From contig CACOCT010000007.1 of NCBI GenBank assembly GCA_902625845.1, positions 1 to 40,806 on the forward strand: a DNA stretch of 40,806 nt, given 5' to 3'. How positions within the stretch are numbered: position 1 is the first letter of the stretch; each line of letters begins with the position of its first letter. Made by a program: the position numbers and the translations under genes. Positions 1 through 40,806 of this stretch are shown here, piece by piece. The DNA comes from an uncultured Prochlorococcus sp. (lineage in GTDB: Bacteria > Cyanobacteriota > Cyanobacteriia > PCC-6307 > Cyanobiaceae). Under the pieces are notes generated by a model. The model was not told the DNA's origin and did not search any database. It saw nothing but the letters and a program-made list of their open reading frames with translations.

Positions 1-860
1 AAATTAATATATTGATTTAAAGATGGATCAAAACTTAATACGAAGGGTAATGGATTGCTAAATAATAAGCGATTCTCAAAAATATGAGTAAGCAAATCAT
101 TATTTACAAATCTTTTTAAAATATTTTTCTTTAGAAGTTCATTATTAATTTCAATCGAAAGATCTTGTAGATATAAATTCAGAGAAGACTCGATAGTATC
201 TATCCAAAAAAGTATATCTTTTAATTCCAGAGGAATAAAATAATTATAATCTTTACTTTGTTGAATATTGATAGATAATTTATCTTCACCAGGATCTTTA
301 AATAAGATTTTAGAATTTATAAATCCAAAATTATCATTTTTAGTATTACCATTAAAATATTTATTATCTAATGTTAAATTATCTATATTAATATATTGAA
401 AATTATCTTCATTAATTAAATTACCATAATAAAAATTACAATAATCTGTTAAATTATTTAAAGGAATTGTTTCAAAGTTCCTTGTATCAAAAACTTCTTC
501 TTTTAAATTATAGTTACTTTTAAACTCAATATTTTTTTTAGTTTTTCTATTAATTTTATATTCTTTTTTTATAGATAATTGTTCAATAGTTAAGAATGGT
601 AATATCTTATTTACTTTATTTTTCAAGTCACTTTTTATAAATAGTAAAAATTTTTTATCTTTGACGCTAATTCCACTAGATACATCTAAAAGGCCTTTAA
701 TTGCTTCTCCTATATAATTTTCCAGTTTAGTTCTGATAATTGTAAGATACAAATCATAAAGGCTGTAAATTTCTTTTTTTATTCTCGATTTTCTACAATC
801 AATATTTAATAATTGAGTATTTGCTTTTATATAATTTTTTTCTAATAAGTTGCTATCCAA
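1..860 (-). CDS. hypothetical protein downstream of tsf, C-terminus beyond the window
   Basis: An open frame with no stop runs on the minus strand from about 860 off the left edge, at least 286 residues. No ATG lies near its beginning. A TTG at 860, read as M-D-S-N-L-L-E-K-N-Y, is the first plausible start, because an in-frame stop lies at 876-878. The product is rich in Lys, Asn, Ile and Leu and looks soluble; I see no catalytic motif, signal peptide or membrane segment. It begins 4 bases past the tsf stop, so it is probably the third gene of an rpsB-tsf transcript. I do not recognise the family. The long uninterrupted frame in AT-rich DNA and the operon position make it very likely real. 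Confidence 0.7.
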   Translation of the reverse strand, partial: MDSNLLEKNYIKANTQLLNIDCRKSRIKKEIYSLYDLYLTIIRTKLENYIGEAIKGLLDVSSGISVKDKKFLLFIKSDLKNKVNKILPFLTIEQLSIKKEYKINRKTKKNIEFKSNYNLKEEVFDTRNFETIPLNNLTDYCNFYYGNLINEDNFQYINIDNLTLDNKYFNGNTKNDNFGFINSKILFKDPGEDKLSINIQQSKDYNYFIPLELKDILFWIDTIESSLNLYLQDLSIEINNELLKKNILKRFVNNDLLTHIFENRLLFSNPLPFVLSFDPSLNQYIN

Positions 861-864
861 TATT

Positions 865-1521
865 TTAAATTGACTTCATTGACTCTACTTCTTCTGCAAA
901 TCCTATGTCTTTAACTTCTATCCCCTCGCCGAGTGTATATCTGGTAAATCTCCTAACTTTAATATTTTCACCAATTTTTCCTGCAGATTGCTTAACCAGT
1001 TCTTCAACTGTTAGTGCACTATCTTTTATGTAAGGTTGATCTAATAAAACTAATTCTTTCAATCTTTTAGCAATTCTTCCTTCAACAATTTTTTCTTTAA
1101 TTTGTTCGGGTTTATTAGCCAAATCATCTCTACCCATTTCAATAAGTTTTTCTTTTTCTTTTACATCTTGAGGAACATCATCAACAGAAACGTACTCAAC
1201 ATTTGGACAGGCTGCTATCTGCATTGAAATATCTTTAAGAAGAGATTGAAAAATTTCACCACGTGCAACAAAGTCTGTTTCACAATTAAGTTCTAATAAG
1301 ACCCCTACGCGTGATCCAGTATGAATGTAACTACCAATAGCACCTTCGGCTGCTACCCTACCAGATTTTTTTTCAGCACTTGCAATACCTTTTTGTCTGA
1401 GCCATTCAATTGCTTTATCTAAACTACCATTAGTCTCATTAAGAGCTTTTTTACAATCCATCATGCCTGCTCCTGTTTTATCTCGGAGATCTTTGACTAA
1501 TTTTGCTGTGATGTTTGTCAT
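865..1521 (-). CDS. tsf: translation elongation factor Ts (EF-Ts)
   Basis: EF-Ts is the nucleotide exchange factor that recycles EF-Tu from GDP to GTP during translation. The 218-residue product starts with the typical UBA-like N-terminal domain ([20 protein letters not shown], then KALNE). The conserved core motif [12 protein letters not shown] (about residues 77-88) contacts the EF-Tu G domain. The length fits the short cyanobacterial and organellar form, with one core repeat. The gene lies 50 bases after rpsB on the same strand, the near-universal rpsB-tsf order, so the two are probably co-transcribed from the structured promoter and leader region upstream of rpsB. Confidence 0.98.
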
Positions 1522-1571
1522 TTTTTTAGGAATTTGTTTGTTTTATATTTTAATTTAAGTAAATTTATAAA

Positions 1572-2276
1572 TTAATTTTTTCTTTGGTCATTAGAACCTT
1601 TTCTCCCTTCATTAATTGCATCAGCAATCCTTCCTAAAACTAATTGGACTGATCTAACAGCATCATCATTACATGGGATAGGAACTTCACACAAATCTGG
1701 ATCACAATTAGTATCTAACATTGAGACGAGGGAAATATCTAACTTTCTTGCTTCAAGAACTGCATTTGACTCTCTTCTTTGATCAACTAATACAACAACA
1801 TCAGGTAATCTTCTCATATTTTTTAACCCGCCTAAATATTTCTGTAATCTCTCTAGTTCCCTCCTTAAAACTGCAGCCTCTTTTTTAGGTCTCATTGCGA
1901 TCGCCCCACTAGATTCCATTCTTTCTAAATCTTTCAACCTTTCAATGCGAGCTTTCATAGTCGTCCAATTTGTTAGCATACCGCCCAACCAACGTTGATT
2001 AACATAAGCGGCTCCACATCTGGAAGCTTCTTGAGCAACGACTTCAGAGGCTTGCTTCTTTGTTCCAACGAATAGAAATCTTTTCCCACTCTTAGCAGCG
2101 CTTCTTGTCCATTTGTATGCATTATTCATGCATAAAGCAGTTTTAACTAAATCTATTATATGTACGCCATTTCTAGCGCAATAGATGTATTTTGACATCT
2201 TTGGATTCCATCTTCTGGTTTGATGCCCAAAATGAGCACCTGCTTCCATCATTTCGGAAAGTGTTACAACAGCCAT
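1572..2276 (-). CDS. rpsB: 30S ribosomal protein S2
   Basis: S2 is a late-assembling small-subunit protein bound near S1 at the back of the head-body junction. The 234-residue sequence has the family's N-terminal signature ([18 protein letters not shown], about residues 10-27), the FVGTKKQA segment, the RWLGGMLTN motif around residue 95, and the C-terminal [19 protein letters not shown] block. The ATG at 2276 is preceded by a run of A and, 19 bases further up, by GGAGG. That spacing is unusually long for a ribosome binding site unless the intervening leader is folded (see the leader entry). tsf follows downstream. Confidence 0.98.
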
Positions 2277-2341
2277 TTTTTTGGTTCCGGGTTAGCCTCC
2301 ATCTGACGGGTATTTAAATAATCACCCGAAACTGTCAGATG
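2277..2341 (-). promoter_or_regulatory. structured rpsB 5' leader (hairpin plus possible pseudoknot)
   Basis: In the minus-strand RNA, CAUCUGAC (2341-2334) pairs perfectly with GUCAGAUG (2307-2300). Inside it, GGGU (2327-2324) pairs with ACCC (2311-2308). GUUUCGGGU (2332-2324) can instead pair with ACCCGGAAC (2292-2284) just before the start codon: nine pairs, one of them G-U. GGAGG (2300-2296) sits at the junction, 19 bases from the ATG. If the second helix forms, it would shorten the effective SD-to-start distance to about ten bases. Feedback by ribosomal protein S2 is the natural hypothesis, since rpsB leaders are autoregulatory in enterobacteria. The pairings are seen; the function is inferred. 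Confidence 0.6.
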
Positions 2342-2394
2342 TGTGGTTTGAAAATATTTTATATACTAGCAAGAAAGATGTAATTTAAGAAATT

Positions 2395-3312
2395 TTATTT
2401 ATTAAATGATTTATAAAGCTCTCTTATGTAGATTAAATTTAATGGAATTTTTAATAGTTCTAGAGCAAAAGAATTCTTTCCTCTCTTGACCAAATACTCT
2501 AAAAGAGGGGTGATTGTTCTTACATTAATTATCCCGCCCAAACAGACTAAATTCCATAAAGCTCTATGTAAAAAAGTTAATTGAATAATAAAACGAACTC
2601 TTAAATTTGGATGTTTATTGAAGAAAATCAAAGCCATCTTAGCTCTCTCAGATTCTTTTTTTACTAATGAATTAATTTGATTACATTCAAAAGGAGGATG
2701 CCAATGAAAGCCCTTTGCTTTGGGACATTTTATTATTTTAGTTCCAAATTGTTTTAATCTTTCTCCAAGTTCTAGATCTTCCCATCCATATAAACTAAAG
2801 GAGCCATCGAATAAACCTACTTTTAATAGTAAATCTCTCGATATCGCTACATTCCCTGTTGCAAAATAAGCAAAAGAAATATCAGTTATTTTATGATTTT
2901 CTTTTTCAGGGTTTTCAAAATTTGATGTATTGATAACTGATCCATAGGTAAAACAATTTTTATTAAATTTTTCCCAGTAATTATATAGTTTATCAACATG
3001 ATTTATTAAAAAATTATTTACAACGACAAGATCACTATCAATGAAAATAATAATCTCATTGTTAGATTTAAGAACACCAAGATTTCTTGCTGAAGCTGGT
3101 CCACCATGAGATTGCTCATAAAGTACAACATGAGGAAGTTTTTCTTTATTTTCTACAATCCAATTTGTTGTTCCATCTGTAGATCCATCATCAATGACTA
3201 TTATTTCATATGAAATAATCTTTTTATTTAATAATTGATTTTCTAAAGCAAGTAAACATTTCTTTAATATTAATTTCCTATTATAAGTTGGAATAACTAC
3301 GCTTATATTCAT
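2395..3312 (-). CDS. family 2 glycosyltransferase
   Basis: This is a GT-A fold enzyme expected to transfer a sugar from a nucleotide-sugar donor to a surface polysaccharide or glycolipid. From the ATG at 3312 the protein opens with MNISVVIPTYNR, the first beta strand of GT2 enzymes. DDGSTDGT (about residues 42-49) and the metal-binding DSD (about 91-93) follow. GWEDLELGERL (about 175-185) matches the acceptor-side ED motif. A GTG at 3324 would add four residues, but the ATG gives the usual N-terminus. There is no membrane segment. The acceptor cannot be told from sequence. It stands alone rather than in a visible polysaccharide cluster. Confidence 0.88.
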   Translation of the reverse strand: MNISVVIPTYNRKLILKKCLLALENQLLNKKIISYEIIVIDDGSTDGTTNWIVENKEKLPHVVLYEQSHGGPASARNLGVLKSNNEIIIFIDSDLVVVNNFLINHVDKLYNYWEKFNKNCFTYGSVINTSNFENPEKENHKITDISFAYFATGNVAISRDLLLKVGLFDGSFSLYGWEDLELGERLKQFGTKIIKCPKAKGFHWHPPFECNQINSLVKKESERAKMALIFFNKHPNLRVRFIIQLTFLHRALWNLVCLGGIINVRTITPLLEYLVKRGKNSFALELLKIPLNLIYIRELYKSFNK

Positions 3313-3369
3313 AATAAATGGCACTATAGGGATTCTAGGAAATTAAATAAATATAGATCTTAATTCAAT

Positions 3370-3522
3370 TTAATCTGCTGCACCACCATTATTTATACTC
3401 CCGGTAACATTACTAGCACCATCTGAACGTACATCCCCACGCAATTTTCTTTTCTTGAACTTTCTTGCATAAGCACGATTCCTTTCTTGTTTTTCTTTTT
3501 TTAAATTTCTTCTCTTAGCCAT
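3370..3522 (-). CDS. small basic hypothetical protein (50 aa)
   Basis: A 50-residue ORF reads MAKRRNLKKEKQERNRAYAR, then KFKKRKLRGDVRSDG and a Gly/Ser/Asn-rich tail ending AAD. The first 30 residues are almost all Lys, Arg, Glu and Asn, as in small ribosome-associated or nucleic-acid-binding proteins, and should form a charged helix. The tail looks disordered. It lies between the ABC transporter ATPase and the glycosyltransferase on the same strand. The biased composition and clean ATG in AT-rich DNA make a chance ORF unlikely. I do not recognise a named family; RNA binding is only a guess from charge. Confidence 0.7.
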   Translation of the reverse strand: MAKRRNLKKEKQERNRAYARKFKKRKLRGDVRSDGASNVTGSINNGGAAD

Positions 3523-3559
3523 AAATTAAATTTTTTTTTATTTTAACTCACTATGGGCT

Positions 3560-4264
3560 CTAAAAAATTTTACCATCTTCCATGTTTAATATCCTATCTG
3601 CCACATCTGAAATTCTAGGGTCATGGGTAACCATTAAAACAGAACAATTCTGATCTTTTGACAATCTTTTTAATAAATTTACAATTTCCCTTCCCGTAAC
3701 ACTATCGAGTGCAGATGTTGGTTCATCAGCCAGCAATAATTTCGGATTTGCAGATAAAGCTCTTGCTATAGCAACTCTTTGTTTCTGACCTCCAGATAAT
3801 GCATTAGGTAATTTTTTATGATGATCCTCTAATCCAACCTCTGATAGCCACTTTCTTGCAATTTCTCTTCTTTGTAAATAGGTTAAACCTTTAATTAAAT
3901 CAGCTCCCATTTGGACATTTTGTTCAGCTGTTAAACATCTTAATAAGTTGTGTCCTTGAAATATCATTCCAATATTTCTCCTTAATCTTTGCCTTGTTTT
4001 TCTTGTTGCTCCATTTAATTCTCTAGTTAAAACTTTAAGACTACCTTCTTGGCAAGTTCTTAAAGCTCCTATTAATGTCAAAAGAGTTGTTTTCCCACAT
4101 CCAGAAGGTCCTTTTAAAAGAACTAATTCTTTTTCTTTAATATAAATATTTACTCTATCAAGAACTTTTTTTCTATTTTCACCTAAGCCATAAAAATGAC
4201 TAAGATTCTTTGTTAAAACTGAATTTTTATCAGTATTTTTTGTTAGAACTTTATTTTTAATCAT
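3560..4264 (-). CDS. ABC transporter ATP-binding protein, DevA type
   Basis: This is the ATPase subunit of a tripartite exporter of the DevBCA/MacB-like class. Visible motifs are Walker A GPSGCGKTT (residues 52-60), the Q-loop FQGHN (102-106), the signature LSGGQKQR (156-163), Walker B LLLADE (176-181) and the switch His in MVTHD (about 215). Length is 234 residues, normal for the LolD/DevA group. It follows the permease gene by 6 bases and the adaptor gene before that, completing a B-C-A gene order. In filamentous cyanobacteria DevBCA exports heterocyst glycolipid. Here the substrate is unknown; lipid or small-molecule export across the envelope is the family expectation. Confidence 0.92.
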   Translation of the reverse strand: MIKNKVLTKNTDKNSVLTKNLSHFYGLGENRKKVLDRVNIYIKEKELVLLKGPSGCGKTTLLTLIGALRTCQEGSLKVLTRELNGATRKTRQRLRRNIGMIFQGHNLLRCLTAEQNVQMGADLIKGLTYLQRREIARKWLSEVGLEDHHKKLPNALSGGQKQRVAIARALSANPKLLLADEPTSALDSVTGREIVNLLKRLSKDQNCSVLMVTHDPRISDVADRILNMEDGKIF

Positions 4265-4270
4265 AATTAA

Positions 4271-5437
4271 CTAAAAAATCTCAGCTGGATCTGCATCAAC
4301 TAATTTCCTCATTGCTATCCCTGCTGAGCCCATACACATGACAAGTATCAAGAAAAAGATAGTAATAGATTTATTTGAATCCATTATAATTGGTAATTTT
4401 GTAGAATTTCTTATTACAGCATAAAGTAATTGTCCAGAAACATATGCTGGTAAATATCCAAACAAAGCTAATAAAAAGCCTTCCCTAGCAACTACAAAAA
4501 ATAGAGATTTTAATCTATATCCCATAGCCAATAAAGTCGCATATTCTGGCAAATGGTCAGTAACATCACTATAAAGGATTTGATAAACGACAACACATCC
4601 AACAATAAATCCCATAAATGCACCAAGACTGAATATAAAACCAATTGCAGTACTTGTTTTCCAATAATTTTTTTCAAATTCTATAAATTCATCCTTTGTA
4701 AGTACCCTTACATCATTAGGAAGAGATTTATTTAAGATTTGAGAGACTTTCTGAGAATTAGAATTTGCTACAAGCTTTATTAAACCTATCTCGATACTAC
4801 CTTTAGGATTTGCTGGAAAAAGTTTTAGATATGTCTCTGTACTTGTAATTAAATTACCATCTGCACCAAATGATGGACCTAATTCTACAAGACCTTCAAC
4901 AAATACTCTTTTACCTGCCACCTCAGTTTGAACTTTCCTTCCAGATTTAAACCATTCTTCTACTGGTCCAAATTCAGGTCTAGACAAACTGTCAAAAAGT
5001 ACCCTACCTGGATTTTTTAATAAATTAGCTTTTTTTGAAAATTCTTTATCAAGCAAAATAGAATCATCAGGATTAAATCCCAAAGCTAAGATTGATCTTG
5101 TTTTAAGATTTTCAGGATTTCTCCATAGTAAATAGTTTAAATTTACAGGGGAAACACTTTTTACATCATTTTGTGCAAGTGCTTGAATTAATCTTCTTTT
5201 TGGAAATCCGCTCATACTTATTGAACTCTTTGATCTTGGGCTAATAAGCACCAAATCAGCATCTAAAAGGTTATGTATAGTTACACTTGTATCAAATAAG
5301 CCATCACGAAATCCTATTTGCATAAACATCAATATACCAGCGAAACTTATACCAGCAATTGCAACGAGTAATCTTAAAGGTTGTCTACTTAAAAGGAGCC
5401 ATGCTAAGGGTATCTTTCTAAATTTTAAAAAATTCAT
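4271..5437 (-). CDS. ABC transporter permease, DevC/FtsX-like
   Basis: This is the membrane subunit partnering the neighbouring ATPase. The 388-residue protein has one N-terminal membrane helix (about residues 22-42, LLVAIAGISFAGILMFMQIG). A large extracytoplasmic domain spans roughly residues 45-260, and three C-terminal helices follow (about 265-290, 310-340, 352-375), the four-helix FtsX/MacB topology of DevC. The start overlaps the adaptor's stop by four bases (ATGA), which implies translational coupling. The end is 6 bases before the ATPase. The substrate cannot be inferred. Confidence 0.9.
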   Translation of the reverse strand: MNFLKFRKIPLAWLLLSRQPLRLLVAIAGISFAGILMFMQIGFRDGLFDTSVTIHNLLDADLVLISPRSKSSISMSGFPKRRLIQALAQNDVKSVSPVNLNYLLWRNPENLKTRSILALGFNPDDSILLDKEFSKKANLLKNPGRVLFDSLSRPEFGPVEEWFKSGRKVQTEVAGKRVFVEGLVELGPSFGADGNLITSTETYLKLFPANPKGSIEIGLIKLVANSNSQKVSQILNKSLPNDVRVLTKDEFIEFEKNYWKTSTAIGFIFSLGAFMGFIVGCVVVYQILYSDVTDHLPEYATLLAMGYRLKSLFFVVAREGFLLALFGYLPAYVSGQLLYAVIRNSTKLPIIMDSNKSITIFFLILVMCMGSAGIAMRKLVDADPAEIF

Positions 5438-6345
5438 TTTGGAATAAACTTTGCTATTACCTTCATGCCTGCAAAACTCTTAACTCTAAAAATTGATTTA
5501 GCATCTAAATTAACAAGTACTTTAATTATTCTTGCATCGGCGTCACCTGTTGGGTCTGTTGATAAAACTTTTCTTTGTTTAACTTGTGGATTAATCCTAA
5601 TAACTTTACCATTTAAAATTTCCTCAAAACCTCCATTCTCACTTATTAATTCTACATCTTGATTAAGAAAAACCCTGTCAATATCAGATTCATATACTTC
5701 GATTAAAGCTTGCATCTTTTGACTTGCCCCTATTTCTAAAATTCCATCAGAATTTGATCTTTCACCAGCTCTAGTATTAATTGATAAAATATAGCCATCG
5801 ATAGGACTACGAAGTTTACTATTAAATAAATCAATTTCAATAGATTTTTTATCAGCATTATTTATGATTTTTTGTTTTTCTAATTTCAATAATTCATCTT
5901 CTTTTTGCGCAAGTAAAACAATTGAATAAGCATTTTTTTCAGAAGCTGCTCTATATCTTTTAATTTGATCTTTTTTTAAAGAAATTTCTTTTTGATTAGT
6001 TTCAAGTAGTTTTTGCTTTTTAATTAGATCTTCTTTTAATTTTTTTTGATTATCGAAAATCGCAAGAATTGATCCTTTTTTAACGTAATCTCCTTCTTTC
6101 ACAAGTATTTCTTGAACTCTTGGAAAGCTTCCGAATTGACTGATAGGTGAGGCAAGTTTTCTTACCTCCCCCATGGGAACAAGTTGACCTAGTGCTGCAA
6201 CAGCAACAATAGTTGGAATTAATTCAGAATTCTCTTCTGATGTGATTACATTTAAATTTTTATTTGCGCAAGAAAAATTACCAAAGAAAAATGGAAGCAC
6301 CATCAAAGATATAGGAAACAATTTTTTTATGTTCTTTGAGTACAT
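5434..6345 (-). CDS. HlyD/DevB-type membrane fusion (adaptor) protein
   Basis: This is the periplasmic adaptor of the exporter. The N-terminus has a hydrophobic stretch ending in FFFGNFSCANKN, so it is either a signal anchor or an atypical lipoprotein signal with the Cys at about residue 26. Then come a lipoyl-like half (FPRVQEILVKEGDYVKKGS, about 74-92), a Lys/Glu-rich coiled-coil hairpin (about 98-168), the second lipoyl half (LRSPIDGYILSINTRAGE), and a beta-barrel domain. At 303 residues it is a short member of the family. Its start shares a base with the pcyA stop and its end overlaps the permease start, so pcyA and the exporter genes form one transcription unit. Confidence 0.88.
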   Translation of the reverse strand: MYSKNIKKLFPISLMVLPFFFGNFSCANKNLNVITSEENSELIPTIVAVAALGQLVPMGEVRKLASPISQFGSFPRVQEILVKEGDYVKKGSILAIFDNQKKLKEDLIKKQKLLETNQKEISLKKDQIKRYRAASEKNAYSIVLLAQKEDELLKLEKQKIINNADKKSIEIDLFNSKLRSPIDGYILSINTRAGERSNSDGILEIGASQKMQALIEVYESDIDRVFLNQDVELISENGGFEEILNGKVIRINPQVKQRKVLSTDPTGDADARIIKVLVNLDAKSIFRVKSFAGMKVIAKFIPK

Positions 6346-7064
6346 TAAAAGTCAAATAATATTTCTTTTATATACCTATCAACCCATTCTTTATCGAAGT
6401 ATTTTAGTAACACTAGACTTGTTTTTTCATTTTTCATTTGTTGTTTACAATAATTTCTTTGAAAAAAAATTCTTTCATCAATAGACTTAGTATTAAGATC
6501 TGGCTTTAAACCTTTATTTAAATCTACCAATATTGTTAAATATTGATCAACTATATTGTAAAAATAAATTTCTTCATTTTTATTCATAAGAGATGCAAAA
6601 AAAACGTTTTTAGAAAAGATATGTCCCCAGTCTGGTATTTCTCTTTCGTTGGTAAAACCATCTTTTTTTACGTTATCTAATATTTTATCAATTAATACAT
6701 TCGATTTAGATACTGGGGATAAATCAACAATCGCCGCAGAAACAATATTTTTTGTTTTAACTAAATCAAGACCAAAAATTGGTATATTAAAAAATGGGTC
6801 TGGGAAGAATACACAATGTAAGATTTTTAAATTATTAGAGAATTCTGCGATTTCAACATGAAGTTTTCTAAACCTTTTGGCTTTATGAAATTCATTTTCA
6901 ATATAAAATTCTTTACCTTCCTCATTACAAACAATATTTACAAATTCTTCTTTAGATTTAATAATTTCAAGATCATCCAACAATGCTCTTTTTTCTCCAA
7001 TATTTTTGACTAGTGACAAAATAAATGGATCGATTGATTTAGTTTTAATTGAGGAATTTGTCAA
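6345..7064 (-). CDS. pcyA: phycocyanobilin:ferredoxin oxidoreductase
   Basis: PcyA reduces biliverdin IXalpha to phycocyanobilin with four electrons from ferredoxin. The 239-residue protein keeps the residues known to act in catalysis: His69 and Glu71 in RKLHVEIAE, His83 in [10 protein letters not shown], and Asp100 in IFGLDLV. These match His74, Glu76, His88 and Asp105 of the Synechocystis enzyme. The C-terminal signature [15 protein letters not shown] and the end [13 protein letters not shown] are also typical. It heads a minus-strand run with a DevBCA-type exporter and is divergent from the M16 gene, with only 44 bases between. Its presence in a lineage without full phycobilisomes suggests supply of bilin to residual phycoerythrin or to sensors. 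Confidence 0.95.
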
Positions 7065-7108
7065 CGCAAAGTTATTCTTAGTTTAATTTTAGAGAAATTT
7101 TTATTTAA

Positions 7109-8347
7109 ATGGATTTAGCAAATGTTAAGTATTGGAAACATCCTAATAAAATAAAATGTGTATTCGTTGAAGAAAGTAATTCTCCACTTATTTCAATAGA
7201 TTTTTGGTGTAAAGCGGGCATTTCATTTGAAGAAAAAAATAAAGTGGGTGTTGCACATTTTTTAGAGCACATGATATTTAAAGGAAGCAATTACTTAGAA
7301 CCTGGTGAATTTGATTTAAAAATTGAAACACTTGGTGGATTTAGTAATGCTTCAACAGGTTATGATGATGTACATTACTACGTTGATATACCACCAAGCA
7401 ATCTTGAAGAAGGATTATCTCTATTAACAAATTTAGTTTTAAGTCCGAATCTTAATGAGAAAGAATTTGAATTAGAAAAAAAAGTTATTTTCGAAGAAAT
7501 ATTACAAACTCAAGATCAAAAAGACGAATTGATTTTTAATTTCTTTTTAAAAAGTGTATGGATAGATCATCCCTATGCCAAATCAATTCTTGGTAAAGAA
7601 GAGAATATTAATGAAATAGAATTAATTGATCTTCAGAAGTTTCATAAAAAACATTATCTCCCAATAAATTCATGTATTTCAATTGCAGGAAAACTACCGA
7701 ATAATTATTTAGAAATTTTAAAAAAATGCGAATTACAAGAAACTAGAAAAAATTCAATAAATTCAAACCAAATTTTTATAAATAAATCAATAAGGAAAGG
7801 AAAAGAAGTTGCATTTTTCAAAGATATTGAATTCTCTCGTATTTTTATGGCTTGGCAAATCCCAAGTTCTAAAGATCAAAAAAATATTTTAGGCTTTGAG
7901 ATTATCTCATCTATTCTTACCGATGGAAGAAATAGCATACTTAGCAGAACTCTTAAAGAAGATATGCAAATTGTTGAATCAATTCATTCTGGAATACAAC
8001 CTGGAGAATTTGGAAGTTTATTTATTATTGAAGCAAGCTTAAAGAGAGAATATCTTAAAAAAGTAGAAAATATAATAGAAAATCTTATTCAAAATTTATA
8101 TACAAATTCAAATTTAAACAATAAAATCAACAAAGCTATAAAAATAGTTAAGAGTAATTATATTTATAACCTAGAGACATCCTCTCAATTATCATATTTT
8201 TACGGAAATAATCTACTGTGGGGAAGACTAAATCCACATGTAGAATTGAGCAATAATTTTGAATACTGGGAAAGTACTGACAATTTAAAAAAACTAATAA
8301 AGTTTCTCATAAAAGATAATTTTACTTTCTTAGCCCTTAATAAATAA
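7109..8347 (+). CDS. M16-family zinc peptidase (catalytic-type subunit)
   Basis: This is an insulinase/processing-peptidase fold protein of 412 residues. The inverted zinc motif HFLEH (His50, Glu53, His54) is intact, and Glu130 in the VIFEEI helix is correctly spaced as third ligand. The GGFSNASTGYDDVHYYV strand-loop is characteristic. It is followed after 2 bases by a second M16 gene lacking the zinc motif. This is the arrangement of heterodimeric bacterial M16B enzymes, in which one subunit cuts and the other helps hold substrate. No signal peptide is visible, so a cytoplasmic role is most likely. Likely substrates are peptides, but none can be named. Confidence 0.92.
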   Translation: MDLANVKYWKHPNKIKCVFVEESNSPLISIDFWCKAGISFEEKNKVGVAHFLEHMIFKGSNYLEPGEFDLKIETLGGFSNASTGYDDVHYYVDIPPSNLEEGLSLLTNLVLSPNLNEKEFELEKKVIFEEILQTQDQKDELIFNFFLKSVWIDHPYAKSILGKEENINEIELIDLQKFHKKHYLPINSCISIAGKLPNNYLEILKKCELQETRKNSINSNQIFINKSIRKGKEVAFFKDIEFSRIFMAWQIPSSKDQKNILGFEIISSILTDGRNSILSRTLKEDMQIVESIHSGIQPGEFGSLFIIEASLKREYLKKVENIIENLIQNLYTNSNLNNKINKAIKIVKSNYIYNLETSSQLSYFYGNNLLWGRLNPHVELSNNFEYWESTDNLKKLIKFLIKDNFTFLALNK

Positions 8348-8349
8348 TA

Positions 8350-9567
8350 ATGAAATCATATTACATAAAACTAAATAAAAATATTTCATTAGCAAATATA
8401 TGGATTGATGGAGGTGCATCTTTAGATAAAAAAGAGAAAAAAGGTATAAACCAAATTTTGTGTTCACTTCTAACTCGAGGATGTAAGAAATATGATAATT
8501 ATGAATTCTCAGATTTTTTAGATTCTTATGGTGCTGAACTAAACTGTGAAACTTTTGAGGATGGAATCTCAATATGTTTGAAGTCACTTAGTGAATATTT
8601 TGATAAGTTATTTCCCTTATTAGATTTAATAATTGATGAACCAAATTTATATGAAAAAGAATTTATCTATTGTCAAAAAGAATCTATAAATAATGTAATA
8701 AAGCTAAAAGAGAATCCATTTAATATTGCATTTAATAATCTAAAGAAAATACTATATTTAGAACATCCATACTCATTTAATTGCTTGGGAGATGAAAAGA
8801 GTATCAATCAAATAAATTATTATGATATTTTAAATGAGTTTAAATCTTTTACGAAAAGAGATAAGTATCTATTAACTAATAGCGAGAAATATGATTTTTT
8901 AAATTTAAGAGCTACTAATTATAGTACGTATGATAGGAATGAAAAAAAAATAGAATCAAAATTAATTTTAAAAAATAAAAAAAACTATATTGAAAATTAT
9001 TCAGATTCAAAACAAACAATAATAATAATTGGCTCACAAACTTGTCCACATAAATCTGCAGATTCTTTATCACTAAAGATTTTAGAATCCTATCTTTCTT
9101 ATGGTATGAGTTCGTTACTTTTTAAAGTATTTAGAGAAAATAATGGTTTAACTTATGATTCGGGAGTTTTTTATCCTTCAAGAAAATTTAATGCTCCTTT
9201 CTTTATTTACTTATCTGTCTCAGAAAAAAATGCTTCTTTAACATTAAATTTATTATTATCCCTCTGGAACGATTTATTATCAAAGACAATAACTAAAAGT
9301 GAACTATCATTAGCAAAATTAAAACTTAATAGTTCTTTTTTACATAATTATCGTACTTGTGAAGATATAACTTTTCGAAAGGTTAGGTTATTGGGTTTAG
9401 GTATGGATCCTTTTTATGATGAAAAAGTAAAAGATCTAATAAAAGCTATAACACCAGATCAAATTTTAAGTGTATCAAAAAAATATTTAACTTATCCATG
9501 TATTAGTATTTCAGGAAGTAAAAAACTATGCAAAGATTTAAAAGAAATTTGGAAGAAAAAATACTAA
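8350..9567 (+). CDS. M16-family peptidase-like protein (non-catalytic partner)
   Basis: This is the 405-residue partner of the preceding gene. The position of the zinc helix reads NQILCSLLTRG (residues 34-44), with no HxxEH, so it cannot bind zinc in the usual way. It keeps the Arg/Tyr substrate-binding pair of such partners in FRENNGLTYDSG (Arg262, Tyr269). The start is 2 bases after the first M16 stop, so the two are translated from one message. Its last bases overlap those of the convergent sipA gene by four. The functional unit is probably a heterodimer; this is inference from the family. Confidence 0.88.
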   Translation: MKSYYIKLNKNISLANIWIDGGASLDKKEKKGINQILCSLLTRGCKKYDNYEFSDFLDSYGAELNCETFEDGISICLKSLSEYFDKLFPLLDLIIDEPNLYEKEFIYCQKESINNVIKLKENPFNIAFNNLKKILYLEHPYSFNCLGDEKSINQINYYDILNEFKSFTKRDKYLLTNSEKYDFLNLRATNYSTYDRNEKKIESKLILKNKKNYIENYSDSKQTIIIIGSQTCPHKSADSLSLKILESYLSYGMSSLLFKVFRENNGLTYDSGVFYPSRKFNAPFFIYLSVSEKNASLTLNLLLSLWNDLLSKTITKSELSLAKLKLNSSFLHNYRTCEDITFRKVRLLGLGMDPFYDEKVKDLIKAITPDQILSVSKKYLTYPCISISGSKKLCKDLKEIWKKKY

Positions 9568-9779
9568 ATATCAACTTTTTCTAGTTTATCAATATCGATT
9601 AAAAAGTTTCCCCTTCTAAACTTAACTTCAACAGTTTCAGGAGATTTTATGGAAAGAATTTCTCCAATTTCATCAATTGCGACTAAATCTGGTGGTCTAA
9701 GCATAGGCATGTTTTCAGAAGTTTTTAAATAAGGAAGAGGAGCAATTAATTTAACTTTTTGATTAATTTTAAAATTCAT
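9564..9779 (-). CDS. sipA: SipA-like regulator (NblS-interacting protein, DUF3148)
   Basis: The 71-residue protein resembles SipA, a small SH3-like beta-barrel protein that binds the cyanobacterial histidine kinase NblS (Hik33), which is involved in high-light and stress responses. The family signature is clear: KVKLIAPLPYLKTSENMPML, directly followed by RPPDLV, then a GEILS turn and a C-terminal VEVKFRRGNFLIDIDKLEKV strand pair. The length is typical. The gene is convergent with the M16 pair, overlapping by four bases, and lies 138 bases upstream of the divergent ftsH gene. The function is by homology from memory. Confidence 0.85.
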   Translation of the reverse strand: MNFKINQKVKLIAPLPYLKTSENMPMLRPPDLVAIDEIGEILSIKSPETVEVKFRRGNFLIDIDKLEKVDI

Positions 9780-9845
9780 TTATTGATTAAAAAATTTTTC
9801 TTGAGTGATACAGGTTGAAAACATTAAATTTCTAAAACTTTAAAA

Positions 9846-9870
9846 TTCGTTGGAAGTAAAAATCAACGAA
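9846..9870. promoter_or_regulatory. 7-bp inverted repeat upstream of ftsH
   Basis: TTCGTTG (9846-9852) and CAACGAA (9864-9870) are exact inverted copies separated by 11 bases, about 48 bases before the ftsH start in the ftsH/sipA intergenic region. It could be a transcription-factor operator or a leader hairpin for ftsH. No known cyanobacterial regulator site is recognised in it. Confidence 0.35.
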
Positions 9871-9917
9871 ATCATCACTTTCATTCTAGAATATATTAAT
9901 AATTTGAAATTTGTAAA

Positions 9918-11831
9918 ATGAATCCAAAATTAAAAACAATATTTCTATGGTCATTACCAATAATTCTAATTATAGGTTTATCTTGGCAACTCCTATCTAG
10001 TAACAATATTGATTCTCTTAAATCAAATGGGACTACAGTTGCTCCAAAAAATACTGCAGTTGCGAGAATGAGTTACGGAAGATTTCTTGATTATATAAAT
10101 GCTGGAAGAGTTACTTCTGTTGATATTTACGATGGAGGGCGTAATGCAGTTGTTGAAACAGTGGATTCAGATCTCGATAATAAAGTTCAACGTCTTAGAG
10201 TTGATTTACCTGGTTTAACTCCAGAATTAATAAATAATTTAAAATCAGAAGGAATAAGTTTCGATGTTCATCCCATTAAATCCGCGCCTCCAGCACTAGG
10301 AATTTTAGGGAATTTATTCTTTCCTATTTTGTTAATTGGAGGTTTAATATTACTTGCAAGGAGATCAAATGGTATGCCAGGAGGACCTGGTCAAGCAATG
10401 CAATTTGGTAAAACTAAGGCTAGATTTGCAATGGAAGCCGATACAGGTGTTGTCTTTGATGACGTCGCTGGAGTAAATGAAGCGAAACAAGATCTAGAAG
10501 AAGTTGTAACATTCTTGAAAAAACCTGAAAAATTTACTTCTGTTGGAGCGAAAATTCCTAAAGGTGTTCTTTTGGTTGGCCCTCCAGGAACGGGTAAAAC
10601 ATTGCTAGCAAAAGCAATTGCTGGAGAAGCAGGTGTTCCCTTCTTTTCACTATCTGGTTCTGAATTTGTTGAGATGTTTGTTGGGGTTGGTGCTAGTAGA
10701 GTTAGAGATTTATTCAAAAGAGCAAAAGAAAATAGTCCCTGCCTTATTTTCATAGATGAAATTGATGCTGTTGGTAGACAAAGAGGTGCTGGAATAGGTG
10801 GAGGTAATGACGAAAGAGAACAAACTCTCAACCAATTACTTACAGAGATGGATGGATTTGAAGGTAATAGTGGAATAATAATTATTGCAGCCACCAATAG
10901 ACCAGATGTTTTAGATTCTGCCTTAATGAGACCTGGCAGATTTGACAGACAAGTTACAGTTGATGCTCCAGATATTAAAGGTAGATTATCTATACTCCAG
11001 GTTCATTCTAGAAACAAAAAACTAGACGAAAATCTTACCCTAGAAAGTATTGCCAGAAGAACCCCAGGTTTTACAGGTGCCGATTTAGCAAATCTACTCA
11101 ATGAGGCCGCTATATTAACAGCAAGAAGAAGAAAAGATTCTATAAGCATTTCTGAGATTGATGATTCCGTTGATAGGATTATTGCAGGAATGGAAGGTTC
11201 TCCTCTTACAGATGGCAGGAGTAAAAGGTTAATAGCCTACCATGAGGTTGGACATGCAATTATTGGTTCATTAGTAAAAGCACACGATCCAGTTCAAAAA
11301 GTTACTGTAATTCCAAGAGGTCAAGCAAAAGGACTAACTTGGTTTACACCTGATGATGAGCAATCATTAATAAGTAGAGCGCAACTTAAAGCAAGAATAA
11401 TGGGAGCTTTAGGAGGTAGAGCAGCAGAAGATGTTGTATTTGGAGAAGGTGAAATTACTACTGGCGCAGGGGGAGATTTTCAACAAGTTGCTTCCATGGC
11501 AAGACAAATGGTCACTAGATTTGGGATGAGTAATTTAGGACCAATTGCCTTAGAAGGAGGTAATCAGGAAGTTTTTGTAGGCAGAGATTTAATGACAAGA
11601 AGTGAGGTTTCTGATTCTATCTCAAGGCAAATTGATGAGAGTATCAGAGTCATGGTTAAAGCATGTTATAAAGAAACTTATGATTTAATAAGTAATAATA
11701 GAGAAGCAATGGATAAATTAGTAGAATTGTTAATTGAGAAGGAAACTATGGATGGTGAAGAATTCGTACAAATTTTGTCTGAATATACTTCAATACCTGA
11801 AAAAGTTAGAACTCCTCAGTTATTAAATTAA
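9918..11831 (+). CDS. ftsH: ATP-dependent zinc metalloprotease FtsH
   Basis: FtsH is a membrane-anchored AAA+ protease that removes damaged or unassembled membrane proteins; in cyanobacteria this includes photodamaged D1. The 637-residue protein has a first membrane helix (residues 8-26), a lumen/periplasm-facing domain, and a second helix (about 127-147). The AAA module has Walker A GPPGTGKT (221-228), Walker B LIFIDE (276-281) and the second region of homology ([20 protein letters not shown]). The zinc motif HEVGH is at 442-446, with the third ligand region TGAGGDFQQ downstream. Length and domain order are standard. Its neighbours thf1 and clpP make this a proteostasis block. Which FtsH paralogue it is cannot be fixed here. 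Confidence 0.97.
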
Positions 11832-11832
11832 T

Positions 11833-12423
11833 TTAACTTCCTGCTACAGGTTTCTTGTTAAGAACTAAATCAATTAATCCATAATTAACAGCCTCTTGAG
11901 GAGACATATAAAAATCTCTATCGGTATCTTCCTTGACTTTATTAAGATCTTGCCCAGTTCTTTCAGACAGCTCAATATTTAACCTTTCCTTTAAAAATAA
12001 AATCTCATCAGCTTGTATTCTTATATCACTAGCTTGACCTCTTGCTCCCCCCAGAGGTTGATGAATCATAATTCTAGAATGTCTTAAACTACTTCTTTTG
12101 CCTTTTGTACCTGCAGCCAATAAAAATGCACCCATACTTGCCGCTAATCCAACACAGACAGTATGTATATCAGGCTTAACATGTTGCATTGTGTCAAAAA
12201 TACCTAAGCCATCATACACAGATCCACCTGGTGAATTTATGTACATATAGATATCTTTTTCAGGATCTTCTGCCTCTAGAAAAAGTAATTGAGCAACTAT
12301 TCTATTAGCAGTATCACTAGTTACTGGTTCTCCTAAGAATATTATTCTTTCCCTTAATAATCGTGAGTAAATGTCAAATACCCTTTCAGTTCCACCAGAC
12401 TCTTCAAGTACAAGAGGTATCAT
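11833..12423 (-). CDS. clpP: ATP-dependent Clp protease proteolytic subunit
   Basis: This is the serine peptidase subunit of the Clp barrel. The catalytic triad is intact: Ser96 in GLAASMGAF, His121 in MIHQPLGG, and Asp170 in [10 protein letters not shown]. The 196-residue length is standard. Cyanobacteria have several ClpP/ClpR paralogues. As far as I recall, ClpP2 usually pairs with clpX and ClpP3 with clpR, so a stand-alone copy such as this is more like ClpP1, but this is not proven. It ends one base from the convergent ftsH stop and is divergent from thf1, with a short shared promoter region. Confidence 0.96.
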
Positions 12424-12503
12424 AATAATGTTTATTAGTTTATTAGATCTTAACGATATTGAGTCAACTTACGCTAAGGTTATTAAGGTTTACATATAAA
12501 AAA

Positions 12504-13127
12504 TTGAAAGAAAATTTAACTGTTTCTGATAGCAAGACCTTATTTCATGATCAATTTCCTTTCGTAATTCCAGGCTTGTACAAACGTATTGTTGATGAAA
12601 TGCTAGTAGAACTGAACCTTTTAAATCATCAAAGTGAATTCACTTTAGATTGTTATTTCTGTGTAGGTTTAACAGAAATTTTTAATGAGTTAACAAAAGA
12701 TTATGAACCCCAGGAACACTTAAAGAACCTCTTTAGCGCTCTTTGCAAGTCAACAAATTTCAAAGATGATGAAATTATTGAGATTTCTAATACAACAATT
12801 AATGAGCACAAAAATAAAAGATTAGAAGAAATCTTTAATTTAGTGATTGAAAAAAGCTCTAAGAAAACTTATTATTCAAGGATTTTGATGTTAGGTATTT
12901 ACAAAATATTGACTAAAGCAAATGATTTCAAGGATAATGAAGATATTACAAAAATTAAAATAATATCGCAACTTTCCGAAAAATTAGAATTACCCCTATC
13001 GAGAGCTGAAAAAGATATAAGCATATATAAGAATAGTATTAAAAGGATAACTCAAGCTAAGGAACTTCTGAAAGAAACGGTATTAGCTGATAGAAAGAAA
13101 AGAGAGGAAAAAAATCAGAAGAATTGA
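12504..13127 (+). CDS. thf1: Thf1/Psb29, photosystem II biogenesis protein
   Basis: Thf1 (Psb29) is needed for normal photosystem II assembly and repair and for thylakoid FtsH stability. The family core is visible: TVSDSKTLFH near the N-terminus, then PGLYKRIVDEMLVELNLL and FCVGLTEIFNELTKDYEP, and a Lys/Glu-rich helical C-terminus. There is no ATG. A TTG at 12504 yields MKENLTVSDSK, matching where relatives begin, so I chose it. A TTG at 12459 would add 15 residues. The adjacent ftsH is a known functional partner. It is divergent from clpP. Confidence 0.9.
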   Translation: MKENLTVSDSKTLFHDQFPFVIPGLYKRIVDEMLVELNLLNHQSEFTLDCYFCVGLTEIFNELTKDYEPQEHLKNLFSALCKSTNFKDDEIIEISNTTINEHKNKRLEEIFNLVIEKSSKKTYYSRILMLGIYKILTKANDFKDNEDITKIKIISQLSEKLELPLSRAEKDISIYKNSIKRITQAKELLKETVLADRKKREEKNQKN

Positions 13128-13289
13128 TTATTGATCAACTCTTCTTTTATCCTTCCAAGAAACAAAAGATATATATATTACTGCAAGAGTGATGAAAATG
13201 AGTAATGAAAACGAACTTACAATTAGAAATCTATTAAGATTTTCTTCATTTAAATAATCTGAAATTGAATTAAATATCAATTGAACCAT
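13128..13289 (-). CDS. small single-pass membrane protein after petN
   Basis: A frame downstream of petN encodes about 53 residues starting [20 protein letters not shown], with one strong membrane helix (about residues 24-43, [18 protein letters not shown]) and a charged tail [10 protein letters not shown]. The frame is open further up to 13319, but upstream starts lie deep inside petN, so the ATG at 13289, which overlaps petN by 20 bases, is the most economical choice. It ends directly against the convergent thf1 stop. The family is not recognised; the petN link hints at a thylakoid location. Confidence 0.6.
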
Positions 13290-13371
13290 CACCATTTCTA
13301 CCCCATACAACCATTGCAATAGAGAATGTAAATATTGCTGCTAATGCAGCCCAACCTAATTCAAAAATCAT
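13270..13371 (-). CDS. petN: cytochrome b6f complex subunit PetN
   Basis: A 33-residue ORF reads [20 protein letters not shown], followed by [13 protein letters not shown]. This is the PetN (subunit VIII) sequence type: one membrane helix beginning with a hydrophobic FELGWAA and ending at VVWGRNG. PetN is required for assembly of the b6f complex, which moves electrons from plastoquinol to plastocyanin. The gene is short enough to be missed by standard ORF cut-offs. Its 3' end overlaps a small membrane ORF on the same strand. Confidence 0.95.
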
Positions 13372-13513
13372 TTTTAACTATTATTTATTTTAAATATACC
13401 AAAAGTATCTTTCTAAAATAATAATCTTTCAATTTTGTTAGAAATAAAGAGAACTAATACCATCTCATAAAAACACTTTATTTCATTTATTATATTAAAA
13501 AATCATAATAGCT

Positions 13514-13792
13514 TTGGGAAGAGTTGTAATTACACATAGTACTTATATTGAAGGACTTATACCAATTTTAAAGAAATTAGCCTCCAATGAAAGAATTAAA
13601 ACAGTTACTCCAGCAATTATTACAAAAGTTAGAGGTAGATCATCCAAATTAATTATTAGGGTTTCAGTAATAACGATAGGTGGATATAAAGCTATTGCAA
13701 GAAAAGGACAATCTGCGCAAGAAATATTCATAACAACTGATATGAATATTGATGAATTAAGATATATTTTGAATAGATATTGTTCTAAATAG
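13514..13792 (+). CDS. DUF2103-family protein
   Basis: A 92-residue protein from a TTG start reads MGRVVITHSTYIEGLIPILK, continuing through VTPAIITKVRGRSSKLIIRV and GGYKAIARKGQSAQEIFITT. This pattern (HSTYI.GL.P.L, TV.P, KVRG, GYK.IAR.G...QE.FI.T) matches the cyanobacterial DUF2103 family, small basic proteins of unknown function sometimes described as predicted metal-binding. There is no signal peptide or membrane segment. It precedes a small secreted protein by 4 bases and may share its message. No ATG is available near the N-terminus. Confidence 0.75.
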   Translation: MGRVVITHSTYIEGLIPILKKLASNERIKTVTPAIITKVRGRSSKLIIRVSVITIGGYKAIARKGQSAQEIFITTDMNIDELRYILNRYCSK

Positions 13793-13796
13793 GATT

Positions 13797-14006
13797 ATGA
13801 AATTATTTTTCAAAACATTCTCACTATTTTTACTATCATTATTATTGACATTAGAAAGTTATTCAATATCAAATTCTCAAATTTTTAAGATATGTAAAAA
13901 AACAAGAAGAGAAAAAGCATGTATTAAAAGATTAAAGCTAAACAGAGAATTAATTAAGAGGGGGAAACCAATAGAGATTCCTGTTTATCCATATAAATAT
14001 AAGTAA
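13797..14006 (+). CDS. small secreted hypothetical protein
   Basis: The 69-residue product begins with a signal-peptide-like segment (MKLFFKTFSLFLLSLLLTLE, cleavage probably near SYSIS). The mature part is very basic with two Cys (FKICKKTRREKACIKRLKLN) and ends PVYPYKYK. The two cysteines ten residues apart could form a disulphide in the periplasm or lumen. It starts 4 bases after the DUF2103 gene. The family is not recognised. Confidence 0.65.
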   Translation: MKLFFKTFSLFLLSLLLTLESYSISNSQIFKICKKTRREKACIKRLKLNRELIKRGKPIEIPVYPYKYK

Positions 14007-14008
14007 AT

Positions 14009-14278
14009 TTAAATCTCATATTCCGATTCAAATTTAGAAATTCCATCTTGAAACTTTTTATTTAGTAATTCCGAATTTTCATTAAATCCTAATGCTTCAT
14101 AATCACCACTTAGTGATTCAAATAAGTTAACTACTTCTCCAAAAGCAGACATATATTCTTTTTGAATATCTTCATCGTTAATATCATAGATTTTAGCAAG
14201 TATTAATTCTATCCTTTTTTTTGCTGAATAAATAATTCTTTCAAAATTCTTATCTAATTTTCTTCTTTTTTTTGGCAT
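14009..14278 (-). CDS. hypothetical protein, helical and charged (89 aa)
   Basis: An 89-residue soluble protein starts MPKKRRKLDKNFERIIYSAK and is mostly helix-forming, with a basic N-terminus and an acidic C-terminus ending FQDGISKFESEYEI. There are no Cys, no membrane segment and no known motif. It is convergent with the secreted protein gene, whose stop lies 2 bases away. Its composition is like a real picocyanobacterial protein rather than a shadow, because no other frame here is coding. Function unknown. Confidence 0.6.
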   Translation of the reverse strand: MPKKRRKLDKNFERIIYSAKKRIELILAKIYDINDEDIQKEYMSAFGEVVNLFESLSGDYEALGFNENSELLNKKFQDGISKFESEYEI

Positions 14279-14411
14279 AATATCTAATATTAAACGTATA
14301 AATCTTAGAATAATAAATTTTCTAATATAATTAGATCAAAACTTAAAAAATAAAAATATAGTTTTCAAATCAAAATAAAACTATTATATTCCATATAAAT
14401 AAATACTTTGC

Positions 14412-14831
14412 ATGGAAAAAAGGAATTTAAATAATGAAGAAGAAGTAAAGAAATCTACTTTTGAAGAAAGAAAAAAAAGAAATTCTTCAAAATCCAATCA
14501 GATAGATCAGAAAAGATTGCCTTGGTGGGTTGAATTATTATTTGTTCAAATTGGACTACCAGATAAATGGCTAATTAAAATTTTACAAACAAAAAAAAAT
14601 ACACATAATTTTTACAACGATAAGAAAAAATTTATATTTTTGATATTTCTATTTTTATTTACTTTGGGATATTTTCAACCAATAATTAGAGATTCAAACT
14701 CAAAACTGAAATGTCAAAAAACAGCCTTTAATTTCATAAAAGATATTAATCGTTTTAAAAGTGAAAATCTTAAAACTTTAGAAATGCTAAGCGTAAACTT
14801 TTGTAATGGGGGCAATGAAATAGAATATTAA
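14412..14831 (+). CDS. hypothetical single-pass membrane protein
   Basis: A 139-residue protein has a charged, disordered-looking N-terminus (MEKRNLNNEEEVKKSTFEER), a WWVELLFVQIGLPDKW amphipathic segment (about residues 38-53), one membrane helix (about 74-90, FIFLIFLFLFTLGYFQP), and a C-terminal domain with two Cys (KLKCQKTAFNF and VNFCNGG). The WW...GLPDKW element suggests an interfacial helix. Family not recognised. The gene is isolated by about 100-130 bases on either side. Confidence 0.6.
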   Translation: MEKRNLNNEEEVKKSTFEERKKRNSSKSNQIDQKRLPWWVELLFVQIGLPDKWLIKILQTKKNTHNFYNDKKKFIFLIFLFLFTLGYFQPIIRDSNSKLKCQKTAFNFIKDINRFKSENLKTLEMLSVNFCNGGNEIEY

Positions 14832-14933
14832 GATAATCTAAATTATTTAAGAAGCTAATAATAAAGCTATGGCTTCAAATAATATATAATTAACAATAAT
14901 TAAAGTGAATTTCAGAAAGGTATTAAACTATTT

Positions 14934-15110
14934 ATGACTGACATTAATAATAAAAAAGAAGACATTAAAATGCATTTAAAAGATCTAAGATCAGATCTTA
15001 AAAGGATGCATTTGGCAGTTACCGAAGAATTGATTTTACCTGAACCAGATGAAGTCAAAGCTCTTATGAGTAAAATGGATTTACTGCTAAATGCAATAGA
15101 AAATAATTGA
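14934..15110 (+). CDS. small hypothetical protein, paralogue of the 17786-17992 product
   Basis: A 58-residue ORF with an ATG at 14934 contains HLKDLRSDLKRMHLAVTEEL, then ILPEPDEVKALMSKMDLLL. The minus-strand protein encoded at 17786-17992 has HLRYIRLELRDMHQMLLKEG, then LLPDPGEAREVHAQLDALHQ. The shared pattern HL..(I/L)R..L..MH......E.(I/L)LP(D/E)P.E......D.L indicates one family of short two-helix proteins with a Pro-containing turn. Function unknown. It ends 10 bases before the following lipoprotein gene and may be co-transcribed with it. Confidence 0.7.
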   Translation: MTDINNKKEDIKMHLKDLRSDLKRMHLAVTEELILPEPDEVKALMSKMDLLLNAIENN

Positions 15111-15120
15111 TTTATTAAAA

Positions 15121-15486
15121 ATGAAAAAATTTTTAAAAACATTAAATATTTTTTTTATATTAATTTTCCTCTCAAGTTGTAATGGAGAATTTAATTTAAA
15201 TAAATCAAATAAGAATAATGATAGATTAAATAATTCTCAGAAAATAAATTCTCAGAAAATTAATACTAAAGATAAATTAGAAATTATTATTTCCTGCAAT
15301 GAAGAAAGTATTGAGAAATATCTCAAAGATGGTTGGAAAATCAAGAAAAAGAAATCCAAAGAAAAGGTTTGTACATGGAAATCTATACCTGCTAATAATA
15401 CATGCGATATTGAAAAAGATAAGGGATGTAAAATTATTAAACCTGATAGTTATGGCACTGAAACAATTTATTTATTAGAAAAATAA
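15121..15486 (+). CDS. hypothetical lipoprotein
   Basis: A 121-residue protein has a basic N-terminus, a hydrophobic core and a lipobox (FFILIFLSSCNG, lipidated Cys at about residue 20). The mature part starts with a long Asn/Ser/Lys-rich linker, including a duplicated NSQKI element. A small domain follows with four further Cys (IISCNEES, KVCTWKS, NTCDIEKDKGC), which could pair in two disulphides. No known family is recognised. It lies in a run of small same-strand genes between 14.4 and 15.8 kb. Confidence 0.65.
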   Translation: MKKFLKTLNIFFILIFLSSCNGEFNLNKSNKNNDRLNNSQKINSQKINTKDKLEIIISCNEESIEKYLKDGWKIKKKKSKEKVCTWKSIPANNTCDIEKDKGCKIIKPDSYGTETIYLLEK

Positions 15487-15499
15487 ATTTGTGATAATT

Positions 15500-15628
15500 A
15501 TGAAAAAAAAAGATGCTCAATTAATTAATTCTCTTTATGAAAAATTAAAACATTTCAAAAAAGAGGGTTTAACAATAACAAAGAAAGAAGTCGAAGACTT
15601 CTTCTATTTACTTATCAAGAAGAATTAA
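15500..15628 (+). CDS. very small hypothetical protein (42 aa)
   Basis: The ORF reads MKKKDAQLINSLYEKLKHFK, then KEGLTITKKEVEDFFYLLIK. It should form two charged amphipathic helices split by Gly-Leu-Thr. It begins 13 bases after the lipoprotein stop on the same strand. The helical periodicity and the clean start support a real gene, but a chance ORF cannot be excluded at this length. Confidence 0.45.
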   Translation: MKKKDAQLINSLYEKLKHFKKEGLTITKKEVEDFFYLLIKKN

Positions 15629-15690
15629 ATATTTTTTTGTAGTTGAATAACTTAGTATTATTAAAATAAATAAATTGTTATTAAAAATAA

Positions 15691-15777
15691 ATGTCAAATT
15701 TCTCGCCTTTAACCATTACCTTAATAATTTTATTTGTAATTAGTTTAATTGCGTTATTAAGAGCAACCTCTAAATAA
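15691..15777 (+). CDS. candidate 28-residue membrane protein
   Basis: The ORF from the ATG at 15691 reads MSNFSPLTITLIILFVISLI, then ALLRATSK. It is a single hydrophobic helix with a short polar start and a basic tail, the layout of the one-helix photosystem and b6f subunits. It does not match PsaM, PsbM, PetL, Ycf12 or other small subunits as I remember them. It lies 52 bases before the photolyase gene. Purely hydrophobic short ORFs can arise by chance in AT-rich DNA, so confidence is moderate. Confidence 0.45.
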   Translation: MSNFSPLTITLIILFVISLIALLRATSK

Positions 15778-15828
15778 TAACAAAATAAAATTTTATTTTT
15801 TAAAATAGTATATAAAGAAACAAAATAG

Positions 15829-17325
15829 ATGCATGAAATAAATATTTGTTGGTTTAAAAAAGATTTGAGAGTTGTAGATAATGAGGCATTATATGAATCT
15901 TCAAAACGTTACGATGTATTACCTATTTACATATTAGAGAAAGAAAAATGGCAACAACCTACTCACTCTTATAGGCAGTGGCAATTCTGTAAAGAGAGCC
16001 TTATTGATTTAAAAGAAGAACTTTATTTAATGGGCCAACCTCTAATAATAAGAATTGGAGATGTTATTGATATTTTTGAAGAGATAAAAAAAACTTTTAA
16101 AATAAAAGCAATTTATAGTCATCAAGAAACTGGTGATTTCTTATCTTATAAAAGGGATCAAAGAGTAAGAAAATGGTCAAAAGATAATAATATACTTTGG
16201 AAAGAGTATCTGCAATTTGGAGTTTTTAGAGGATCTTTAAAAAGAGACAAATGGGCTAATACTTATAAAAAACATTTTGAAAAAGAAATTATTAAAATTA
16301 CCAAAACTTTTAAAACACTGCCCTTCAAGGATGAGAATATACCATCCGATGATTATTTTGATTTTGAAAATGATAAATGTTATGGAAGATTCAAAGGAGG
16401 AAGAAAAGAGGGCCTCCAGAGATTACACTATTTTATAAAAAATGAGATACATTCATACGGTAAAAATATCTCAAGTCCTTCTAAATCTTATTTTAGTTGT
16501 TCGAGACTATCACCTTACATAACTATGGGTTGTCTATCACTTAAAGAGATCTTAAAAAAAACAAAACTCATAAAGACAAAAGATAGTAAAATGTTTACTA
16601 GTAGATTATTTTGGCATTGTCATTTCATTCAAAAATTAGAAACTGAGCCGGAACTAGAGTTTAAGGAATATCATCCTTACTTTGAAAATATTAGAGTAAA
16701 AAATGATTATTTTCTTGAAGCTTGGAGTGAAGGTAAGACTGGATATCCATTTTTAGACGCTTGCATGAGATCACTAAATCATAATGGTTGGATAAATTTC
16801 AGAATGAGAGCAATGTTAATGTCATTTGCCTCCTACAATCTTTGGATTCCTTGGCAAGAATCTGGAATAAAATTGGCTCAAAAGTTTATTGATTATGAGC
16901 CAGGAATTCATTGGAATCAATGTCAAATGCAATCTGGTACAACTTCAATAAATACGAATAGAATTTATAATCCAATTAAACAAGGAAAAGATCATGACCC
17001 AAAAGGAACGTTTATAAAACAATGGGTTCCAGAATTAAAAGATATTTCAGAAGATTTGATACACGAACCTTGGTTAATTAATAATTTTGATATTAATAAT
17101 TCTCAAACTTTAAATTATGTTAAACCAATAATTGATTTAAAACTGACCGCATTGAATGCTAGAAAATGTTTATTTCAAATATCTTCAAAAGAAGGTTACT
17201 GGAATATTTCTAAGATAATTTATGAAAAACATGGATCAAGAAAATCTACCTTCAAGAGGAAAGACAAAAAAATCGTGAAGAGAAAATCCTTAAATAAACA
17301 ATTTGAATTAGATTTAAATTTATAA
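15829..17325 (+). CDS. photolyase/cryptochrome-family flavoprotein
   Basis: A 498-residue protein has an N-terminal alpha/beta photolyase domain (ICWFKKDLRVVDNEAL at residues 5-20; YSHQETGD near 100) and a C-terminal FAD-binding helical domain. That domain contains GRFKGGRKEG (about 186-195), the SRLSPYITMGCLS segment, TGYPFLDACMRSL, WINFRMRAMLMSF and HWNQCQMQSGTT, followed by NRIYNPIKQGKDHDP. The expected activity is light-driven repair of UV-induced pyrimidine dimers. The segment around HWNQCQMQSGTT differs from the usual class I (WQWVAGTGTD-like) and DASH forms, so this is a distinct subfamily, and a sensor role is possible. The lysine-rich tail (about 470-490) may bind DNA. The gene stands alone among small hypotheticals. 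Confidence 0.9.
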   Translation: MHEINICWFKKDLRVVDNEALYESSKRYDVLPIYILEKEKWQQPTHSYRQWQFCKESLIDLKEELYLMGQPLIIRIGDVIDIFEEIKKTFKIKAIYSHQETGDFLSYKRDQRVRKWSKDNNILWKEYLQFGVFRGSLKRDKWANTYKKHFEKEIIKITKTFKTLPFKDENIPSDDYFDFENDKCYGRFKGGRKEGLQRLHYFIKNEIHSYGKNISSPSKSYFSCSRLSPYITMGCLSLKEILKKTKLIKTKDSKMFTSRLFWHCHFIQKLETEPELEFKEYHPYFENIRVKNDYFLEAWSEGKTGYPFLDACMRSLNHNGWINFRMRAMLMSFASYNLWIPWQESGIKLAQKFIDYEPGIHWNQCQMQSGTTSINTNRIYNPIKQGKDHDPKGTFIKQWVPELKDISEDLIHEPWLINNFDINNSQTLNYVKPIIDLKLTALNARKCLFQISSKEGYWNISKIIYEKHGSRKSTFKRKDKKIVKRKSLNKQFELDLNL

Positions 17326-17578
17326 AAAATTTATCAAAATTTATACATAAGATTAGTTTGGAAAATTTTAATTAAATTTCCCTAATATAATTTCTTAAAT
17401 TTTCAATAAAGTAATTTTTTCTATTACAAAAAATGTTTTAACTATCTGATAATAGAATAAAATTATACAAATAAGACTAGTAACATTATATTGAACATTA
17501 CTTATCATTTTCTGATCAAAAGTAACAAGCGATACTGAAGATTTCTATCTATATTTGTATTATAAAAATTTTATAGTT

Positions 17579-17782
17579 ATGTCTTACGAAGCAGGAAGTA
17601 AAGAGTGTAGAAATTTAATTGATGCTAAAGAAAGTTTACTTTCTGCAATGGAATCTCTTAGTGAAATTAAAGACACAGAAAATCTCCAACTACAAATAAA
17701 AGATATTTACAACACTTTAGAAAAGATGCATGATAATAGAAGAGATATAGAATCTACTACAAAAACATACAACATTAAATAG
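17579..17782 (+). CDS. small coiled-coil hypothetical protein
   Basis: From the ATG at 17579 this encodes 67 residues, starting MSYEAGSKECRNLIDAKESL and continuing with a heptad-like pattern (LLSAMESLSEIKDTENLQLQ). It should form one or two coiled-coil helices. The frame is open eight codons upstream, but only from a non-ATG start. It ends 3 bases from the convergent gene at 17786-17992. Family not recognised. Confidence 0.55.
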   Translation: MSYEAGSKECRNLIDAKESLLSAMESLSEIKDTENLQLQIKDIYNTLEKMHDNRRDIESTTKTYNIK

Positions 17783-17785
17783 TTT

Positions 17786-17992
17786 TTAAAACGATTCGAA
17801 CTGATTTTTTACTTTCTTCTTATTCTTTTCAGATAACAATTGATGCAAAGCATCCAACTGAGCATGAACCTCTCTAGCTTCACCAGGATCAGGTAACAAT
17901 CCTTCTTTCAATAACATTTGGTGCATATCTCGAAGTTCCAACCTTATGTATCGCAGGTGTGAACTGACCTCTTCTCTTTTTGCAGAGCTCAT
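17786..17992 (-). CDS. small helical protein, paralogue of the 14934-15110 product
   Basis: A 68-residue protein reads MSSAKREEVSSHLRYIRLEL, then RDMHQMLLKEGLLPDPGEAR, then a second helix and a basic tail ending KKVKNQFESF. It shares the HLR..R.EL..MH...L.EG.LP.P.E pattern with the small protein at 14934. The codon use is slightly less AT-biased than in its neighbours, which fits a conserved, well-expressed gene. It probably forms a helical hairpin. Function unknown. Confidence 0.75.
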   Translation of the reverse strand: MSSAKREEVSSHLRYIRLELRDMHQMLLKEGLLPDPGEAREVHAQLDALHQLLSEKNKKKVKNQFESF

Positions 17993-18099
17993 ATAATTGA
18001 ATCAACATAATTATTATACATTATTGTTAAAATTGGTTTAAATAAAAATTTAATAAATTTTTATCAAAATTAGCAACCAATAACTAATTTAATAAAAAA

Positions 18100-18273
18100 A
18101 TGAAAAAGAAATCTAAGAAAAAAAAAGTCAATTCAAATATTACTTATAAAAAAGATTCTGATGAAAATAAAAATACTGCAAAAATTGTATTATTTATATT
18201 TGGAATTGGACCAATAATAGGAATAATTGTATTTCTAGCTAGTAAAGGATTTTTTAACTCACCTCAAATATAA
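18100..18273 (+). CDS. small membrane protein with a lysine-rich N-terminus
   Basis: A 57-residue ORF reads MKKKSKKKKVNSNITYKKDS, then a membrane helix IVLFIFGIGPIIGIIVFLAS (about residues 30-49), and ends KGFFNSPQI. The strongly basic N-terminus predicts a cytoplasmic N-side. It resembles the many one-helix small proteins of picocyanobacteria. No family recognised. It is flanked by roughly 100-base AT-rich gaps. Confidence 0.6.
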   Translation: MKKKSKKKKVNSNITYKKDSDENKNTAKIVLFIFGIGPIIGIIVFLASKGFFNSPQI

Positions 18274-18368
18274 AATTAATTCGGTAATTTAAAAAATTTA
18301 TAAAAATCACAATTTTTACTGGATTATTATCTAAATATTGTTAAGTTGATTTTATAAATTTTAAAACC

Positions 18369-18536
18369 ATGAGATATTTAAATCCATCTACAAGATTAAA
18401 ACTAAATGAAATTATAAGTAGAATAAATGAGAAGAAGATAGTTACATTGTCTGAGAGAATTTTACTAAGTAAATATTTAGATAAATATCCTTACTTAAAT
18501 TCATTATTTAAAGAGAATTCACCTAAATCTTCTTAA
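18369..18536 (+). CDS. small hypothetical protein (55 aa)
   Basis: The ORF reads MRYLNPSTRLKLNEIISRIN, then EKKIVTLSERILLSKYLDKY, and ends SPKSS. The sequence looks helical and positively charged, with no membrane segment. Its 3' end overlaps the convergent gene at 18519 by 18 bases. The regular amphipathic pattern supports coding, but the family is unknown. Confidence 0.5.
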   Translation: MRYLNPSTRLKLNEIISRINEKKIVTLSERILLSKYLDKYPYLNSLFKENSPKSS

Positions 18537-18743
18537 TGATTTAATACGAAAATTTGCGATATTAAATGCTGTCTGTGGGTTTGATTGAACAAATGGATGC
18601 TCTGATAATAAGTCAATAACTTTATCTATTTTTAAACTTTCATCTTCACATTCAAATTTTTGCCATTCTTCATCAAATGACATAGCAAAACTATCAGCGT
18701 TATTAAAAGTTCTATCCTTCATATCTTTATGAAAATTTTTCAA
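18519..18743 (-). CDS. small acidic hypothetical protein
   Basis: A 74-residue protein starts MKNFHKDMKDRTFNNADSFA, has an acidic middle (FDEEWQKFECEDESLKIDKV) and ends with NFRIKSLRRFR, a basic tail. An internal Met at 18722 is an alternative start. There is no signal or membrane segment. It overlaps the small plus-strand ORF by 18 bases tail to tail. Function unknown. Confidence 0.55.
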   Translation of the reverse strand: MKNFHKDMKDRTFNNADSFAMSFDEEWQKFECEDESLKIDKVIDLLSEHPFVQSNPQTAFNIANFRIKSLRRFR

Positions 18744-18797
18744 ATTTTAAAATTATTTTAATTTAAGAACGTTAAATTTTTTGTAAAGACTTAAGAA

Positions 18798-18827
18798 TTG
18801 TTAGATATTTGACAAAAGTGTTACAAT
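18798..18827 (+). promoter_or_regulatory. candidate sigma-70 promoter for the RHH-like gene
   Basis: TTGTTA (18798-18803) and TACAAT (18822-18827) are separated by 18 bases, 18 bases before the ATG at 18846. The hexamers are close to consensus and well placed, but in AT-rich DNA this could be chance. Confidence 0.4.
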
Positions 18828-18845
18828 TATGGCAAAGGGTTTTTT

Positions 18846-19211
18846 ATGGACAATAGCGTAAAAAGGATTGGTTATCTTCCAAGAAAAAGAGTCTTAGAGA
18901 TAATTGACAAAATATCTCAAACTGAATCCATAAGTAGATCAAAAGTTGTTGGGATATTAGTAGAGGAAGCCCTTGGAGCGAGGGGAATTGAAAACTTTGG
19001 TTTCGGAAATAAAATCACTCTAAATAATAAAATAGAAAACTATTCAAATAAAGTTAAAAACAATCAAAATATTAATATTACTGAAGATGAATTTGTTGAT
19101 GATAGTGGTTATACATTTGCATCAAATAATAATTTAGAAAGAGAGATTTCCTCCGCAGATATAGAATTAGCAAACAAAATAAATCTTTTAAAGAAATCAG
19201 GTTTAATTTAA
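18846..19211 (+). CDS. ribbon-helix-helix-like hypothetical protein
   Basis: A 121-residue protein has an N-terminus (VKRIGYLPRKRVLEIIDKIS, then SISRSKVVGILVEEALGARG) that follows the RHH pattern: a short strand, a helix, an S(R/K)SKVV turn and a second helix. The remaining half is Asn-rich and probably disordered, ending with a helix (ADIELANKINLLKKSGLI). RHH proteins are dimeric DNA-binding regulators, often autoregulatory. No toxin-like partner is adjacent: the next gene is a DUF2130 protein 145 bases away. The DNA-binding role is inference from a short pattern. Confidence 0.6.
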   Translation: MDNSVKRIGYLPRKRVLEIIDKISQTESISRSKVVGILVEEALGARGIENFGFGNKITLNNKIENYSNKVKNNQNINITEDEFVDDSGYTFASNNNLEREISSADIELANKINLLKKSGLI

Positions 19212-19356
19212 ATTTTAAATTATAAGTGAATATTATTATAATTTAAACTAAAAACTCTGTTAAAAATAAATCAAATGTAGTTTAATCCTAATAGAAGAAA
19301 ATAAGTATTTAAAGTTGATTATTATAATATATATTCTATAAATCTTTTATTAAGTT

Positions 19357-20664
19357 ATGAAAGATATAAAATGTCCATCATGTGGAAAAACATTTAAAAT
19401 AGATCCTTCTAATTTTGATCAATTACTTTCTCAAATTAAGAATGACGAATTTAATAAACAAATTAATGAAAGATTAGACCTTGCTAATAAAGAAAAGAAT
19501 AAAGAAATTGAACTAATTAAAACCGAATTAAAGCTTGAAATGGTAAGAGAAAAAAAAGAGATGGAAAAGACAATAATTGCCTTACAATCAAAATTGAACC
19601 TAATAGATAAAGATAAGTTAAACGAATTAAATTTTTTAAGAAATGAATCAGAAAAAAAAATAAATAACTTAAATATTAAAATTGAGAAACTAAGTAATGA
19701 AATCATAAATCAAGCAGAAACTCTTAAAATTTCTAAAGAAAAAGAAGTTATAAATGCAATTACAAAAGTTGAGGAAGAAAAAACAGAATTAAGAATCAAA
19801 TTAGAGACATTGAAGCAAGAAAAATTTGATTCAGAAAAGGCAATAGAAGAAAGATATCAAGAAATTATTAAAGAAAGGGACTTAAAAATTACTGACTTAA
19901 GGGATATGCAACTTAAATTAAGTACAAAAATGCAAGGGGAAACTCTTGAGAAGCACTGTGAAAATGAATTTAACAAAATACGTTCTACTGGATTTCAAAC
20001 TTCAATCTTCGAAAAAGATAATGATTCCTCTACAGGCAGCAAAGGAGATTATATCTTCAGAGAATTTGACAACCAAAATTTAGAAATAATATCCATCATG
20101 TTTGAAATGAAAAACGAAAGTCAAAGCTCCGTAAATAAGAAGAAAAACGAAGATTTCTTTAAAGAATTAGATAAAGATAGAAAAGAAAAATCCTGTGAAT
20201 ATGCAGTATTAGTTTCATTGCTTGAGCAGGATAGCGAACTATATAACTCCGGCATAGTAGATGTTTCTCATAGATATCCTAAAATGTATGTAATAAGGCC
20301 TCAATTTTTCATTCCAATTATTTCACTCCTAAGAAATGCTGCAATAAAATCATTAAACTATAGACGTGAGCTCGAGATTGAAAAGGCTAAGAAGTTAGAT
20401 ATCACAAATTTCGAAAGTACTCTAAATCAGTTTAAGTATGCTGTTGGGAATAATGTTAGGCTAGCTTCTGACAGATTTAAAGATGCAATCTTAGGCATTG
20501 ATAAAACCATTAAAAATCTTGAGAAGACAAAAGAGGCATTGCTTTTATCAGAACAACATCTGCAGAGAGCTAATGTTAAATCTCAAGATCTAACTATTAA
20601 AAAGTTAACTTATAATAATCCAACGATGAAAAGAGAATTTAACAATAAAAAGAATAACAACTAG
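19357..20664 (+). CDS. DUF2130 protein with zinc-ribbon-like N-terminus and coiled coil
   Basis: A 435-residue protein starts with one CxxC half of a zinc-ribbon-like motif (IKCPSCGKTF). A long coiled coil rich in Lys, Glu and Ile spans roughly residues 20-190. The DUF2130 core follows, recognisable from KMQGETLEKHCENEFNKIRS, the acidic GSKGDYIFRE segment and FEMKNESQSSVNKKKNEDFF. The GDYIF...(M/E)...E.K. arrangement resembles PD-(D/E)XK-type folds, and DUF2130 has been viewed as nuclease-like; I cannot verify activity. Sporadic occurrence is typical of this family, and here it lies in an accessory stretch. Confidence 0.82.
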   Translation: MKDIKCPSCGKTFKIDPSNFDQLLSQIKNDEFNKQINERLDLANKEKNKEIELIKTELKLEMVREKKEMEKTIIALQSKLNLIDKDKLNELNFLRNESEKKINNLNIKIEKLSNEIINQAETLKISKEKEVINAITKVEEEKTELRIKLETLKQEKFDSEKAIEERYQEIIKERDLKITDLRDMQLKLSTKMQGETLEKHCENEFNKIRSTGFQTSIFEKDNDSSTGSKGDYIFREFDNQNLEIISIMFEMKNESQSSVNKKKNEDFFKELDKDRKEKSCEYAVLVSLLEQDSELYNSGIVDVSHRYPKMYVIRPQFFIPIISLLRNAAIKSLNYRRELEIEKAKKLDITNFESTLNQFKYAVGNNVRLASDRFKDAILGIDKTIKNLEKTKEALLLSEQHLQRANVKSQDLTIKKLTYNNPTMKREFNNKKNNN

Positions 20665-20746
20665 TTAAAAATTAGTAAGAATTGATTAAGAAAAAAAGTA
20701 GAAATATTAGAGATAAGAGATATAATTTAATAGATATAAAAATATA

Positions 20747-21037
20747 ATGGTGGAGAAAAAACCTATCCATTTGATTGCTAAAGATCTTGGCATGGATACA
20801 AAGAAAGTTATTAAAGCATGCAATCAGATTGGAATTTGTGCAAAAGGAGCTTCCAAAAGGTTAGATCATAAAGAGGAAGAAAAAATTAAAACTTACTTTA
20901 ATAATGGGAAAAATGTATCTAATGAGGTTATTGATATAAAAGTTACTTCATTAAATGAGACAAAATTTAAAAAAGTATTTTCTTTCAAATCTACTAATAA
21001 TAAATATTTTCCTAACAGATTAATAAAAGAAATATAA
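20747..21037 (+). CDS. IF2-N-domain-like small protein
   Basis: A 96-residue protein begins KPIHLIAKDLGMDTKKVIKA, then CNQIGICAKGASKRLDHKEE. This matches the pattern of the IF2 N-terminal subdomain (V..LAKELG....E(V/L)I..C..LGI.AK...S.L...E...I). In full IF-2 this module precedes the GTPase; here it is free-standing, followed by about 40 basic residues without a GTPase. It could bind the ribosome or RNA or act as a small HTH-like module. Starts at ATG; no neighbour is close enough to suggest an operon. Confidence 0.65.
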   Translation: MVEKKPIHLIAKDLGMDTKKVIKACNQIGICAKGASKRLDHKEEEKIKTYFNNGKNVSNEVIDIKVTSLNETKFKKVFSFKSTNNKYFPNRLIKEI

Positions 21038-21122
21038 AATTAAGTATTTTATATGAAAAATCACGAATTAATAATCACGATTAAAACACTTTTTTAGATA
21101 TCATAAGTAAAATTACTCAAAT

Positions 21123-21533
21123 ATGAATAATTACGAAGCTTTAAATACTTTAGACAACTCTTGGTCTAAGCAAAAATTAATTAAAAAGATTAAAAGCGGA
21201 CAAAGTTCTGAACAAATTGTTCAGGATTTTATAAATGAGAATAAAACTAATTTTGAGATAGTAATTAATCTATTAAATCAGAATGATAATAATGTTTTGA
21301 GTTATATGGAAGAGATTGCTAATTGTGAATTAAATTTGATAAAAGAATTGAAGAAGAAAGAAACTAAATCTATTATTGAAACGAAAGAAAATATTAATGA
21401 TATAAATCCAATAGCTCAAATTTACAAAGAATTTCAACTATCTTTATTTGTAAGAAAGTGGAGTAATCAATTTGTTATTGGGATTTTAATCATGATTTCT
21501 ATAATATCTTTGACAAAACAGGCCTGGGCATAA
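21123..21533 (+). CDS. hypothetical tail-anchored membrane protein
   Basis: A 136-residue protein is soluble and helical for its first 110 residues (MNNYEALNTLDNSWSKQKLI; LNQNDNNVLSYMEEIANCEL) and ends with a hydrophobic helix (FVIGILIMISIISLTKQAWA) at the extreme C-terminus, as in tail-anchored proteins. It lies 38 bases upstream of the exonuclease-ligase-helicase operon on the same strand and could share its transcript. No family is recognised. Confidence 0.6.
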   Translation: MNNYEALNTLDNSWSKQKLIKKIKSGQSSEQIVQDFINENKTNFEIVINLLNQNDNNVLSYMEEIANCELNLIKELKKKETKSIIETKENINDINPIAQIYKEFQLSLFVRKWSNQFVIGILIMISIISLTKQAWA

Positions 21534-21571
21534 TTCGTTAAATTAATTTAAGAGAATTTATATTAAAACAA

Positions 21572-22561
21572 TTGATAAATTCTAAACAAAATTTAATTAC
21601 ACAAAAAAGTCATGGATTATATTGTCAACCAGCAAATACTTGGATAGATCCCTATAAACCAGTTGAAAAAGCAATAATAACTCATGCTCATTCTGATCAC
21701 TTCACAAATGGATGTAGAGAATATATTTGTTCAATTGAAACTGGATTTTTATTAAGAAAAAGATTTGGAAATAATCTAAATTTAAAAACTATTGATTATG
21801 ATAAAGAATTTATAATTAATGGAATAAATTTTTCACTACATCCATCTGGGCATATTTTAGGTTCATCTCAAATAAAGATAAAGGCAGGTTCTGAGATATG
21901 GTTAATTACTAGTGATCTTAAGAGACAAAAAGATAAAACTTGCAAAAGTTATGAGAAATTAAAAACTGATTTCTTAATATGCGAATCAACATTCGGACTT
22001 CCTATATTCAATTGGGAATCAACAAACAAGGTTATAGATTCCATTACAAAATGGGTTACTCAATCTGAAGACTATACATCAATTCTCTTTTGTTATTCCT
22101 TAGGTAAAGCTCAAAGATTATTAAGTGAGTTGAATAGCCAGAACTTTAAAAATATTTATGTACATAAAAGCATTGAAAAAATGAATGGAATATACAAAAG
22201 CCTTGGAATAGAACTTGCAGAAACAAAGGTTTATGATATGAATTTAGTAATAAATAATCCTAAAAATAGTTTATTATTACTTCCACCATCATTAAACAAT
22301 AAAAATTTTCTAAAAAAATTTAAAATGGTTCAAACTGGTTTCGCAAGTGGTTGGATGTCTATAAGAGCGTTAAAAAAAAGATCTGGCTTTGATAAGGGAT
22401 TTATTATTTCTGATCATGCAGATTGGAATGGCTTAATCAAAACAATAAAAGAATCAAAAGCAGAAAGAGTTTTTCTTAATCATGGAGATGGAGAATCGTT
22501 AGCCAACTTTCTTAGAGATAAAGAAGCACTTAATATTAAACAACTAAAAGAAGTGAAATGA
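21572..22561 (+). CDS. ligase-associated MBL-fold DNA exonuclease
   Basis: A 329-residue metallo-beta-lactamase-fold nuclease. The hallmark HAHSDH (residues 38-43) supplies metal ligands; further His residues lie in SLHPSGHILGSSQI and SDHADW, and the C-terminal FLNHGDGES is the usual beta-CASP-like end. The family, known as ligase-associated DNA exonuclease, is encoded with an ATP-dependent ligase, an Lhr-type helicase and an MPE phosphoesterase. All three follow here. Translation probably starts at a TTG (21572), as no ATG is available. Its stop overlaps the ligase start by four bases (ATGA), implying coupling. The likely role is trimming DNA ends during repair. Confidence 0.9.
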   Translation: MINSKQNLITQKSHGLYCQPANTWIDPYKPVEKAIITHAHSDHFTNGCREYICSIETGFLLRKRFGNNLNLKTIDYDKEFIINGINFSLHPSGHILGSSQIKIKAGSEIWLITSDLKRQKDKTCKSYEKLKTDFLICESTFGLPIFNWESTNKVIDSITKWVTQSEDYTSILFCYSLGKAQRLLSELNSQNFKNIYVHKSIEKMNGIYKSLGIELAETKVYDMNLVINNPKNSLLLLPPSLNNKNFLKKFKMVQTGFASGWMSIRALKKRSGFDKGFIISDHADWNGLIKTIKESKAERVFLNHGDGESLANFLRDKEALNIKQLKEVK

Positions 22562-24192
22562 GCCTTAATAAATTTTCTAAATTATTTGAAGAATTAGATT
22601 CAAATAATAGTATTAACAAAAAAATTAATTCTTTAACTAAATATTTTAAATCCAGTAGTAACTTAAATAATATTTTGACAATATATTTATTAATAGGTAA
22701 GAGGAATAAAAGATTTATAAGTGGTAAATCACTTAGAGAGTATTATGCAGATATTTATAAAATGCCTATATGGTTAATAGAAACATGTTATTCAAAAGTT
22801 GGAGATTCAGCAGAAGTTATTTCTTTACTTTTACAAGATAATTTATTAAAAAAAGATATTAAAGAAGATATTTCTCTAGATCAATTATTAAATAAAATAT
22901 TACCAAATTTATCCAAACTAGAAGAACCTAAGAAAAAATCTCAAATTAAACTTTTATGGGAAAAAACCACAAATGATAATCAATTAATTTTTAATAAAAT
23001 TCTTACAGGTTCATTCAGGATAGGAGTGTCTAAAGGTCTTGTTACAAAAGCAATATCAAATATGGTTGGTATAGATGAGTCAATAATTCTTCATAGGCTA
23101 ATGGGTGATTTTGATCCAATTGAAGAAACATATATCTTTTTAATTAATGAAAAATTAGAACAAAAAGAACTTACCTATAAACCATATCCTTTTCAATTAG
23201 CCAATACATTTGATGAAAAAATAAAGGAAACAACATCAATAAATCAATATCAATTTGAATCAAAATGGGATGGCATTAGAAGTCAAATAATTAAAAGATC
23301 TAATAATATATCAATATGGACAAGAGGAGAGGAGTTAGTTAATAAAACTTTTCCTGAATTAATAAAACTAATATCAGATTTTAAAAATGACTTTGTTTTA
23401 GATGGAGAAATTTTAATTTGGGATGAAATTAAGAACTGCCCCAAAGAATTTTCATTATTGCAGAAGAGACTTGGAAGAAAATCACCCTCTGCAAAAATAC
23501 AAAAAGATTTACCCGTGGTTTTTATAGCTTATGATATTTTAGAAATGAATGGAAATGATATAAGAAGTAAAGTTTTAAGTGAGAGAAGAAATATTCTTGA
23601 AGAAAAATTCTATAATCCAATCTCAGAAGATCAAAATAATAACTCAAGAAAGATAAAAATCACAAAATTGCTTAAAATTAAGAATTGGGAAGAGCTAGAA
23701 GAAGCAAAAAATTCTGCTAGGAATATAAAGACTGAAGGTTTAGTGATAAAGAATAAAAATTCTAAGTATTTACCTGGAAGAAAGAAAGGTAACTGGTGGA
23801 AATATAAAGTTGATCCTATGCAACTAGATGGAGTTTTAATTTATGCGAAACCTGGGAGTGGTAAAAGGGCAGATTTATATACTGACTATAGTTTTGCTAT
23901 TTGGGAAGAAAATAAACTCGTTAAATTCGCAAATGCTTATTCAGGACTTAATAATGAAGAAATCAAAGAATTAGACAAATGGATTAGAAAAAATACATTA
24001 GAAAAATATGGACCAGTAAGATCTGTTAAGCCTGAATTAGTATTTGAAATTTCATTTGATAATATACAAATTTCTAAACGTCATAAATCAGGGATAGCAT
24101 TGAGATTTCCGAGAATAACCAGATGGAGAAAAGACAAAAATATAAAGGATGCAGATAGTTTAGAAAATGCAAAGAGGATGATAAGGAATTAA
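22558..24192 (+). CDS. ATP-dependent DNA ligase (repair, cluster-associated)
   Basis: A 544-residue ligase. The N-terminal DNA-binding domain spans about residues 1-215. The nucleotidyltransferase domain has motif I SKWDGIR with catalytic Lys236, then motif III-like VLDGEILIW (280-288), motif IV EGLVIKN and motif V NWWKYKVD; the OB domain follows, ending ALRFPRITRWRKDK. It seals nicks using ATP via an enzyme-AMP intermediate, separately from the replicative NAD-dependent LigA expected elsewhere. It is translationally coupled to the exonuclease (4-base overlap) and precedes the helicase by 2 bases. Confidence 0.94.
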   Translation: MSLNKFSKLFEELDSNNSINKKINSLTKYFKSSSNLNNILTIYLLIGKRNKRFISGKSLREYYADIYKMPIWLIETCYSKVGDSAEVISLLLQDNLLKKDIKEDISLDQLLNKILPNLSKLEEPKKKSQIKLLWEKTTNDNQLIFNKILTGSFRIGVSKGLVTKAISNMVGIDESIILHRLMGDFDPIEETYIFLINEKLEQKELTYKPYPFQLANTFDEKIKETTSINQYQFESKWDGIRSQIIKRSNNISIWTRGEELVNKTFPELIKLISDFKNDFVLDGEILIWDEIKNCPKEFSLLQKRLGRKSPSAKIQKDLPVVFIAYDILEMNGNDIRSKVLSERRNILEEKFYNPISEDQNNNSRKIKITKLLKIKNWEELEEAKNSARNIKTEGLVIKNKNSKYLPGRKKGNWWKYKVDPMQLDGVLIYAKPGSGKRADLYTDYSFAIWEENKLVKFANAYSGLNNEEIKELDKWIRKNTLEKYGPVRSVKPELVFEISFDNIQISKRHKSGIALRFPRITRWRKDKNIKDADSLENAKRMIRN

Positions 24193-24194
24193 TT

Positions 24195-26672
24195 ATGAAA
24201 AAATTATATGAAAAAGATTCAGAAAATTATATTAGGAAATTTTTCAAGGAAAACAATTGGCAACCATTAGACTTTCAGATTGAAGCTTGGGATTCTTATT
24301 CAAGAGGGGAAAGTGGAATTATACAAGTTCCAACAGGCTGTGGTAAAACTTATGCTGCCTTAATGGGTCCTCTTTTAAAATTAAAAGAACAAAATTTTCC
24401 AAAAGGTATAAATATTCTATTAGTTACTCCATTAAAGGCTTTAAGTAGAGATTTAAAAAAATCCATAATTAATGCTATTCAATTTTTCGATGCCAATATT
24501 TCAGTAGGGATTAGAAATGGTGATACTTCTAATTATGAAAAGAGAAAGCAAATAATTAAACCTCCTAACATCTTAATAACAACTCCTGAATCATTAACTT
24601 TATTAATTGCAAATAAAGAAGCAAATAAATTATTTAGTAATTTATTTTCAATTATTATCGACGAATGGCATGAATTAATGGGTTGTAAAAGAGGTAATCA
24701 ATGTGAACTAGCTTTAAGTTGGCTGAGAGGAAATAATAATAATATTCAAATATGGGCTATGAGTGCAACTATGGGGAATATAGAAGAGGCGGCTAGTTCA
24801 ATATTAGGATTAAGTTATAAGCAGCCTAAAATAATTAAAAGTAATATTGTCAAAAGCATCGAAATAAAGAGTGTTATTCCAGATAACATTGGTACATTCC
24901 CCTGGAGTGGACATTTAGGAATTAAAAGTCATAAATCACTAATAAAAGAAATTGATAAAAATAAAAGTACATTAATATTTACAAATACAAGGAATCAATC
25001 TGAAAGGTGGTTTCAATGTCTAAGATATTTCAACCCAGAAATGGAAGATAATATTGCACTACATCATGGCTCATTAGATAAAGAAGATAGAAAATTAGTT
25101 GAAGAAGGAGTAAAAGAGGGAAGTATAAAATGGGTAGTTTGCACTAGCTCTCTTGATTTAGGAGTAGATTTTCAACCAGTTGATCAAATCGTACAAATAG
25201 GTAGTGCTAAAAACATTGGTCGTCTTATACAGAGAGCTGGTAGGAGTGCACATAAACCAGGAGGTATATCAAAAATATTATTCATGCCAACAAATGCTCT
25301 TGAATTATTAGAAGTAAGTGCTATGCGAAAGTTAATAAATAAGGGCATTACAGAAAAAATAAATATTCCTGAATTATCATATGATGTACTTTTACAGCAT
25401 TTAGTAACTCTTGCTTGTGGACCAGGTTTTGATCCAAATATAGAAAAAGAAAGAATAAAAAATTGCCTTAGTTACAGAAATTTAAAAGATGAAGATTGGA
25501 ATTGGTGCCTAGACTTTTTGGAATATGGGGGAAGATGTCTTAAAGCCTATCCAAAATACAAAAAAATAGAAAAAAATTATGAATTTAATAATAAAAATAA
25601 TTTTAAATATATAGTGAAAGACAAAACATTAATTAGAATCCATAAATTTAATATTGGAACAATTACGAATGATAAATCAGTAATAGTTAAATACATAAAA
25701 GGAAAATCATTAGGAAGTTTGGAAGAAAATTTTGCTTCTAAATTAAAGATTGGTGATACTTTTTTCTTTGCTGGAAAAATGCTCGAATTTATTAAAATTA
25801 GAGATAATATTTTATATGTAAAAAAGTCTTCTCAAAAAAGTTCAAAGATCCCTGCTTGGATTGGAGGACAAATGGTTATATCTGATCTTCTCAGTAAAAA
25901 CATAAGAAAAGAAATAAGTCTTACAAATGAATTATTTAGCTTCAAAGGATTTGTCAATGAGGAATTGAAATCCTTATTACCTATATTAGAAAAGCAGAAG
26001 GAAATTTCCAAGATCCCAAGTGAGAAACAATTACTTACAGAAATTTATTCTTATAAAGGGTTTAAAACACTATTTGTTTTTCCCTTAGAAGGAAAATTTG
26101 TTAATGAAGGTATTGCATTCTTATGGGCACTAAGATATGCGAATCTAAATAAAGCCACCTTCAGCATAGCCTCAAATGATTTTGGCTTTAGTATAACTTC
26201 AACAGAAAACTATGATTTTTCATTATTAACTAATTACTTATCTTATTTTATGAGTAGTAAAAATTTGTCAAAAGATTTAGAAAGCGCAATAAATTTCTCA
26301 GAATTAACTAAAAATAATTTTAAAAATATTGCTCAAATAAGTGGCTTAATTAATAACAATAATCCATCTAAATTAAAAACATCTAATCAATTAATCATCA
26401 GCTCAAATTTATTATTTGAAGTTTTTAATAAGTATGAAAATAATCATTTGTTACTAAAACAGTCATACGAAGAAGTTAAAAAAAATCAATTAGAAATTGA
26501 TCGAATTGATTCCTGTCTTCAAAGAATGAGTAAATTAGATCTTATTCTTAATGAGACAAAGAGTCCTAGTCCATTTGCATTTCCGTTACTTGTAGAAAGG
26601 TTAAATAATACATTAAGTAATGAAACCATAGAAGAAAGAGTAAATAAATTAATAAGATCATATGAAAAATAA
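24195..26672 (+). CDS. ligase-associated DEXH-box helicase (Lhr-core type)
   Basis: An 825-residue superfamily 2 helicase. Walker A is PTGCGKT (46-52), the DEXH box is DEWH (156-159), motif III is MSATMG (189-194), motif V CTSSLDLGVD (316-325) and motif VI QRAGRSAH (346-353). The C-terminal half matches the winged-helix and Lhr-type beta-barrel region (LGSLEENFASKLKIGDTFFF; SSKIPAWIGGQM). Lhr-core enzymes translocate 3' to 5' on single-stranded DNA and unwind duplexes or RNA:DNA hybrids. Its position between the ligase and MPE genes is the classic cluster order; its end overlaps the MPE start by 11 bases. Confidence 0.94.
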   Translation: MKKLYEKDSENYIRKFFKENNWQPLDFQIEAWDSYSRGESGIIQVPTGCGKTYAALMGPLLKLKEQNFPKGINILLVTPLKALSRDLKKSIINAIQFFDANISVGIRNGDTSNYEKRKQIIKPPNILITTPESLTLLIANKEANKLFSNLFSIIIDEWHELMGCKRGNQCELALSWLRGNNNNIQIWAMSATMGNIEEAASSILGLSYKQPKIIKSNIVKSIEIKSVIPDNIGTFPWSGHLGIKSHKSLIKEIDKNKSTLIFTNTRNQSERWFQCLRYFNPEMEDNIALHHGSLDKEDRKLVEEGVKEGSIKWVVCTSSLDLGVDFQPVDQIVQIGSAKNIGRLIQRAGRSAHKPGGISKILFMPTNALELLEVSAMRKLINKGITEKINIPELSYDVLLQHLVTLACGPGFDPNIEKERIKNCLSYRNLKDEDWNWCLDFLEYGGRCLKAYPKYKKIEKNYEFNNKNNFKYIVKDKTLIRIHKFNIGTITNDKSVIVKYIKGKSLGSLEENFASKLKIGDTFFFAGKMLEFIKIRDNILYVKKSSQKSSKIPAWIGGQMVISDLLSKNIRKEISLTNELFSFKGFVNEELKSLLPILEKQKEISKIPSEKQLLTEIYSYKGFKTLFVFPLEGKFVNEGIAFLWALRYANLNKATFSIASNDFGFSITSTENYDFSLLTNYLSYFMSSKNLSKDLESAINFSELTKNNFKNIAQISGLINNNNPSKLKTSNQLIISSNLLFEVFNKYENNHLLLKQSYEEVKKNQLEIDRIDSCLQRMSKLDLILNETKSPSPFAFPLLVERLNNTLSNETIEERVNKLIRSYEK

Positions 26673-27321
26673 TAAAACATGTCCTTATATTAATTTTTCT
26701 TGGAATGGTACAAAATTAGAACTTTATGCTAGTCAAGCGTTATTTATTCCCTCATCAAGAGAATTGCTAATAAGTGATATACATATTGGGAAAGCAGAGT
26801 ATTTTCAATTGAATGGTATTCCTCTAACAAATAATGAAGACGAAAATAATATAAATCGAATTTATAAATTAATAAATCAATTCAAACCAAAAAAATTAGT
26901 CATTTTAGGTGATTTATTTCATAGTAAGTATTCCCTAAATAAAAATCTAATTTATAAAGTGGAAAGACTTTTTAAAATTTTTGAAAATAAAATTGAGTTA
27001 ATAGAAGGAAATCATGATAAAGGTTGTCAAATTAGTAATATTTCTTACTTAAAAGAAAAAAAATCATTAAATCTTCTGTTTACTCATGAACCAATTACTA
27101 AAAAAGACAATAATACATTAAATATTTGTGGACATTATCACCCAAAATTAATTTTAAGAAATAACCAAGATCAACTTTCATTTAAATGTTTTGCTTTTGA
27201 TTCAATTAACAATAATCTATATCTACCGTCCTTTGGCGATATGACTGGTGGTTTTTTGTGTAAAAAACATTTTAAGAAATGGGCATTAATTTCTGAAAAT
27301 AATATTGTTGAAATAAGTTAG
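26662..27321 (+). CDS. MPE/PdeM-type calcineurin-like phosphoesterase
   Basis: A 219-residue metallophosphoesterase. The binuclear-metal motifs are all visible: SDIHIG (38-43, Asp39 and His41), GDLFH (83-87), EGNHD (115-119), THEP (141-144) and GHYH (157-160). This family is called ligase-associated DNA damage response endonuclease PdeM, or MPE; the Pseudomonas homologue is a manganese-dependent DNA endonuclease working with Lhr-core. It is the last gene of the four-gene unit and overlaps the helicase end by 11 bases. A 180-base AT-rich gap follows. Confidence 0.92.
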   Translation: MKNNKTCPYINFSWNGTKLELYASQALFIPSSRELLISDIHIGKAEYFQLNGIPLTNNEDENNINRIYKLINQFKPKKLVILGDLFHSKYSLNKNLIYKVERLFKIFENKIELIEGNHDKGCQISNISYLKEKKSLNLLFTHEPITKKDNNTLNICGHYHPKLILRNNQDQLSFKCFAFDSINNNLYLPSFGDMTGGFLCKKHFKKWALISENNIVEIS

Positions 27322-27502
27322 ATTATTTTTAAATAAAGTTCGACAAATAATTAAATAATAGGTATTAAAAAATATAAAAGTTAAATCAAACATAAATTTA
27401 AAAAGATTTCTAAATTCATAAAGTAAATATAATTAGTACAAATATACCTATGTTCTCATAAAGGAATTTACGTTATAAAAAAAATAAACTATAAATATTG
27501 TT

Positions 27503-27802
27503 ATGAAAAAATTAATTTACCCGATTTTTTCCACATTATTTATGTTCCCATTGTTCGTTTACCCAAATGATTCATTTTCTGTAGAAATTGAAGCATTAAG
27601 ATTAATAATGAAAGAATATAAAAAAAACAATTTAGAGATAAGTAAGACAAAATTGATCAGTCCAAGTTATATGGCTTATAAACAGGATGAATGTAATGCG
27701 AAGGTCGAAGTAACTGAGAATAGTGGTTTACTAATTAAATCAATGCAATCATTTAATGTAAATATATGCAAAAAAGAAATTCAAAGGGACCTAGATAATT
27801 GA
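27503..27802 (+). CDS. small secreted hypothetical protein
   Basis: A 99-residue protein has a signal peptide (MKKLIYPIFSTLFMFPLFVY, cleavage probably near PNDSFS) and a mature part of about 75 residues with two Cys (QDECNAKVEV and NVNICKKEIQ), which could form one disulphide in the periplasm or lumen. No family is recognised. It is an isolated gene after the repair operon, with about 180 bases upstream that hold nothing recognisable. Confidence 0.65.
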   Translation: MKKLIYPIFSTLFMFPLFVYPNDSFSVEIEALRLIMKEYKKNNLEISKTKLISPSYMAYKQDECNAKVEVTENSGLLIKSMQSFNVNICKKEIQRDLDN

Positions 27803-28187
27803 CATTACTGTTACATTATTGACAAATAAATTGTTAATTTTGGCTTTCCATTAAGTAATTTCACTCAAAATCTATTAGTAGAACTTTACATAAACTTAAT
27901 TAATAATTAAATAAATTCTTTTATCTTTTTGATAAGTCTAGGCAAATTTATGATTTTAAAATTAAGTAAAAAATTAATAATTAAGATTAAATTTCATAAG
28001 AAATTTAAAATTACAAAATTTTAAAATTTTTTATATATATTTTTTTTAAATTATTTAATAATTTTTGCCTTTTGTTAGTGAGTCCAAAAAAAGAAAGAGT
28101 TTTTTATATTTTTTTCCACAAGTTTTTCCACATTTGTTTTAATTTGACTTATGTATTTTATTGAATATGAAAAAATAAAAATATTAA
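27803..28187. other. AT-rich intergenic stretch
   Basis: These 385 bases are extremely AT-rich, with long T and A runs around 28000-28070. I see no convincing ORF (the longest candidates are about 20 codons), no tRNA and no classical terminator. Two TTGACA motifs (27800-27805 and about 27819) start the stretch, but neither has a well-spaced -10. The only distinctive motif is a pair of TTTTCCACA boxes, listed separately. Confidence 0.5.
28111..28132 (+). promoter_or_regulatory. two tandem DnaA-box-like motifs
   Basis: TTTTTCCACA occurs at 28111-28120 and again at 28123-28132, 12 bases apart in the same orientation. TTTTCCACA is the form of DnaA box used in cyanobacterial origins. An AT-rich tract lies just upstream, but there is no dnaA or dnaN gene nearby, so a chromosomal origin is unlikely. 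A DnaA-titration or regulatory site, or chance, remains possible. Confidence 0.35.
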
Positions 28188-28340
28188 CTAATCTTTCTTC
28201 TTCTCTGCAACTTTTTGTTTCTCAGTATTTGACATAAGTGCTTCAATTTGAGCTAATACTTTTTGAAGCTCTTCAGTCTTGTTTAGTGATGATTCAGCAA
28301 CTTTTCTAAGTTTTTCTAACTGTTCCTGAGTTTTGTTCAT
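28188..28340 (-). CDS. small coiled-coil protein (50 aa)
   Basis: A 50-residue ORF on the minus strand reads MNKTQEQLEKLRKVAESSLN, then KTEELQKVLAQIEALMSNTE, and ends KQKVAEKKKD. The heptad pattern of Leu, Val and Ile predicts a two-helix coiled coil. Its base composition is less extreme than the surrounding DNA, which supports coding. Family unknown. Confidence 0.65.
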   Translation of the reverse strand: MNKTQEQLEKLRKVAESSLNKTEELQKVLAQIEALMSNTEKQKVAEKKKD

Positions 28341-28498
28341 ATTTAACTTATAGGATTGATCAATTAAAAATGATTTAATAAAGAAATTTTATTGATTACA
28401 ATAATATATTTACTCTTTTTTTTTAAAAGTCAAATAAAAATTTTTACATTATAAAAATTTATTTGTATAAGAGTATGTAAAAAATAATAAGCTTATTT

Positions 28499-28795
28499 TT
28501 AAGAGTAAAAAACAGGTAAACCAAATTTAGCAGTTGTTATTAAAGCACCTGCAAAAATGACGAATGGTAAATAAGGAAAGTTATTCAAAGGAAAAAATTT
28601 ATTTTTTACACTATATAGGTATTTATACTGCCTGTCTAGTTGTAGGGTACATTTTTTACAATATTATTGTATTCCGAAAAATATTACAATAAAAAGAATG
28701 AGAGAAGTTAAAAAACCAAAACTAATTAGAGGGCCAATAATACCTGTATTAATAAATTTAAAAAAATTAAACTTTATATTTTTGGATTTCTCCAT
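28499..28795 (-). pseudogene. two-helix membrane ORF split by one in-frame stop
   Basis: From an ATG at 28795 a frame encodes 43 residues (MEKSKNIKFNFFKFINTGII, then a membrane helix ending VIFFGIQ) before TAA at 28664-28666. The same frame then stays open for another 54 codons to a second TAA at 28499-28501. That part encodes a Cys-containing basic segment (YCKKCTLQLDRQYKYLYSVK) and a second hydrophobic helix (PYLPFVIFAGALITTAKFGL). No Met lies between the halves. Without the stop it would be a 98-residue two-helix protein. Either the first 43 residues are the real gene or a longer gene was recently interrupted. Confidence 0.4.
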
Positions 28796-28906
28796 TTATT
28801 AATATGATTTTCCTTAGCCTAAATTAATGAATCATACAAAGCAAGCAAAATTGATCTAATTAAATGTAGTTTTTACCCCAATGTCTTATAAATTTTTTAC
28901 ATGCAC

Positions 28907-29716
28907 TCATCCAAATTTACCTGATATGTATTCCTGAGTGGTCTTTTGCTTTGGAGAATTAAATATTTTCTTTGTTGAGTTAAATTCTGCAAGATAACCT
29001 ACTTTCCCACCATCACCATCTTCATATTCAATAGCATTGAAAAATGCAGTCATATCACTAACTCTTAGCGCCTGTTGCATATTATGCGTGACGATTATTA
29101 TCGTGTACTTCTTCTTTAGTTCGTGCATTGTTTCTTCTATTTTTAAAGTTGAAATAGGATCTAATGCTGAGCATGGCTCGTCCATAAGTATTATTTCAGG
29201 TTCAATTGAGATGGTGCGAGCAATACATAATCTTTGTTGTTGTCCACCAGATAAAGAATAACCACTATCATTTAATTTATCCTTACATTCGTCCCATAAA
29301 GCAGCTTTTCTTAGTGAACTTTCAACTAATTCATCCATATCACCAGCAAAGCCATTAATTCTTGCTCCAAATGCAATATTTTCGTAGATAGATTTAGGAA
29401 AAGGATTAGGTTGTTGAAAGACCATCCCAATTCTTCTTCTCACTTCAACTGGATCTACTCTTTTGTCATAAATATTAGTTCCATCAAAAATAACTGTACC
29501 TTTCAAAGAACAATTGGGAATTAAATCATTCATTCTATTTAAAGATCTTAATACGGTAGATTTACCGCAACCAGAAGGTCCTATAAGAGAAGTTATATTT
29601 CCTTTTTTGAAGTTACAAAAAACATTTCTTACAGCTTGAAAAGTTCCATAGCTAATAGAGACATTATCAAGAGATAAAATAATATTCTTTAGAGTTTTTT
29701 TGTTTGTTTTAATCAT
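28907..29716 (-). CDS. pstB: phosphate ABC transporter ATP-binding protein
   Basis: PstB powers high-affinity phosphate uptake. The 269-residue protein has Walker [10 protein letters not shown] (about residues 42-50), the PstB-specific [10 protein letters not shown] segment, Q-loop FQQPNPFP, signature LSGGQQQR, Walker [17 protein letters not shown] and the switch VTHNMQQA. The C-terminal [18 protein letters not shown] is the standard PstB ending. It abuts pstA directly, at the end of the minus-strand pstC-pstA-pstB operon. Confidence 0.97.
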
Positions 29717-30610
29717 TTATACCCTCTTTGTTTTCTCAGTAAAAGCAGCCAATATCCTTGAAAATATATTTACTGATAATATCGACAAAACAAGAATAAA
29801 GGAAGCTGCCCAGGCTAGTTTATTCTGGGCATCATATGGTTCTAGAGCAAAGTTATATATCAATACTGCTAAAGAACCCATCTCGTAAAATAAATCTCCA
29901 AAACCTGTTATGTAGTAATAAGAAAATAAAGCGGTAAAAATCAAAGGTGCCGTCTCGCCCGCTGCTCTTGCAATACCAAGAACAATTCCTGTAGCAATAG
30001 ATCTAAATGCAGAAGGTAAAGTTACTTTTAATATCGTTGTATACATACTTGCTCCAACACCAAGAGAGGCGTATCTTAATTCATTCGGAACTAACTTTAA
30101 ACCTTCGTCAGTTGTTTTTATTACTGTAGGTAGCATCAATATTGAAAGCGCCATTCCTCCCGCAAAACCACTATACATACTTCCAAATAAAATTTTAGTT
30201 GAAACTATTAGGGCATAAATAAATACACCTGCAATTATTGAAGGAACTCCAGCTAAAACATTAACTCCAAATCTAATAAATCTTGAGAAAGGTCCCCCTT
30301 TTGAATATTCAGCTAGATATATACCACCACCAACTCCTACAGGTATTGCAATAATTGAGGCAATAGTAGTAATAATTAATGTCCCGATTAATGCCGGATT
30401 AATACCTCCAGCATCTAAATCATCTCCAGGAGGATTTGGTTCTAACGTAAAAAGTTCTAGTGTAATTTGAGATCCGCCTTTAATAAGAATATAAGTTACA
30501 AGAAAAATCAAGGGAAGTATCGCAATCAATGCACAAATTACTGATAAAGAAGTAAAAAATTTATCTCCTACATTTCTTGATAATCTTTTCTGGTAATAAA
30601 GTGAATTCAT
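29717..30610 (-). CDS. pstA: phosphate ABC transporter permease
   Basis: PstA, 297 residues, forms with PstC the channel of the phosphate importer. It has six predicted membrane helices, the first at about residues 22-44. The loop LEPNPPGDDLDAGGINPALI and the binding-protein-dependent permease EAA-type motif (LRYASLGVGASMYTTILKVT, then LPSA) are recognisable. The segment ARAAGETAPLIFTALF is a PstA hallmark. It starts 6 bases after pstC and ends against pstB. Confidence 0.96.
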   Translation of the reverse strand: MNSLYYQKRLSRNVGDKFFTSLSVICALIAILPLIFLVTYILIKGGSQITLELFTLEPNPPGDDLDAGGINPALIGTLIITTIASIIAIPVGVGGGIYLAEYSKGGPFSRFIRFGVNVLAGVPSIIAGVFIYALIVSTKILFGSMYSGFAGGMALSILMLPTVIKTTDEGLKLVPNELRYASLGVGASMYTTILKVTLPSAFRSIATGIVLGIARAAGETAPLIFTALFSYYYITGFGDLFYEMGSLAVLIYNFALEPYDAQNKLAWAASFILVLSILSVNIFSRILAAFTEKTKRV

Positions 30611-30616
30611 AATTAT

Positions 30617-31564
30617 CTAATATTTGAGACTAAATTTCTTAACTAGCCACTGTGCAAAGATATTAACCACTAATGATAAAATCATTAGTACAAAAGCTGC
30701 ATAAAAGAGTGATGAGACCTGACTTCCATCAGCTTCACCAAACTGGTTTGCAAGCATTGAGGAGATGGTATATCCAGGGGATAATAGAGACAAACTAAAT
30801 GCATTGGAATTACCAATAATCATTGTGACAGCCATGGTTTCACCCATTGCCCTACCTAAAGCTAATAAAACACCCGCCATAATTCCTGATAATGCTGCAG
30901 GCAAGATTACTGAAAATATAGTTTTCCATCTACTTGCTCCAATTCCATAGGCTGCATTTCTGAGCTTTTTAGGTACTTGATTAAGAGAATCTCTGGCGAT
31001 AGAGGTAACTATAGGCAAAAGCATTACAACTAAAATCAATATGGCTAAAAAGGAATTCCTGCCTGTGGGTTCTGTGCTGAATAAAGGTATCCATCCAAAG
31101 AAATTATGTAATAAGATAAAAAATTCTCTGAGAAAAGGTTCCATAACAAATATTGCCCAGAGACCTAATACAACTGATGGTATAGCTGCAAGTAATTCAA
31201 CAAAAGAACCTATTATTTCTCTAAAAACATTAGGTACAAAGTCCTCGGTAATAAATATTGCAGTTCCAACCCCCAAAGGAATAGTTATTAATAACGAAAG
31301 AAATGAAGTTACTAATGTCCCATATATTGCGCTAAAAGCTCCGTATTCATCTTTTACTGGATTCCATTCAGAGGTGACTAAAAATTTTAATCCATACCTT
31401 GAAAAGGATTCAAATGACTGAAAAAAGACTACTAAAATAATTCCTAAAAGTATTATTGCTACGAAACTAGACAAAACTAGAGCAGTATTCTTGAAGATAA
31501 TATCTATATTTTTTTCGATACCGAATCTTTTACGATTCTTGAAAAGAGCTAATTTCTCTTCCAT
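30617..31564 (-). CDS. pstC: phosphate ABC transporter permease
   Basis: PstC, 315 residues, is the second phosphate permease subunit. It has an N-terminal cytoplasmic segment and six membrane helices. Recognisable parts are the loop TSEWNPVKDEYGAFSAIYGT, PLGVGTAIFITE, the EAA motif LRNAAYGIGASRWKTIFSVI (then LPAA) and GRAMGETMAVTMIIGNS, all typical of PstC. It is the first gene of the pstCAB unit and follows arsR by 80 bases on the same strand. No clear Pho box is visible in that gap. Confidence 0.96.
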   Translation of the reverse strand: MEEKLALFKNRKRFGIEKNIDIIFKNTALVLSSFVAIILLGIILVVFFQSFESFSRYGLKFLVTSEWNPVKDEYGAFSAIYGTLVTSFLSLLITIPLGVGTAIFITEDFVPNVFREIIGSFVELLAAIPSVVLGLWAIFVMEPFLREFFILLHNFFGWIPLFSTEPTGRNSFLAILILVVMLLPIVTSIARDSLNQVPKKLRNAAYGIGASRWKTIFSVILPAALSGIMAGVLLALGRAMGETMAVTMIIGNSNAFSLSLLSPGYTISSMLANQFGEADGSQVSSLFYAAFVLMILSLVVNIFAQWLVKKFSLKY

Positions 31565-31644
31565 TAAAAAAAGAATATCTCTATAAATCTACTACTAAAT
31601 GAGCAAAAAGAGTTTCAAAAAAATCAAAACATTTTAATATTTGA

Positions 31645-31968
31645 TTATTCACAAGTTCTCTTATTCAATGATGACTCAATTAAATTGCTCATCCAACTTT
31701 TAATATCTGATAAAACTTCTAAATCTAGTTTGTAGTAGACCCATCTACCTTCTTGCCTATCAGTAATAAGTCCTGAATCTTTAAGTATCTTTATGTGATA
31801 GGAGATTTTTGACTGTGACAACCCTGTGACTTTGACTATGTCGCAAACACATATCTCACCACCCATCATTAATTCAAGAATATTTATTCTAGTTGGATCA
31901 GAGAGAGACTCCATTATTCCAATAAACTGTTTACTATTTATTTTTTTAAGTTGCTCTAACAAGACCAA
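31645..31968 (-). CDS. arsR: ArsR-family metalloregulator
   Basis: A 107-residue winged-helix repressor. It has SDPTRINILELMMGGEICVC (helix alpha3 with the Cys-Val-Cys arsenic-binding motif), followed by the recognition helix VTGLSQSKISYHIKILKDSG and the wing RQEGRWVYYKL. ArsR proteins leave their operators when arsenite binds the cysteines. The start is a TTG at 31968. It diverges from the GAPDH-arsJ pair across 109 bases holding two palindromes likely to be its operators, so autoregulation is probable. The matching palindromes upstream of pstS suggest a second target. It lies directly upstream of pstCAB. Confidence 0.92.
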   Translation of the reverse strand: MVLLEQLKKINSKQFIGIMESLSDPTRINILELMMGGEICVCDIVKVTGLSQSKISYHIKILKDSGLITDRQEGRWVYYKLDLEVLSDIKSWMSNLIESSLNKRTCE

Positions 31969-32013
31969 AAGATAGTGAACTATTTAATAGTAACTTAAAA
32001 AATTTAATTACAC

Positions 32014-32056
32014 ACATCAAAAATTATTGATGTATCAATTATTTTTGATATATAAT
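32014..32056 (+). promoter_or_regulatory. GAPDH/arsJ promoter with two ArsR-type operators
   Basis: Palindrome 1 is ACATCAA-N6-TTGATGT (32014-32033) and palindrome 2 is TATCAA-N6-TTGATA (32033-32050), with centres 18 bases apart. The right arm of palindrome 1 provides a -35 (TTGATG, 32027-32032). After 18 bases comes a perfect -10, TATAAT (32051-32056). Palindrome 2 fills the spacer. Binding of a dimeric repressor to either would block RNA polymerase. The gene starts at 32078. The architecture is seen; ArsR as the binder is inferred from the adjacent divergent arsR. Confidence 0.75.
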
Positions 32057-32077
32057 AAATTTTGATTCGATGTTTTT

Positions 32078-33106
32078 ATGAAAATTGGAATTAACGGATT
32101 TGGAAGAATTGGTAGGTTAGTTTTAAGAATTTTATGGGAAAGAAAAGATATAGAAATAACTCATATAAATGAGATTAAAGGGGATTCTTTTATTGCATCT
32201 CATTTACTAGGATTTGATTCTGTTCATGGTAAATGGAATAAAAATATAACTTCGAATGACAATGAAATAATAATTGAAGGTAAAAAAATTTCCTTTACAT
32301 CAAAAAAGAACTATCTTGATGTTCCATGGAAAAAATCTTCGGTTGATCTTATTTTGGAATGTACAGGGAGAAACAAAGCTCCCGAAGAATTAAATCCATA
32401 CTTTGATTCTCTTGGAATAAAAAAAGTTATAGTTGCTTGTCCAATAAAAGGAATTGTGGGAGGGGAACAAGCACTTAATATTGTTTATGGAATTAATCAT
32501 ACCCTTTATAAACCTAAAAAACATAAATTAATTACAGCAGCATCCTGTACTACAAATTGCTTGGCTCCCATCGTAAAAGTTGTTAATGAAAATTTCTCAA
32601 TTAAACATGGGGCTATAACAACTATTCATGACGTTACTAATACACAAGCTCCAGTAGATTTTTACAAAAGTGACTTGAGAAGAGCAAGAGGATGTATGCA
32701 AAGCTTAATACCTACTACAACTGGATCAGCTAAAGCGATTGCTGAAATTTTCCCAGAATTAGATGGAAAACTAAATGGTCATGCAGTTAGGGTTCCACTT
32801 CTAAACGCCTCATTAACCGATGTAGTTTTTGAATTAAATATGGAAGTCAATGAAGAGCAAGTAAATAATGAATTTAAAAAAGCATCTGAAACATACTTAA
32901 AAGGTATTCTTGGATACGAGGAGAGACCCTTAGTATCTGCTGATTACGTAAATGACACTAGAAGTTCAATAATTGATGGACTTTCAACTATGGTTATAAA
33001 TTCAAATTTATTAAAAGTTTATGCTTGGTATGATAATGAGTGGGGTTATAGTTGCAGGCTTGCAGATCTTGCTTCTTATGTAATTGAGAAAGAAAATAAA
33101 TTTTAG
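32078..33106 (+). CDS. gap1: glyceraldehyde-3-phosphate dehydrogenase, arsenate-detoxification type
   Basis: A 342-residue GAPDH. It has the Rossmann motif GFGRIGR (7-13), catalytic Cys157 in SCTTNC with His in TIHDVTNTQ, the phosphate-site TTTGSAKA and the C-terminal WYDNEWGYSCRL. The next gene is ArsJ. In such pairs GAPDH uses arsenate in place of phosphate to form the unstable 1-arseno-3-phosphoglycerate, which ArsJ exports. Its own ArsR-type promoter and the pst neighbours support this role rather than a housekeeping one. The gene symbol follows common usage in Prochlorococcus. Confidence 0.93.
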   Translation: MKIGINGFGRIGRLVLRILWERKDIEITHINEIKGDSFIASHLLGFDSVHGKWNKNITSNDNEIIIEGKKISFTSKKNYLDVPWKKSSVDLILECTGRNKAPEELNPYFDSLGIKKVIVACPIKGIVGGEQALNIVYGINHTLYKPKKHKLITAASCTTNCLAPIVKVVNENFSIKHGAITTIHDVTNTQAPVDFYKSDLRRARGCMQSLIPTTTGSAKAIAEIFPELDGKLNGHAVRVPLLNASLTDVVFELNMEVNEEQVNNEFKKASETYLKGILGYEERPLVSADYVNDTRSSIIDGLSTMVINSNLLKVYAWYDNEWGYSCRLADLASYVIEKENKF

Positions 33107-33111
33107 TTTTT

Positions 33112-34368
33112 ATGAAGTTATCTAGCCTTCAACAATATAGTGTCGTTACCGCAAATTATTGGGCATTTACTCTTACTGACGGTGGATTGAGAATACTAGT
33201 TGTTGGTCATTTTCATGAACTTGGTTATTCAACTCTACAAATTGCATTACTTTTTCTTTTCTATGAATTTTTTGGTATAATGACGAACCTTTATGGAGGA
33301 TGGGTAGGAGCGAGATATGGTTTAAGGCTTACTTTATGGATAGGGACAATTCTGCAAATTATTGCTCTTTTTATGCTGATTCCAGTCAAAGATAATTGGC
33401 CAGTAATCTTTAGTGTCTCATACGTTATGTTTGCTCAAGCACTGAGTGGTGTAGCAAAAGATCTCAATAAAATGAGTGCAAAAAGTGCTGTAAAATCAAT
33501 AGTTCCAATTTCAGAAGAAAATAATCAAAATATTCAAAAAAAATTATTTAAGTGGGTTTCAATTTTAACAGGATCTAAAAATTTACTTAAGGGTATTGGT
33601 TTTTTCCTAGGGGGTCTCTTGTATAAGCTATTTGGCTTTAATAATGCTGTTGGAATTATGGGTTTAGGCCTATGTCTCGCATTCTTTTTAACTTTGTGTC
33701 TTCCTAAAGATTCAGGAAAAATGAAAAGGAAGCCTTTATTTAAAGACCTTTATTCCAAGTCTAAAGGTATAAATATTCTCTCAAGTGCAAGATTTTTCTT
33801 GTTTGGAGCAAGAGATATCTGGTTTGTAGTAGCTCTTCCAGTCTTTTTAGATATTTCTTTTGGATGGGATTACTTAAAAATAGGTCTTTTCTTGGGTGGA
33901 TGGATAATAATCTATGGATTCTTTCAAGTATTAGCTCCATTACTTAGAAAATTATGGAAGAAAAAAAATAGCCCAACAAAAACAACCATTCAATTTTGGG
34001 GACTTATTTTGACAGTTATTCCATTATTTATTGCTGTAGCTTTAAACGATGATAAATCATTAGGGCCTGTAATTATTATTGGATTAATAATATTTGGCTT
34101 TATTTTTGCAATGAATTCATCTACTCATTCATACTTGATTTTGGCTTATTCAGATAATGAGAAAGTAAGTTTAAATGTTGGTTATTACTATATGGCTAAT
34201 GCAGCGGGAAGATTATTTGGGACCCTTCTATCTGGCTTATTATTTATGCTCGGTAAAAATGCCACTATAGGTATGCAGTATTGTTTATGTACTTCGTCTA
34301 TTTTGATTTTTATTGCTTGGATTACTAGTTCTAAATTACCTTCCTATTCTTCCAACAGCCTCAATTGA
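33112..34368 (+). CDS. arsJ: ArsJ-type organoarsenical efflux transporter (MFS)
   Basis: A 418-residue major facilitator protein with about 11-12 membrane helices. The N-terminus (VVTANYWAFTLTDGGLRILV, then VGHFHELGYSTLQIALLFLF) and LYGGWVGARYGLRLTLW are characteristic of ArsJ. It is the exporter of 1-arseno-3-phosphoglycerate formed by the GAPDH encoded 5 bases upstream. The conserved GAPDH-ArsJ pairing and ArsR-like control make the assignment strong. The last 33 bases overlap the 3' end of the convergent pstS gene. Confidence 0.92.
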   Translation: MKLSSLQQYSVVTANYWAFTLTDGGLRILVVGHFHELGYSTLQIALLFLFYEFFGIMTNLYGGWVGARYGLRLTLWIGTILQIIALFMLIPVKDNWPVIFSVSYVMFAQALSGVAKDLNKMSAKSAVKSIVPISEENNQNIQKKLFKWVSILTGSKNLLKGIGFFLGGLLYKLFGFNNAVGIMGLGLCLAFFLTLCLPKDSGKMKRKPLFKDLYSKSKGINILSSARFFLFGARDIWFVVALPVFLDISFGWDYLKIGLFLGGWIIIYGFFQVLAPLLRKLWKKKNSPTKTTIQFWGLILTVIPLFIAVALNDDKSLGPVIIIGLIIFGFIFAMNSSTHSYLILAYSDNEKVSLNVGYYYMANAAGRLFGTLLSGLLFMLGKNATIGMQYCLCTSSILIFIAWITSSKLPSYSSNSLN

Positions 34369-35301
34369 TTTTTTTAAAATACCTCCTTTCAAAGGAACGA
34401 AACCTAGATCAGGAGCTTTTGATTGGTATTCATCACTGAGCAATTTATAGAATGTATCTTGAATTGCTTTGGCATTCTTACCATTTCCCGTTTCATAAGC
34501 AAGTATCCAAGTTAAGGTTGCTATTGGATATGCTCCTTTAGCAGTAGGGTTCGGATTCCTACCAGCCAAGTTCTCATCAAGATTTATTCCATTTAAAGCT
34601 ATTGCTCCTGATTCAGGATTCGGAATAACAAAATCACCTGATAAATTTTGAAGTGCAGCTGCTTGAATATTACCTTTTATATAAGATTGATTAACATAGC
34701 CAATAGATCCTGGAGTATTTTGTATCACTCCAGCGACACCAGGATTACCTTTTGCTCCAATTCCTGAGGGCCACTTAACAGATTTACCATTACCTAAATT
34801 CCAAGTTTTAGAAAACGCTTCCATTGAACTTGTAAAAGCTTTAGTGGTTCCTGATCCATCAGAACGGTGGACCCAAGTCAATTTACCAGGGGAACATCCC
34901 AATTCCTTCCAATCTTTTATGATTCCCATCGCTACTTGAACAGATTGCTCTTGAGTTAATTTCAAATCACAATCATAGTTATAACCGAAAGCGATAGTAC
35001 CTCCTACCATTGGAATTTGCACTAGGCCTCTTTTAACTTTTTTTATATCAGAATCATTCATTGGGTCATCAGAAGCAGCAAAGTTTACAGTTTCATCAAT
35101 AAATGCCTTTCTTCCAAAACCTGATCCTTTTGACTGATAATTAACCTTAGGTCCTCCTGACCTTGCATAATCAGAAAACCATCTAGTATAAATTTTTGAA
35201 GGGAAAGAGGCTCCTGCACCACTCAATCTAACGGTCGGCGAAGCGCAAGCTGTACAAAATAATAAAGATGAAGAGAGGAGAACTTTCTTGAAAATACTCA
35301 C
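34336..35301 (-). CDS. pstS: phosphate-binding protein, PstS family (lipoprotein)
   Basis: This is the periplasmic phosphate receptor for PstCAB. It has the binding motifs GAGASFPSKIY, QSKGSGFGRKAF, FAASDDPM and HRSDGSGTTKAF, and the family's GNPGVAGVIQNTPGSIGYV segment. I chose the GTG at 35301 because it gives a proper lipoprotein signal (MSIFKKVLLSSSLLFCTAC) of 19 residues and 321 aa in total. A TTG at 35352 would lie only about 15 bases from the predicted -10. Its promoter carries the same paired operators as the GAPDH promoter. It overlaps arsJ tail to tail by 33 bases. Confidence 0.92.
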   Translation of the reverse strand: MSIFKKVLLSSSLLFCTACASPTVRLSGAGASFPSKIYTRWFSDYARSGGPKVNYQSKGSGFGRKAFIDETVNFAASDDPMNDSDIKKVKRGLVQIPMVGGTIAFGYNYDCDLKLTQEQSVQVAMGIIKDWKELGCSPGKLTWVHRSDGSGTTKAFTSSMEAFSKTWNLGNGKSVKWPSGIGAKGNPGVAGVIQNTPGSIGYVNQSYIKGNIQAAALQNLSGDFVIPNPESGAIALNGINLDENLAGRNPNPTAKGAYPIATLTWILAYETGNGKNAKAIQDTFYKLLSDEYQSKAPDLGFVPLKGGILKKSIEAVGRIGR

Positions 35302-35367
35302 GATATCATTACGAATAAAGACACTTCTTTTATAGCATCTAATAAATAACAAAAGGAATAGTAAGGA

Positions 35368-35407
35368 ATTATATCAAATTATTTTGATATAATCAATTAT
35401 TCTTGAT
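35368..35407 (-). promoter_or_regulatory. pstS promoter with two ArsR-type operators
   Basis: On the minus strand a -35 TTGATT (35396-35391), 17-base spacer and -10 TATAAT (35373-35368) are present. One palindrome, TATATCAA-N6-TTGATATA (35370-35391), covers the spacer and part of the -10. A second, ATCAA-N6-TTGAT (35392-35407), includes the -35. Centres are 19 bases apart. The layout copies that of the GAPDH/arsJ promoter, so the same repressor probably acts on both. No Pho box was recognised. Confidence 0.72.
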
Positions 35408-35411
35408 ATAT

Positions 35412-36467
35412 TTATTTCAATAGCTCAACAGCTACAACAAGATCACCCAGCAAGCCTTTCAAAATATTTAGTTGTTCTTTACTGCCAAAACCTATTAATA
35501 CCTGACCTGGCTGGAGAATGTAGTTACCCCCTGGATTAGTAACCAACTTTTCATTTTCTTTAATAGCTAATATTTTCGCTCCACTCTTTTTACCTATTCC
35601 AAGTTCAGAGAGTGATCTTTTTTCTGCAGTTTCAAAAAGATTGATATCGTTACTCAGTTCAAATTCTTCAATTTCACATTCACTTCCTACGAGCAGATCA
35701 AGAAAGTCAATAGCAATTGGTCTTAAAGCCATTGACGCCATTGCTCTTCCTGCCGCTATATAAGGGCTTACAACTATGCTTGCACCTGCTAATCTCAATT
35801 TATTTGCAGCTTCTTCAGTCCCTGCTCTTGCAATAACTCTTATAGAACTTCTTATACCTTTAGCACTTAAAACAACATATAAATTTGAAGCATCATTAGG
35901 TAAGGTAACAACTAAACTTTTACATTTTTCTAATCCTGCAAGTTTTAAGGTCTCATCGAGGGTAGCATCGGCACAAAGCACTTTGAACCCACTTTCTTCA
36001 GCAACTTTTTTTCTATCTTCATCGCTCTCAACAACAATAATTGGAATATTTTGCGTTTTTATTTGGTTAGATATTTCCTGACCTACCCTCCCATATCCGC
36101 ACAAAATTACATGATTTTCCATTTTTCTAAGTATTCTTTTAAAACGTAATTCGTTTACTCTTTGAAAATAACCTGATTCGAATAATCTTACAGCTTTTTG
36201 AAAAGTAAATTGAACAAATATAAGTCCAGCGACGATAATTAAAAGTGTTACAATTCTTCCCTCAGGGCTTAATGGCTGAACTTCTCCAAAACCGATAGTG
36301 CTTACTGTAATTAGGACCATCCATAAACAATCACCCCAATTCCATCCCTCTGTAAAGCGATATCCTATTGCTCCTAAAAAAAATAAAAAGAATAATGAGG
36401 AAATAAGTCCTAACCAAGGTTTCAGATATTCTCTTAATAAATAAAATTCAAATAACTTTAATCTCAT
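35412..36467 (-). CDS. two-TM potassium channel with RCK (TrkA-N/TrkA-C) domains
   Basis: A 351-residue protein with two membrane helices (about 20-38 and 72-90) around a pore loop with the filter TVSTIGFGE (54-62). An RCK nucleotide-binding domain starts at VILCGYGRVGQE (120-131), and a TrkA-C domain ends the protein (about 265-351, LGIGKKSGAKILAIKENEKL). The layout is that of MthK/Kch-type channels, in which ligand binding to the RCK ring gates the pore. The filter TIGFG differs from classical TVGYG but occurs in bacterial channels. It stops only 5 bases short of the pstS operator region. Confidence 0.9.
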   Translation of the reverse strand: MRLKLFEFYLLREYLKPWLGLISSLFFLFFLGAIGYRFTEGWNWGDCLWMVLITVSTIGFGEVQPLSPEGRIVTLLIIVAGLIFVQFTFQKAVRLFESGYFQRVNELRFKRILRKMENHVILCGYGRVGQEISNQIKTQNIPIIVVESDEDRKKVAEESGFKVLCADATLDETLKLAGLEKCKSLVVTLPNDASNLYVVLSAKGIRSSIRVIARAGTEEAANKLRLAGASIVVSPYIAAGRAMASMALRPIAIDFLDLLVGSECEIEEFELSNDINLFETAEKRSLSELGIGKKSGAKILAIKENEKLVTNPGGNYILQPGQVLIGFGSKEQLNILKGLLGDLVVAVELLK

Positions 36468-36580
36468 ATTATGATTATCATCTAATTTTTAAAAATTTCA
36501 AAATTTACAACTAAAGTTAATCTAAATATTTTATTTACAAACAAAAAATTTAATAATTAATTTGCTTTACAAAAAAATAT

Positions 36581-37654
36581 CTATGCGAATCCTTTAGATT
36601 GAATCTCTGTTCTAACTTTAAAGTTCCATAAATTTATTCCACCTTCAGAATTAACAGCTGCAATTGCACAATCATCAGGACGCCAAGAAATTGCGGAGAC
36701 AGAATTTCCAGAGAATGCTGCCCCCACAGGATTACCATTACCATTTTTTTCTAGAAAGCTCACAACAACTGAACCATCCCTAGATCCAGAGGCGACAAGC
36801 ATTCCTTTATTTGAGAAAGAGAGACTTGTTACAGGTTGAGTATGATGACCTAATTCACCTGGAATGGTACCTTCTGGTCCATTCCCTTCAAAACTCCATA
36901 CTGTAACTCTTTCACTTCCACCTGTAGCTAATAATGTACCAGTATGATCAAAAGAGATATTACTTGGCTTACAGGGATAACCTGTCATTTCAGCATCATG
37001 CCCTGTGGATCGACGCCAGAAATGTACAGAATTATCTTGACTACCACAAGCAACAATATCCCCATTAGGACTAATAACCATTGAGATTAACGAGCCTTGC
37101 CATTCTAATTTTTGATTAATTTTATTTTTATTTATTTGGTAAAAAGCCACTTGGCCATAACAAGCTGTAGCCAATTCATTATTTGTTGCCCAAGCTATGG
37201 CACTTATGGTACTTGGATGATTTTCTGATCTCCAAATTTCTTGACCTTCTGAATTTAAAACGTACGCATTCTTTGAAAGAGCTACTGATAAATATTTACC
37301 ATCAGGAGAATGCTTCAGATGTTCTACCCATCCTTTACCAATTTCTATTTTTTTTATTTCCTCTCCATCTTCACTTCTCCAAAATCTAACGCATCCATCT
37401 TGGCCGCCAGTTGAAATAATATCTCCATCTAAATTTATAGATATCGCTAATAATCCTCCCTTGTGAACATTATCATTTTTCCAGATAGTATTTCCTTTCA
37501 AAGAATCAAAAGCATAAAGACCTCCAGCTGCGTCACCCACAACAAATATTTTTCCTCCCATTGCCCATCCACAAACAATTGCGTAATCATCAACCTCAGA
37601 GCTCCAACCTTCATGGAGCATTCCTCTTGGTAAAAATGGCTCTATATTAGACAT
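36581..37654 (-). CDS. WD40-repeat protein of the zinc cluster
   Basis: A 357-residue beta-propeller protein. About seven repeats are visible by their terminal WD-like pairs (FDSLKGNTIWKND; GCVRFWRSEDGE; NSVHFWRRSTG; ERVTVWSFEGNG; GSVVVSFLEKN; GGINLWNFKV) and by GH/SG starts such as ISTGGQDG and VASGSRDG. There is no signal peptide, so it is probably cytoplasmic. Its start overlaps the end of the COG0523 GTPase gene by 13 bases, a sign of tight co-expression. It may be a scaffold for metal delivery; this is inferred only from context. Confidence 0.9.
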   Translation of the reverse strand: MSNIEPFLPRGMLHEGWSSEVDDYAIVCGWAMGGKIFVVGDAAGGLYAFDSLKGNTIWKNDNVHKGGLLAISINLDGDIISTGGQDGCVRFWRSEDGEEIKKIEIGKGWVEHLKHSPDGKYLSVALSKNAYVLNSEGQEIWRSENHPSTISAIAWATNNELATACYGQVAFYQINKNKINQKLEWQGSLISMVISPNGDIVACGSQDNSVHFWRRSTGHDAEMTGYPCKPSNISFDHTGTLLATGGSERVTVWSFEGNGPEGTIPGELGHHTQPVTSLSFSNKGMLVASGSRDGSVVVSFLEKNGNGNPVGAAFSGNSVSAISWRPDDCAIAAVNSEGGINLWNFKVRTEIQSKGFA

Positions 37655-39000
37655 TTATCAAAATCTTTCTGCATTTGCTCTTCATCAAGATTTCGACCAA
37701 TGAAAACCAATTGATTTTTTCGAGATTCATCACCCCACTCCTTATCTGGTTGAGCTGTAAATAACATATGAACACCCTGGAATACTATACGTTTTGGATT
37801 ACCTGCATAACTTATAAAACCTTTTGTTCTAAAAATATCAACTCCTTTTTCAGCAAGTAATTTACCCATCCAAGTATTTAATTTCTCAGGATCAACATCC
37901 CCATCTCTTTCGATTGCTATTGAACCAACCTCATCATCATGTTCATGCTCTGCTACCCATATTCTTTCACTTTCAGGTAATATAATTTTCCCAGAATTTG
38001 GTTCATTTAAACTCTTCAACTTAATTTCAAATTCTTCTGCAGTATGTTGCGTGAAAAGTCCAACTTTAGAGGCTTTTTTCTGATCTAAGATAAATCTCTT
38101 ACTGCCTTGACTTTGCAAATTCAAGTTTACATGTTTCTCATACGGGATAATGCTATTTGGTGTTAATTCTTCAGGAGTTTCTGCATAGTATCTAACACAA
38201 GATTCAGCACCTTCTTTTAATTCATCTTCAGTACATCCTTGATCCAATATCGCCACTAAAGACATTTCTGGATCGGGTCCTTCTTCAAGAATTAATTCAT
38301 ACTTGCCTTCTTCCAAAGAAAATACACCACTCCACTCAAAAGGATATTCAGGTTCTAGAAAACTAGGCCTCCTTTTAAGGACTTCATCAAGATCAAAAGC
38401 GCTAAGATTTAAAACTGTTTCTACTGGTACATCTGCTTGCTTTGCTCGAATAATACGAGTCATACGATTCATATCTTTCAGCCTTGATTCAATATTTGTT
38501 AGTGCTTCATCGGATACCAAATCAGTCTTATTAAGAACGATTACATCAGCGAAAGCAACTTGCTCAGAGCTCTCGTTGCTGCGTCCTAGCTGTTGATCAA
38601 TATGAGCTGCATCTACAAGAGTAACGATCCCATCTAATGTAAATTCTGAACTTATTTCTTCATCCATAAAGAAAGTTTGAGCCACAGGGCCAGGATCAGC
38701 TAAGCCAGTAGTCTCAACTAAAACATAGTCAAACTTATCTCTTCTTTTCATTAAATTACCGAGAACTCTTATAAGGTCTCCTCGAACAGTACAACAAATA
38801 CAACCATTTGACATTTCAAAGACTTCTTCATCAGCATCAATTACAAGACCCTGATCTATGCCAACTTCACCATATTCATTTTCAATGACTGCAATTTTTT
38901 TTCCATGCTCCTCTCCTAAAATCCTATTAAGAAGAGTAGTTTTACCAGATCCTAAAAAGCCTGTAAGAATAGTAACTGGAACCTTATTATCAGAATTCAT
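37642..39000 (-). CDS. COG0523/CobW-family GTPase with an inserted extra domain
   Basis: A G3E GTPase of the metallochaperone group. From the ATG at 39000 it reads MNSDNKVPVTILTGFLGSGK (Walker A), ENEYGEVGID, the metal-binding CxCC (NGCICCTVRGDL), Walker B-like VLVETTGLADP, and NKTD for guanine. A C-terminal CobW domain includes the segment KGFISYAGNPKRIVFQGVHM. Between the two halves (38340 to about 38017) lies an insert, FEWSGVFSLEEGKYELILEE to LFTQHTAEEFE, resembling the duplicated domain of the neighbouring ZnuA-like protein. An acidic His element, HEHDDE, follows. The TTG at 39021 is a less likely start. Confidence 0.92.
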   Translation of the reverse strand: MNSDNKVPVTILTGFLGSGKTTLLNRILGEEHGKKIAVIENEYGEVGIDQGLVIDADEEVFEMSNGCICCTVRGDLIRVLGNLMKRRDKFDYVLVETTGLADPGPVAQTFFMDEEISSEFTLDGIVTLVDAAHIDQQLGRSNESSEQVAFADVIVLNKTDLVSDEALTNIESRLKDMNRMTRIIRAKQADVPVETVLNLSAFDLDEVLKRRPSFLEPEYPFEWSGVFSLEEGKYELILEEGPDPEMSLVAILDQGCTEDELKEGAESCVRYYAETPEELTPNSIIPYEKHVNLNLQSQGSKRFILDQKKASKVGLFTQHTAEEFEIKLKSLNEPNSGKIILPESERIWVAEHEHDDEVGSIAIERDGDVDPEKLNTWMGKLLAEKGVDIFRTKGFISYAGNPKRIVFQGVHMLFTAQPDKEWGDESRKNQLVFIGRNLDEEQMQKDFDKCLI

Positions 39001-39004
39001 AATT

Positions 39005-39073
39005 AAATGGTTTTCAATCAATTAATCTACTGTTTAATATAGTTTAGAAAATTAGAAAATGAAAACCATTTCA
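39005..39073. promoter_or_regulatory. 12-bp inverted repeat with Zur-box-like palindrome upstream of the COG0523 GTPase gene
   Basis: AAATGGTTTTCA (39005-39016) and TGAAAACCATTT (39060-39071) are perfect inverted copies in the gap between the ZnuA-like stop and the GTPase start. The second copy extends to TGAAA-N4-TTTCA (39060-39073), similar to Zur operators, which resemble TGAAAAT-N-ATTTTCA. A TATATT element lies between the copies on the minus strand. Zur control is inferred from zinc-linked neighbours. Confidence 0.45.
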
Positions 39074-39083
39074 ATAAACTAAT

Positions 39084-40806
39084 TCAATTAGATAGCGAAT
39101 TCCACTTATTCTCAAGCTCAATTCCTAACTTTTTATCACATGCCCCCCCTAATGAATTAACTATTGTGCAAGTATTATGTACAGCAACGGAAATAGTATT
39201 ACCTTGGGGCATTAATCCATCTACAAATATTTGATCTTTTGCAAGAGGTATTGAACTCAGCCTACTTAAATTATTAAGTAATTTAGAAACAGGCTTTTGC
39301 TCAGGGAAAAGAGCTTTTACATTATCTTCTTTTAATTCGTTTAAAACTGAACTATAAGTTTCAGGTCTTAAACTAGTAGAATCTCCCAAAGTGTCTAATA
39401 AACTTATAGTTTCAAAACCATATGCTGCACCATAGTAATCCATGGCTTTATGCTTGGAGACTATAACTTTATTTGAGGCAGGGATAGTAGCTACTTGCTC
39501 AAAAGCCCATTTATTTAAACTAGTTAGAATTGAATTAACAGTATCAATTCTCTCGTTTATTAATTTCCTATCACTTCTATTAAAGATAGAAATATCTTTT
39601 TTAAGACTATTTCCAATAACAGAAGTCATTTTTTTGATATTACTTGGATCATGCCATATATGAGGATCTAAAGAACCATGGCCATGATGGTGGTGATGAT
39701 GCCCATCTCCCTCGTCTGGAATTTGAGCGATAGGTTCTATATCAATTCTAGAAATATCCTTTAAAAAATGTTCATCCGCTTCAAATTCAAAGGGCATATG
39801 TTCAGTAAAAATTGTATATTTACCGCTCTCTTTAATCTCTAAATTAAATACCGTCGAATCTTTATCTTGATCAAAATTTAAAGAATAAGCTGCTTTACTT
39901 GCTTCAAGAATATCATTATTAAATTTACTAATGGAGTTATCAGATTCCAATAATTCTGATGCCATTTTCTCAGATTGTTCTATATCTTCAGATTGAATTA
40001 TCACCATCTTCATTGCAGGATCAGCATATTCTCCATCAACTTTTGCAAAGGTCCATGTGTATTTTCCTTTTTGAAGGTCGAAAGTTCCTGCCCATTCAAA
40101 AGCTTCAGAACCATGATCAGAGTGTCCTGAATGATCATCATGATCGTCATGACCTCCAACCTCTGGTTCTTGAGAAATAGGCTCAATATCAACCCTTGCA
40201 AGATCCTTTAAAAAATGTTCATCTGCTTCAAATTCAAAGGGCATATGCTCAGTAAAAAATGCATATTGACCATCTTTTTTAATTTTTAAATTAAAAACAG
40301 TTTTATCTTTATTTTGATCAAATTTAAGAGTGTAAGCCTTGTTACTTGGAACTAGAACACCATTATTTTTTTTATTTATAGATTTACTAGCATTAAGTAA
40401 TTCAGAGGCATAATCTTCTGAAGCTTCTATATCACTAGATTCTAAAATAACCATTTTCATTGCAGGATCTGCATAATCTCCATCAACTTTTGCAAATGAC
40501 CATGTGTAATTTCCTGCTCTTAAATCGAAAACACCAGCCCATTCAAAAGCACCTGAATTTCCTGAGGGATTTTCAACATCAATTGCACTAACCCCAACAA
40601 CAACTGTTTGAGATTTTTCTTCCCAATTTCTCATCGCGGGGGTCATCTCTTTCCCAAGAGTAAAAACTTTATCAGCGTTACTAAGTGATTGTTTTTGCCT
40701 TGGATTGATTTTTAAATCATGTACATCTTCCTTTCTACCAACTAAGCATTTAACTTGATCAGAAGGAAGAGCTATTGACTTTACAAGATCACAGGCTAGA
40801 GGTTCA
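39084..40806 (-). CDS. ZnuA-like zinc-binding protein with two tandem inserted domains; N-terminus beyond window
   Basis: The frame is open to the right edge, so the signal peptide is missing. Visible parts include CLVGRKEDVHDLKINPRQKQ, TLGKEMTPAMRNWEEK and the metal-site LDPHIWHDPSN, typical of periplasmic zinc receptors, and the C-terminal lobe from SVIGNSLKKDIS to IVNSLGGACDKKLG. Where ZnuA has a His-rich loop, this protein carries two copies of a domain of about 125 residues (FEWAG.FDL..G.YTW.FAKV; ADPAMKMVI; FFTEHMPFEFEADEHFLKD), each followed by a His/Asp-rich tail (GGHDDHDDHSGHSDHG; DGHHHHHHGHG). Zinc capture for a ZnuABC importer is likely. Confidence 0.88.
   Translation of the reverse strand, partial: EPLACDLVKSIALPSDQVKCLVGRKEDVHDLKINPRQKQSLSNADKVFTLGKEMTPAMRNWEEKSQTVVVGVSAIDVENPSGNSGAFEWAGVFDLRAGNYTWSFAKVDGDYADPAMKMVILESSDIEASEDYASELLNASKSINKKNNGVLVPSNKAYTLKFDQNKDKTVFNLKIKKDGQYAFFTEHMPFEFEADEHFLKDLARVDIEPISQEPEVGGHDDHDDHSGHSDHGSEAFEWAGTFDLQKGKYTWTFAKVDGEYADPAMKMVIIQSEDIEQSEKMASELLESDNSISKFNNDILEASKAAYSLNFDQDKDSTVFNLEIKESGKYTIFTEHMPFEFEADEHFLKDISRIDIEPIAQIPDEGDGHHHHHHGHGSLDPHIWHDPSNIKKMTSVIGNSLKKDISIFNRSDRKLINERIDTVNSILTSLNKWAFEQVATIPASNKVIVSKHKAMDYYGAAYGFETISLLDTLGDSTSLRPETYSSVLNELKEDNVKALFPEQKPVSKLLNNLSRLSSIPLAKDQIFVDGLMPQGNTISVAVHNTCTIVNSLGGACDKKLGIELENKWNSLSN
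39717..40100 (-). repeat. second copy of the internal domain repeat in the znuA-like gene
   Basis: Encodes FEWAGTFDLQKGKYTWTFAK through FLKDISRIDIEPIAQIP, followed by the poly-His linker. It is near-identical to the first copy in the KVDG.YADPAMKMVI and EHMPFEFEADEHFLKD blocks and more divergent in the middle (residues around 225-250 of the visible protein). Confidence 0.85.
40167..40544 (-). repeat. first copy of the internal domain repeat in the znuA-like gene
   Basis: Encodes FEWAGVFDLRAGNYTWSFAK through FLKDLARVDIEPISQE. It aligns with the copy at 39717-40100 at a period of about 444 bases. DNA identity is high, notably in the stretch encoding EHMPFEFEADEHFLKD, so the duplication is recent or kept alike by gene conversion. 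Confidence 0.85.

Follow-up and report, generated by a model that had tools for sequence, protein, structure and literature searches.

Upstream of pstS, the gene for the phosphate-binding protein of this uncultured Prochlorococcus, two perfect ATCAA-N6-TTGAT palindromes lie 19 bp apart, and a second exact pair, 18 bp apart, occupies the region between arsR and gap. Judging from sequence comparison, we put a probability of roughly 0.8 on the explanation that pstS and gap-arsJ are both controlled by the adjacently encoded ArsR and released by arsenite, forming a cassette that stands as an alternative to PhoB control in strains without PhoB. In the window, i.e., the whole stretch of 40,806 nucleotides that was analyzed, the gene order is pstB, pstA, pstC, and arsR (all on the minus strand), gap and arsJ (plus strand), and pstS and a potassium-channel gene (minus strand). 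The named loci closest to it come almost entirely from Prochlorococcus. The relevant features are the following.

28907 to 29716, minus strand: pstB, phosphate transporter ATPase (TIGR00972 above cutoff)
29717 to 30610, minus strand: pstA, phosphate permease (from position, sequence, and a tblastn match to pstA of related pst loci)
30617 to 31564, minus strand: pstC, phosphate permease, lying after arsR in the same orientation (TIGR02138 above cutoff)
31623 to 31638, minus strand: degenerate ArsR-type palindrome between arsR and pstC with one mismatch (ATTAAaatgttTTGAT), exact in sister loci
31645 to 31968, minus strand: arsR, ArsR/SmtB repressor with a CVC motif and a C-terminal cysteine (PF01022 and NF033788 above cutoff; alignment)
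32016 to 32031, plus strand: first predicted ArsR-type operator between arsR and gap, whose TTGATG is the gap -35
32034 to 32049, plus strand: second predicted ArsR-type operator between arsR and gap, in an 18-bp register
32051 to 32056, plus strand: TATAAT of the gap promoter, shared by most relatives within the genus, with either type of cassette
32078 to 33106, plus strand: gap, ArsJ-associated glyceraldehyde-3-phosphate dehydrogenase (NF033735, 537 bits versus a cutoff of 450)
33112 to 34368, plus strand: arsJ, organoarsenical efflux MFS transporter (NF033734, 545 bits versus a cutoff of 400)
34336 to 35301, minus strand: pstS, phosphate-binding protein (TIGR00975 above cutoff)
35329 to 35337, minus strand: TGCTATAAA, conserved extended -10-like element of pstS, in 45 of 45 related promoters
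35368 to 35373, minus strand: TATAAT touching the proximal pstS operator, in this genome only (1 of 45 related promoters)
35373 to 35388, minus strand: predicted proximal ArsR-type operator of pstS, an exact palindrome in a 19-bp register with the distal one
35392 to 35407, minus strand: predicted distal ArsR-type operator of pstS, an exact palindrome reading ATCAAGAATAATTGAT on the pstS strand

The genes flanking the palindromes belong to an arsenate efflux system of the GAPDH/ArsJ kind, as gap and arsJ are adjacent and both score above curated cutoffs. The winged-helix domain of ArsR matched PF01022 with an E value of 1.6e-17 and NF033788 with 91.8 bits against a cutoff of 55. The CVC motif, which holds the cysteine ligands of As(III), was present in every aligned ArsR sequence; the R773 pattern has a third cysteine, which is absent here, and a C-terminal cysteine occurred in nearly all sequences. 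Each of the 15 near-complete genomes tried (15/15) contained one ArsC-family protein, so that, going by predicted function, intracellular arsenite formation is possible. For pstS, the GTG at 35301 appears to be a more likely start than the listed TTG at 35352, in agreement with the relatives, which start at the aligned ATG. The arsJ and pstS genes are convergent, and their 3' ends overlap by 33 bp (34336 to 34368).

The palindromes before pstS are located at 35373 to 35388 (ATCAAATTATTTTGAT) and 35392 to 35407 (ATCAATTATTCTTGAT), and those of the arsR-gap intergenic region, two exact copies within the repressor's own gene cluster, at 32016 to 32031 and 32034 to 32049. The name "ArsR-type" is sound because ATCAA-N6-TTGAT is the published core ArsR binding motif (PMC9137774). 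The earlier note had claimed that such palindromes are paired at only two places, before gap/arsJ and before pstS, and a scan of the window's genome (1.18 Mb, about 66% complete) bore this out: among 20 exact single palindromes, only the four at pstS and gap form pairs. Chance rates were taken from first-order Markov genomes of equal size and the same dinucleotide makeup, in which exact single sites averaged 9.2, compared with the 20 observed, and paired sites were absent from all 25 simulated genomes, compared with two pairs in the real one. When two mismatches were allowed, the window showed no enrichment of the motif (82 found versus 83 expected); it is the exactness and the pairing that are unusual about these palindromes. 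The other 16 single exact sites comprise 12 inside open reading frames (ORFs) and four in intergenic regions. One exact palindrome (L001:1501-1516; G000:C1:22137-22152) elsewhere in the genome sits at the very start of a 343-amino-acid ORF, a possible further ArsR target, with 11 bp between the first base of the palindrome and the ORF start.

The note had also proposed looking for the motif in sister strains, and there the pstS pair proved consistently conserved. We divided 68 same-genus genomes into type 1, with an ArsR at least 85% identical to that of the window, and type 2, with an ArsR 53 to 58% identical to it; 17 genomes were of type 1 and 33 of type 2, and neither type was found in 18. 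No genome among the 68 carried both (Fisher P of about 1e-6, uncorrected for relatedness). Two double operators were found in exactly the 17 type-1 genomes, each of which has exactly two pairs, and in the 16 type-1 relatives examined and in the window, one of these is an intact 19-bp pair at the pstS next to arsJ-gap. With operators that are conserved and co-occur with ArsR in 17/17 type-1 genomes, pstS falls within the predicted ArsR regulon. Among named type-1 ars-linked pstS loci with upstream DNA, 36 of 37 have the exact pair, and the remaining one (L078) has one intact site; the position of the distal operator does not vary among the ars-linked pstS promoters of type 1. Mean consensus in type-1 pstS promoters was 0.59 in the upstream flank versus 0.82 to 0.96 in the operator spacers, the operator arms being exact by selection in this comparison. 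Conversely, type-1-like pstS promoters in genomes where a type-1 ArsR was not found had an intact pair in 0 of 5 cases (Fisher P of 4e-5, uncorrected for relatedness), namely, in G270, G393, G382, G397, and G345, the last of which has a type-2 ArsR. G398 seemed to be an exception, but the contig stops just past gap, and the missing arsR has probably just not been assembled. Three loci from incomplete single-cell genomes (L082, L087, and L095) kept the intact pair with arsR not found, possibly for reasons of missing sequence. Since promoter and arsR travel as one cassette, the co-occurrence of operator and ArsR is in part linkage. The upstream regions of pstS in L092 and L046 differ by one 19-bp operator unit, which suggests that direct repeats have allowed a complete unit to be gained or lost.

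The phasing of the sites extends beyond the genus. Several other genera of the family have pstS genes located next to arsJ or arsR that carry double or triple operators in the 19-bp register, and every double pstS operator that we saw, other genera included, follows 19-bp phasing; in the triple operators, the extra site is located 18 bp further out. At gap in the other genera, the pairs are spaced at 18 bp, and the flanking sequence is unrelated. Some gap-operator spacings of 19 bp appeared in one tally and were discarded as probably truncated loci, the aligned promoters showing 18 bp. This gene-specific phasing across genera is, at the level of sequence, the clearest indication that the sites are functional at pstS itself, and we consider the pstS operator pair, which is real and conserved, very probably functional. 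Three consecutive operators in an 18- and then 19-bp register precede pstS in L016, L028, L031, and L032, which belong to other picocyanobacterial genera. The idea of a phage-borne pstS under ArsR was dropped: 29 viral stretches had loose double palindromes, and none encoded relatives of pstS, arsR, gap, or arsJ.

The two promoters differ in how the operators relate to the core elements. According to the earlier note, one palindrome at each promoter contributes the -35 and the other fills the spacer before a perfect TATAAT. This geometry is indeed present at both promoters of the window: gap has TTGATG (32027 to 32032), 18 bp, and TATAAT (32051 to 32056), and pstS has, on the minus strand, TTGATT (35396 to 35391) as a possible -35, 17 bp, and TATAAT (35373 to 35368). 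At gap, where TATAAT directly follows the second operator in the window and in most relatives within the genus, the predicted layout is that of a classic repressor sitting over its promoter. At pstS, however, the overlapping TATAAT is peculiar to the window (1/45), and what all 45 distinct related pstS promoters share is TGNTATAAA (35337 to 35329 in the window), about 35 bp further downstream. Because some 38 bp separate the proximal operator from this conserved -10, repression of pstS would be less direct than that of gap: the relatives may rely on a weak promoter (TTGATT, 17 bp, TGTATT), or else ArsR acts from upstream. Between the operators and the conserved -10 TATAAA, 42 of 45 type-1 pstS promoters (e.g., L156 and L171) carry TTCTTAAYCTTTG, which resembles one Pho half-site, though PhoB is absent.

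The note's further statement that pstCAB lacks the site does not hold as written. A palindrome with one mismatch is located at 31638 to 31623, between arsR and pstC. Just after the arsR stop codon, this palindrome is exact in five sister loci (L047, L051, L091, L220, and L221), has one mismatch in the window and in L049, L078, L083, and L088, and is lost in L046 and L056. Upstream of pstC, loci without the type-1 cassette feature a Pho-box-like CTTTAACCcctCTTAAAGT, similar to the box predicted for pstC of MED4, whereas in type-1 loci with the cassette inside the pst operon this box is gone and the palindrome is present. Loci from genomes in which no PhoB was seen likewise retain the Pho-like box upstream of pstC. 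Given that arsR and pstCAB lie on one strand and are 80 bp apart, cotranscription from the arsR promoter is possible. Of the note's interpretation, the core, that ArsR controls pstS together with gap-arsJ, is well supported by sequence comparison (perfect co-occurrence with the type-1 ArsR, cross-genus phasing, 0/5 intact pairs without that ArsR, and the motif of PMC9137774); the overlapping pstS TATAAT, peculiar to the window, and a clean exclusion of pstCAB are not borne out as written.

A different arrangement was found in genomes with the type-2 ArsR, whose cassette (e.g., L251) unites arsR, gap, arsJ, chrA, pstS, phoR, and phoB. Its gap promoter has the palindromes, sometimes in decayed form; its pstS promoter has no ArsR-type palindromes and instead harbors TTAAG repeats in tandem, which are recognized as Pho boxes by scoring. 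Using a matrix built from the boxes of PMC1906773, we found scores above the shuffled 95% level in 12/12 type-2 versus 0/16 type-1 pstS promoters. A PhoB ortholog was found in 31/33 type-2, 0/17 type-1, and 2/18 other genomes (P values uncorrected for relatedness), and of the 17 type-1 genomes without one, 16 are at least 93% complete, the window's genome being about 66% complete. The link between PhoB and type 2 is physical, with phoB beside pstS in the cassette. Among same-genus relatives, only genomes without PhoB have the cassette with ArsR operators in front of pstS; neither this nor the use of Pho boxes by the other cassette figured in the earlier reading. The best explanation of this pattern appears to be that the cassette of pstS, arsJ, gap, and arsR is a swappable alternative to the PhoB/Pho-box cassette. 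Types 1 and 2 are thoroughly mixed on an FtsH tree, where they require 13 and 14 changes, close to the number for shuffled labels, indicating that the cassettes have been exchanged many times; when PhoB and the double operator were compared in independent pairs on this tree, the few informative pairs gave a nonsignificant result (median P of 0.25). We also considered whether the window's pstS might be controlled by PhoB as in MED4-like strains, with the palindromes being secondary. While pstS is a classical Pho gene, with Pho boxes predicted for MED4 and MIT9312 (PMC1906773), and while the window's genome is only 66% complete, neither the window, where the best score for tandem Pho boxes with 11-bp spacing was -1.1, nor any of the 16 type-1 promoters gave a Pho-box signal, and PhoB is absent from the type-1 relatives. 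On these grounds, we rejected PhoB control of the window's pstS as hardly credible.

Two further readings accept the palindromes and deny ArsR control of pstS. The pair could be inherited baggage of a spreading cassette, its sites being weakly bound or without effect and the working promoter, TGCTATAAA, lying downstream. The distance of about 38 bp to the conserved -10 and the physical linkage of cassette and promoter agree with this, but the exact arms and the gene-specific 19-bp register persist in different genera despite unrelated flanking sequence, and each of the five genomes without a type-1 ArsR has a damaged pair; because neutral baggage would neither keep its register nor decay where the type-1 ArsR is missing, we regard this reading as unlikely. 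Alternatively, a regulator other than ArsR might use the motif at pstS, as could be surmised from a single ATCAAaataatTTGAT at the pst-operon pstS of G365, G399, and G252, in which no HTH_5 protein was found. These sites are single and differently flanked, however, while the double operator tracks the type-1 ArsR, and every type-1 or type-2 genome checked has one HTH_5 protein over the cutoff, which makes another regulator quite improbable. HTH_5 proteins over the threshold were absent from G365, G399, G252, and G380. The single ATCAAaataatTTGAT before the pst-operon pstS (L182, L213, L214, L207, and others) persists in ArsR-less genomes.

Under control by the adjacent ArsR, the four palindromes would serve as its operators. 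From these sequence patterns we infer that ArsR binds at pstS and represses it, that arsenite releases it, and that discrimination benefits, and the following course of events may be proposed. In the absence of arsenic, ArsR dimers on the paired sites would hold down gap-arsJ and pstS, and probably arsR itself. Arsenate entering the cell would be reduced in part to arsenite, which would bind the CVC cysteines and release ArsR. The derepressed GAPDH/ArsJ route would then export arsenate as 1-arseno-3-phosphoglycerate, and the extra PstS would favor phosphate over arsenate at uptake. As type-1 strains are without PhoB, the amount of PstS may depend in part on arsenic instead of phosphate. It may be speculated, though this is rather unlikely, that in PhoB-less Prochlorococcus ArsR has become the chief transcriptional regulator of phosphate uptake (of pstS and in part of pstCAB, whose Pho box is replaced by an ArsR palindrome), with arsenic or the As:P ratio being read as a proxy for phosphate scarcity.

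The closest known system is that of Agrobacterium tumefaciens 5A, in which ArsR1 controls pstS1/phoB1 (Kang 2012, 2016; PMC7965956). There, two ArsR binding sites were detected by gel shift, and arsenite induces pstS1 8.6- to 14-fold (PMC7965956). As predicted here, ArsR is encoded near a pst cluster and represses pstS. In contrast to the ATCAA-N6-TTGAT sites near the promoter, however, the sites proposed in A. tumefaciens 5A have other motifs and are mostly far upstream of the -10/-35; that strain has PhoB and a separate pst2 locus for phosphate stress, whereas PhoB is absent from the relatives of the window; and it has linked arsenite oxidation genes in place of gap-arsJ. In cyanobacteria, the accessible part of Huertas 2014 (PMC4284471) proposes arsenic coregulation of arsR-pstS-gap3-MFS clusters from gene context; these clusters have the same gene neighbors as the window, and that part of the text mentions no operators, phasing, Pho-box alternative, or PhoB distribution. 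A Prochlorococcus phosphorus acquisition cluster of arsR, mfs, gap1, chrA, phoBR, and pstSCAB (PMC10504305) corresponds to our type-2 cassette (ArsR 53 to 58% identical, chrA and phoBR beside pstS), with Pho boxes and no ArsR pair at pstS, the reverse of the type-1 cassette. In Synechocystis, which likewise has a cyanobacterial ArsR repressor, ArsR answers to arsenite and controls only five genes, and arsenic represses phosphate transport genes, a counterexample to induction (PMC4010505). Its arsR is unlinked and controls Acr3/ArsC genes (arsBHC), in contrast to the gap-arsJ and pstS cassette described here. The Pho boxes predicted for Anabaena alr1094 and Ava_3716 (sphX-gap3; PMC1906773) contain ATCAACTTTTATTGAT and ATCAACTTTTTTTGAT, which are exact ArsR-type palindromes and were probably misread as Pho boxes. 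In the searchable literature, we found no description of ArsR operators in pairs at pstS of Prochlorococcus, nor any report that they alternate with Pho boxes or are confined to genomes lacking PhoB. ArsR control of pstS as such is already known from Agrobacterium, and the arrangement seen here appears to be a variation on it.

Prochlorococcus is the commonest phototroph of the surface ocean, where phosphate is poor and where arsenate and phosphate compete for one shared uptake route. If ArsR indeed sets PstS levels in PhoB-less strains, then for part of the population the pstS transcripts or PstS protein in samples from the sea may be a sign of exposure to arsenic and not of phosphate stress. 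The pair of cassettes further provides a clean, testable case in which, within a single genus, a gene has passed from one regulator to another, unrelated one. Elsewhere in the window, at 37642 to 40646, a CobW-like GTPase adjoins a His-rich protein resembling a metal-binding ABC protein; the His-rich protein contains two copies of an EWAGVFDL... domain, and a similar stretch is found within the CobW-like protein.
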